Assembly: GCA_903834475.1 (NCBI GenBank)
Contig: CAILJH010000030.1
Span: 1 to 41,393, forward strand
DNA: 41,393 nucleotides
From: an uncultured Prolixibacteraceae bacterium
Lineage (GTDB): Bacteria; Bacteroidota; Bacteroidia; Bacteroidales; Prolixibacteraceae
Direction: 5' to 3'
Of the stretch, positions 1 through 41,393 are shown piece by piece. Below the pieces are notes generated by a model. The model saw only the letters and a program-made list of their open reading frames with translations. It was not told the origin of the DNA and ran no database searches. The translations under genes were made by a program, and so were the position numbers. Numbering within the stretch: position 1 is the stretch's first letter; each line of letters starts with the position of its first letter.

Positions 1-1
1 A

Positions 2-190
2 ATTCTTTATAATCTTGAATTCAAAAATTCATTATCTTTGATTCAGAATGATACGTTCTTCAATTTCGATGCAGAGTATTTATCGAGGCCACAAAAAATG
101 CAGCCTTTTAATTACTTGAATATAAGCGCACTGCAAAATAAATTATGCCCTTGTTCTGGGCACTGTAGCAAAGCAAAGCGTTTAAATTGA
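2..190 (+). CDS. Possible 3' end of an unidentified gene entering from the left edge
   Basis: One plus-strand frame stays open from base 2 to a TGA at 188-190, giving 62 codons with no start in the window. I do not recognise the protein. The first 45 residues alternate polar and hydrophobic residues, as beta strands do. The end carries a small cysteine cluster (CPCSGHC). The last codons run into the hairpin at 175-206, which argues against it being coding to the very end. A 62-codon open stretch in AT-rich DNA may be chance, so this is a weak call. Confidence 0.25.
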   Translation: MLYNLEFKNSLSLIQNDTFFNFDAEYLSRPQKMQPFNYLNISALQNKLCPCSGHCSKAKRLN

Positions 191-208
191 AAGATTTAAA
201 CGCTTTTT
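175..208. terminator. Hairpin terminator, probably bidirectional
   Basis: A perfect 13-bp inverted repeat (175-187 with 194-206, loop 188-193) is followed on the plus strand by a short T tract. On the minus strand it lies about 30 nt past the amzA stop codon, with a weaker T-rich trailer. It probably ends the minus-strand sensor/regulator/amzA transcript, and possibly also a plus-strand gene from the left. A smaller GC hairpin (146-150 with 158-162) precedes it. Confidence 0.6.
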
Positions 209-238
209 GTTTGGGCTAAACCTTCATACAAAAATAAG

Positions 239-781
239 TTAAACTCCTGTTAACGAAATAAATTCTTCTCTGCACCTGATGCAAAGATTTTGGGTTTTCT
301 GATCAATATCTTCGACATATGTGCTCGACCTCATCACACACGAAGGATTTAAGCAATGGATCAGTCCAAAAGTATGGCCAAGTTCATGAACGACCTCTTT
401 GGTAAACCGGTTAAGCAACAGCTGGCTGTCTCCTTTCATACCATAACGCTCATTGTCAAGCCGGTAAATAGAAGCAATTCCTGTTTTCCCACCCAAAAAA
501 GCCTGTCCGAAAATAAACGTAAGAATGGGAATGAACAGATCAACATTGAATATTCCGAGAGTTTTATAAGAATCCGGCAATGAAACAGAATCAACCTGTT
601 TCAACAAGCTATTTCCATTGTATTGCCGTCGGGCGGAATCATAAAATTCACTCAAATCGATATGACCTTCCTTGACACTTACCGGAAAGTTAAATTCCTG
701 ACTTACAGCTCCGGCAGCTTTCTCAAGAATGTCTTTCCCGAAATAACCAAAAGAAATCAAAGTGATGTTTTGCAGATTCAT
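239..781 (-). CDS. amzA: Archaemetzincin-type zinc metallopeptidase (family M54)
   Basis: A 180-aa protein with no signal peptide, so probably cytoplasmic. The extended archaemetzincin zinc motif is complete: His132, catalytic Glu133, His136 and His142 form the active site. Cys143, Cys148, Met150 and the Cys167/Cys170 pair then match the family's second, structural zinc site. The length is normal for the family. The gene begins 9 nt after the stop of the upstream NtrC-type regulator, so it is almost certainly cotranscribed with that regulator and its kinase. Archaemetzincins are widespread in archaea and vertebrates but patchy in bacteria, and their bacterial substrates are unknown. The linkage to a redox-type two-component system suggests regulated processing of some target, which is inference. 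Family assignment is secure; the role is not. Confidence 0.9.
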   Translation of the reverse strand: MNLQNITLISFGYFGKDILEKAAGAVSQEFNFPVSVKEGHIDLSEFYDSARRQYNGNSLLKQVDSVSLPDSYKTLGIFNVDLFIPILTFIFGQAFLGGKTGIASIYRLDNERYGMKGDSQLLLNRFTKEVVHELGHTFGLIHCLNPSCVMRSSTYVEDIDQKTQNLCIRCREEFISLTGV

Positions 782-790
782 TTTGCAACC

Positions 791-2134
791 TTATTGACCT
801 GCCAGTTTTAAATCGTATTTTTTGATTTTGTTATAGAGTGTCACACGGTCAACTTTAAGTGCTTTAGCCGTGCGCGAAATGTTCCAGTTATACTTATTGA
901 GAATCTGCAAAATAAACGCCCTTTCAAAATCGTCGAGACTTTCAGCAAAATTATTCACCATGGTCTTTTCCAGAGGCAGATCCTGCAATCCTATTTTTTT
1001 GCCTGTACCAACCACAATGGCGCGTTCAATCATGTTTTCAAGTTCACGGATGTTTCCTGGGAAGTTAAATTCCTGCAAACGTTTCAAAGCAGACTGATCG
1101 ATGGGTACCGCAGGCTTATTCATCGATGTGCAATACTTTTTAATAAAGTAATCAACCAGCAACGGAATATCCTCTTTTCTGTCGCGCAGTGGCGGAATTT
1201 GAATGTTTACCACATTTAACCGGTAATAAAGATCTTCCCTGAAAGTTCCTTTTTCAACCATGTTCTTCAAATCCTTGTTGGTAGCGCAAATCACCCTGAA
1301 GTCGGAGCTGATTTCCTTATTTCCACCTACCCGGGTGAATGTTTTTGACTCCAGTACCCGAAGCAATTCAACCTGCATTTTAGTTGAAATGGTGGCAATT
1401 TCATCCAGAAAAATCGAACCACTGTCGGCCATTTCGAACCGGCCTTTGCGATTGTACATGGCTCCGGTAAAAGCTCCCTTTTCGTGACCAAACAACTCAC
1501 TTTCAAGCAGACTCTCAGTCAGGGCACCGCAATGAACACTTACAAAAGGGAAATATTTTCGCGAAGAATTGGAATGTATCGCCCTGGCAACAAGCTCCTT
1601 ACCAGTGCCACTTTCGCCGGTAATGATTACAGAAGAATTGGTTTGTGCAACGCTTTCAACTTCACGAAGCACATTTTTCATGGCTTCGCTTCCTCCGATC
1701 AAGTCTTCCACATTTTCCAGAGAAATTACTTTTTTCTTCAGGTTTTCATTTTCATCGGTTAACGAAATTTGTTTGGTGGCATTCCGGATCAAATGGGTTA
1801 AATCATCGGGATCGAAAGGTTTTGTCACATAATCATACGCTCCGTCCTTGAGCGCTTTAACTGCGGTATCAACAGTTGCAAAAGCAGTCATGACGATGAC
1901 AATCGAATCTTTCTTCAATGATTTTATTCTCCGGAGCATCTCCAATCCATCCATTCCAGGCATTTTAATGTCAGCCAGAATAATGTCAAATTCGCCTGAT
2001 TCAAGAATGGTCAGGGCTTTCTTCGCATTTTCGGCACATTCAACCCGAAATCCATCTTCGATGAACCAGTTGTATAATGAATCCCTTACTGAATCTTCAT
2101 CGTCCACAATTAATATGGATATCTTTCTTGCCAT
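791..2134 (-). CDS. Sigma-54-dependent response regulator, NtrC/AtoC type
   Basis: A 447-aa three-domain regulator. Residues 1-120 are a receiver with acidic residues at 11-13, phospho-acceptor Asp55 and Lys105. Residues about 143-380 are an AAA+ sigma-54 activation domain with Walker A (GESGTGKE, 173-180), the sigma-54 contact loop GAFTGA (220-225) and Walker B (around 241-246). Residues about 400-445 are a Fis-type helix-turn-helix. The intact GAFTGA loop means it should drive RNA polymerase-sigma-54 from distant enhancer sites. It lies 12 nt downstream of the sensor kinase gene, its obvious partner. The nearest candidate target is the -24/-12-like promoter at 8609-8624 ahead of the PstS-GcvH/HybA/HybB operon. 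That pairing is inferred from position only. Confidence 0.93.
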   Translation of the reverse strand: MARKISILIVDDEDSVRDSLYNWFIEDGFRVECAENAKKALTILESGEFDIILADIKMPGMDGLEMLRRIKSLKKDSIVIVMTAFATVDTAVKALKDGAYDYVTKPFDPDDLTHLIRNATKQISLTDENENLKKKVISLENVEDLIGGSEAMKNVLREVESVAQTNSSVIITGESGTGKELVARAIHSNSSRKYFPFVSVHCGALTESLLESELFGHEKGAFTGAMYNRKGRFEMADSGSIFLDEIATISTKMQVELLRVLESKTFTRVGGNKEISSDFRVICATNKDLKNMVEKGTFREDLYYRLNVVNIQIPPLRDRKEDIPLLVDYFIKKYCTSMNKPAVPIDQSALKRLQEFNFPGNIRELENMIERAIVVGTGKKIGLQDLPLEKTMVNNFAESLDDFERAFILQILNKYNWNISRTAKALKVDRVTLYNKIKKYDLKLAGQ

Positions 2135-2146
2135 TTTTATTTCTCC

Positions 2147-3814
2147 TTAATCTTTAATCAAAGGTAAAGTTACTGATAAGGTTGTCCCATTTCCAAGTTC
2201 CGACCTGACCTGGATTTTTCCTTTATGGTTTTGTATAATTCCGTGAACAATTGCCAGGCCCAAACCTATTCCACTGACATCCTGCTTAGTCGAAAAGAAA
2301 GGCTCAAAAATATGCGGAATATCTTCCGGAGCAATTCCAAGTCCGTTATCTGAAATTTCAAAGACAACAGAATCTTCATCCGGATTATGGGTTTTAATCA
2401 AAATCTCGCCATTTTCGAGTACCGCCTCAGAAGCATTGACAAGCAGGGCGATGCAGGCTTGTTTAATCTGGTTTGGATTACAGTATATCAAATCTGATTT
2501 AGCCGAAAGATCTTTCAAAAAGCTGATGTTGGCAATTCGAATCGAATGAGTCATCAAATCATACGTTTCCTGAAGTATTTCGTGCAAATGCTTTGGTTCA
2601 AAATCGTTCTGATCCTTTCTCGAAAAATCGAGCAATCCTTTTACAATATCACCGCAACGCTTCGTTTCATTTTCAATCAGCTTCAAATGCTTCAGCATCG
2701 TATCTTTTTTTGCTGCATACAATTCAGGATTACTAACCTGTTTATGCAATAGTTTCGTGTAAATCAGAATTCCGGACAAAGGGTTATTAATTTCATGGGC
2801 TACCGACGATGACAATTTCCCCAATGAAGCAAGCCTTTCTACATGCATCAGTTCATTCTGAGCAGCCCCCAGTTCCTCTGACTTTTTCTGAACTTTATAT
2901 TCGAGTTGCTGAGACCAGTTTTCCAATTCATCATTTGCAGTATGCAAATTATCGAGCATATCGTTGAATGCCACTGAAACCATCCTCATATCATCCAATT
3001 GGTTGGGTTTTATTTCTACCCGTGTACTTTTATCTCCATTTGCCACCGCGATGCTGACTTTTATTAACTCGTTGAGAGGATCTTTAATTTTCTTCCGGGT
3101 GAATACCAAAAGAAATGAAACGAGCAACAAAGTTGCAAATATGGCCAAAAGGAAAAATTCTGTGGATGATTTTTCAATTGCAGCGTCCTGTGCTTCCAGT
3201 GGAATTTTGATGACCAATGAGCCAAGTATTGTATCTGTTTCAAGATGTGCATGACAGTCGCTGGTGGAACAGGATCTTTCGTTTAGAATTGGAGACCGGA
3301 TTAACAAATGCCTGCTGCTGTTATCATTCAGATTCATCGTACAATCGCTGTTCACCTCAACTATCTTATAGGACCTTTCTTTCCCGGGGAACATCGACTT
3401 GATGTTCGTATGGCAATTGATGCAATTCGGGTCGCTGTGCCCGCTGTTTGTATCATTCGTAAACGACGAATAAACCAAACTATCACGGCCATCATACATG
3501 TTCACCTCATCAATACCCGGCATTTTATTAATAATATCCAAGGTATTCTGAAGAGCACTTTTGTCGTTCTCGAGCATCGAATGGTATAACGATCCTTTAA
3601 CAATGGCACCGATATTGTTTCCGCTCTGGCGAATGACGGTGTTGAGATATTGCTCGTTGACTGACCTGAAAATTACATTAAACGAAACGAACAGAAAAAT
3701 AGATAAAAAGGTGATGATCAACACGACCCGGCCATAAATTGAAGACCTGAATTTCACGTAATTCTTCAGGATTAACTTCCCCGTATTGTTTTTATGTTTC
3801 TTATTGAAAAGCAT
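2147..3814 (-). CDS. Sensor histidine kinase with heme c-like motifs in the periplasmic domain
   Basis: A 555-aa membrane kinase: TM1 about 28-48, periplasmic domain about 50-217, TM2 about 218-238, HAMP about 239-292, short coiled coil, HisKA with phospho-acceptor His340 (motif SSVAHEINNPL), and a HATPase domain with N and G boxes (DNGLGIAP around 489-496, GIGLGLAIV around 515-523). The periplasmic part carries CINCH at 131-135, a canonical CxxCH heme c site. It also carries CSTSDCH at 182-188, a CX4CH variant known from some multiheme proteins. This suggests covalent heme and sensing of periplasmic redox state, oxygen or NO. It forms an operon with the NtrC-type regulator and amzA. Heme attachment is predicted from motifs only. 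Confidence 0.9.
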   Translation of the reverse strand: MLFNKKHKNNTGKLILKNYVKFRSSIYGRVVLIITFLSIFLFVSFNVIFRSVNEQYLNTVIRQSGNNIGAIVKGSLYHSMLENDKSALQNTLDIINKMPGIDEVNMYDGRDSLVYSSFTNDTNSGHSDPNCINCHTNIKSMFPGKERSYKIVEVNSDCTMNLNDNSSRHLLIRSPILNERSCSTSDCHAHLETDTILGSLVIKIPLEAQDAAIEKSSTEFFLLAIFATLLLVSFLLVFTRKKIKDPLNELIKVSIAVANGDKSTRVEIKPNQLDDMRMVSVAFNDMLDNLHTANDELENWSQQLEYKVQKKSEELGAAQNELMHVERLASLGKLSSSVAHEINNPLSGILIYTKLLHKQVSNPELYAAKKDTMLKHLKLIENETKRCGDIVKGLLDFSRKDQNDFEPKHLHEILQETYDLMTHSIRIANISFLKDLSAKSDLIYCNPNQIKQACIALLVNASEAVLENGEILIKTHNPDEDSVVFEISDNGLGIAPEDIPHIFEPFFSTKQDVSGIGLGLAIVHGIIQNHKGKIQVRSELGNGTTLSVTLPLIKD

Positions 3815-3881
3815 ATCGTCAAATGGATTCTATGGTTAGTTTGTTCTAATTATTATGAGGTTTTATTTCACTGCAAATTAC

Positions 3882-3909
3882 AAAAAAAACTGGTGCTCTC
3901 ACACCAGTT
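3882..3909 (-). terminator. Rho-independent terminator of the HybA/HybB-like operon
   Basis: Read on the minus strand, an 8-bp stem (AACTGGTG paired with CACCAGTT, 6-nt loop) runs straight into eight T residues. It sits about 80 nt after the stop of the GcvH-like gene and about 70 nt before the sensor kinase start. It therefore separates the PstS-GcvH/HybA/HybB/GcvH operon from the kinase/regulator/amzA operon. This is the clearest intrinsic terminator in the window. Confidence 0.85.
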
Positions 3910-3987
3910 CCATAATAATCTTTTTCTTCATCTAAAAGCAAATCAGGAAGATAAAATTAGATTGAATTTCATAGAACTAACTGGTGT

Positions 3988-4710
3988 TTAAAGCCGGTCA
4001 GAATTTAAAAATTCGTTCTGAAAATCCTTCCATATTTCTTCAGGCAATGTCGATAGTGAATGATCACAGATTTCGCCACCATCCTGCATAATAATCATTG
4101 CCGACTCAGGAGAATAATTCCGTGTGGTTCGGGCCAGAAAATCCTTAAACCGATTAAGTTCCTGAATTGAAAACTCTGTAGCTTCCTCAGCAAAATAACA
4201 TGACTTTGTTTCTTCAATCCAGTTGGAGGGTTTAATTTTATAAATCCAACCTTTGCCGTAAGGATCTTCAATCAGCTCACCATTGCTTTCATTCAGTGCT
4301 AAATTTGTATTCGTAATTACACCTGAAACAGGCGAAAATATTTTCAGAAGCTTACCGCTCTGATCAATCTCTGTCAGCAAATCTCCTTTACTGATCGTAT
4401 CTCCTGGAGTTTTAAGGGTCGTGAATTTTACTTTCCCGGTAATGTGCAGAAGCAGATCATCGAGCCCAACCTTGGCTGTTCCGGTCTTTTCCATGTGCAT
4501 CCAGGTGTGATTCCGGAAATAAAACAAGCCTTGGGGAATCCGCAGAATGTTTGCAGAAAGAACACCGATCGCCTCCTGAATCTGTTTGGTAATTCTGGCC
4601 TGTTTATTCAATATGATCCAAAAAGGAATCAGTAAGACAAGGAAAGCAATAATAACCAGGTACTCAATACCTTTAGTTTCGAAAATATTAAAATAACTAA
4701 ATCCGTCCAT
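3988..4710 (-). CDS. Membrane-anchored GcvH-like (lipoyl-fold) protein lacking the lipoyl lysine
   Basis: A 240-aa protein: one N-terminal membrane helix (about 15-35) followed by basic residues, which places the rest in the cytoplasm. A complete glycine-cleavage H-protein fold (about 59-165) follows, then a C-terminal tail (about 166-240). H-protein landmarks are clear: the HTW start, VG at 81-82, PVSG at 127-130 and a GW..KI..S strand near 154-162. The lipoyl-lysine position, eight residues before the PVSG proline, is Gly119, with Lys120 one residue late; the usual E-S-V-K context is missing. It is unlikely to serve glycine cleavage. The tail (QDGG...D..L..L..E.W.DFQ..F) is shared with the C-terminus of the PstS-GcvH protein four genes upstream, so the two are paralogues. 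It is the last gene of the operon. Function unknown. Confidence 0.75.
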   Translation of the reverse strand: MDGFSYFNIFETKGIEYLVIIAFLVLLIPFWIILNKQARITKQIQEAIGVLSANILRIPQGLFYFRNHTWMHMEKTGTAKVGLDDLLLHITGKVKFTTLKTPGDTISKGDLLTEIDQSGKLLKIFSPVSGVITNTNLALNESNGELIEDPYGKGWIYKIKPSNWIEETKSCYFAEEATEFSIQELNRFKDFLARTTRNYSPESAMIIMQDGGEICDHSLSTLPEEIWKDFQNEFLNSDRL

Positions 4711-4758
4711 TTGTTTATTTTTTGTGCCTCCACCAAAACCGGTGAATGCGGATTAATA

Positions 4759-5985
4759 TTATTCTTTTTCAGTTGCCCAGGATGGGGAATCACGCAGAAC
4801 CGGCATACGGTTAATAACCCACCTGAAAATCCATATTTCTGTAAATATTACGGCCATCGTGACTACAAATTCCATCCAGGACGGAACATACCGGATAGCC
4901 ATATCCCACCTGAATCCAATGACCGTAACGTTCAATCTGTTCAGAATGACACCCAGCATGGTCAGAATGGCAGCAACTTTGACCATCAGAATACTGTTTG
5001 TCCTGTAGCTGTAAAAGAAAAGGATCATCGGCAACAATACAAAACCGAGCATCTCAAGCATAAACCAGTAGCCCATCGGAGTATTTAGAAGATCCCAGTG
5101 TTGTTCGTGTATAAAGACCAACATTTTCAGGAAAAAGTATGCAAACATGGTTCCGGCGCAGATTTTAGCTAATCCGTGGATAATTGTGTTTTGAGACTTG
5201 TGATTTTTTTCGCTGATCTGACTAAAGAATACTCTGTGACTGATCGATCCTTCGAAAATCACCATGGAAAGTCCGGCGAAAATACTGGAAACAAAAAACA
5301 TAATCGGGATAAATTCTGAATACCAAAGCGGATGAATTTTATCTTTTGCCATCAGGTAAAGTGCTCCAAGTCCCGATTGGTGGAGAGTTGAAAGTGTGAT
5401 ACCGAAAATAACGGCGGCAATGGTCATTCCTGAAAGTATTTTATGAGCACGTCTGGCTCCAAGCCATTCGGCAATTGCCGGCGAAAACTCAATTAATTGT
5501 GCGATCATGTAAAGCAGAAAGTGCCATGCTACAAGGAACAAAACGGAACTTACACCAAAGCCGTTTCCGATAATCGGATTAATCACGTGCCATGGTCTGC
5601 CAAGATCCAAAAGCAATGCCCCGGCATAAAATACATAGGCGAGAAATCCATTCAAAACGGTTACCCTGACAATGGAATGATATTTTTGCATGTTCAGGAT
5701 GTAAACCATGAATGTCAGTACATAAGCACCTCCGGCAAAGGCAACGCCAGTAACCACATCAAAACCAATCCACAATCCCCAGGGAGTATCCTGAGTCAGG
5801 TTCGTGATGGAGCCAATTCCATAAATGAAACGATAAACGATCAGCCCCAGTCCTAAAAGCATAATTGGAATTGAAATGATATTGAAAGGTGTCAGGAATT
5901 TACCTTTGGGGTTCATTTCGCTTAACAGAAATTTCCAGATGGATTTGCCATCATGATCGATTGCTATCGGATAATTAGTATTCAT
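4759..5985 (-). CDS. HybB/NrfD-family integral membrane quinone-site subunit
   Basis: A polytopic protein of 408 aa with about ten membrane helices. It resembles HybB of hydrogenase-2: WGLWIGFDV early in the protein, and LSTLHQSGLGALYL followed by HPLWYS in the middle. HybB/NrfD proteins bind menaquinone and exchange electrons with a periplasmic ferredoxin. The start is taken at 5985 (MNTNYP). An upstream in-frame ATG at 6060 would add 26 residues lying inside the preceding gene. With the 5985 start, the gene overlaps the end of the HybA-like gene by 11 nt, suggesting translational coupling. No hydrogenase, molybdopterin or cytochrome catalytic subunit is adjacent, so the reaction cannot be assigned. 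Confidence 0.85.
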   Translation of the reverse strand: MNTNYPIAIDHDGKSIWKFLLSEMNPKGKFLTPFNIISIPIMLLGLGLIVYRFIYGIGSITNLTQDTPWGLWIGFDVVTGVAFAGGAYVLTFMVYILNMQKYHSIVRVTVLNGFLAYVFYAGALLLDLGRPWHVINPIIGNGFGVSSVLFLVAWHFLLYMIAQLIEFSPAIAEWLGARRAHKILSGMTIAAVIFGITLSTLHQSGLGALYLMAKDKIHPLWYSEFIPIMFFVSSIFAGLSMVIFEGSISHRVFFSQISEKNHKSQNTIIHGLAKICAGTMFAYFFLKMLVFIHEQHWDLLNTPMGYWFMLEMLGFVLLPMILFFYSYRTNSILMVKVAAILTMLGVILNRLNVTVIGFRWDMAIRYVPSWMEFVVTMAVIFTEIWIFRWVINRMPVLRDSPSWATEKE

Positions 5986-6838
5986 CTTCTTCTTGCTTTT
6001 TATGTTGATTATTCTTTGTAGCCTGATGTATGCCCAATAAAATCGTAGGAAAAAGGACAAATACAGAGGGCACGCTGTAAAGGAATCCTTTTGTCAATGC
6101 TGGATAAGATGATTGCTGCAGGTTGGTTTTCATGCCCAATTCTTCAAAAGGAACGGAAGCAATATAAAGCCATCCGGTACCACCTGCATCGTGTTCACCA
6201 TAAATTTGATCGACATACAAATCAGGTTTTTCATAGATTCTGCGGCGCGCTTCTTTTATCAGGTCCCTTCGGGTACCATACATCAAGGCTTCATTGGGGC
6301 AATTAGTTACACAAGTTGGTTTTTCTCCCGCTTTCTGCCGATCGAAACACATATCACATTTCTGAATTTTTGGATTTGCACTGTGAAATTCAAATTTTGG
6401 CATATCAAACGGACAGGAAACCATACAATATCGGCAACCCATGCATTTATCACCATTCCAGGTAACCGGACCAGTTTCATTTTTATGCATGGCCTGAGTG
6501 AGGCAGGCGGCAGCACAAGCTGGCTGATTACAATGCATACATTGTCTCTTGATGTAAACTTCACCTTTCGAAGTCTGATAAGTATTGACAACCGTGTTGC
6601 ATGTTTCATCCGTTTTGCGCACAGCTGCAACTTCTGATAAAGGTTCAGGCAATCCGTGTGCCTTGGCACATTCATATTCGCAGGTACGGCAACCCACACA
6701 ACGCGATGAATCATAGAGAACCCCGTAAAATTCCACTTCATTTTTGTTGGTTGGTTTGGCCACTGATTCTTTTCCAATGGCCAGCGTTATTCCGGTAGCT
6801 CCCAACAATTTAAAAAATACTCTTCGGTCTAAGCCCAT
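5975..6838 (-). CDS. Tat-exported HybA-like ferredoxin with four [4Fe-4S] sites and a C-terminal membrane anchor
   Basis: A 287-aa protein. A twin-arginine signal (DRRVFFKLL near residue 5, then a hydrophobic stretch) indicates folded export to the periplasm. Sixteen cysteines form four clusters: C47/C50/C53/C57, C100/C103/C108/C112, C132/C135/C138/C142 and C161/C164/C176/C180. A hydrophobic helix at about 252-272 near the C-terminus matches HybA, which is anchored next to HybB. The expected role is an electron wire between a periplasmic donor or acceptor and the quinone site of the HybB-like protein encoded next. The closest families are HybA, DmsB and NrfC; the C-terminal anchor favours HybA. 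The partner catalytic subunit is not in the window. Confidence 0.88.
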   Translation of the reverse strand: MGLDRRVFFKLLGATGITLAIGKESVAKPTNKNEVEFYGVLYDSSRCVGCRTCEYECAKAHGLPEPLSEVAAVRKTDETCNTVVNTYQTSKGEVYIKRQCMHCNQPACAAACLTQAMHKNETGPVTWNGDKCMGCRYCMVSCPFDMPKFEFHSANPKIQKCDMCFDRQKAGEKPTCVTNCPNEALMYGTRRDLIKEARRRIYEKPDLYVDQIYGEHDAGGTGWLYIASVPFEELGMKTNLQQSSYPALTKGFLYSVPSVFVLFPTILLGIHQATKNNQHKKQEEDEY

Positions 6839-6885
6839 GATTATAGATTTTGATTGGTTTTTAATTTTGAAGTCAATGAGTTGAA

Positions 6886-8574
6886 TTATTTTCCCTGATC
6901 CATAAATTTAGTCTGAAAATCTTCCCACACTTCTGGTCCAAGGTCAGCCAGGATGCCGTCCTTCAGTGATCCTCCATCCTGATAAACGACGTAAGCAAAT
7001 TCCGGAGTTTTAAAAGCTGTGGCGAAAAAATCCTTTAATCTTGAGAATTCCACTTTCAACCATGATTTATATTTTTCGGCCATACTTAAGAACTGAATCT
7101 CACGTATCCAATTGGAAGGTTCGATAAGGTAAACCCATCCCTCATAATATGGTGCGGTATTTAGCAGCGATGAATGATTAATCAGGATTTCATTTTTCTC
7201 TTTTATTATTCCTGAAACAGGGGAATAGATATTCAATTTTTTCCCCTGTCGGATTATAGTCAGAAACTTGTCTCCTTTTCTTATCATTTCTCCTGGATTT
7301 TTCATCTCAATACGGGTAATGGTGCCGGTTACATGCTGCAGAAAATCATCGATTCCGATTTTCACCAAACCGTCTTTTTTCATAAAAGCCCAGGTATGCG
7401 ATTTGTCGAAGTAAAGTCCTTTTGGGACATTGACAGAATTTTCATCAAAAACAGGAACTATTGCTAAAGGTATATCCTGCATGGTCCCTTTCTTATTACT
7501 TATTCTTCGAAATACCAAATCCAGCGCGAAACCAATCGCGACGATGGCGACGATGACCAACAGCAAAACTTTAAGAATAGCAGAGGTGCTATTTTGCGGT
7601 GCTACAGTATAAATATCAGGTTCTGAGAACTTATCTAACTGTGTTTGTCTTTCGCTGTATACCAGATCGCTATACCCATTCTTACTTAAATATTGTTGTC
7701 CATCCGTAAGCACCCATTTCAAAAATGCCACTTCGGCTTCATTCTTTGGCTTTCCTGAAGAAACTGAATAAATATTTCCGGACAGTGCATTAGGATATTT
7801 TCCAATCCATACTCCTCGTGAGAATGATTGTAAATTATCGTATATGTTTTCCATGTAGTCAATCTTCCCGTTGCCGTTTCTATCAATAGGAACCAGCTTA
7901 ATATTTTCAATTATATTTTGGCTATTGCCATCAACAATTTGAATCAACTTGCAAAAGCCCATTGCGTTGGGGTCTTTCTGAATTGCTGAAATCAATTCAT
8001 TTTCATTAACTACATTAATTCCAATAGTCTTTATCTGACTGACCTTTATAAAATTAGCAAGTCCGGATAATACAGATGCATCGTTAGTAACATAAAAATG
8101 AACTGGAATATTTTGAGAGTTATTCAGCAGTTTCCCCCAATTCTGATATTCAGACTTTTCGAAAATCATAGCTAATCTTTCCGATGAAACTCCTTTACTG
8201 ATAATTTCATTCATCAAAGGATTAACGCCATTCATTATTGGTACAATCACATCGTGAGCAACTTCAATATTCCAAATTTCCTGATTTTTAACAGAATTAT
8301 TCGATTCATCGCCGATAAAACCTATCCCCGAACCATTGCTCAACATTCGAGGGATATTATTACCCGCAGCCGTTATTACCTTAATTTTTACGTTTGGATT
8401 TAAACTTCCGTATTCATTGGTCCACTTCAAGGTCAAATTATAGGTTTCCGGAGAAGCAAACACTTTAATACTACCCTCTTTAGAAGGATTATTTACAATT
8501 TCAGTTTCTTTACTGTCTGCAATACTGCAACTTAGCAAAAATAGTCCGATAATTAAAATGATCTTTGTTTTCAT
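6886..8574 (-). CDS. PstS-like binding lipoprotein fused through a membrane helix to a GcvH-like domain
   Basis: A 562-aa fusion. Start chosen at 8574 because the sequence then opens with a lipoprotein signal (lipobox LLSC, Cys16); the longer frame from 8670 adds 32 unlikely residues. About 30-320 is a periplasmic substrate-binding domain of the PstS/molybdate-binding type. It contains an EF-hand-like loop DRNGNGKIDYME (231-242). A membrane helix (about 332-356) followed by RRISNKK puts the remainder in the cytoplasm. About 385-490 is an H-protein-like domain ending in SPVSG (451-455), with Gly444 where lipoyl-Lys should be and Lys445-Lys446 beside it. A tail (about 491-562) is shared with the 240-aa paralogue. 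It is the first gene of the operon. There is no ABC permease or ATPase nearby, so phosphate transport is unlikely; a ligand sensor coupled to the redox proteins is more plausible. Confidence 0.72.
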   Translation of the reverse strand: MKTKIILIIGLFLLSCSIADSKETEIVNNPSKEGSIKVFASPETYNLTLKWTNEYGSLNPNVKIKVITAAGNNIPRMLSNGSGIGFIGDESNNSVKNQEIWNIEVAHDVIVPIMNGVNPLMNEIISKGVSSERLAMIFEKSEYQNWGKLLNNSQNIPVHFYVTNDASVLSGLANFIKVSQIKTIGINVVNENELISAIQKDPNAMGFCKLIQIVDGNSQNIIENIKLVPIDRNGNGKIDYMENIYDNLQSFSRGVWIGKYPNALSGNIYSVSSGKPKNEAEVAFLKWVLTDGQQYLSKNGYSDLVYSERQTQLDKFSEPDIYTVAPQNSTSAILKVLLLVIVAIVAIGFALDLVFRRISNKKGTMQDIPLAIVPVFDENSVNVPKGLYFDKSHTWAFMKKDGLVKIGIDDFLQHVTGTITRIEMKNPGEMIRKGDKFLTIIRQGKKLNIYSPVSGIIKEKNEILINHSSLLNTAPYYEGWVYLIEPSNWIREIQFLSMAEKYKSWLKVEFSRLKDFFATAFKTPEFAYVVYQDGGSLKDGILADLGPEVWEDFQTKFMDQGK

Positions 8575-8608
8575 GATTTGCCTATTTAATAATGATAATA
8601 GGATAGTA

Positions 8609-8624
8609 TTCAAATCTGATGCCA
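8609..8624 (-). promoter_or_regulatory. Candidate sigma-54 (-24/-12) promoter of the PstS-GcvH/HybAB operon
   Basis: Read on the minus strand, TGGCATCAGATTTGAA matches the consensus TGGCAC-N5-TTGC(A/T) at the -24 GG, at TGGCA and at TTG. It has A instead of C at the -12 position. Spacing is exact. The implied start is near 8598, giving a leader of about 24 nt with an AGG about 8 nt before the ATG at 8574. A sigma-54 activator is encoded in the same region, and several dyads lie 70-220 bp upstream where enhancers would be. The -12 mismatch is the main weakness. Confidence 0.42.
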
Positions 8625-8665
8625 ATGAAGAAAACAAGGCATATTTAACTGTATTACTGAACGTT

Positions 8666-8817
8666 AACACAATTAGTGTTTAATAAACACACAGTCGGAA
8701 ATGGTGAATAATTCAACACTGTTTGTTTATTTAACAAATAAGATTCAGTTTACCAGCAGTTTAGCGGAAGTGTATATTTTATATACACCTGCAGAATTTA
8801 TCAACACAATTGTTGAT
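8666..8817. promoter_or_regulatory. Cluster of inverted repeats, possible activator binding sites
   Basis: Five dyads fall within 152 bp of otherwise featureless AT-rich DNA: AACAC/GTGTT (8666-8680); GTGTTTA/TAAACAC (8676-8690, overlapping the first); TTTGTT/AACAAA (8722-8738); GTGTATAT/ATATACAC (8770-8788); and ATCAACA/TGTTGAT (8800-8817). They lie between the divergent PstS-GcvH and nuoA genes. Four of the five carry a GTGTT/GTGTA or TGTTGAT-type half-site. They could be enhancers for the NtrC-type regulator, or sites for a Crp/Fnr-family factor acting on either operon. Binding is inferred from symmetry only. Confidence 0.4.
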
Positions 8818-9095
8818 TATCCTTATTTCCAAGCAAGATTATACCCCATTTATTATTAAAAAAATAAATATTTATCTCAGAATCATTAGAAAAGCAAAAT
8901 CGTACCATAATTTTTCAAAGGACTCCAACCGGTTTTTAGGATTCCATAAGACAACCTAATGAGAATAGTGATTGAAATGCAAAAGTCATTGTTGAATTAA
9001 ATTTGTAACCAATTCTGAGAGTTCCTATTATTTTTTCGTTAAAAAAGGACCTGAATATCTGAATTAATCAAAAGCTTTTGAGAAAGCGATACACC
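8818..9095. other. AT-rich intergenic DNA without a recognisable gene
   Basis: I see no convincing reading frame, RNA gene or repeat here. A second sequence with -24/-12 spacing (8833-8847, minus strand, GG...TTGC) is present. It would leave a leader of about 250 nt before the PstS-GcvH gene and lacks the conserved bases after the GG, so I consider it less likely than the site at 8609-8624. Confidence 0.5.
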
Positions 9096-9126
9096 TTTGT
9101 AAAGATTTAAAATTATTGTAGTTTTA
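9096..9126 (+). promoter_or_regulatory. Bacteroidota-type promoter for the nuo operon
   Basis: A -33 TTTG (9096-9099) is followed after 19 nt by TAGTTTTA (9119-9126), seven of eight matches to the Bacteroides -7 consensus TAnnTTTG. Transcription would begin near 9133, leaving about 44 nt before the nuoA ATG. It is the best such match that I found upstream of nuoA. Confidence 0.5.
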
Positions 9127-9176
9127 TGAACAATTCGGTTCAGTAATCGTTTCTAAATTCGTTCTAAATAAGAAAA

Positions 9177-9536
9177 ATGCCGCAAGATTATATCCCAATA
9201 ATAATTCAAACGCTGGTAGTACTGGGGTTTGTTATTTCTACTATGGTTCTGACTCATTTTTTGGGGCCCAAAAGGTTCTCACGTGCCAAACTGGAGAATT
9301 TTGAATGTGGAATTGAAGGAATGGGAAACGCACGGAGCCCGTTTTCGGTAAAATATTTTCTAATTGCCATTCTTTTTGTTCTCTTCGATGTGGAAGTCAT
9401 TTTTATGTATCCATGGGCTGTGAATTTCAAGGATTTAGGAAAAGATGGATTCGTCGAAATGTTCTTATTTATGATACTTGTCCTTGCTGGTTTTATATAT
9501 ATTCTCCTAAAGGGAGCATTCAAATGGGATAAGTAA
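9177..9536 (+). CDS. nuoA: NADH-quinone oxidoreductase subunit A
   Basis: A 119-aa membrane subunit of complex I with three membrane helices: an N-terminal one (about 7-28), then two after the conserved loop. The loop holds FECGIEGMGNARSPFSVKYF, including the cysteine that in other species becomes exposed in the deactive state. The conserved segment FDVEVIFMYPWA sits in the second helix. It is the first gene of the nuo locus, 25 nt before nuoB, and belongs to the quinone-proximal part of the membrane arm. Confidence 0.97.
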   Translation: MPQDYIPIIIQTLVVLGFVISTMVLTHFLGPKRFSRAKLENFECGIEGMGNARSPFSVKYFLIAILFVLFDVEVIFMYPWAVNFKDLGKDGFVEMFLFMILVLAGFIYILLKGAFKWDK

Positions 9537-9561
9537 TCACTGAATATTAATACATTAGATC

Positions 9562-10119
9562 ATGTCAGATAACCAAATCATATCTCCTGCTATTGCCGAA
9601 ATGCCTGAAGGAATTACCGGGCAGGGTTTCTTTGCCACTTCCTTTGACAAAGCGGTAGGACTTGCACGAAAAAATTCGCTTTGGCCTTTGCCTTTTGCAA
9701 CTTCATGTTGCGGTATTGAGTTTATGGCTACTATGGCTTCTCATTACGACCTAGCCCGATTTGGTTCAGAGCGTTTAAGTTTTTCTCCCCGGCAAAGTGA
9801 CTTGCTGATGGTTATGGGAACAATAGCAAAAAAAATGGGTCCTGTTTTGCGTGAAGTTTATATACAAATGGCTGAACCAAAATGGGTTATTGCAGTTGGT
9901 GCATGCGCCTCAAGTGGAGGTGTTTTTGATACGTACAGTGTGTTGCAAGGAATCGACCGGATTATTCCCGTCGATGTTTATGTACCTGGCTGTCCTCCCC
10001 GACCCGAGCAAATCATTGACGGAATACTGAAAATTCAGGAATTAGTTGGCAATGAATCGCTGAGGAGAAGGAATTCCGAAGGATATAATGATTTAATGAA
10101 ACAATACCATATTGAATAG
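9562..10119 (+). CDS. nuoB: NADH-quinone oxidoreductase subunit B (cluster N2)
   Basis: A 185-aa peripheral subunit carrying the terminal [4Fe-4S] cluster N2, which reduces quinone. The four ligands are visible: the tandem pair Cys49-Cys50, Cys115 in GACASSGG, and Cys144 in GCPPRPE. Length and domain content are those of ordinary bacterial NuoB, with a short N-terminal extension of about 25 residues before the core. It is followed after 3 nt by the GTG-initiated nuoC. Confidence 0.98.
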   Translation: MSDNQIISPAIAEMPEGITGQGFFATSFDKAVGLARKNSLWPLPFATSCCGIEFMATMASHYDLARFGSERLSFSPRQSDLLMVMGTIAKKMGPVLREVYIQMAEPKWVIAVGACASSGGVFDTYSVLQGIDRIIPVDVYVPGCPPRPEQIIDGILKIQELVGNESLRRRNSEGYNDLMKQYHIE

Positions 10120-10122
10120 CAA

Positions 10123-10632
10123 GTGCTAAAGACAAAACCACATAGAAACCAATTAGTTACCAACAAGCTCATCAGACAGTTTGCCGAAGGAATTGAGGCA
10201 AAAGAAATGCTGGCTGATATGCTTTGTATCACTGTTCAGAAAGAATTCGTTCCCGAAGTTTTAAGGTTTCTTCGCGATGACAAGGAGCTGGATTTTAATT
10301 TCCTGACAACGCTCTGTGGAATGCACTTTCCTGAAAAGAAACAACTTGGTATGGTTTACCATCTTCACAGTTTTAACTTCAATCACCGAATCAGGATTAA
10401 AGCCAACATAAAAATCAATCAACCAACAATAAGCAGCATAACTTCGATTTGGCCCTCCGCTAACTGGATGGAGCGGGAAACATATGATTTTTTTGGAATT
10501 ATTTTCAAGGGACATCCAAATCTGAAACGAATTTTGAATGTGGATGAGATGACCGATTTCCCTTTGCGGAAAGAGTTTCCACTTGAAGATCAAACGCGTG
10601 AAGACAAAGATGACAGTATGTTTGGGCGATGA
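10123..10632 (+). CDS. nuoC: NADH-quinone oxidoreductase subunit C
   Basis: A 169-aa subunit of the peripheral arm, recognised by the NuoC signature in its second half (Trp-Pro-Ser-Ala-Asn-Trp followed by ERETYDFFGI and FKGHPNLKRIL). It is a free-standing protein, not fused to NuoD as in enterobacteria. The start codon is GTG, 3 nt after the nuoB stop, implying coupled translation. The gap to nuoD (90 bp) is larger than at most junctions here and contains an AT-rich repeat. Confidence 0.95.
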   Translation: MLKTKPHRNQLVTNKLIRQFAEGIEAKEMLADMLCITVQKEFVPEVLRFLRDDKELDFNFLTTLCGMHFPEKKQLGMVYHLHSFNFNHRIRIKANIKINQPTISSITSIWPSANWMERETYDFFGIIFKGHPNLKRILNVDEMTDFPLRKEFPLEDQTREDKDDSMFGR

Positions 10633-10638
10633 ATATGG

Positions 10639-10680
10639 AGTTATGAATTATAAGTTATGAATTATAAATTATTGGATTCT
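10639..10680 (+). repeat. Solo copy of the left end of the nuoJ-nuoK inserted element
   Basis: Bases 10639-10660 are identical to the first 22 bases of the left inverted repeat at 17304, and similarity continues for about 20 nt more (ATTATAAATTATTGG here, GTTAATAATTGTTGG there). There is no four-helix-bundle gene and no right-hand repeat at this junction. It looks like a remnant or minimal version of the element. Confidence 0.75.
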
Positions 10681-10722
10681 TACTTTTTACTTTAAATTTT
10701 GAAAGAAACACAACAACAATAA

Positions 10723-11958
10723 ATGACATTCGGAAACTATACAGATTATTATAAAAAAGACCTTATAAGTTCAGAGGAACGGAAGGAATTCAACACACTG
10801 AATGTGGGTCCAACTCACCCGGCAACACATGGCGTGTTTCAGAATGTCATGCTGATGGATGGTGAATTTATTGTTGAAACTGAGCAAACCATTGGCTATA
10901 TTCACCGGGCTTTCGAAAAAATAGCAGAACGACGGCCTTTTTACCAAATCACACCACTTACCGACCGTCTGAATTATTGCTCGGCACCGTTAAACAACAT
11001 GGGCTGGCACATGACAGTGGAAAAATTACTTGGGATCGAAACCCCAAAACGTGTTGATTATCTCCGCATCGTGGTTATGGAACTGGCACGTATTGCCGAT
11101 CACCTGATATGCAACAGCGTTATTGGTGTCGATAGTGGTGCACTAACCGGGTTCACTTACTTATTTCAGGATCGGGAATTCATCTACGAAATATTTGAAG
11201 AAATCTGTGGATCAAGGCTAACCACAAATATGGGTCGCATCGGTGGTTTTGAACGTAATTTCAGTGAAAAAGCCTGGGATAAAATCAAATATTTCCTGAA
11301 GAAATATCCATCTAAACTTCAGGAATTTGAAAATTTGCTTGCCAGAAACCGCATTTTCATGGATCGCACCATCAATGTTGGTTCATTTCCGGCAGATCGG
11401 GCCCTTGCTTATGGATTTACTGGTCCAAATCTGCGGGCTTGCGGGGTAGATTATGATGTGCGGGTGATGAATCCATATTGTTCATACGAAGAATTTGAGT
11501 TCATTGTACCAATAGGACAAAACGGCGATACCTATGATCGTTTCATGGTTCGTCAGGAAGAAATGCGGCAGAGTATGAGTATTATAGAACAGGCTATTGC
11601 GAAACTAGACCAACTGGACGACAAGGAAACTTATTTTGCCCAGGATCCGCGGTTTGTACTTCCTCCCAAAGAGAAAGTTTACAACAACATGGAAGCGTTG
11701 ATCTGGCATTTTAAAATTGTAATGGGCGAAACTGATATTCCGGTAGGCGAAGTTTACCATTCGATAGAAGCAGCCAACGGAGAACTTGGATTTTACCTGG
11801 TCAGCGATGGCGGGCGCACACCTTCCCGATTGCATTTTCGCCGTCCAAGCTTTATATATTATCAGGCTTATCCTGAAATGGTAACCGGAAGTATGCTCTC
11901 TGACGCAGTTCTGACAATGAGTTCAATGAACGTAATTGCGGGAGAACTGGATGCTTAG
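10723..11958 (+). CDS. nuoD: NADH-quinone oxidoreductase subunit D (quinone-binding 49-kDa subunit)
   Basis: A 411-aa subunit related to the large subunit of NiFe hydrogenases, forming the quinone-binding cavity with NuoB. The conserved N-terminal motif NVGPTHPATHGV is at about 26-37, with the quinone-headgroup His in this loop. The typical IGYIHRAFEK and MGRIGG segments follow, and the protein ends in the usual EVDR-like position (VIAGELDA). Length is standard. The 287-bp gap to nuoE is filled by repeats. Confidence 0.97.
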   Translation: MTFGNYTDYYKKDLISSEERKEFNTLNVGPTHPATHGVFQNVMLMDGEFIVETEQTIGYIHRAFEKIAERRPFYQITPLTDRLNYCSAPLNNMGWHMTVEKLLGIETPKRVDYLRIVVMELARIADHLICNSVIGVDSGALTGFTYLFQDREFIYEIFEEICGSRLTTNMGRIGGFERNFSEKAWDKIKYFLKKYPSKLQEFENLLARNRIFMDRTINVGSFPADRALAYGFTGPNLRACGVDYDVRVMNPYCSYEEFEFIVPIGQNGDTYDRFMVRQEEMRQSMSIIEQAIAKLDQLDDKETYFAQDPRFVLPPKEKVYNNMEALIWHFKIVMGETDIPVGEVYHSIEAANGELGFYLVSDGGRTPSRLHFRRPSFIYYQAYPEMVTGSMLSDAVLTMSSMNVIAGELDA

Positions 11959-12245
11959 AAAGGAAGCCCCCTTCCCGTTCCCCCGTGGGGGGAAAGCTTC
12001 GGGCATCGGGTTTTAGTCGATTCAGCCCTGAAGGGGCGACATATACTAGCACAGGGAAACGCCCTGTGGAAAGAATGTAAAGCGAAACCGTCCGCGGAAA
12101 AATGATATAAAAGGAAAGTCTCTCTTTTCGGACGGAAGGGGAAATACATTAGAAAAAGAAAACAGAAAAAAGGAAAACATTCAAAAAAGAAACAATATCC
12201 ATTGCCGTCTGGCTTTAGCCGACGGATTTGAAAAATAAAAAATAA
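11959..12245. repeat. GC-rich palindromic repeat block between nuoD and nuoE
   Basis: No gene is visible. The block holds a C-run/G-run palindrome (11978-11994) inside a longer AAGC...GCTT arrangement (11964-11999). A CCCTGAAGGGGC core follows (12025-12036). Next is a perfect 7-bp hairpin CACAGGG/CCCTGTG (12050-12068), a CCGTCCG/CGGACGG stem enclosing 34 nt (12088-12135), and a CCGTC/GACGG hairpin with inner GGC/GCC (12205-12225). The TGAAGGGGC-hairpin-CGTCCGC order recurs at 17351-17440. From memory such units are common between genes in Bacteroidota. They would form RNA structures within the nuo transcript. Confidence 0.7.
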
Positions 12246-12776
12246 ATGCAGAACAGTAAAAATATAGAATTCAATACCGAAACGCTTGAACTGGTTAACC
12301 GGATTATCAGCCGATACCCGGAAGGACGTCAGAAATCGGCGATATTGCCTGTATTGCATATCGCCCAATCTGAAAATAGCGGCTGGTTAAGTTCCGAAAC
12401 CATGGATTATGTGGCTTGTTTGCTTCAGATTCAACCCATTGAAGTTTATGAGGTAGCATCTTTTTATAGCATGTTCAACCTTCAGCCGGTCGGAAATTGT
12501 ATGATTGAAGTTTGCCAGACCGGACCATGCTGGTTGAACGGTGCTGAAGATATCCTTGCTCATTTTGAAAAAAGGCTTGGAATCAAACCCGGCGAAACAA
12601 CTGCCGATGGCCAATTCAGCCTGAAAACGGTGGAATGTCTGGCTGCTTGCGGAAATGCCCCTGTTATTCAGGTAGGGACTGAATACCATGAAAAAATGAC
12701 AACCGGAAAGGCGGATGAACTGCTTGAAAAATGGCAGTCGGAAAATAAATGCTCGCATACCAATCCATACCTGTAA
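12246..12776 (+). CDS. nuoE: NADH-quinone oxidoreductase subunit E ([2Fe-2S] N1a)
   Basis: A 176-aa thioredoxin-fold ferredoxin of the NADH-oxidising module. The [2Fe-2S] ligands of N1a are Cys90 and Cys95 (CQTGPC) and Cys131 and Cys135 (CLAAC). It is about the size of other bacterial NuoE proteins. It lies downstream of a repeat block and 3 nt before nuoF, so E-F-G form a tightly packed unit. Confidence 0.97.
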   Translation: MQNSKNIEFNTETLELVNRIISRYPEGRQKSAILPVLHIAQSENSGWLSSETMDYVACLLQIQPIEVYEVASFYSMFNLQPVGNCMIEVCQTGPCWLNGAEDILAHFEKRLGIKPGETTADGQFSLKTVECLAACGNAPVIQVGTEYHEKMTTGKADELLEKWQSENKCSHTNPYL

Positions 12777-12779
12777 CCG

Positions 12780-14087
12780 ATGGCACAGCAGATTCTACTA
12801 AAAAACAGTGATGTTCCCGGACTGGCAAGTTTCGAGGTTTACCGGAAACTGGGCGGTTATGCTTCGATTGAAAAAACATTAAAAAACTTCACTCCTGATC
12901 AGGTCACCGATGAGGTGAAAAAATCAGGATTGAAAGGGCGTGGAGGAGCAGGTTTTCCGGCAGGAATGAAGTGGAGCTTTCTGGATAAAAGCACCAGCAA
13001 TCCAAGGTATTTCATTTGCAATTTTGACGAAAGTGAACCCGGAACCTTTAAAGACCGGCACATTGGCCAACTGAATCCACACCAACTCATTGAAGGAATG
13101 ATTCTTGGATCATATGCTTTAGGAGCAAGGACTTCGTATATTTACATTCGTGGTGAGTTGTTTTATGTATTGCGAATAATCGAAAAAGCCATTGCAGAAG
13201 CCTATGCAAATGGTTTTCTCGGTAAAAATATTTTAGGAAGCGGTTATGACCTTGACCTGTATTGCCACCCCGGTGCCGGTGCCTATATCTGCGGAGAAGA
13301 AACAGCTTTGATTGAATCACTCGAAGGAAAACGTGGTAATCCGCGAATCAAGCCGCCATTCCCGGCCATTGTCGGATTATACGATTGTCCAACCGTTGTG
13401 AATAATGTGGAAACCATAGCTAATCTGCCATGGATCATGAACAATGGCGCCGAAGCCTATGCAGCCATCGGAGTTGGGAACAGCAAAGGAACAAAACTAA
13501 TTTCAGCCTGCGGCCATATCAATAAACCGGGCATTTACGAGATAGAACTTGGACTTCCGGTAGAAGAATTTATATACAGCGATGAATATTGTGGTGGAAT
13601 CCGAAACGGCAACAAACTGAAAGCTGTTGTGGCGGGTGGATCCTCAGTACCAATCCTTCCGGCAGAACTCATCCTGAAAACTGCCAAAGGAGAACCTCGT
13701 TTAATGAGCTACGAATCGCTTGCTGAAGGTGGATTCGAAACTGGAACAATGCTTGGATCGGGCGGATTTATTGTGATGGACGAAACAACCTGCATTGTCA
13801 AAAACCTTTTGACATTTTCAAGGTTCTATCATCACGAATCATGCGGCCAGTGCAGTCCTTGCCGCGAAGGAACAGGCTGGATGGAAAGAATATTGCACCG
13901 GATTGAAAACGGCCACGGCACGATGAAAGACATCGATCTGCTGGTCAGCATTTCGAAACATATAGAAGGAAATACGATTTGTCCGCTGGGCGATGCCGCT
14001 GCCTGGCCTGTTGCCAGCGCTATCCGTCATTTCCGTCAGGAGTTTGAAGATCACGTAAAATTGCAGAAATGTCCCTTGTCAAAGTAA
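12780..14087 (+). CDS. nuoF: NADH-quinone oxidoreductase subunit F (NADH/FMN site, cluster N3)
   Basis: A 435-aa flavoprotein that accepts hydride from NADH. FMN/NADH-site motifs are GRGGAGFP (53-60) and HPGAGAYICGEETAL (163-177). Cluster N3 ligands are Cys355, Cys358 and Cys361 (SCGQCSPC) and Cys401. There is no N-terminal NuoE-like fusion or C-terminal ferredoxin, so this is the standard respiratory type, not a bifurcating HndC/HydB type. Its 3' end overlaps nuoG by 19 nt. Confidence 0.98.
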   Translation: MAQQILLKNSDVPGLASFEVYRKLGGYASIEKTLKNFTPDQVTDEVKKSGLKGRGGAGFPAGMKWSFLDKSTSNPRYFICNFDESEPGTFKDRHIGQLNPHQLIEGMILGSYALGARTSYIYIRGELFYVLRIIEKAIAEAYANGFLGKNILGSGYDLDLYCHPGAGAYICGEETALIESLEGKRGNPRIKPPFPAIVGLYDCPTVVNNVETIANLPWIMNNGAEAYAAIGVGNSKGTKLISACGHINKPGIYEIELGLPVEEFIYSDEYCGGIRNGNKLKAVVAGGSSVPILPAELILKTAKGEPRLMSYESLAEGGFETGTMLGSGGFIVMDETTCIVKNLLTFSRFYHHESCGQCSPCREGTGWMERILHRIENGHGTMKDIDLLVSISKHIEGNTICPLGDAAAWPVASAIRHFRQEFEDHVKLQKCPLSK

Positions 14088-14992
14088 CAATAGATCAAAT
14101 TGAGGTTGAAGTCGAAGCCGGAACAACCATTCTGAATGCCGCCCGAATAATTGGAGGCGGCGTGGTTCCTCCTGCCATGTGCTATTATTCGAAACTGGAA
14201 GGCAGTGGCGGAAAATGTCGCACCTGTTTGGTTAAGGTCGCGCAGGGATCGGCCAAAGATCCGCGCCCGATGCCCAAACTGGTGCCTTCATGCCGTACCC
14301 TTGTTCAGGATGGAATGGTCGTTCAAAATATTACTTCTCCTGAAGTGATGGAAGCACGAAAGGCCATTACCGAATTTCTACTGATCAATCATCCGCTGGA
14401 TTGCCCCGTTTGCGACCAGGCTGGCGAATGTCACCTTCAGGATTTATCTTACGACCACGGATTGGCTGATACGCAAACGGTTGAAGATCGCCGCACATTC
14501 GCACCAATCGATATTGGTGACAAAATCAAACTTCACATGAACCGCTGCATACTTTGCTACCGCTGTGTGATGGTGGCAGATCAGCTGACTGATCAACGAG
14601 TGCATGGAGTTTTAGGTCGTGGCGATCATTGTGAAATCAGCACGCACATTTTGAAAGCTGTTGACAATGACTTTTCAGGAAATATGATTGATGTTTGCCC
14701 CGTTGGAGCGCTAACAGATAAAACCTTCCGGTTTAAAAGCCGTGTATGGTTTACCAAACCATTCGATGCTCACCGGGAATGTACTAAATGCAGTGGAAAA
14801 GTTGTACTCTGGAAGAAAGGTGATGAAATACTTCGGGTTACCGGAAGAAAAAATAAATACGGCGAACTGGAAGAATTTATCTGCAACGATTGCCGCTTCG
14901 AGCACAAAGAACCAAACGACTGGCAGATTGAAGGTCCGCGAAAGATAGAACGACATTCGGTCATCGGACAAAACCATTACGAAAAGCTGTAA
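14069..14992 (+). CDS. nuoG: NADH-quinone oxidoreductase subunit G, short form
   Basis: A 307-aa iron-sulfur subunit. Cluster ligands in order: a [2Fe-2S] site (Cys38, Cys50, Cys53, Cys75); a His108/Cys112/Cys115/Cys121 site (N5 type); a [4Fe-4S] site (Cys160, Cys163, Cys166, Cys210; N4 type); and two CxxC pairs (Cys238/241 and Cys272/275) marking the start of the molybdopterin-oxidoreductase-like part. The large C-terminal domain of typical NuoG (700-900 aa) is missing. The next gene follows after 9 nt, so this is not a frameshift remnant. From memory, short NuoG proteins occur widely in Bacteroidota. The start lies inside nuoF (19-nt overlap). Confidence 0.93.
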   Translation: MSLVKVTIDQIEVEVEAGTTILNAARIIGGGVVPPAMCYYSKLEGSGGKCRTCLVKVAQGSAKDPRPMPKLVPSCRTLVQDGMVVQNITSPEVMEARKAITEFLLINHPLDCPVCDQAGECHLQDLSYDHGLADTQTVEDRRTFAPIDIGDKIKLHMNRCILCYRCVMVADQLTDQRVHGVLGRGDHCEISTHILKAVDNDFSGNMIDVCPVGALTDKTFRFKSRVWFTKPFDAHRECTKCSGKVVLWKKGDEILRVTGRKNKYGELEEFICNDCRFEHKEPNDWQIEGPRKIERHSVIGQNHYEKL

Positions 14993-15001
14993 AAACAAAC
15001 T

Positions 15002-16033
15002 ATGGATTTGACTTTATACATCTATAAAACTATTTTTCTGTTCATCATTTTACTGGTGACACTGGTCGTTGCCATGTATTCTACCTATGGAGAGCGAAAA
15101 GTGGCAGCTTTTATGCAAGACCGTCGCGGCCCCAACCGTGCAGGGCCATTTGGCCTTTTACAGCCGATTGCCGATGGGGTAAAAATGTTCATGAAAGAAG
15201 AAATCATTCCGCTTAGCGCCAATAAAAAACTCTTTATTCTTGGTCCGTCTATTGCCATGACTACAGCTATGCTAACCGGAGTAGTCATTCCCTGGGGAGG
15301 AATAATCACCATTGCCGGACGCGAATTTTCGATGCAGATTGCCGATCTGAACATTGGGATACTGTATGTTTTTGCGATGGTATCCATTGGTGTTTACGGT
15401 ATCATGATCGGCGGTTGGGCTTCGAATAATAAATATGCTTTGTTGGGGTCAATTCGCGCAGCATCACAAATGATCAGTTACGAACTCGCTATGGGATTGT
15501 CGATTGTTGGACTTATCCTGACGACAGGTTCGCTAAGTCTGAATGAAATTGTTGCTCAGCAGCACGGAATGCACTGGAATGTGTTCTATCAGCCATTGGG
15601 ATTCCTGATTTTTCTGGTCTGTGCTTTTGCTGAAACAAACCGAGCTCCTTTCGATCTTCCGGAATGCGAAACCGAATTGATTGGCGGATACCATACCGAA
15701 TACAGTTCCATGAAACTTGGGTTTTACCTGTTTGCCGAATACATCAACATGTTCATTTCATCGGCAGTAATCGCTACCTTATATTTTGGTGGTTACAACA
15801 TGCCCTTTATTGATCAGATTGGCTTATCGCCAAATATGGTTACCTTGCTTGGAACATTTTTCTTTTTTATGAAGATTTTCTTTTTCATTTTTCTGTTTAT
15901 GTGGATCAGGTGGACTTTGCCGCGTTTTCGATATGACCAGCTTATGAACCTGGGGTGGAAAAAATTGATGCCATTGGCAATTTTCAATATCATGGCAACT
16001 GGTGCGTATTACTATTTTACTGAATTAACTTAA
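15002..16033 (+). CDS. nuoH: NADH-quinone oxidoreductase subunit H
   Basis: A 343-aa subunit with about eight to nine membrane helices. It forms the quinone-entry channel and the link to the proton-pumping arm. Diagnostic segments are RRGPNRAGPFGLLQPIADG in the first loop, and AFAETNRAPFDLPECETELIGGYHTEY in the long third loop, rich in the acidic residues of the E-channel. The C-terminal FMWIRWTLPRFRYDQLM is also typical. Length and order (after nuoG, before nuoI) are standard. Confidence 0.98.
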   Translation: MDLTLYIYKTIFLFIILLVTLVVAMYSTYGERKVAAFMQDRRGPNRAGPFGLLQPIADGVKMFMKEEIIPLSANKKLFILGPSIAMTTAMLTGVVIPWGGIITIAGREFSMQIADLNIGILYVFAMVSIGVYGIMIGGWASNNKYALLGSIRAASQMISYELAMGLSIVGLILTTGSLSLNEIVAQQHGMHWNVFYQPLGFLIFLVCAFAETNRAPFDLPECETELIGGYHTEYSSMKLGFYLFAEYINMFISSAVIATLYFGGYNMPFIDQIGLSPNMVTLLGTFFFFMKIFFFIFLFMWIRWTLPRFRYDQLMNLGWKKLMPLAIFNIMATGAYYYFTELT

Positions 16034-16045
16034 TCTGAACGTGCC

Positions 16046-16621
16046 ATGCAAGCTTTGACAAACAGATCGAAAGTAGTTTCAGACAAGAAGATGACCTTCA
16101 TGGAAAGGATTTATATTCCTGCCATTTTAAAGGGTATGTCCATTACGATCAGGCATTTTTTCAGGAAAAAGATTTCCATCAATTATCCGGAACAAACGCG
16201 TGAATTCAGTAAGGTTTACAGGGGTCAGCATGTTTTGAAACGCGATGATGAAGGACGTGAACGCTGCACTGCTTGTGGATTGTGTGCAGTTGCATGTCCG
16301 GCTGAAGCCATCACAATGATTGCCGGTGAGCGGAAACCCGGTGAAGAAAATTTGTATCGTGAAGAAAAGTACGCTGAAGTATATACAATTAATATGCTTC
16401 GCTGCATTTTCTGCGGAGATTGTGAGGATGCTTGTCCAAAAGAAGCCATTTTTCTTACAGACCGGATTGTTGTCTCGCAATATGAGCGTTCGTCATTCAT
16501 TTATGGCAAGGATATTTTGGTTGAACCGCTTGATCAGTCCTTGAGGATTGATATTTCGGCCCGGCAAACCGAAAAAGTACTGAATTTCAAGCAGGACAAG
16601 CGTTTTGCACACAATAAATAA
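16046..16621 (+). CDS. nuoI: NADH-quinone oxidoreductase subunit I (clusters N6a and N6b)
   Basis: A 191-aa ferredoxin-like subunit relaying electrons to N2. Two canonical [4Fe-4S] motifs are intact: Cys74, Cys77, Cys80 with Cys84, and Cys120, Cys123, Cys126 with Cys130. The N-terminus is amphipathic and would contact the membrane arm. It starts 12 nt after nuoH; the 181-bp gap to nuoJ is repeat-rich. Confidence 0.97.
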   Translation: MQALTNRSKVVSDKKMTFMERIYIPAILKGMSITIRHFFRKKISINYPEQTREFSKVYRGQHVLKRDDEGRERCTACGLCAVACPAEAITMIAGERKPGEENLYREEKYAEVYTINMLRCIFCGDCEDACPKEAIFLTDRIVVSQYERSSFIYGKDILVEPLDQSLRIDISARQTEKVLNFKQDKRFAHNK

Positions 16622-16802
16622 ATTGACGATTTGACTATTTACTATTTACTTTTGTAGGCTGAAGTGGAGTTCCAAAGGATAAATAGTAAATATTAAAATT
16701 GTAAATATTAAGATGGTTGACAATTAGACGATTCACTATTTACTTACCGCTCCGAAAGAGTGATATAGATGGTTAATCGCAAATAAATAAATAGTAAATA
16801 AA
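16622..16802. repeat. AT-rich inverted and direct repeats between nuoI and nuoJ
   Basis: No gene is visible. The 12-mer ATTTACTATTTA (16637-16648) has exact reverse complements at 16680-16691 and 16788-16799. A GACGATT...ACTATTTACTT unit occurs twice as a direct repeat (near 16625 and 16727). The layout suggests two tandem stem-loop units, each opening with an ACTATTTACT arm and closing with an AGTAAAT arm. In base composition and placement they resemble the inverted repeats around the four-helix-bundle gene at 17304-17897, but have a different core sequence. Confidence 0.65.
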
Positions 16803-17294
16803 ATGGTATTCTTATTTTACTTTCTTTCAGCAATAATGATTCTCACAGCATTGTTTGTGGTTTTCTCGAAAAACCCGGTTGACAGTGTTATTTACCTCAT
16901 TATTTGTTTTATTGCCATGGCCGGACAATATATCCTCCTGAATTCGCAATTCCTGGCTGTTGTCCATGTGATTGTTTACACAGGTGCTATTATGGTTTTG
17001 TTCCTGTTTGTAATCATGTTGCTCAACCTGAATAAGGAAATCATCTTGCAGAAATCAAAAGTGACACGAATTTCTGCCGTAGTTACCGGCGGAATATTCT
17101 TTTTGGTAATGGTAGCAGCTACCCGTCTGACATTGGAAATTCATCCGCGATATGCTTTCGACAGCAAAATTGGATTAGTTTCAGAAGTTGGAAAAACCTT
17201 GTTTCATGAATTTTTATTACCCTTTGAAATATCCTCTGTATTGTTTATTTCGGCTATGATTGGGGCAGTCATGTTTGGAAAGAAAGACGTCTGA
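16803..17294 (+). CDS. nuoJ: NADH-quinone oxidoreductase subunit J
   Basis: A 163-aa membrane subunit with about five helices. Recognisable NuoJ features are the opening helix ending in FSKNPVDSVIYLI, and the segment VVHVIVYTGAIMVLFLFVIMLLNL, which contains the pi-bulge helix linked to coupling. It is encoded after nuoI but is separated from nuoK by an inserted element of about 600 bp. Confidence 0.96.
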   Translation: MVFLFYFLSAIMILTALFVVFSKNPVDSVIYLIICFIAMAGQYILLNSQFLAVVHVIVYTGAIMVLFLFVIMLLNLNKEIILQKSKVTRISAVVTGGIFFLVMVAATRLTLEIHPRYAFDSKIGLVSEVGKTLFHEFLLPFEISSVLFISAMIGAVMFGKKDV

Positions 17295-17350
17295 TAGTGT
17301 TGAGTTATGAATTATAAGTTATGAGTTAATAATTGTTGGGATTATTCGTT

Positions 17351-17477
17351 GCCTTGAAGGGGCAAAATATCAATAGCCCGGGGTAAGTGAGGAACAAACG
17401 TCACCCCGGGTCAGGGAAACAAAAAAGAAATCGTCCGCAGCAGTCTGTTAATCAAGGATTTTCAATCCTTACTGACG
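17351..17477. repeat. GC-rich hairpin repeat upstream of the four-helix-bundle gene
   Basis: Contains GCCTTGAAGGGGC (17351-17363), an 8-bp stem CCCGGGGT/ACCCCGGG (17377-17384 with 17403-17410), a CGTCCGC word near 17432, and a hairpin AAGGATT/AATCCTT. The order and words match the nuoD-nuoE block (12025-12135), so these are two copies of one family that differ mainly in the hairpin arms. Confidence 0.65.
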
Positions 17478-17514
17478 GAATTAGATTTGTAATAATAAAA
17501 GTTGTATTTCAGTT

Positions 17515-17874
17515 ATGAGTGAAAAGAGAAGTATCATAAAAGATAAAAGTTTTGATTTTGCAGTGCGGACGATAAGGCTATTTCAGTATTTGACTGAAAC
17601 TAAAAAGGAATACATTTTAAGCAAGCAGTTATTGAGAAGTGGAACTGCAATTGGCGCTCTGGTTCGTGAAGCGCAAAACGCCGAAAGCACCAAAGACTTT
17701 ATTCACAAATTAGGAATAGCTCAAAAAGAATGCGATGAATCCATTTACTGGCTGGAATTATTGAAAGAAACAGAATACCTGAATGAAAAAGAATTTGAAA
17801 GTATAAATCATGAAGCAATTGAGTTATTAAAAATGCTCCGAAGTGCCATCATCACGTCGAAGAAAAACTTATAA
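17515..17874 (+). CDS. Four-helix-bundle protein of the 23S rRNA intervening-sequence (S23) family
   Basis: A 119-aa, largely alpha-helical protein with no membrane helix or signal peptide. The pattern is typical of the family: an N-terminal aromatic/basic helix, LLRSGTAIGALVREAQNAES in the middle, FIHKLGIAQKECDESIYWL in the third helix and a final LKMLRSAI helix. Members are best known as ORFs inside 23S rRNA intervening sequences; related helical bundles (Avd) act in diversity-generating retroelements. It is not a complex I subunit. The start codon lies within AGTTATGAGT (17511-17520), a 10-mer also present in the left inverted repeat and complementary to the right one. The stop codon lies in the right repeat. 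Confidence 0.9.
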   Translation: MSEKRSIIKDKSFDFAVRTIRLFQYLTETKKEYILSKQLLRSGTAIGALVREAQNAESTKDFIHKLGIAQKECDESIYWLELLKETEYLNEKEFESINHEAIELLKMLRSAIITSKKNL

Positions 17875-17897
17875 CTCATAACTTATAATTCATAACT

Positions 17898-18227
17898 ATG
17901 AAAGACATTTCCTCTGCCATACAGCTCATCCCGCTCGAACACTACATACTTTTGTGTGTAACGCTTTTCAGCATTGGTCTGATGGGAGTTCTGTTCAGGC
18001 GAAACACAATTATTATTCTGATGTGCATTGAGCTCATGTTTAATTCGATCAATCTGCTTGTCGCAGCATTTTCGGCTTATCATTCCGACCCTTCCGGACA
18101 GGTATTTGTTTTCTTTGTCATGATTGTAGCCGCTGCCGAAGTTGCCGTTGGACTGTCGATTCTGGTAATGATGAAACGAAATGTGGATTCAGTTGACATT
18201 AACCTTTTGAACCGTTTGAAATGGTAG
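17898..18227 (+). CDS. nuoK: NADH-quinone oxidoreductase subunit K
   Basis: A 109-aa, three-helix Mrp-type antiporter-like subunit. Conserved features are the glutamates embedded in membrane helices: MCIELMFNSINLL in helix 2 and AAAEVAVGLSILV in helix 3. The ATG immediately follows the right inverted repeat of the inserted element, so its upstream ribosome-binding region is made of repeat sequence. Its 3' end overlaps nuoL by 7 nt. Confidence 0.97.
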   Translation: MKDISSAIQLIPLEHYILLCVTLFSIGLMGVLFRRNTIIILMCIELMFNSINLLVAAFSAYHSDPSGQVFVFFVMIVAAAEVAVGLSILVMMKRNVDSVDINLLNRLKW

Positions 18228-20122
18228 AACCGATTCCAAATATAAACCTTGCTCTACTCGTTCCGGCCTTGCCATTACTGGGATTTTTGATCACAGGACT
18301 GGGATATAAACGCTTCAAAAACAATCAGGCCGGAATAATTGCCAGTACAAGCATTGGTTTGTCATTTCTTGTTTCAGTGTTTCTATTTTTTGTACTCCGG
18401 AATTCAGGTCAGGATGCAGCAACGGTGACACTTTTCAACTGGATTGCAGTCGGAAATATGAATATCCCTTTTGCTTTCCTGATCGATCATTTGTCGCTCA
18501 CCATGATGCTGATAATTACCGGCGTCGGATCGCTCATTCATATTTACTCCATCGGATACATGCACGGCGATAATCGGATAAATTCCTTTTTCGCTCAAAT
18601 GAACCTGTTTACCTTCAGCATGTTGCTACTGGTAATGGGCGCCAATTACCTGGTATTGTTTATCGGCTGGGAAGGAGTCGGGCTCTGCTCCTATCTGCTG
18701 ATTGGGTTCTGGTTCAAAAATCCATCCTTCAATTACGCTGCCCGAAAAGCTTTCATTATCAACCGCATTGGAGATTTAGGTTTTATTCTTGGGATCATCC
18801 TTCTTTTCTTCTCATTTAATTCGGTCTCATTTTCAGAAGTTTTTGCTCAGGCTTCCACCATGCAAATCGGAACGCCAGTTATTACAGCAATTACACTTTT
18901 GCTTCTGGTTGGTGCTGTGGGTAAAAGTGCGCAAATACCATTATTCACCTGGCTTCCTGATGCAATGGCTGGTCCAACACCGGTTTCGGCACTTATCCAT
19001 GCAGCCACCATGGTTACAGCCGGAATTTATATGATCGCCCGTTCAAGCATTCTGTATAATCTGGCTCCAATTACCCTGAATGTGATCATTGTGATAGGCT
19101 TATCTACCGCTATTTTAGCGGCGATCATCGGATTGAAACAGAACGACATCAAAAAAGTACTGGCCTATTCCACTGTTTCGCAATTGGGATATATGTTCCT
19201 TGCTTTGGGGCTTGGAGCTTACTCAACAGCAGTTTTCCATGTAACAACCCATGCATTTTTCAAGGCTCTTTTATTCCTTGGCGCCGGAAGCATCATTCAT
19301 GCGATGGGTGGCGAACAGGACATCCGTAAAATGGGTGGATTGCGAAAAAAGATGCCGGTAACATACTGGACTTTTCTGGCCGGAACCCTGGCCATTAGCG
19401 GAATTCCGCCTTTTTCGGGATTCTTCAGCAAAGATATGATTCTGGTTAAAGCATTTGAGCACAACATCATTATCTATATACTGGCACTCGCCGGAGCGTT
19501 GTTGACTTGTTTTTACATGTTCCGTTTGCTTTATCTGGTCTTTTTCAGGGAACAAAGATTGGCCGGTGCACATCCGCACGAATCGCCAAAAGTGATGACC
19601 ATTCCGCTGATCATTCTTGGAATTCTCTCTGTTTTCGGCGGGTTCCTGAATATTCCTTCGCTTTTTGGCGGAGATCTTAGCTTCAGTAATTTCCTGCAAA
19701 AAAATGTTTTTTCAAAGGTTTCCGAAGAGATTAGTCATTCTACTGAAATTGGATTGATCATCCTGTCATTGTCGCTTTTGAGCCTCATTATTTGGCTGGC
19801 TTATAGGACTTTTATCCGTAAAGCTGTTGTTCCTGCTGCTGATGGCGTTTCGATGACACCAATTGCACGTTTGGTAACCAACAAATTTTACATCGATGAA
19901 ATCTACACTACAGTTTTTGAAAAGCCATTTGGTTCATTTTCCAATTTCCTTTTCAAGAAGGTCGAAACGAATATACTCAATCCGATAGTTGACGGAGTTG
20001 GAGAAGCTACTTCAGTATTGGGTATGTTGACGCGAAGACTGCAACGGGGAAACATGAGTTTTTACTTTTTCGCCATGGTAGCTGGAATTCTTTTGTTTAT
20101 CATTTTTATCCTGACAATCTGA
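18221..20122 (+). CDS. nuoL: NADH-quinone oxidoreductase subunit L
   Basis: A 633-aa distal proton-pumping subunit with about 16 membrane helices and the long lateral amphipathic helix near the C-terminus. Antiporter signatures are visible: WEGVGLCSYLLIGFW with the key Glu, GKSAQIPLFTWLPDAMAGPTPVSALIHAATMVTAG with the conserved Lys, and the HAFFKALLFLGAGSIIH segment. It overlaps nuoK by 7 nt and is 4 nt before nuoM. Confidence 0.98.
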   Translation: MVEPIPNINLALLVPALPLLGFLITGLGYKRFKNNQAGIIASTSIGLSFLVSVFLFFVLRNSGQDAATVTLFNWIAVGNMNIPFAFLIDHLSLTMMLIITGVGSLIHIYSIGYMHGDNRINSFFAQMNLFTFSMLLLVMGANYLVLFIGWEGVGLCSYLLIGFWFKNPSFNYAARKAFIINRIGDLGFILGIILLFFSFNSVSFSEVFAQASTMQIGTPVITAITLLLLVGAVGKSAQIPLFTWLPDAMAGPTPVSALIHAATMVTAGIYMIARSSILYNLAPITLNVIIVIGLSTAILAAIIGLKQNDIKKVLAYSTVSQLGYMFLALGLGAYSTAVFHVTTHAFFKALLFLGAGSIIHAMGGEQDIRKMGGLRKKMPVTYWTFLAGTLAISGIPPFSGFFSKDMILVKAFEHNIIIYILALAGALLTCFYMFRLLYLVFFREQRLAGAHPHESPKVMTIPLIILGILSVFGGFLNIPSLFGGDLSFSNFLQKNVFSKVSEEISHSTEIGLIILSLSLLSLIIWLAYRTFIRKAVVPAADGVSMTPIARLVTNKFYIDEIYTTVFEKPFGSFSNFLFKKVETNILNPIVDGVGEATSVLGMLTRRLQRGNMSFYFFAMVAGILLFIIFILTI

Positions 20123-20126
20123 ACCA

Positions 20127-21596
20127 ATGATATTACTCGCTATCCTTTTAATACCGATTCTCACAGGCCTTTTGCTTCTGCCATTCAGGAAAGCTAAACT
20201 CGTGCGTTCTATCGCATTGGCATCTTCAATTTTAAATTTATTGCTGACGTTAATTTTGGCATTTTCTCCTGAAACAAGCGCGTTTCATGTGAATTGGATC
20301 AACTATATGGGAATAAATTTCTCTTTGGGTTACGATGGAATCAGCCTGATCATGCTCCTTCTGACCAATTTGCTTTTCCCGTTCATTCTTCTGGCAGGTT
20401 TTGGCCGCGAACAACGGAATGTTCATCTGCTTAACTTCCTGATCCTGTTTGCACAATCAGCTTTAATCGGTGTATTTCTGGCTCAAAATGCGTTTCTCTT
20501 TTATGTTTTCTGGGAACTGGCGCTGATTCCGGTCTATTTTATTCTGCTGATCTGGGGTGGCGACGGACGAAAGTCTATCACATTCAAGTTCTTTATTTAC
20601 ACACTAACCGGCAGTTTGTTCCTTTTATTTGGGATTATTTACCTGTATCAACTTACTCCGGGAATGCACACTACTGATTTTGCAGCATTCAATCAATTGA
20701 ATATTCCGACCGGAACCCAAGTCTGGTTGTTCTGGATTCTGTTTATCGCTTTTGCCATCAAAATGCCGGTTTTTCCTTTTCACACATGGCAACCTCCAAC
20801 ATATAACATGGCCTCAACGCAAGGAGTGATGATTCTGGCTGGAGTGATGACCAAAATGGGAATTTACGGGGCATTGAGGTTTCTATTTCCAATTGTACCA
20901 TCAGGAGTTCTGTTTTGGCAAAATACAGTAATCATACTCAGCCTGATTGGAGTTGTTTATGCATCGATCATTGCATTCAGGAAAACAAATCTGAAAATGC
21001 TGATTGCTTTTTCGTCGATGGCACACATTTCACTGATGGTTACAGCAATGTTTGTTCTGAATACCTATGCATTGCAGGGTTTGCTGTTTCAGGTTATGAG
21101 TCATGGGGTAACTATCGTTGCACTTTTCTACCTCACCAGCCTTTTAAAGGAAAAGACCGGAACGATCGAATTGCCTCAAATGGGTGGTTTGAAACTTCAG
21201 GCCCCAAACATGGCTGTGTTATTTCTGATTGTAGTTTTAGGATCAATCGCTCTGCCACTGACAGCAGGCTTCGTAGGAGAATTTCTGATGATTGCCGGTA
21301 TTTTCAAACAATCGGCTTGGTTTGCTGCAATTGGTGGTTTGACCATGATATTTGGTGCAATCTATATGCTGTTTGCCTATCAGCGTGCAATGCTTGGCGA
21401 CAAGAAGCTTGTCTATTCAAAACTTACCGATGTGCACACTCTGGATTACCTGATTTTGATCCCACTCATAGTTATCATACTGGGACTTGGAATATACCCT
21501 CAGCCGCTATTTAATCTGATGGGACAAACCATTCATTCAGCAGAAAACATCCTGAAGCCACTGGTTGAAGGTGCTTTAATACTAAAAACAAACTGA
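20127..21596 (+). CDS. nuoM: NADH-quinone oxidoreductase subunit M
   Basis: A 489-aa antiporter-like proton-pumping subunit with about 14 helices. Conserved landmarks include FYVFWELALIPVYFIL (Glu), AFAIKMPVFPFHTWQPPTYNMAST (Lys and His) and the broken-helix region around SSMAHISLM and QVMSHG. A large overlapping frame at 20915-21514 is a shadow. Gene order L-M-N is preserved. Confidence 0.98.
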   Translation: MILLAILLIPILTGLLLLPFRKAKLVRSIALASSILNLLLTLILAFSPETSAFHVNWINYMGINFSLGYDGISLIMLLLTNLLFPFILLAGFGREQRNVHLLNFLILFAQSALIGVFLAQNAFLFYVFWELALIPVYFILLIWGGDGRKSITFKFFIYTLTGSLFLLFGIIYLYQLTPGMHTTDFAAFNQLNIPTGTQVWLFWILFIAFAIKMPVFPFHTWQPPTYNMASTQGVMILAGVMTKMGIYGALRFLFPIVPSGVLFWQNTVIILSLIGVVYASIIAFRKTNLKMLIAFSSMAHISLMVTAMFVLNTYALQGLLFQVMSHGVTIVALFYLTSLLKEKTGTIELPQMGGLKLQAPNMAVLFLIVVLGSIALPLTAGFVGEFLMIAGIFKQSAWFAAIGGLTMIFGAIYMLFAYQRAMLGDKKLVYSKLTDVHTLDYLILIPLIVIILGLGIYPQPLFNLMGQTIHSAENILKPLVEGALILKTN

Positions 21597-21609
21597 TCTA
21601 TACACACCA

Positions 21610-22983
21610 ATGAGTGCATTAATTTTTACTATAGTTCTGGGAATAATCGTGTTGTACCTTGGATTCCTTAAAAAGAAGGCTATTCTCGCACCTGTCGCAA
21701 TTGCCGGACTTTTGATTGCATTGTTCCTGTCGCTCAAAGACTGGGGACTTGGCTCGAGGTATTTCCATGACATGATTCTATTCGATAATTTTTCGATTGC
21801 ATTTAATATCTCCATGATCATCGTCACTATTCTGATTTTTCTGTTTGGAATTGACTATTACCGGATGATGGGACTGCACGTTGCCGAACAATATGCACTG
21901 ATGATTTTTGCTCTGACTGGCGCCTTTCTGATGACATCGTATTCGAACCTCATCATTCTATTCCTGGGAATTGAAATTTTATCTATTCCATTGTATGTTC
22001 TGGCAGGCGGAAAAAAAGCCTCCTTCCGGTCAAACGAGGCTTCATTTAAATATTTCATGCTTGGATCGTTTGCTACTGCCATTTTTCTTTTCGGAATTGC
22101 CTTGGTTTACGGGGCTTCAGCAACCTTTTACCTACCTGAAATCAAGATTTACATTGCCCAGTTCAACGGGCATTTACCTCCGATGGTGATGGTCGGACTG
22201 CTTTTTATCCTGATAGGTGTTGCCTTTAAAGTGGCAGCAGCTCCATTTCATTTCTGGAGTCCTGATGTTTATGAAGGCTCTCCAACCATCGTAACTGCCT
22301 TTATGGCAACAGTCGTTAAGACTGCTGGTTTTGCTGCATTTTTCCGTTTACTGGGAATGGGATTACTGCCATTGCCGGCACCCCTCGAAAAAGCACTTTG
22401 GGTAATGACTGGCCTGACCTTACTTGTCGGTAACCTTGGAGCTTTAAAGCAAACCAACTTTAAACGACTTCTGGCCTATTCTGCTATTGCACATAGCGGA
22501 TTTATCATGCTGGCCATGTTATCGCAGCACAGTTCTTCAGCTAAAGTATTATTGTATTACACATTTGTCTATTCGTTGGCTACTGTTCCTTTGTTCATTA
22601 TATTCATCCTGGTAAAACGGGCATCCGACTGGCAGGAAGAATTGGTCAATTTCAGGGGACTTTTTAAAGAAAAGTCCTGGATAGCAGTATGTATGACCAT
22701 TCTGCTCATGTCCCTGGCAGGAATTCCGCCTTCATCAGGATTCATGGCAAAATACCAGGTGTTTGTTTTGTCCATCAGCCAGGGAAACCTGTTGATTTCC
22801 ATATTTGCCATTCTGATGGCGGTCATCGGAATCTATTATTATTTCTTTGTCATTCGTGAAGTATTTACCGAAAGCAAACAACTTAATCCGATTGTAGTTA
22901 CCAGACTCAATGGGGCACTGATCATTGTTTGCAGTTTAGCAGTGCTTCTGCTTGGAGTTTTTGTATGGAATTTGCCGATATAG
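21610..22983 (+). CDS. nuoN: NADH-quinone oxidoreductase subunit N
   Basis: A 457-aa antiporter-like subunit with about 14 helices. The central motif GVAFKVAAAPFHFWSPDVYEGSPT carries the conserved Lys, and LGIEILSIPLYVLAG carries the conserved Glu region. It is the last gene of the locus. With it, all fourteen subunits A to N are present, so complex I should use NADH through E, F and G. A strong terminator follows about 50 nt downstream. Confidence 0.98.
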   Translation: MSALIFTIVLGIIVLYLGFLKKKAILAPVAIAGLLIALFLSLKDWGLGSRYFHDMILFDNFSIAFNISMIIVTILIFLFGIDYYRMMGLHVAEQYALMIFALTGAFLMTSYSNLIILFLGIEILSIPLYVLAGGKKASFRSNEASFKYFMLGSFATAIFLFGIALVYGASATFYLPEIKIYIAQFNGHLPPMVMVGLLFILIGVAFKVAAAPFHFWSPDVYEGSPTIVTAFMATVVKTAGFAAFFRLLGMGLLPLPAPLEKALWVMTGLTLLVGNLGALKQTNFKRLLAYSAIAHSGFIMLAMLSQHSSSAKVLLYYTFVYSLATVPLFIIFILVKRASDWQEELVNFRGLFKEKSWIAVCMTILLMSLAGIPPSSGFMAKYQVFVLSISQGNLLISIFAILMAVIGIYYYFFVIREVFTESKQLNPIVVTRLNGALIIVCSLAVLLLGVFVWNLPI

Positions 22984-23030
22984 AAAGTACATAAAGGAGT
23001 TTGGGGTGAAAGTACCCTGACCATAAAATG

Positions 23031-23070
23031 AAAGAAACTCCGGAATTTCAATTTTCCGGAGTTTCTTTTT
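23031..23070. terminator. Terminator after nuoN, probably bidirectional
   Basis: A 12-bp stem (GAAACTCCGGAA at 23034-23045 with its complement at 23054-23065) is flanked by A residues on one side and a T run on the other. It can end nuo transcription rightward, and the convergent Spy-like gene (stop at 23109) leftward. Confidence 0.85.
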
Positions 23071-23108
23071 GATATCGATTTCAAAATAATAATTTCACCA
23101 AACTCATG

Positions 23109-23492
23109 CTATCGTTGTTCTTGCATGCGTTTTGCACGTTCTTCATCCTGTTTTTTACGGTAAGCATCCAATTTCACACCTTGTTCAGGAGTCAATACAG
23201 CTTTAATCAGTTTGTCTGTTTCACCGCGCATTTTCACACGTTCTTCACGCATTTTATCGCGGTCGACATTACCAGCTTCACGCATTTTAGCAAATGCTTC
23301 CGACTGTTTTTTCTGAGCATCAGTAACAATTGGAGTAACCTTTGCAAGCTGGTCTTTGGTTAAGCCCAATTCGGTGGTCAAACCATCAAGTTCCCTTTGC
23401 AACCTTGCTGCAGGATCGCCTCCACCCGGTTGTGCAAAACTTGCGCCCAAAGCAAAAAAACTAATAAAGAAAATACATACTATTTTTTTCAT
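23109..23492 (-). CDS. Small periplasmic Spy/CpxP-like helical protein
   Basis: A 127-aa protein. Start chosen at 23492 because it gives a clean Sec signal peptide (MKKIVCIFFISFFALGASFAQ ends about residue 21), whereas the longer frame adds 13 residues. The mature part is helical and highly charged, with two LTxxQ-like segments (LGLTKDQLAKV and LTPEQGVKL) as in Spy/CpxP-family periplasmic chaperones and metal or envelope-stress proteins. It is a single gene between convergent and divergent neighbours. The family is probable; the exact role is unknown. Confidence 0.65.
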   Translation of the reverse strand: MKKIVCIFFISFFALGASFAQPGGGDPAARLQRELDGLTTELGLTKDQLAKVTPIVTDAQKKQSEAFAKMREAGNVDRDKMREERVKMRGETDKLIKAVLTPEQGVKLDAYRKKQDEERAKRMQEQR

Positions 23493-23651
23493 GATACTAA
23501 ATTTAAAATTCCTTGCTTTGACTGTTCTCATTAAGCATAGTTTAATCTGAATGATTTAATCGTTTGAATATTTATTTGCCAAAAACCTGAACAAATTTCA
23601 TTTATAATCCTTATTTTGTATCAAATCAACAGCCAAGCCAGTCCTGATCCT

Positions 23652-26048
23652 ATGAATGAAGAATTAAAATGCATTCATTGCGGAAATTCTTGTGGAAAGC
23701 TACCTTTTCTTTTCGAAGGCAATCCTTTTTGCTGTTCAGGCTGTTCGACCGTCTACCAGATTCTTAATACTAACCAACTCAAACAGTATTATCAGATAGA
23801 GCAAATGCCGGGAATACGGATTGAAGATGAGAAGCGACCTTCCGATGAAACCTACGCATTTCTTGATCTGGAGAAGTTTAAATCCAAGATTCTTACTTTT
23901 TCTGAAGGTGATATTTCAAAAGTCAGCTTTTTTATTCCTGAAATACATTGTGCCTCTTGTATTTGGCTGTTGGAAAACCTCCACAGCCTGAATCCCGGTG
24001 TTATTCAATCGTTTGTTAATTTTCCAAAGAAAGAAATCAATATTACCTTCAAGGACAGCGAGATCTCGTTGCGCCAGTTGGTCGAATTGCTGATAAGCAT
24101 TCACTATATTCCGGAAATAAGCCAACACAGCATCGAAAAAACTCCAAGCGATCAGTTAGATAAAAAACTGTTTCTTAAAATTGGAATCGCTGCATTCAGT
24201 TTTATAAATGCCATGATTTATCATTTCCCGCAATATCTGCCCGGTCACGAATTTCTGGAAACGGATATTAAACACATGTTTGGCTGGTTGAGCATTCTGC
24301 TTGCAATTCCCGTGCTGACATTCAGCGCCAGCGACTATTTCCTGACTGCATTCAAAAGTCTGAAGAAAGGAATCATCAGCATCGACCTGCCCATTGCCTT
24401 GGGACTTATCACGCTTTTCACCCAAAGCATTGTTGAAATCCTTTCAGAACGAGGAATCGGATACATTGATTCATTGACCGGACTGACCTTTTTCATGCTC
24501 ATAGGCCGCTGGTATCAGGGAAAAACGTATCAGGCACTTTCGTTTGAGCGCGACTACAAAACCTATTTTCCCCTGGCTGTAACTAAAATTACTGATTTAG
24601 GAAATGAAACAATTGCACTGGAAGACCTCAAAGCCGGTGATCGCATATTGGTAAGAAATCAGGAAATCATTCCGGCGGATTCAATTCTTAAAAGTGGAAC
24701 AGCCAGCATTGATTACAGTTTTGTAACCGGCGAATCAATGCCGGTGGCAAAACAAACCGGTGATTTCGTATTTGCAGGTGGTCGCCAGATCGGAAGCGCC
24801 ATAGAGCTAACGATAGAAAAGGAAGTACAGCAAAGTTACCTCACCCAGCTATGGAACCAGACTGAAAATCCATATACTGTCAATAACAGGTTAAATACCA
24901 TTGTTAACCGTGTAAGCCAGTATTTTACCATCATTGTCGTGCTTATTGCTATCAGCTCCGGAATATTCTGGCTTGTGAATAAACCTGAAATTGCACTTTT
25001 CTCTTTTACTTCAGTTTTAATTATCGCCTGTCCATGCGCGTTGGCTCTCACTGTTCCGTTTACCTTTGGCAGCACTATCCGACAATTCGGAAGAAAAGGC
25101 TTTTACCTGAAAAATACTGCAGTAATCGAACACTTGTTCAAAGTGGATACGGTGGTTTTCGACAAAACGGGTACCATTACCAACGCCCAATCTTCCGATA
25201 TCCGGTTTGTAGGGAAAGAGCTTGATTCGGTTCAACTTCAGCAAATAAAATCATTGGTTTTTCACTCGTCGCACCCTCTGAGCAAAACCATTTACAATTC
25301 AATTGAAAGTGACGAATTGCTTGAAGTCAAAGAATTTCAGGAAATTACATCACTTGGTATAACCGGACTAATCAATGGTTCGCGAATTAACATTGGTTCC
25401 AGATATTTTGTTTCAGGAGAAAAAACGGAAGACGAAAAACTGAATACTGAAGTCTGGGTTTATCTTCAGGGTTCGGTGGCAGGTTGTTTTCAGCTTGAAA
25501 ATGAATACCGTCCCGGCTTAAAAAGTTTAATTCAAAAACTGGAAAGAACGCACGAAATTCATCTTTTAACCGGCGATAATGACGCAGAAAAGGCCAGACT
25601 AACCGAATATTTTAGTGTGGCCGAAAATCTTCATTTCAACCATACACCAACCGACAAGTTAAATTACATCCGGAAATTACAAAAGAATGGACGGAAAGTT
25701 TTAATGATCGGCGATGGACTGAACGATGCCGGTGCACTGAACGAAAGCAATGTAGGTATTGTGATTGCCGATAATGTATTTAACTTTTCGCCGGCCTGCG
25801 ATGCCATACTGCAATCGAACCAATTTGGAAAATTGCACCGGTTTATTGGCTTCACACGTCAAAGTATAAACATTGTAAAGGCTGGTTTCCTGATATCGTT
25901 TCTATACAACCTCGTTGGCTTGTCGTTTGCAGTTCAGGGAAATCTAACACCAATAGTTGCAGCGATATTGATGCCAATTAGTTCGGTATCGGTAGTTGTG
26001 TTTGCCAGTTTTTCTGTACATTTAACCGCCAAAAGAAAACTTAAATAA
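23652..26048 (+). CDS. ccoI: Copper-transporting P-type ATPase for cbb3 oxidase assembly (CcoI/FixI)
   Basis: About 798 aa from the ATG at 23652; a TTG start at 23616 would add 12 residues and is less likely. An N-terminal Cys-rich domain (CIHCGNSC, then CCSGC) precedes a heavy-metal-associated domain with CASC (Cys100-Cys103). Next come about eight membrane helices, the TGES actuator motif, the metal channel Cys460-Pro-Cys462, the phosphorylation site DKTGT (Asp504) and the hinge GDGLNDAG. The N-terminal domain and the position directly upstream of ccoS and ccoNO identify it as CcoI rather than general copper-efflux CopA. It exports copper for the CuB centre of cbb3. Confidence 0.93.
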   Translation: MNEELKCIHCGNSCGKLPFLFEGNPFCCSGCSTVYQILNTNQLKQYYQIEQMPGIRIEDEKRPSDETYAFLDLEKFKSKILTFSEGDISKVSFFIPEIHCASCIWLLENLHSLNPGVIQSFVNFPKKEINITFKDSEISLRQLVELLISIHYIPEISQHSIEKTPSDQLDKKLFLKIGIAAFSFINAMIYHFPQYLPGHEFLETDIKHMFGWLSILLAIPVLTFSASDYFLTAFKSLKKGIISIDLPIALGLITLFTQSIVEILSERGIGYIDSLTGLTFFMLIGRWYQGKTYQALSFERDYKTYFPLAVTKITDLGNETIALEDLKAGDRILVRNQEIIPADSILKSGTASIDYSFVTGESMPVAKQTGDFVFAGGRQIGSAIELTIEKEVQQSYLTQLWNQTENPYTVNNRLNTIVNRVSQYFTIIVVLIAISSGIFWLVNKPEIALFSFTSVLIIACPCALALTVPFTFGSTIRQFGRKGFYLKNTAVIEHLFKVDTVVFDKTGTITNAQSSDIRFVGKELDSVQLQQIKSLVFHSSHPLSKTIYNSIESDELLEVKEFQEITSLGITGLINGSRINIGSRYFVSGEKTEDEKLNTEVWVYLQGSVAGCFQLENEYRPGLKSLIQKLERTHEIHLLTGDNDAEKARLTEYFSVAENLHFNHTPTDKLNYIRKLQKNGRKVLMIGDGLNDAGALNESNVGIVIADNVFNFSPACDAILQSNQFGKLHRFIGFTRQSINIVKAGFLISFLYNLVGLSFAVQGNLTPIVAAILMPISSVSVVVFASFSVHLTAKRKLK

Positions 26049-26103
26049 AAAAAGCAAATAAAATAAAAATCTAAAATACTAACATCAAACAACTTAAAGT
26101 AAT

Positions 26104-26322
26104 ATGTCCGTAGTGTTCATCCTGGTATTTGTAGCCATTATCATGGCAGGAGCATTTTTAATTGCCTTTGTGTGGGCGGTGAAGAGTGGCCAATATGAGG
26201 ATACTTACACTCCTTCGGTTAGAATATTGTTTGATGATCAGGAAATTAAGGAATCAGAAAATAGTCAGAAGATAACTAAGGAAAAAGGGGAAAAGGAAAA
26301 ACAGGAGGTAATTTCAGTTTGA
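26104..26322 (+). CDS. ccoS: cbb3 oxidase assembly protein CcoS
   Basis: A 72-aa protein with one N-terminal membrane helix (about 3-26) followed by the CcoS signature FVWAVKSGQYEDTYTPSVRILFDD, then a charged tail. CcoS is required for cofactor insertion into cbb3 oxidase. It lies between ccoI and ccoNO, the usual position. The tail is longer and more Lys/Glu-rich than in short proteobacterial CcoS. Confidence 0.93.
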   Translation: MSVVFILVFVAIIMAGAFLIAFVWAVKSGQYEDTYTPSVRILFDDQEIKESENSQKITKEKGEKEKQEVISV

Positions 26323-26391
26323 AATTTGCTGTTCACAGCCTCTGACTTTGGACTTGAAACTTGAATAATAAGAATAACTAAATACAACTCT

Positions 26392-28533
26392 ATGGAATTA
26401 CAGAAGTTTTCGTACGACAACCGCATGACCCGGAACTTTGCGATTGCAACCATTGTATGGGGTATTGTGGGCCTGGCAGCAGGATTGCTGATTGCACTGC
26501 AGATTTTTATTCCGTCCATGAATTTCGGACTTGAGTTTACCACCTTTGGTCGAACCCGACCAGTTCACACCAATGCGGTAATATTCGCTTTTGTCGGAAA
26601 TGCCATTTTCACTGCAGTTTATTATTCTCTTCAACGGTTATTGAAGACAAGAATTTACAGTACATTGCTCAGTAAAATTCACTTCTGGGGATGGCAATCG
26701 ATTATTGTTGCAGCGGCTGTTACTTTACTTGCTGGATTCACAACCGGTAAGGAATATGCCGAACTGGAATGGCCCATCGACATTGCTATAACCTTAGTTT
26801 GGGTTGTATTTGGCTGGAACATGTTCGGTACAATATTGACCCGCCGTACCAGTCACATTTATGTTTCCATCTGGTTTTACATTGCCACCTGGGTTACCAT
26901 CGCAGTTTTGCACATTGTAAATTCGCTGGCTGTACCAGTAAGTTTATTCAAAAGCTACACCTTGTATGCCGGAGTTCAGGATGCACTGGTGCAATGGTGG
27001 TACGGTCACAATGCAGTAGCATTCTTCCTGACGACTCCATTTCTCGGATTAATGTATTATTTCGTACCTAAAGTTTCCGGACGTCCGGTTTATTCATATA
27101 AACTTTCCATCGTTCACTTTTGGTCGCTCATTTTTCTATACATCTGGGCCGGCCCTCATCATTTATTATATAGTTCTCTGCCCGACTGGCTTCAGGCGTT
27201 GGGAACGACTTTCTCCGTGATGTTGATTGCCCCAAGCTGGGGTGGTATGATTAACGGTTTGCTTACCCTACGTGGCGCATGGGATAAGGTGCGGAGAGAT
27301 CCAATCCTGAAGATGTTTGTGGTTGGAATTACTGCTTACGGAATGTCAACCTTTGAAGGACCGATGCTGTCGTTTAAAACGGTGAATGCTATCAGCCATT
27401 TTACCGACTGGACTATCGGTCATGTTCATATTGGAGCATTGGGATGGAACGGAATGTTGACCTTCGGGATGATTTACTGGCTGATTCCAAGACTTTACAA
27501 TACTAAGCTTTATTCCACTAAACTGGCCAATATCCATTTCTGGATAGCTACCCTGGCTATTGTCTTTTATGCCGTTCCTTTATATATCGGCGGAATCACC
27601 CAGGCGTTGATGTGGAAACAATTTACTCCGGATGGCTTCCTGATGTATCCGAATTTCCTCGAAACAGTTGCACAGCTTATACCGATGTATATGATCAGGG
27701 CATTTGGCGGATTTCTGTATTTAAGCGGATTTTTAATACTCGTTTACAACATCGTCAAAACCATTAAAGCGGGTTCGTTTGTTGCTGAAGAAGAAGTTGA
27801 GGCTCCAGCTTTGGAAGTATTACCAACTGGAAAAACAGAATCAGAAAGCGGACACCGTTTTCTTGAACGCAAACCAATCCGGTTCCTGATTATTGCCGCT
27901 GCTGTTGTCCTGATTGGTGGTATCGTTGAAATTATCCCGACTTATCTGATCAAATCGAATATTGCCACCATTCCGAGCGTAAAACCATATACACCACTCG
28001 AATTACAGGGACGCGATATTTATGTGAAGGAAGGTTGTTACAATTGTCATTCGCAAATGGTCAGGCCATTGCGGTCTGAAACCGAACGCTATGGTGAATA
28101 TTCAAAGGCCGGCGAATCAGTTTACGACCATCCTTTCCAGTTCGGATCAAAACGTACCGGTCCGGATCTGGCACGTGAAGGGGTGAAAACCGGCAAAATG
28201 TACAAACCAAATTCATGGCATTACAACCATTTCATCGATCCGCAGAAGATGAATCAGGCTTCGATCATGCCCAAATATCCATGGCTGGCTCAGAAGGAAA
28301 TCGATATCCAGTCGACGCCCGGAAAAATCCATGCGATGAAAGTACTGGGAGTTCCCTATCCTGACAATTACGAAATGAAAGCTAACGATGATCTGAAGGC
28401 TCAGGCTGACAGCATTGCAAAAGATCTGGCAACTGCTGGCATTAAAACGGAAGGCAACAGGGAAATCATTGCACTAATCGCATATATTCAGCGACTTGGC
28501 GTAGATATTTCCAATAACCAAGTAACAAAGTAA
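26392..28533 (+). CDS. ccoNO: Fused cbb3 cytochrome oxidase subunits I and II (CcoN-CcoO)
   Basis: A 713-aa protein. About 1-475 is CcoN: 12 or more membrane helices with heme-copper ligands in segments such as RPVHTNAVIFAF, YGHNAVAFFLT and HFTDWTIGHVHIGALGWNG. After a linker and one membrane helix (about 500-520), residues about 530-713 form CcoO, with one heme c site Cys549/Cys552/His553 (CYNCHSQM) and the GPDLAREG and IMPKYPWL segments. Split genes are usual in proteobacteria; the fusion is known in Bacteroidota. It reduces oxygen at high affinity. The frame is intact across the junction. Confidence 0.97.
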   Translation: MELQKFSYDNRMTRNFAIATIVWGIVGLAAGLLIALQIFIPSMNFGLEFTTFGRTRPVHTNAVIFAFVGNAIFTAVYYSLQRLLKTRIYSTLLSKIHFWGWQSIIVAAAVTLLAGFTTGKEYAELEWPIDIAITLVWVVFGWNMFGTILTRRTSHIYVSIWFYIATWVTIAVLHIVNSLAVPVSLFKSYTLYAGVQDALVQWWYGHNAVAFFLTTPFLGLMYYFVPKVSGRPVYSYKLSIVHFWSLIFLYIWAGPHHLLYSSLPDWLQALGTTFSVMLIAPSWGGMINGLLTLRGAWDKVRRDPILKMFVVGITAYGMSTFEGPMLSFKTVNAISHFTDWTIGHVHIGALGWNGMLTFGMIYWLIPRLYNTKLYSTKLANIHFWIATLAIVFYAVPLYIGGITQALMWKQFTPDGFLMYPNFLETVAQLIPMYMIRAFGGFLYLSGFLILVYNIVKTIKAGSFVAEEEVEAPALEVLPTGKTESESGHRFLERKPIRFLIIAAAVVLIGGIVEIIPTYLIKSNIATIPSVKPYTPLELQGRDIYVKEGCYNCHSQMVRPLRSETERYGEYSKAGESVYDHPFQFGSKRTGPDLAREGVKTGKMYKPNSWHYNHFIDPQKMNQASIMPKYPWLAQKEIDIQSTPGKIHAMKVLGVPYPDNYEMKANDDLKAQADSIAKDLATAGIKTEGNREIIALIAYIQRLGVDISNNQVTK

Positions 28534-28536
28534 GCT

Positions 28537-28719
28537 ATGATATCAGATTCATTCCGCAGTATATTTCACGTTGAAATATATGCCCTAATCGGTTTTCTGA
28601 TCTTCTTTACCTTTTTCATTCTGGTTACCATTCATACCTTCCGGATGAAAAATGAAGATGTTGCCGAAATAAGTAATTTGCCGCTCGATGATCCGGAGCC
28701 GGAGCAAATCAAAAATTAA
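28537..28719 (+). CDS. ccoQ: cbb3 oxidase small subunit CcoQ-like
   Basis: A 60-aa protein with one membrane helix (about 13-33) and a short acidic cytoplasmic tail (DDPEPEQ). Size, single helix and position between the N/O and P genes fit CcoQ, which stabilises the complex. Sequence conservation in this family is low, so position carries most of the call. It starts 3 nt after ccoNO. Confidence 0.8.
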   Translation: MISDSFRSIFHVEIYALIGFLIFFTFFILVTIHTFRMKNEDVAEISNLPLDDPEPEQIKN

Positions 28720-28792
28720 GAGCTTTCAATCAATAGCATTGTAATGATTGAACTAAAATTCAAATAATACTTAAATAGCAAAATAAGGAATT

Positions 28793-29416
28793 ATGAATAC
28801 CACTGAAGATAAACCAATCAAAGAACAAGACAATATTCATCAGGAAATTGATGAAGTAACCCAAATTAAATATTTTGGCGGCCACGAGTACGACGGTATT
28901 AAAGAACTCGACAATCCGCTTCCACCTTGGTTGAAATATATTTTTTACGTTACCATCATCATTTCAATCTCATACATGATTCTGCTCGTTGTCTTCAAAG
29001 ACGGAAGCATTATTCAAAAGGATGAATATTCCAAAGAAATGGCGGCTGCCAGAACAAAAATTGAAGTTGATACCAAGAAAGAAGAAGCAAAGGCTGCTAC
29101 TACTGAAGCCTTGACTCAGGACCAAGTCAAAGCAGCAGGCAAAGTGGTTTTCGATAAAATCTGCTTTGTCTGTCATGGAAAATTTGGTGAAGGTTTGGTA
29201 GGTCCAAACTTTACTGATGATTACTGGATCCATGGTGGAAGACCAGAAGATTTACTGAAAGTCGTTAATGAAGGCGTGATTGACAAAGGTATGCTATCCT
29301 ATAAAAGCCAGCTCAGTCCAACACAAATCAATGAAGTCATCGCCTACATTCTAAGCCTGCAGGGCACCAATCCGCCCAATCCGAAAGCTCCGCAAGGAGT
29401 GAAATTTGTAAAATAA
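28793..29416 (+). CDS. ccoP: cbb3 oxidase subunit III (CcoP), mono-heme form
   Basis: A 207-aa protein: an N-terminal region with YFGGHEYDGIKELDNPLPPW typical of CcoP, one membrane helix (about 50-70), then a Glu/Lys/Ala-rich linker. A single cytochrome c domain follows, with Cys124, Cys127 and His128 (CFVCH) and the axial Met in the GMLSYK segment. Proteobacterial CcoP has two heme domains; only one is encoded here and the next gene starts 5 nt later, so nothing has been lost at the end. It feeds electrons from cytochrome c into CcoNO. Confidence 0.94.
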   Translation: MNTTEDKPIKEQDNIHQEIDEVTQIKYFGGHEYDGIKELDNPLPPWLKYIFYVTIIISISYMILLVVFKDGSIIQKDEYSKEMAAARTKIEVDTKKEEAKAATTEALTQDQVKAAGKVVFDKICFVCHGKFGEGLVGPNFTDDYWIHGGRPEDLLKVVNEGVIDKGMLSYKSQLSPTQINEVIAYILSLQGTNPPNPKAPQGVKFVK

Positions 29417-29421
29417 AACCC

Positions 29422-30822
29422 ATGCAAAGTCCTGAAAATTATCAGGAATCAACATTTAGAGACCGCCCTTCAACTTTTGGAAAAGACGGTAAACGTATTT
29501 GGATTTTTCCCAAATTACCGAAAGGTAGGTTGTATAACTATCGACGTATCATTGCCTGGTCGCTCCTTATTTTCGTTTATTTGGCTCCCTGGTTGAAACT
29601 CAGAGGTGAACCGCTGATTTTTCTGAATTTTCTGGAACGCAAATTTGTATTGTTTGGAAATACATTTTATCCTCAGGATTTTCATTTATTAGTTTTGGCA
29701 ATCATCGCTTTTGTGGTTTTCATTGTACTTTTCACGGTTATATATGGAAGAATATTCTGTGGCTGGGTTTGCCCTCAAACAGTTTTTCTGGAGTTTCTGT
29801 ACCGTCCCATCGAGCATTTGATAGACGGTAATTCGGAACAGCAGCAAAAACTTGCCGAACAGGAAATGGATGCAATTAAGGTTTTAAAACGAATTCTTAA
29901 ACATGGCATCTATCTCTTCATTTCATTTTTTACCATCTTAACTTTTATCTCGTACGTAATAGGAACCTCAAAACTGTGTGAAATCTTTAACGGCTGGCCA
30001 ATCCAACGATTCGGCATGCTAATGGTTGTACTGACATTTACCGGGGTCCATTATTTTATTTTTTCATGGTTTCGCGAGCAGGTTTGCACCATCGTGTGTC
30101 CTTATGGACGCTTACAAGGCGTTATGCTCGATGTAAACACCATTCAGGTTGCTTATGATTACAAACGCGGAGAACCACGCGGCAAAGGAGAACGCGGCAT
30201 AAAAGGCGACTGTATTAATTGCTACAGTTGTGTTGATGTTTGCCCTACGGGAATTGACATACGTAATGGAACTCAGCTTGAGTGCATAAATTGTACCGGA
30301 TGCATCGATGCCTGTAATGCGGTGATGAAGCGAGTTAAAAAACCTTCAGGATTGATTCGGTTTGCATCAGAAAAAGCGATTTCAGAAGGCGAAAAAATTA
30401 AATTCAATGCCCGCGTTATTGCCTACTCATTGGTTTTATTGGCGCTGCTTATAGTTATCACCTATTTATTTACGGTTCGCGGAGATGTGGAAACTGAAAT
30501 CGACCGTTCACCAGGTACTATGTTCCAGGAATATGGTCCTGATCGATACAGTAATTTGTATAATTTGGAAATGGTGAACAAAACCAATTCGGAAGTCGAC
30601 ATTGAATTAAGATTGCTCACTCCTGAAGGTGAAATCATCATGATGGGCGATCCGTTAAAAGCTGAAAAAGGTGAAGTTGCCAAACGTGATTTACTGATTG
30701 TCCTGAAGAAGGAAAATGTCAAAATGTCGAATATCCATGTGGAGATTGGCGTTTTTGAAAAAGGGAAACAGATCGATAAAATTTTGTCCACTTTTGTTGG
30801 ACCGAATGCGCTGGATCATTGA
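29422..30822 (+). CDS. ccoG: CcoG/RdxA-type membrane ferredoxin, cbb3 assembly
   Basis: A 466-aa protein with about five membrane helices. The motif GRIFCGWVCPQTVFLEFLYRP marks the NapH/CcoG family, and two [4Fe-4S] motifs follow (CINCYSCVDVCP and CINCTGCIDAC). The C-terminal 130 residues form a periplasmic Ig-like domain. CcoG is thought to reduce copper for cbb3 assembly. Its stop codon abuts a palindromic repeat that fills the gap to ccoH. Confidence 0.95.
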   Translation: MQSPENYQESTFRDRPSTFGKDGKRIWIFPKLPKGRLYNYRRIIAWSLLIFVYLAPWLKLRGEPLIFLNFLERKFVLFGNTFYPQDFHLLVLAIIAFVVFIVLFTVIYGRIFCGWVCPQTVFLEFLYRPIEHLIDGNSEQQQKLAEQEMDAIKVLKRILKHGIYLFISFFTILTFISYVIGTSKLCEIFNGWPIQRFGMLMVVLTFTGVHYFIFSWFREQVCTIVCPYGRLQGVMLDVNTIQVAYDYKRGEPRGKGERGIKGDCINCYSCVDVCPTGIDIRNGTQLECINCTGCIDACNAVMKRVKKPSGLIRFASEKAISEGEKIKFNARVIAYSLVLLALLIVITYLFTVRGDVETEIDRSPGTMFQEYGPDRYSNLYNLEMVNKTNSEVDIELRLLTPEGEIIMMGDPLKAEKGEVAKRDLLIVLKKENVKMSNIHVEIGVFEKGKQIDKILSTFVGPNALDH

Positions 30823-30953
30823 AGCCCCACCTAAATCCTCCCCAAAAGGGAGGACTTAAAAATTGCTTAGTCATGATTTCAGAAAGATAATGGTATAAAA
30901 CAAACTGTTAGCGATTAAAATCCCCCTCCTTTGGAGGGGTTAGGGGAGGCTTT
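30822..30953. repeat. MITE-like palindromic element filling the ccoG-ccoH gap
   Basis: The left end begins AAGCCCCACCTAAATCC and the right end, reverse-complemented, begins AAGCCTCCCCTAACCCC, so the termini are imperfect inverted repeats of about 30 bp. Each arm has its own hairpin: TCCTCCC/GGGAGGA (30836-30854) and CCCCTCC/GGAGGGG (30923-30939). The element is about 132 bp, has no coding capacity, starts on the last base of the ccoG stop codon and ends 3 nt before the ccoH ATG. From memory, such CCTCCCC-rich units are frequent in Bacteroidota. Confidence 0.75.
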
Positions 30954-30956
30954 ATT

Positions 30957-31403
30957 ATGAAATTTAATTGGGGAACTGGAATTGTTTTGGCATTGGTTAT
31001 TATGATTTCAGGAATGACATATTTGGTATCCATTGCCCTGAGGCAAAACGATGATCTGGTCGACAACGACTATTATCAGAAATCGGAGAAATACCAGCAA
31101 CACATTGATGAAGTGCGCAACAGCAATGCTTTGACCGTAAAAATACACTTAGAACTTTCAGAAGAATCGTTAAAACTTATTTTCCCGAAACTGGCAAACA
31201 TCCAGGATTATGCGGGCGATATTCATTTGTACAGTCCGGTGGAGGAAAAAAGAGACATGACCGTAAGAATCAAACTGGATACCGTTTTCAACCAGGTCAT
31301 CAATTTGAAAAGTCTGGAAAAAGGAAGATATCAGGTGAAAATTGACTGGAAAGCAGGTAAAGTCGCTTATTACCAGGAAGAAGAGATAATTGTTGGGAAA
31401 TAG
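30957..31403 (+). CDS. ccoH: FixH/CcoH-family cbb3 assembly protein
   Basis: A 148-aa protein with an N-terminal membrane helix (about 5-28) followed by the family segment DLVDNDYYQKSEKYQQHID, then a periplasmic beta-rich domain. It interacts with the oxidase and CcoI during assembly. It sits in the standard G-H position, but its upstream region is entirely repeat sequence, so any ribosome-binding site is provided by the repeat (GGGGAGGC about 6-10 nt upstream). Confidence 0.9.
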   Translation: MKFNWGTGIVLALVIMISGMTYLVSIALRQNDDLVDNDYYQKSEKYQQHIDEVRNSNALTVKIHLELSEESLKLIFPKLANIQDYAGDIHLYSPVEEKRDMTVRIKLDTVFNQVINLKSLEKGRYQVKIDWKAGKVAYYQEEEIIVGK

Positions 31404-31444
31404 AAATGGATTGTCCGAAACGAAAACTTAACGGGCAGAAATTT

Positions 31445-31478
31445 AAACGCCCATGATGAGAAGAACGGACGGGCGTTT
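31445..31478 (+). promoter_or_regulatory. Hairpin between ccoH and the TauE/SafE-like gene
   Basis: An 8-bp perfect inverted repeat AAACGCCC/GGGCGTTT (31445-31452 with 31471-31478, 18-nt loop) lies 42 nt after ccoH and 22 nt before the next ATG. No real T run follows, so it is a weak terminator, attenuator or RNA-processing site. Confidence 0.4.
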
Positions 31479-31491
31479 CTACATATAATAT

Positions 31492-32220
31492 TTGGATTTT
31501 ATGGACTTCATTACACCTTTAACCATAGGACTCATAGGCAGTTTTCACTGCATAGGAATGTGCGGCCCAATTGCAGTTGCTCTTCCGCTCAAAAAACACA
31601 ATCTGGGATCAAAGATTTCCGGAGCTATTTTATATAATTCAGGGCGTGTTTTAACCTACAGTACGTTAGGAATACTTTTTGGTATGCTCGGACGCGGAAT
31701 TCATCTGGCCGGCTTTCAGCAATGGACCTCAATCCTTCTTGGTACAGCAATGATCACAAGCGTTTTATTCCCATTCGTATTCAGGGAAAAGATTACCATA
31801 GCGGGTTTATTCAGCGGATTTGCTGCCCGGCTAATTCTCAAACTGAAAAAATTATTTACAGACCGATCCTATTTTTCACTCCTTATGATTGGTCTGCTTA
31901 ATGGATTACTGCCTTGTGGCTTGGTTTATGTGGCCATTGCCGGTGCTATAAACACCGGAACAGTTATTTCCGGGGCTCTTTTCATGATGTTGTTCGGGAT
32001 TGGAACCGTCCCGCTGCTTTTGACAGCAACACTTGCCAGCGACGCAATCGGTCAGCGAATCCGGAGCAAAATGCAAAGGATTGTTCCCTATTTCGTATTC
32101 CTCCTTGGTGTGCTTTTTATACTTCGCGGAATGTCGCTGGGGATTCCTTTTGTCAGTCCAACATTAGAAAAGCTTGCACCTAAAGAAGTGATGATTGAAA
32201 AAGGAAGTTGCTGTAAATAG
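31492..32220 (+). CDS. TauE/SafE (DsbD_2)-like membrane protein of the cbb3 cluster
   Basis: A 242-aa protein with six to seven membrane helices. It carries the cysteine pair Cys20/Cys24 in FHCIGMCGP at the start, and LLNGLLPCGLVYVA in the second half, a DsbD/CcdA-like internal repeat. Proteins of this type follow ccoH in many cbb3 gene clusters and are thought to serve copper or redox steps in oxidase maturation. The common annotation as a sulfite exporter is not supported by the context. It ends with GSCCK. Confidence 0.85.
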   Translation: MDFMDFITPLTIGLIGSFHCIGMCGPIAVALPLKKHNLGSKISGAILYNSGRVLTYSTLGILFGMLGRGIHLAGFQQWTSILLGTAMITSVLFPFVFREKITIAGLFSGFAARLILKLKKLFTDRSYFSLLMIGLLNGLLPCGLVYVAIAGAINTGTVISGALFMMLFGIGTVPLLLTATLASDAIGQRIRSKMQRIVPYFVFLLGVLFILRGMSLGIPFVSPTLEKLAPKEVMIEKGSCCK

Positions 32221-32608
32221 AAAAATGCTATCGAAAACAAAGTCCTTCACGAAGGGTGAATCAAAAATAATTGTAAATTGAGCACAAAATTTGAATGCAG
32301 AAGCTAACAAGTTCCAACCTGTAAAGTCAGGATGGAATTTGATTCGTTACAATTCAAAAACTTAATCATAGCAAATCGGGTGATTTTCAGGATTTACCCC
32401 TCAAAATTTGTTTTGAAATGAACTCAGAGATAAAAAAAGTCAGGAAAATTTAGCATTGTATAAACAATCAATGCGTTTTGGGGTTTCTTAGGGAATAACA
32501 ATTCTTACAAGAAAACGAAAAATAAGTAAGAAAGATGGTCGTTTTGCCCGGATCAATTTGCAGGTTCTACGAGCATGTTAACAGATGATTTGAAAACCAA
32601 AAGTCAAG
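32221..32608. other. 388-bp intergenic region before the SCO/caa3 operon
   Basis: No gene is visible. It contains a hairpin TTCCA-A-CCTG/CAGG-A-TGGAA (32312-32337), possibly a weak terminator for the cbb3 cluster. A dyad GCATTG/CAATGC follows (32453-32474), with an inner ATTGT/ACAAT, about 140 bp before the SCO start, and could be an operator. I found no clean Bacteroidota promoter match. Confidence 0.45.
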
Positions 32609-33493
32609 ATGAGTCAAAGTCAGGATACAGTTATGCTCGAAAATTTCCATTCACCGAATGAATGTTCACCTACGACTGGTTCGATTTTTCGCTTATTTTC
32701 CGTGAAATCCTTTACTTTGCCTATCTGTATTATACTTTTATCCGGAATAAATATTTTTGGGCAAAAAGCTTTTGACGACAAAACAAAAGATCCTGAAATA
32801 GGAATTGTAGAGCATCTGGATGAAAATCTTCCAAAAGATATTTACCTGATTGATGAAAATAATCAAAGGGTATGCCTTACTGACCTGATCAACAAACCAA
32901 CCATTATTAATTGGGTTTACTTCCGTTGCCCCGGAATTTGCAGTCCGCTTATGGAAGGACTTGCCAATGTGATGGATCAGTCTGATTTGGTTCCCGGAGT
33001 TGATTACCAGGTTCTAACGATTAGTTTTGATCCAAGGGAAACCATTGATCTTGGTCTCCTGAAAAAAGCCAATTACCTGAAACTGGTCAATAAAAAAGAA
33101 ACCATTGCAAAAGGATGGAAATTTTTTGTTTCGGACACTGTAAGTATTGAAAAAGGTACGAATGCCACAGGTTTTAAATACAAAAGAACAGGTAAAGATT
33201 ACGCACATGCCGCAGCAATAACGGTTGTCAGCCCGAAAGGGAAGATCACACGTTATCTGACCGGAATTTATTTTTTGCCATTCGATTTCAAAATGGCAAT
33301 TATTGAGTCTTCAAAAGGTCTGTCATCCCCAACCATCAGCAAAATTATGCAGTATTGTTTTGCATATGATCCGGTTGGAAAGGCCTATGTACTTAACGTT
33401 ACCAAGATTTCAGGAACCTTAATTCTATTTGTGGCCGTCCTGTTTTTCCTGATACTGATTTTCAAACCAAAAAGAAAAGAAATAAATAAATAG
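32609..33493 (+). CDS. SCO1/SenC-family copper chaperone for cytochrome oxidase
   Basis: A 294-aa protein with an N-terminal signal or anchor helix (about 34-52), a thioredoxin-fold SCO domain and a C-terminal membrane helix (about 272-290). Copper ligands are Cys107 and Cys111 (FRCPGIC) and His200 (DYAHAAAI). SCO proteins deliver copper to the CuA site of subunit II, and it is encoded 9 nt before the caa3 genes. The C-terminal anchor is less usual than N-terminal anchoring. The long polar N-terminus before the first helix may mean that the true start is a little downstream. Confidence 0.9.
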   Translation: MSQSQDTVMLENFHSPNECSPTTGSIFRLFSVKSFTLPICIILLSGINIFGQKAFDDKTKDPEIGIVEHLDENLPKDIYLIDENNQRVCLTDLINKPTIINWVYFRCPGICSPLMEGLANVMDQSDLVPGVDYQVLTISFDPRETIDLGLLKKANYLKLVNKKETIAKGWKFFVSDTVSIEKGTNATGFKYKRTGKDYAHAAAITVVSPKGKITRYLTGIYFLPFDFKMAIIESSKGLSSPTISKIMQYCFAYDPVGKAYVLNVTKISGTLILFVAVLFFLILIFKPKRKEINK

Positions 33494-33502
33494 TATTGAT
33501 TT

Positions 33503-35116
33503 ATGCAAACAGCTACTCAAATTCCACACGATGTAAACTACCTCGATTATAAGGGGAAGTACAAGGGAATATTCGCCTGGATTTTTTCGACCGACCACAA
33601 ACGCATCGCGCTTCTCTACCTGTACTCAATTATGACGATGTTTGCTGTGGGTGTGATTCTCGGTCTTGGAATGAAACTTGAATTAATCGCTCCGGGACGA
33701 ACCATCATGGGGCCTCAGACCTATAATTCGTTTTTTACGGTTCACGGCGTAATCATGATTTTTATGGTTGTAATTCCAGGGCTTCCCGCCGTATTTGGCA
33801 ACTTTATGCTGCCCATTATGATCGGAGCAAAAGACGTAGCATTTCCAAAAGTTAACCTCTTGTCGTGGTACTTTTATGTGGCAGGTGCTTTACTTGTAAT
33901 CGCATCAGTTCTTTTTGGAAACGGAACTCCTGATACCGGATGGACCTTTTACGCACCATACAGTTTTAAAACTGGCACCAACTTATTGCCTGCCATATTT
34001 GGTGCATTTATTTTAGGTTTTTCGTCTATCCTAACCGGTCTGAACTTTATTGTGACTATTCACCGGATGCGTGCTCCGGGCATGACCTGGTTTAAAATGC
34101 CACTGTTTCCCTGGTCGCTCTATGGAACAGCATGGATTCAGCTTCTGGCAACACCCGTCGTTGGAATCACTTTGGTCCTTGTAGCTCTTGAACGAATTTT
34201 TGGTATCGGCGTTTTTGATCCGGCATTAGGCGGCGACCCGGTTTTATACCAGCATTTATTCTGGATTTATTCGCACCCGGCAGTTTATGTGATGATACTT
34301 CCGGCTATGGGTGCAATTTCTGAGATTATCCCAACCTTCTCGCAAAAACACATTTTCGGTTACAAAGCCATTATTGCATCAACGCTGGCCATTGCTTTTG
34401 TTGGTTATTTCGTTTGGGGCCATCATATGTTTACTTCGGGAATGAGCGGAACAGCACAATATACCTTTTCAGTTCTTACTTTTTTAGTGGCTATACCGAG
34501 TGCAATAAAAGTCTTCAACTGGATTTCGACCATGCACAAGGGTTCCATTAATCCGGATATACCATTCCTTTGGGCAGTAACTTTCATTTTTGTTTTCATG
34601 ATCGGAGGTTTCTCCGGATTGGTTCTTGGTGCTCTGGCAACCAATGTTTATGTGCATGATACTGCTTTTGTTGTGGCGCATTTTCACTTTATTGTTTTTG
34701 GCGGTGTTGGGTTTGCATTTTTTGGTGCCATTCACTATTGGTTTCCAAAAATGTTTGGTCGCATGTACAATAAAGTTTGGGCCAAATTGGGCTGGGCCTT
34801 TTTCACCATTGGATTTCTTACTTTGTATTCACCTATGTTTTATCTTGGAATGATGGGAATGCCTCGTCGTTATTACGATTATCTTCCTGAATTCCATGCT
34901 GCCAATATACTTTCCACGATGGGTTCGTGGGTAATGACTATTGGGTTACTGATCATCGTTATCAACCTCTTCCGCTCGGCTAAACTCGGGCCAAATGCTG
35001 ATATCAATCCATGGAATGGAAAAACGCTGGAATGGACGGTACCCTCTCCTCCTCCGGTTGAAAATTTTGACGAAATACCGGTTTACGGAGAAAAAGACGG
35101 ACCTTACGAATATTAA
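33503..35116 (+). CDS. ctaD: caa3-type cytochrome c oxidase subunit I, A2 type
   Basis: A 537-aa heme-copper oxidase core with about 12 membrane helices. Heme and CuB ligands are in FFTVHGVIMIF, the YSHPAVY segment (256-262), WGHHMFTSGM and HDTAFVVAHFHFIVFGG. YSHP in place of GHPE shows the A2 subtype, in which the D-channel glutamate is replaced by Tyr-Ser, as in Rhodothermus and Thermus caa3. It should pump protons and reduce oxygen with electrons from subunit II. Unusually, it precedes subunits III and IV, with subunit II last. Confidence 0.97.
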   Translation: MQTATQIPHDVNYLDYKGKYKGIFAWIFSTDHKRIALLYLYSIMTMFAVGVILGLGMKLELIAPGRTIMGPQTYNSFFTVHGVIMIFMVVIPGLPAVFGNFMLPIMIGAKDVAFPKVNLLSWYFYVAGALLVIASVLFGNGTPDTGWTFYAPYSFKTGTNLLPAIFGAFILGFSSILTGLNFIVTIHRMRAPGMTWFKMPLFPWSLYGTAWIQLLATPVVGITLVLVALERIFGIGVFDPALGGDPVLYQHLFWIYSHPAVYVMILPAMGAISEIIPTFSQKHIFGYKAIIASTLAIAFVGYFVWGHHMFTSGMSGTAQYTFSVLTFLVAIPSAIKVFNWISTMHKGSINPDIPFLWAVTFIFVFMIGGFSGLVLGALATNVYVHDTAFVVAHFHFIVFGGVGFAFFGAIHYWFPKMFGRMYNKVWAKLGWAFFTIGFLTLYSPMFYLGMMGMPRRYYDYLPEFHAANILSTMGSWVMTIGLLIIVINLFRSAKLGPNADINPWNGKTLEWTVPSPPPVENFDEIPVYGEKDGPYEY

Positions 35117-35133
35117 TCAACGGACACAATTTT

Positions 35134-35754
35134 ATGGAACATGTAACTCAACATTCAGATCCTCATTACGATCAGGAAGCATCCAAATTGGGAATGTGGC
35201 TTTTTATATTCACTGAACTGCTCCTGTTTGGCGGCTTGTTCATTGTTTATTCCATTTACCGGTTTTTAAATCCGGAAGCATTTCAACTTGCCGGAAGTGA
35301 ATTAAATCCTGTTATCGGAACAATTAATACCATCATTTTGCTGGTAAGCAGTATGACAATTGCTATGGCAACATCGGCGCTTCAAAAGAAAAACAAGGGA
35401 TTAACCGTTTTGCTGCTCGAAATCACCATTATGCTGGCATTGGTATTCCTGATCAACAAATATTTTGAATGGGGAGTCAAATTTGATCATGGAATCTGGC
35501 CAGGGTCTCAACATTTGATTAACGACATGAGTAAAGGCGAAATTCTGTTCTTCGGACTTTATTTTGTCATGACTGGCCTGCATGCCTTGCACATTATCAT
35601 CGGAATGATCATCATTATTGTGGCATTAAAGAGAGTTCAGAAAGGAACTGTTCATGCCGATCGCCCGTCATTACTCGAAAATGCAGGATTGTACTGGCAT
35701 TTGGTTGATTTGATCTGGATATTCCTGTTCCCACTGTTCTATTTAATACACTAA
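35134..35754 (+). CDS. ctaE: Cytochrome c oxidase subunit III
   Basis: A 206-aa protein with five membrane helices. The typical start has LGMWLFIFTELLLFGGLF, and the conserved motif ILFFGLYFVMTGLHALHIIIGM and the final GLYWHLVDLIWIFLFPLFYL are present. It begins 17 nt after ctaD. It is shorter than the seven-helix proteobacterial form, as is normal for caa3/bacterial types. Confidence 0.95.
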   Translation: MEHVTQHSDPHYDQEASKLGMWLFIFTELLLFGGLFIVYSIYRFLNPEAFQLAGSELNPVIGTINTIILLVSSMTIAMATSALQKKNKGLTVLLLEITIMLALVFLINKYFEWGVKFDHGIWPGSQHLINDMSKGEILFFGLYFVMTGLHALHIIIGMIIIIVALKRVQKGTVHADRPSLLENAGLYWHLVDLIWIFLFPLFYLIH

Positions 35755-35769
35755 GAAAAGCTATTCAAG

Positions 35770-36054
35770 ATGGAAAAAGAAAAACATCATATTGTACCCT
35801 ACAAAGTATATGTCTATATTCTGTTGGCACTTATCTCACTGACTTTTGGATCGATCGGGATTGTACACCTTAACCTTGGCGGATATTCCGTATTAGGCGC
35901 ATTAATCTTTTCGACAATTAAATCAATTCTTGTGTTGTCCATTTTTATGCACCTTAAATTCGATCAGCCATTTCTCCGGATCATGGTTGGATTTGTAGCC
36001 CTGGTTTTCTCTGCGGTTATTTTCATTACATTTTTAGATTACTATTTCAGATAA
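35770..36054 (+). CDS. ctaF: Cytochrome c oxidase subunit IV
   Basis: A 94-aa protein with three membrane helices of the prokaryotic subunit IV (CtaF/CoxD) type. The helix-2 segment SIIKSILVLSIFMHLKFDQP pattern (A/S-xx-K-x-x-L-V-x-xFMHLK) is diagnostic. It lies between subunits III and II and contributes to complex stability. Confidence 0.9.
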   Translation: MEKEKHHIVPYKVYVYILLALISLTFGSIGIVHLNLGGYSVLGALIFSTIKSILVLSIFMHLKFDQPFLRIMVGFVALVFSAVIFITFLDYYFR

Positions 36055-36059
36055 AAGCT

Positions 36060-37004
36060 ATGTATATCTTATCCAATACTGTTAATGCGTCCAATTTTGT
36101 GACCGGGGTCGACAAAGCCTTTTTCATTATCATGGGAATTTCCTTTATTTTCCTCATCGGATTGACTTTCACCATGTTGTACTTTATTTACAAATACAAT
36201 AATAGAAAGAATCCTGTCGCAACTCAAATAAAAGGAAGTACTAATCTCGAAATTGTCTGGACAGTAATTCCTACTATTCTGGTGATGGTAATGTTCTATT
36301 ATGGATGGGCCGGTTGGGCGCCAATGCGGACAGCTCCCAAAGACAGTTTCAATATTACCATTACCGGACGAATGTGGAATTATACCTTTCAGTACGAAAA
36401 CGGGAAGAACACTGATACACTTTATGTTCCGATGAACAAAGCGGTCAAAATGAAGCTGATTTCGCTTGATGTCATTCATGGATTTTACATTCCGGCGTTC
36501 AGGATCAAAGAAGATGTGGTACCTGGAAGAGAAAAAATGGCCTGGTTTATTGCTCAGAAGGAAGGACAATTTGAATTATTTTGTTCTGAGTATTGCGGAA
36601 TGAACCATTCGTATATGTACACTTATGTAAAGGTTTTGCCTGAGGAACAGTTTAATAAATGGTATGTCGACACTGTTAAACATGTTGAATCGATAATCGA
36701 ATCTCCCACTGCCACTGGAAAACGGATTATGAAAAATATTGGCTGTTTTGCCTGCCATACTGTGGATGGGAACAAACTGGTTGGACCATCATTCAAAGGA
36801 ATCTACGAATCGAAGGTTACAGTTACCACCGCTGGAGATGATCGCGAAGTAACCGTTGATGATGAATACATCAAACGTTCTATTTATGAACCCAATGCCG
36901 ATGTAGTAAAAGGGTTTAATAAAGGATTGATGCAACCTTACAAAGGACAGCTTTCGGAGAATGATATCAAACAAATTACTGAATACCTGAAATCGCTTAA
37001 ATGA
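36060..37004 (+). CDS. ctaC: caa3 cytochrome c oxidase subunit II with fused cytochrome c
   Basis: A 314-aa protein. Two N-terminal membrane helices (about 22-43 and 62-85) are followed by a cupredoxin domain with the CuA site: His near 140 (DVIHGFYIPAF), Cys175, Cys179, His183 and Met186 (CSEYCGMNHSYM). The C-terminal 100 residues are a class I cytochrome c with Cys229, Cys232, His233 (CFACH) and an axial Met near the end, making this a caa3 oxidase. It accepts electrons from a periplasmic carrier. Its last 4 nt overlap ctaB. Confidence 0.96.
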   Translation: MYILSNTVNASNFVTGVDKAFFIIMGISFIFLIGLTFTMLYFIYKYNNRKNPVATQIKGSTNLEIVWTVIPTILVMVMFYYGWAGWAPMRTAPKDSFNITITGRMWNYTFQYENGKNTDTLYVPMNKAVKMKLISLDVIHGFYIPAFRIKEDVVPGREKMAWFIAQKEGQFELFCSEYCGMNHSYMYTYVKVLPEEQFNKWYVDTVKHVESIIESPTATGKRIMKNIGCFACHTVDGNKLVGPSFKGIYESKVTVTTAGDDREVTVDDEYIKRSIYEPNADVVKGFNKGLMQPYKGQLSENDIKQITEYLKSLK

Positions 37005-37870
37005 CAAAAGCTAATTTATTATCCTGGATAAAAATATTAGAAGAACTGGGCAAAGTACGTATTTCTTTGCCCATTGCTATTTCAGCGCTTACCGGATATG
37101 CCTTGAAAACCAATCTTTTCGACGGGCAGGCATGGATGCTTATGACCGGTGTATTTTTGATGTCGTGCAGTTCGGGAGCGATCAACCATCTTCAGGAATA
37201 CCAGACTGATGCCCTGATGCCGCGAACTAAAAACCGGCCCATTCCGTCCGGAAAAATCTCTCCTAAAGGTGCATTTTGGGTATCTTTTTCATTTTTTGCT
37301 TACGGTGCATTTATTTTGATCGCCAATTTCCCCATCATAGTTTTTCTTACCAGCTTACTGACTTTAATTTCGTACAACGTAATTTATACTCCGCTTAAAA
37401 AAGTAACTGCTTTTGCTGTTGTTCCGGGTTCTCTGGTAGGTGCTTTGCCACCATACATTGGCTGGTTCGCAGGTGGTGGAGATTGGATGAACGGAGATAT
37501 TTTCTGGGTCGCCCTTTTCTTTTTTATCGGCCAGATTCCACATTTCTGGTTGTTGTTGCTCATGTTTGGAAAAGAATATGAACTGGCCGGATTTCCAAGC
37601 CTTCATTCAGTTTTTAACGACAACCAAATCAAGAGACTGAGTTTCACCTGGATTTTGGCTACAATTGCAACAGCTATTGTTGTTTCGCTGGAAGTTCTTC
37701 AGGGAAGTATTTTGATGTTTTTTCTGTTGATCTATATTTTCTATGTTCTGTTTTCGCTTTCCGCAAGCATGCTCGTCAAACATGACATCCAGGCACGCCC
37801 AGCCTTTTTTAAGCTAAATTTTCTGTACTTGTTTGTGATGATTATTCTGATTGCAGACAGTTTATTTTGA
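37001..37870 (+). CDS. ctaB: Protoheme IX farnesyltransferase (heme O synthase)
   Basis: A 289-aa UbiA-family prenyltransferase with about nine helices that converts heme B to heme O. The first prenyl-diphosphate motif region is N62..E66..D70 followed by MPRTKNRP (73-80), and the second half has the conserved loop after IPHFWLLLLM. It overlaps ctaC by 4 nt. Heme A synthase (CtaA) is not in this window, so heme A production must rely on a gene elsewhere. Confidence 0.96.
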   Translation: MTKANLLSWIKILEELGKVRISLPIAISALTGYALKTNLFDGQAWMLMTGVFLMSCSSGAINHLQEYQTDALMPRTKNRPIPSGKISPKGAFWVSFSFFAYGAFILIANFPIIVFLTSLLTLISYNVIYTPLKKVTAFAVVPGSLVGALPPYIGWFAGGGDWMNGDIFWVALFFFIGQIPHFWLLLLMFGKEYELAGFPSLHSVFNDNQIKRLSFTWILATIATAIVVSLEVLQGSILMFFLLIYIFYVLFSLSASMLVKHDIQARPAFFKLNFLYLFVMIILIADSLF

Positions 37871-37900
37871 AGGACCAGACGAAAATTCAATATCAAAGGA

Positions 37901-39589
37901 TTAATTGATGCTATGTTTTAGCGAATCAGGTCCGGTTTCCCAATTCTTCAATAAATCAAGTGCCTCATCTCGGATATGGATATGGTTGGCAGAACCGCTT
38001 TTAAGCATACGACCCGGCAATCTTCCGTGTAACAGCAAGTTTTTTCCATTGTCTTTAATCCCTTTGAGCACATCAAAGGAACTGACATTCATCTTTCTCC
38101 CCAATTTTTGAAGAATGGTCAAAGCAGAACCTAATATTGGAAAATCTTTACGGATGAAGTATAGCTTTATTTCATCTTCCGCCTGCCAAATTAATTTCTT
38201 CAATTCTTTATCGGGCTTGCCTGACATATTAATAATGCGATCGCTTATATCTTTATCAGCCAACTCCATCAACCAGCCTTCCTCATCATTCAAATATCCT
38301 TCTTTCAGAGCTTTCTCATACAATAAAGTGCCAGGATAAGGGCAAGGGATGGAAAATCCTGCATTCTTCAATCCTAATTCCTTACACATTCTGACATTGA
38401 TTGCCATCGATTCGGGCCCATCGCTCGGATAACCGAACAGAAACTGAGCCGATGATAAATGAAAGCCACAACTTTTAATCACTTTTACAGCCTGAGCAAT
38501 AACTTCGGTGGATTGACCTTTTAACATATCTTTGAGAGTCGGTTCATAAAACGACTCAATGCCCACAGCCACACTGCAAAATCCGGCCTCTTTCATTTTC
38601 AACATTATCTCCTGATCAACTAAGTTAGCCCTCAATCCGTTGCCAACATTTAGAATGTAATTTCTCTTTTCAGAAATTAAGACCTCACAAAATTCCATGA
38701 CCCAATTCCGGTCCACATTAAATATCTCATCACCAAATATGAAGTTGATTGTATTATATTTCTTTTCGAGGAATGCCATGTGATCCAGTGTATGCTGAAC
38801 CGACATACCAACAACCTTTCGCCCAAAATTCCGGTAACAAAAATTACAACCAAACGGACAACCTCTTTTAGAAAAAATCATGATTGGCCGGTTGGCTTTT
38901 GTCCGGTCAAGATTTAAGGCTGCAATTCTGGCCTCAGAGACTTTGTTTTTCTTGATTTTGTATATGTTTGAATTGGCAATATATTTATCCATATCGACAA
39001 GATGGTATGCCGGAAATGGCAGTTCTTCCAAATTCGCCATTCTTGGTCGCTCAACGGTTCGAATCAGACTGCCATTTTTATCCTTATAAATAATACCTGG
39101 AATTTCTGATAAACTCGTTTTATTCAGTAACGCATGGATCACATCTATAATTACCGGCTCACCCTCGCCAAGAACAGTTACATCAAATTTAGTTCTTTCA
39201 GCTACCACAGCCGGAGATCCTGCACATGCAGTTCCTCCTGCTATAATAGGCACTTGCGGATATTCCTTTTTGAAATATTCAGCTAACAATTTCATGTAGT
39301 AATACACGGTTGCCATACCGCCTGTTCCCATAACATCAAACGTTCTTCCGGAAAGCTCCACTTTCAATTCCGAAAAAGTAAGGCGTCGCATATTGAGGTC
39401 GAGTATTTCAACTTTGGCTCCTGCTTTTTCCAATACAGAAGCAATTGAAAGTAGTCCGAATGGCGGGTACAAAGGTTGCTGGGTAAGTCTGACAGGAGGA
39501 TATATTAAAAGCACATTCACTCCACCAAGCAAAAGTTCTGTCTGATCAAAAAGGTTGAAATTCTTCGCTGTTTTCAGTTCTTTCTCCAT
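37901..39589 (-). CDS. B12-binding-domain-type radical SAM protein
   Basis: A 562-aa protein. The N-terminal 160 residues form a Rossmann-like cobalamin-binding domain (LLIYPPVR at 27-34, AGGTACAG at 117-124); the DxHxxG axial motif of base-off B12 enzymes is absent, as in many of this class. The radical SAM domain follows, with the cluster motif Cys244/Cys248/Cys251 (RGCPFGCNFCY), GIESF around 330 and a helical C-terminus. Class members include methyltransferases and ring-forming enzymes. No precursor peptide or biosynthetic partner is nearby. It is 31 nt downstream of the hybrid kinase and likely cotranscribed. Substrate unknown. Confidence 0.88.
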   Translation of the reverse strand: MEKELKTAKNFNLFDQTELLLGGVNVLLIYPPVRLTQQPLYPPFGLLSIASVLEKAGAKVEILDLNMRRLTFSELKVELSGRTFDVMGTGGMATVYYYMKLLAEYFKKEYPQVPIIAGGTACAGSPAVVAERTKFDVTVLGEGEPVIIDVIHALLNKTSLSEIPGIIYKDKNGSLIRTVERPRMANLEELPFPAYHLVDMDKYIANSNIYKIKKNKVSEARIAALNLDRTKANRPIMIFSKRGCPFGCNFCYRNFGRKVVGMSVQHTLDHMAFLEKKYNTINFIFGDEIFNVDRNWVMEFCEVLISEKRNYILNVGNGLRANLVDQEIMLKMKEAGFCSVAVGIESFYEPTLKDMLKGQSTEVIAQAVKVIKSCGFHLSSAQFLFGYPSDGPESMAINVRMCKELGLKNAGFSIPCPYPGTLLYEKALKEGYLNDEEGWLMELADKDISDRIINMSGKPDKELKKLIWQAEDEIKLYFIRKDFPILGSALTILQKLGRKMNVSSFDVLKGIKDNGKNLLLHGRLPGRMLKSGSANHIHIRDEALDLLKNWETGPDSLKHSIN

Positions 39590-39620
39590 CTGGAAAGTAT
39601 CTTTTCGTGAAGTCCAGTTG

Positions 39621-41225
39621 TCATGACTGCACCCGGGTTTTTTGATTTTTCAGATAAAAGTTGATGATAGAGACCAATAATTCATGCTTTATCGGTTTAC
39701 TAATATATTCATCGCAACCGGCATCCAGTGCTATTCTTTTATCTTCCAAAGTGGAATAAGCTGTTTGAACAATCACTTTCACTTCTGAATCTACTGATTT
39801 AATCATTCTTGTCACCTCATATCCAGTCAAATCAGGCAAACGAACATCCATCAGTACCAACTGAATTTTTTGCTTGGAACAGATTTCAACTGCTAACCGA
39901 CCAGATTGAGTATGGATATATGACAAACCAACCTCAGATAGTATCTCTTTTAAATACTCTGCAGTATATTCGTCATTTTCTACGATCAAAACCAAAGCAT
40001 TCTTTGATTCAACCAAAAATTCCACCTGCCTGACTTCTTTTATCACAACAGGTTTTTCACTCAAACTAAATGGTAAGGTAAAACAGAAGGTACAACCTTC
40101 GTTGATTTCAGATTCAAGCCAGATTTTACCACCCATCAGATCCAGAAAGCCTTGAACAATGGATAGTCCTAATCCAGTTCCGCCATATAACCGTGTGATA
40201 TCACTATTAGCTTTTAGAAATGGCCTGAAAATCTCTGAATGTTTCTCTTTTTCTATGCCAATGCCGGTATCTGATACATAAAAATTCAATTCTTTATTCC
40301 CGGTAAGCGAGCACCCAACTTTTATCGTTCCGGAAGAAGTGAATTTAAATGCATTCCTCACCAGATTTAAGAGTATTTGTTTCAATTTTGCCTGATCGAC
40401 AACCACTTCCAGATGACTTACTTCGGGGGCAACTTTAAATTGAAATTCGACTTCAGGTTTATTTTGCCTGATCTGGCACTCATCGAAAAGTGTCTCCATT
40501 TCAGCAAAAAAAGCACTTAACCTGCATTCTCCAGGATTAGATTGCATCTGGCCCGATTCGATCCGCGCAATGTTCAGAATGTCATTTATGATTTCAAGCA
40601 AATCAGCACCTTTTTCTTTAATGATTCCTGCATATTTAATCAATCTCTCCTCATCGTAAAAATACTCGGGCAATAAGTCAGCAAAACCCATGATGGCGTT
40701 CATTGGGGTACGAATCTCATGGCTCATGTTATGCAAAAAAGCAGTTTTCAAGCGGTCATTTTCTTCAGCCTTTTCCTTTGAAGCGATCAGTTCATTCTCA
40801 AACTTTTTACGCTCAGTAATATCCCGGATAACCCCATGTATCTGCCCGTCGGGCCAAGTTTTGACACTTACTTCTGCTGCAAAATAAGAAAGATCCTTGC
40901 GAACCAAAGTTATTTCGGAAACACCAGTTGCTGTTGTATTAGTAAAACGATTATTGGATAGAATTTCATCCTGAAAATCGATTAGCATTAAATCCCTCAG
41001 ACTAAGTTTGAGTAATTCATCTTTGGTATAGCCTAACATTGTGCATCCACATTGATTCATCTCAAGGTAACTACCGAAACTATCCGAAATAAAAATACCA
41101 TCAGAAGACAACTCAAACAAAGATTTGAATCTAAGCGTACTCTCTTCAGCCAGTTTTAACAAAGCTATTTTTTCGGCTTTAAGTTTCTGTATTTCCAAGA
41201 CCAAATCTCTATTCTGATTCTGCAT
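39621..41225 (-). CDS. Soluble PAS-histidine kinase-receiver hybrid
   Basis: A 534-aa protein with no membrane helix. A coiled coil (about 3-30) precedes a PAS domain (about 31-140) ending in the GVIRDITERK linker. HisKA follows with His169 (NMSHEIRTPMNAIMG), then HATPase_c (N box around 291, DTGIGI around 319-324, GGTGLGLSIV around 348-357). The C-terminal receiver has the acidic pair in ENDE (416-419), Asp460 (LMDVRLPD) and a conserved Lys in the ISKP segment. It has no DNA-binding output, so it probably relays phosphate or regulates through interaction. It is transcribed ahead of the radical SAM gene. The signal is unknown. Confidence 0.92.
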   Translation of the reverse strand: MQNQNRDLVLEIQKLKAEKIALLKLAEESTLRFKSLFELSSDGIFISDSFGSYLEMNQCGCTMLGYTKDELLKLSLRDLMLIDFQDEILSNNRFTNTTATGVSEITLVRKDLSYFAAEVSVKTWPDGQIHGVIRDITERKKFENELIASKEKAEENDRLKTAFLHNMSHEIRTPMNAIMGFADLLPEYFYDEERLIKYAGIIKEKGADLLEIINDILNIARIESGQMQSNPGECRLSAFFAEMETLFDECQIRQNKPEVEFQFKVAPEVSHLEVVVDQAKLKQILLNLVRNAFKFTSSGTIKVGCSLTGNKELNFYVSDTGIGIEKEKHSEIFRPFLKANSDITRLYGGTGLGLSIVQGFLDLMGGKIWLESEINEGCTFCFTLPFSLSEKPVVIKEVRQVEFLVESKNALVLIVENDEYTAEYLKEILSEVGLSYIHTQSGRLAVEICSKQKIQLVLMDVRLPDLTGYEVTRMIKSVDSEVKVIVQTAYSTLEDKRIALDAGCDEYISKPIKHELLVSIINFYLKNQKTRVQS

Positions 41226-41393
41226 ATTGATGAAATTTAATATACCCTTGAAAATTCACTGTGTAATTTTCGGATACACTAAGTTGAATGAAATGAATAA
41301 GTTATACTTTAGATCTGAACTATCTATTCTTCAATATTTTAACAGCGTTTTTAGTTTCACAAAATTACTGTGGAAAAAATACAATAAAAAAAT

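Follow-up and report, generated by a model that had tools for sequence, protein, structure and literature searches.

A conserved seven-gene module combining an HmcBC-like electron-transfer pair, lipoyl-less H-proteins, a diheme sensor kinase and an archaemetzincin

The four tightly packed genes at positions 3988-8574 of the window (the whole stretch of DNA analysed, 41,393 nucleotides of contig CAILJH010000030.1 from an uncultured Prolixibacteraceae bacterium) are half of a seven-gene module and are not chance neighbours. The module comprises a PstS-GcvH fusion, an HmcB/HybA-like ferredoxin, an HmcC/HybB-like NrfD protein, a membrane-anchored GcvH-like protein (GcvH2), a diheme histidine kinase, a sigma-54 response regulator and an archaemetzincin (AMZ). 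Within Bacteroidota it is found repeatedly, and Desulfobacterota, Ignavibacteria and Gemmatimonadota have versions of it.

Layout and distribution of the module

The seven genes form two groups, one encoding the kinase, the regulator and the archaemetzincin, the other encoding PstS-GcvH, HmcB, HmcC and GcvH2 and preceded by a sigma-54-type promoter and enhancer-like dyads. The original prediction had described a module of four genes; this set proved to be conserved, but the regulator half at 3814-239, which belongs to the same conserved unit, had been left out. The four genes themselves were found on the minus strand as described, each with Pfam or NCBIfam support, and the strong terminator said to bound them is present at 3911-3886. 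The features are as follows.

8789-8807, minus strand: enhancer-like dyad, weaker match
8770-8788, minus strand: enhancer-like dyad GTGTATATAAAATATACAC
8701-8719, minus strand: enhancer-like dyad of the GTGTTGA-N5-TCAACAC type
8609-8624, minus strand: sigma-54-type promoter site TGGCAT-N5-TTGAA, 50 bases 5' of the first ATG
6886-8574, minus strand: PstS-GcvH (Pfam PBP_like_2, 33.2 bits; GCV_H, 78.6 bits)
5975-6838, minus strand: HmcB/HybA-like ferredoxin subunit (NCBIfam HmcB, 323.6 bits; HybA, 227.5 bits)
4759-5985, minus strand: HmcC/HybB-like NrfD-family membrane subunit (Pfam NrfD, 49.4 bits, over the cut-off); overlaps the HmcB gene
3988-4710, minus strand: GcvH2, a GcvH-like protein with a transmembrane (TM) helix (Pfam GCV_H, 75.0 bits)
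3886-3911, minus strand: intrinsic terminator, 11-pair stem and T run, separating the HmcBC operon from the kinase operon
2147-3814, minus strand: membrane histidine kinase (Pfam HisKA, HATPase_c, HAMP) with two c-heme motifs
791-2134, minus strand: NtrC-type sigma-54 response regulator (REC, AAA+, HTH_8)
239-781, minus strand: archaemetzincin (NF033823, 160.3 bits against a cut-off of 145) with a complete zinc motif

Partners were counted in loci anchored on the archaemetzincin, which is present in them by design because they were found with the module's AMZ sequences. These loci represent the best 80 among 356 confirmed relatives, which favours near ones; 59 of them have at least 8 kb upstream and were counted, and 21 were dropped (18 with less than 8 kb upstream, three without a called AMZ ORF). 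Within a same-strand interval reaching 9.5 kb upstream and 6.5 kb downstream, the response regulator was present in all 59 loci, the kinase in 58, an H-fold protein in 50 (with a query lacking the receiver domain), PstS in 43, HmcC in 42 and HmcB in 40. All six together, with a kinase carrying heme motifs, were present in 35 of the 59. REC-GcvH gene fusions also occur. The co-occurrence of the four families across Bacteroidota and Desulfobacterota, proposed as a check of the prediction, was observed in both phyla. Because the simple longest-ORF script used for ORF calling makes errors in a number of loci (among them L073, L081, L275 and L276), the Desulfobacterota counts were obtained by tblastn. 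In the loci L064-L083 and L268-L287 GcvH is present by design, since these were picked as best H-fold matches, and some genomes occur in two sets (L091 and L158; L102 and L157).

A reduced module consisting of PstS-GcvH, kinase, regulator and archaemetzincin was found in nine genome entries without an HmcC match, corresponding to eight genomes since two entries, G325 and G357, seem to be one assembly. Among named assembled genomes, the full module is present in Draconibacterium orientale FH5T and Maribellus sp. CM-23, and the reduced module in Draconibacterium mangrovi and Mariniphaga sediminis. The DNA of the four genes had no match in a plasmid collection. No description of the module was found in searches of open-access full texts, a weak test of its absence from print.

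Kinase, regulator, archaemetzincin and promoter

The periplasmic part of the kinase carries two conserved c-heme motifs, CINCH and CSTSDCH. The motifs occur in the kinases of 42/42 loci with Hmc genes and of 13/16 loci without them, the loci being related and not independent; three core loci (L164, L167 and L176) have kinases devoid of heme motifs. In the structure model, confidence is poor near the hemes (pLDDT < 50 at 120-130 and 135-148), and the 50 matches listed in a fold search, kinase cores and whole kinases, contained nothing informative for the heme domain. The GAFTGA motif is present in 73 of the 78 regulators called in the AMZ-anchored set (the best 80 of 356 relatives), and a sigma-54 gene was detected in 5/5 genomes tested. 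Together, histidine kinase, REC-AAA+-HTH_8 regulator, GAFTGA motif, sigma-54 gene and sigma-54-type promoter identify a sigma-54-dependent two-component system.

The third protein of this half is an archaemetzincin (M54) by both its score and its motif, HExxHxxGxxHCx4CxM...CxxC. The zinc-motif residues are invariant in 15 aligned sequences, and the full motif is present in 72 of the 78 module-type archaemetzincins called in the AMZ-anchored loci, again the best 80 of 356 relatives. In the sections of PMC3427221 consulted, CarG of Myxococcus xanthus is an archaemetzincin-fold protein that acts in transcriptional regulation; CarG is described there as catalytically inactive, whereas the module proteins mostly have the full zinc motif. 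The archaemetzincin of the module probably acts on a protein of the module or, like CarG, partners the regulator.

The sigma-54-like promoter of the prediction was recovered as TGGCAT-N5-TTG at 8624-8609. Of 62 homologous upstream regions, 59 have a sigma-54-type site no more than 140 bases from the start (of the 59 distinct regions, 56 do). In the control set, 459 non-module ORFs from loci L104-L183 whose starts were called by script and are partly wrong, 6 had such a site. Dyads most often lie 74-76 bases from the promoter (37 dyads), with a pattern derived from and then counted in the same upstream regions; the dyad shuffles preserve single-base composition only. Within 160 bases of the kinase start, a sigma-54-type site was present in 0/54 loci and a dyad in 2/54.

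Further targets of the regulator were sought with the dyad in five genomes and with a composite of half-dyad and sigma-54 site in ten, and neither search gave clear ones; this does not imply a local regulon. With one mismatch allowed, the dyad search gave about twice the backward control in four of the five genomes (20/8, 42/21, 54/22 and 41/19), so that further sites may exist, and equalled the control in the fifth (22 vs 22). Among the matches listed, which are partial for three genomes, dyads lying close together were module sites only. The composite search gave 33 matches vs 27 in the control and, because just a single module promoter (in genome G303) was recovered among the matches listed, is insensitive.

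The HmcBC pair and a proposed electron path

Hydropathy analysis agreed with the predicted topology, giving one TM helix after the PstS domain, an N-terminal one in GcvH2, a C-terminal one in HmcB and about ten in HmcC. The HmcB-like protein has an RR signal and four 4-Cys cluster motifs, both read by eye. Both subunits fall below the curated NCBIfam cut-offs of their closest families (HmcB 323.6 vs 420, HmcC 395.3 vs 550, HybA 227.5 vs 263, HybB 249.6 vs 450), and HmcC had no match to solved structures by sequence at E 0.01. The combination of an NrfD membrane subunit with a ferredoxin bearing four clusters and, as judged by eye, an export signal is that of SirCD and CbcTU, and on these sequence features HmcBC is best read as a quinol:periplasm electron pair of this type tied to a diheme sensor kinase. 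According to the sections of PMC11434368 consulted, SirCD is an Fe-S and NrfD pair serving as quinol dehydrogenase to periplasmic respiratory pathways, and SirCD of Shewanella and CbcSTU (Cbc4) of Geobacter resemble the module pair in passing on quinol electrons; kinase, H-fold and metzincin partners are absent from those sections. The Hmc complex of Desulfovibrio provides the best NCBIfam matches to the two subunits and shares with the module the periplasmic Fe-S and membrane NrfD proteins and, in some module loci, an adjoining class III cytochrome, which was found within the block in 3/20 Desulfobacterota loci. The module pair differs from Hmc in scoring below both cut-offs and in its partners, namely H-fold proteins, a heme kinase, a sigma-54 regulator and a metzincin.

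With slightly less than even confidence, we propose that the module is a conserved signalling and electron-transfer unit. The response regulator would activate the group of PstS-GcvH, HmcBC and GcvH2 through the putative dyad sites. HmcC would take electrons from menaquinol, or return them, and HmcB would carry them to the periplasmic side, where they may reach c-type hemes, either the kinase's own two or cytochrome c3 where present; the kinase would thereby sense how reduced the quinone pool or the periplasmic electron carriers are and adjust the amount of the HmcBC complex. Rather than carrying lipoyl groups, the H-fold proteins may be docking or signal parts anchored to the membrane on the cytoplasmic side, and the PstS domain a periplasmic scaffold and not a ligand receptor. 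The co-occurrence of the partners, the heme motifs of kinases beside Hmc genes, the sigma-54 sites and dyad spacing, the sigma-54 genes, the class III cytochrome genes, the REC-GcvH fusions and the SirCD precedent speak for this proposal. Against it stand the three core loci whose kinases have no heme motifs, the lack of clear further regulator targets, the poor kinase model near the hemes and the reduced-module genomes, whose missing HmcC match means that the heme kinase does not depend on HmcBC as sole electron source. More tentatively, we suggest that the kinase has its own dedicated Fe-S/NrfD quinol dehydrogenase connecting its c-hemes to the quinone pool, with the lipoyl-less H-proteins and the ligand-less PstS domain as transmembrane signalling scaffolds and the archaemetzincin as a regulatory protease. 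ArcB and RegB/PrrB are kinases tied to quinones or electron flow and resemble the module kinase in this respect; to our knowledge, neither has an adjoining dedicated Fe-S/NrfD pair or a c-heme sensor domain, and we know of no dedicated electron wire from the quinone pool to a sensor kinase.

It is also a real possibility, though one we would not favour outright, that HmcBC and the H-fold proteins are output only, a quinone-linked electron-transfer complex to a periplasmic acceptor that is switched on by a heme kinase with another input (a gas, an oxidant or the redox state of free cytochromes). The HmcBC operon is preceded by the sigma-54 site and dyads while the kinase start has no such site in any of the 54 loci, and the kinase half persists without HmcC in reduced modules, as this explanation would have it. 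However, the output of the reduced module is PstS-GcvH alone, so that the constant target there is the H-fold protein and not HmcBC, and heme motifs occur in all 42 kinases beside Hmc genes, which is expected if kinase and HmcBC share electrons.

The PstS and H-fold domains and the hydrogenase question

PstS-GcvH consists of a degenerate PstS-fold periplasmic domain, a single TM helix (336-354), a lipoyl-less H-protein fold and a C-terminal helical DGG extension. Its AF2 model (mean pLDDT 82.1, pTM 0.51, leaving the domain arrangement uncertain) matched phosphate-binding proteins in Foldseek (4jwo, E 4.3e-17). The prediction had this domain sense a periplasmic ligand or oxyanion and pass the signal across the membrane to H domain and quinone pool. 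The PstS fold of the model, the single TM helix between the PstS and H domains and an EF-hand-like loop with D231 and E242 kept in 54/54 PstS-GcvH are in line with such a role, and because of this loop some ion may bind. Against it, three loop motifs common to 8 free PstS paralogues, which we take to be the anion-binding loops, are gone in all 14 module domains aligned with them (14 of the 54 PstS-GcvH alignment rows), and loci outside the Bacteroidales-type set have an H-fold protein without a PstS domain. Like the PstS phosphate-binding protein, the module domain has a PstS fold and the EF-hand-like loop seen in Bacteroidota PstS, but it differs by the lost motifs and by its fusion to a TM helix and an H-fold. 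Owing to the lost motifs we rejected oxyanion sensing as the main reading and regard a sensory PstS domain as very unlikely; this part of the earlier interpretation fell, while the conserved module, the redox theme, the topology, the promoter and the terminator held. The label of lipoprotein is doubtful as well, since at least two aligned module relatives (L104 and L128) lack the N-terminal Cys that the window protein has.

The H-fold of PstS-GcvH superimposed on H-protein 1onl with a TMt of 0.93 at 30% identity (Foldseek), and GcvH2 combines a TM helix near its N terminus (15-33) with a lipoyl-less H-fold and a DGG extension. The module H-folds thus resemble the glycine cleavage H protein in fold and differ from it by the lost lipoyl lysine, the added membrane anchor and the C-terminal DGG extension. 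The two window proteins score 67.3 and 65.9 bits, below the GcvH equivalog cut-off of 115.85 (TIGR00527), and lack the lipoyl lysine of the ESVK/EAVK hairpin. The lipoyl position is Gly in 54/54 PstS-GcvH, and in GcvH2 a Gly is aligned opposite the lipoyl Lys of 1onl and 3a8i. A Lys at this column was found in 1 of the 70 module-type H-fold sequences covering it (2 of 72 are fragments). Since Gly replaces the lipoyl Lys while 12/12 canonical GcvH of relatives keep it, as read from the alignment, we rejected the H-fold proteins as lipoyl carriers. It is highly improbable that they are modified carriers after all, using a lysine beside the usual place: K445, next to the lipoyl position, is invariant in 54/54 PstS-GcvH, but it lies one residue off, and GcvH2 and the other H-fold classes do not have the corresponding Lys in all members.

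As to a catalytic partner, no further ORF family lies beside HmcBC in more than 10 of 121 loci (HmcA, D, E and F being outside the profile searches), and the prediction withstood the objection that a hydrogenase or other catalytic subunit consistently encoded there would explain the pair. That HmcBC are orphan subunits of an [NiFe] hydrogenase acting in trans is extremely unlikely: the nearest curated families are indeed Hmc and Hyb subunits and the window genome encodes one large subunit on another contig, but PF00374 had no match in 8 of the 11 genomes searched, all 8 of which keep HmcBC ([FeFe] types being outside the search), and the matches in the other three lie on contigs other than that of the module.

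The module spans several phyla and is carried by strains with named genomes, which makes the electron wire open to a comparison of full and reduced forms. The module provides a shared context for three little-understood groups of proteins: the archaemetzincins of bacteria, H-proteins that are anchored in the membrane and lipoyl-less, and BC pairs of the Hmc/Hyb-like kind that have no catalytic partner. As a whole it resembles a hitherto undescribed means of sensing or controlling the electron flow of respiration; if the electron wire is true, a kinase would read this flow via a dedicated electron-transfer complex.

Gene layout and conservation of the unit

In the window, seven genes run along the - strand from position 8574 down to 239, split by a terminator:

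8574-239, - strand: seven genes in all
First four genes, - strand: PstS-GcvH, HmcB/HybA-like ferredoxin, HmcC/HybB-like NrfD protein, membrane-anchored GcvH-like protein (GcvH2)
3911-3886: terminator splitting the first four genes from the other three
Last three genes, - strand: histidine kinase, NtrC-type response regulator, archaemetzincin

The original prediction concerned the first four genes alone. An ORF at 9177 on the opposite strand starts, as read by eye, an apparent complex I operon. Genes for complex I and for cbb3-type and aa3-type oxidases, also identified by eye, lie on the + strand at 9177-37870, and the organism therefore looks capable of oxygen respiration.

Of 22 genomes from the same genus, 19 encode full-length GcvH2 (E below 1e-79), and 14 of 20 loci from relatives contained all seven genes with order and orientation kept. 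The other six were cut by a contig end (L086, L103), were reduced (L095, L101, L102) or had no recognised kinase (L094). In genome G326 (L094, L095), the HmcBC operon and the kinase-regulator-archaemetzincin set lie apart at two loci, and a PstS-GcvH gene accompanies each. Among 20 loci from other classes of the same phylum, chosen as best H-fold hits, 11 combined an H-fold protein with HmcB, HmcC, kinase, regulator and archaemetzincin, without the PstS domain.

Using an archaemetzincin alignment, we scanned a species-genome collection and retained the best 80 of 356 loci; partners were counted in the 59 of these with at least 8 kb upstream. A regulator was present in 59, a kinase in 58, an H-fold protein in 50, the PstS domain in 43, HmcC in 42 and HmcB in 40; 35 loci had every one of these partners with a heme kinase, and seven had the reduced set of PstS-GcvH, heme kinase and regulator. 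Carriers include Draconibacterium orientale FH5T (L161), Maribellus sp. CM-23 (L156) and an uncultured Sunxiuqinia (L130), with Draconibacterium mangrovi (L155) and Mariniphaga sediminis (L157) carrying the reduced set. Two Ignavibacteria loci (L175, L178) and one Gemmatimonadota locus (L183) joined H-fold protein, HmcBC, kinase, regulator and archaemetzincin, while two Zixibacteria loci (L177, L182) and one Latescibacterota locus (L166) contained the core of heme kinase, regulator and archaemetzincin. A Bacteroidales-type reduced module (L122; archaemetzincin 65% identical) was located on a contig filed under an Alphaproteobacteria MAG; possibly the genome is misnamed or the contig misassigned.

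A profile built on family A5, the membrane-anchored H-fold proteins, matched 73 of 198 genomes of a further phylum (E at most 1e-28), a count that takes in canonical-length GcvH proteins too. We take this phylum to be Desulfobacterota, since the Desulfuromonadales locus L167 comes from one of its genomes, G365, and a Syntrophaceae genome (G368) was among those drawn. The top 20 loci contained archaemetzincin (17), regulator (16), kinase (16), HmcB (14) and HmcC (13), and kinase ORFs with two heme motifs were marked in 10. In three loci, a small tetraheme class III cytochrome is encoded within the block, between HmcC and kinase (L273, L278) or between GcvH and HmcB (L277, which holds two GcvH-cytochrome-HmcB-HmcC blocks).

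A hydrogenase or other catalytic subunit consistently encoded beside the homologues would have explained the HmcBC pair and counted against the original prediction, but none emerged from ORF clustering or a [NiFe] hydrogenase search. When ORFs from 121 sources (the window, L064-L103 and L104-L183) were clustered, six module families occurred in 79 to 108 loci each and no further family in more than 10, in a procedure that highly diverged subunits could evade. Minor clusters were mostly without annotation; the one scanned member of the family in 10 loci was an ABC-F-type ATPase. A search of 11 genomes for the [NiFe] hydrogenase large subunit gave a match in three, one of them the genome of the window, and none in the other eight, all of which keep HmcBC. 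In the window's genome this subunit is encoded on a different contig from the module (G000:C242:3252-4811).

H-fold, PstS and kinase domains

The H-protein fold was borne out by AlphaFold and Foldseek (TMt 0.93 to 1onl). In the window, a glycine aligns at the lipoyl lysine position, and only one (L071) of 70 module-type sequences covering this column (72 aligned) has lysine there. In PstS-GcvH the position is glycine and the following residue lysine in 54/54; the canonical GcvH of 12 relatives kept the lysine in every case, as read from the alignment. The membrane-anchored family has an extra N-terminal TM segment and a C-terminal extension with an invariant DGG (20/20 aligned). Gene fusions of about 386 and 268 aa, two of them in tandem, join a receiver domain directly to a lipoyl-less H-fold (L032, and L031, which coincides with L083); they tie this domain directly to two-component signalling. 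At L083 (genome G132), the fusions adjoin a diheme kinase and HmcBC.

The module PstS domain retains the PstS fold. Its EF-hand-like loop DxNxNGxIDxxE (window gene 6886-8574; D231 and E242 in 54/54) is common to free Bacteroidota PstS paralogues, but three loop motifs common to eight free paralogues were lost in all 14 module domains aligned.

CxxCH and CxxxxCH occur in every module-type kinase listed and are missing from two listed kinases outside any module (L065 16745 and window 39621). Among archaemetzincin-anchored loci with full context (drawn from the best 80 of 356), both putative heme motifs were present in 42/42 kinases adjoining Hmc genes and in 13/16 without Hmc genes nearby; these counts accept a C-x5-CH variant (L135, L136) and come from related loci, not an independent sample. 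One relative has the diheme kinase duplicated in tandem (L091 11513-14852).

Promoter and proposed working

Upstream regions were sufficient for 62 of 64 PstS-GcvH ORFs. A sigma-54-type site, TGG[CT][AT][CT]-N5-TTG, lay at most 140 bases upstream of the start in 59 of these 62 (56 of 59 distinct); shuffled regions averaged 0.05 of 62, and 6 of 459 non-module ORFs had such a site. With up to 4 of 14 mismatches allowed, GTGTTGA-N5-TCAACAC-type dyads occurred in 62/62 versus 11/62 shuffled regions, mostly in two to four copies. Copies were most often 19 or 87-89 bases apart, and their commonest distances from the promoter were 74-76 bases. In the 160 bases preceding the kinase start, the site was absent in 54/54 loci and a dyad present in two. 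From this layout we infer that the module's own regulator may bind the dyads. In 4/5 genomes, the enhancer-like dyad was about twice as frequent as its backward control.

HmcBC resembles SirCD and CbcTU, Fe-S/NrfD pairs reported to draw electrons from quinols (PMC11434368). In Bacteroidales-type modules, the kinase is the sole protein of the unit in which c-heme motifs were noticed; the three Desulfobacterota loci add cytochrome c3. On the simplest reading, menaquinol would donate electrons to HmcC, HmcB would carry them onward and the hemes of the kinase would receive them. That HmcBC feeds the kinase is a tentative proposal, and its chief weakness is the reduced-module genomes: HmcC gave no match in nine such entries (eight distinct, G325 and G357 apparently being one assembly), and yet the kinase persists. 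There, either some other source must supply the kinase with its signal or HmcBC is the output of the system instead of the kinase input; we rate this output reading about as probable as the input one. If HmcBC does feed the kinase, the latter would read the state of the quinone pool or the load of electrons in the periplasm, and the regulator would adjust the HmcBC operon.

Full-text searches of the open-access literature returned no report of the seven-gene assembly in the text they covered, and every single part is of an already known kind. The module is best read as a two-component system associated with a quinone-linked electron-transfer complex.
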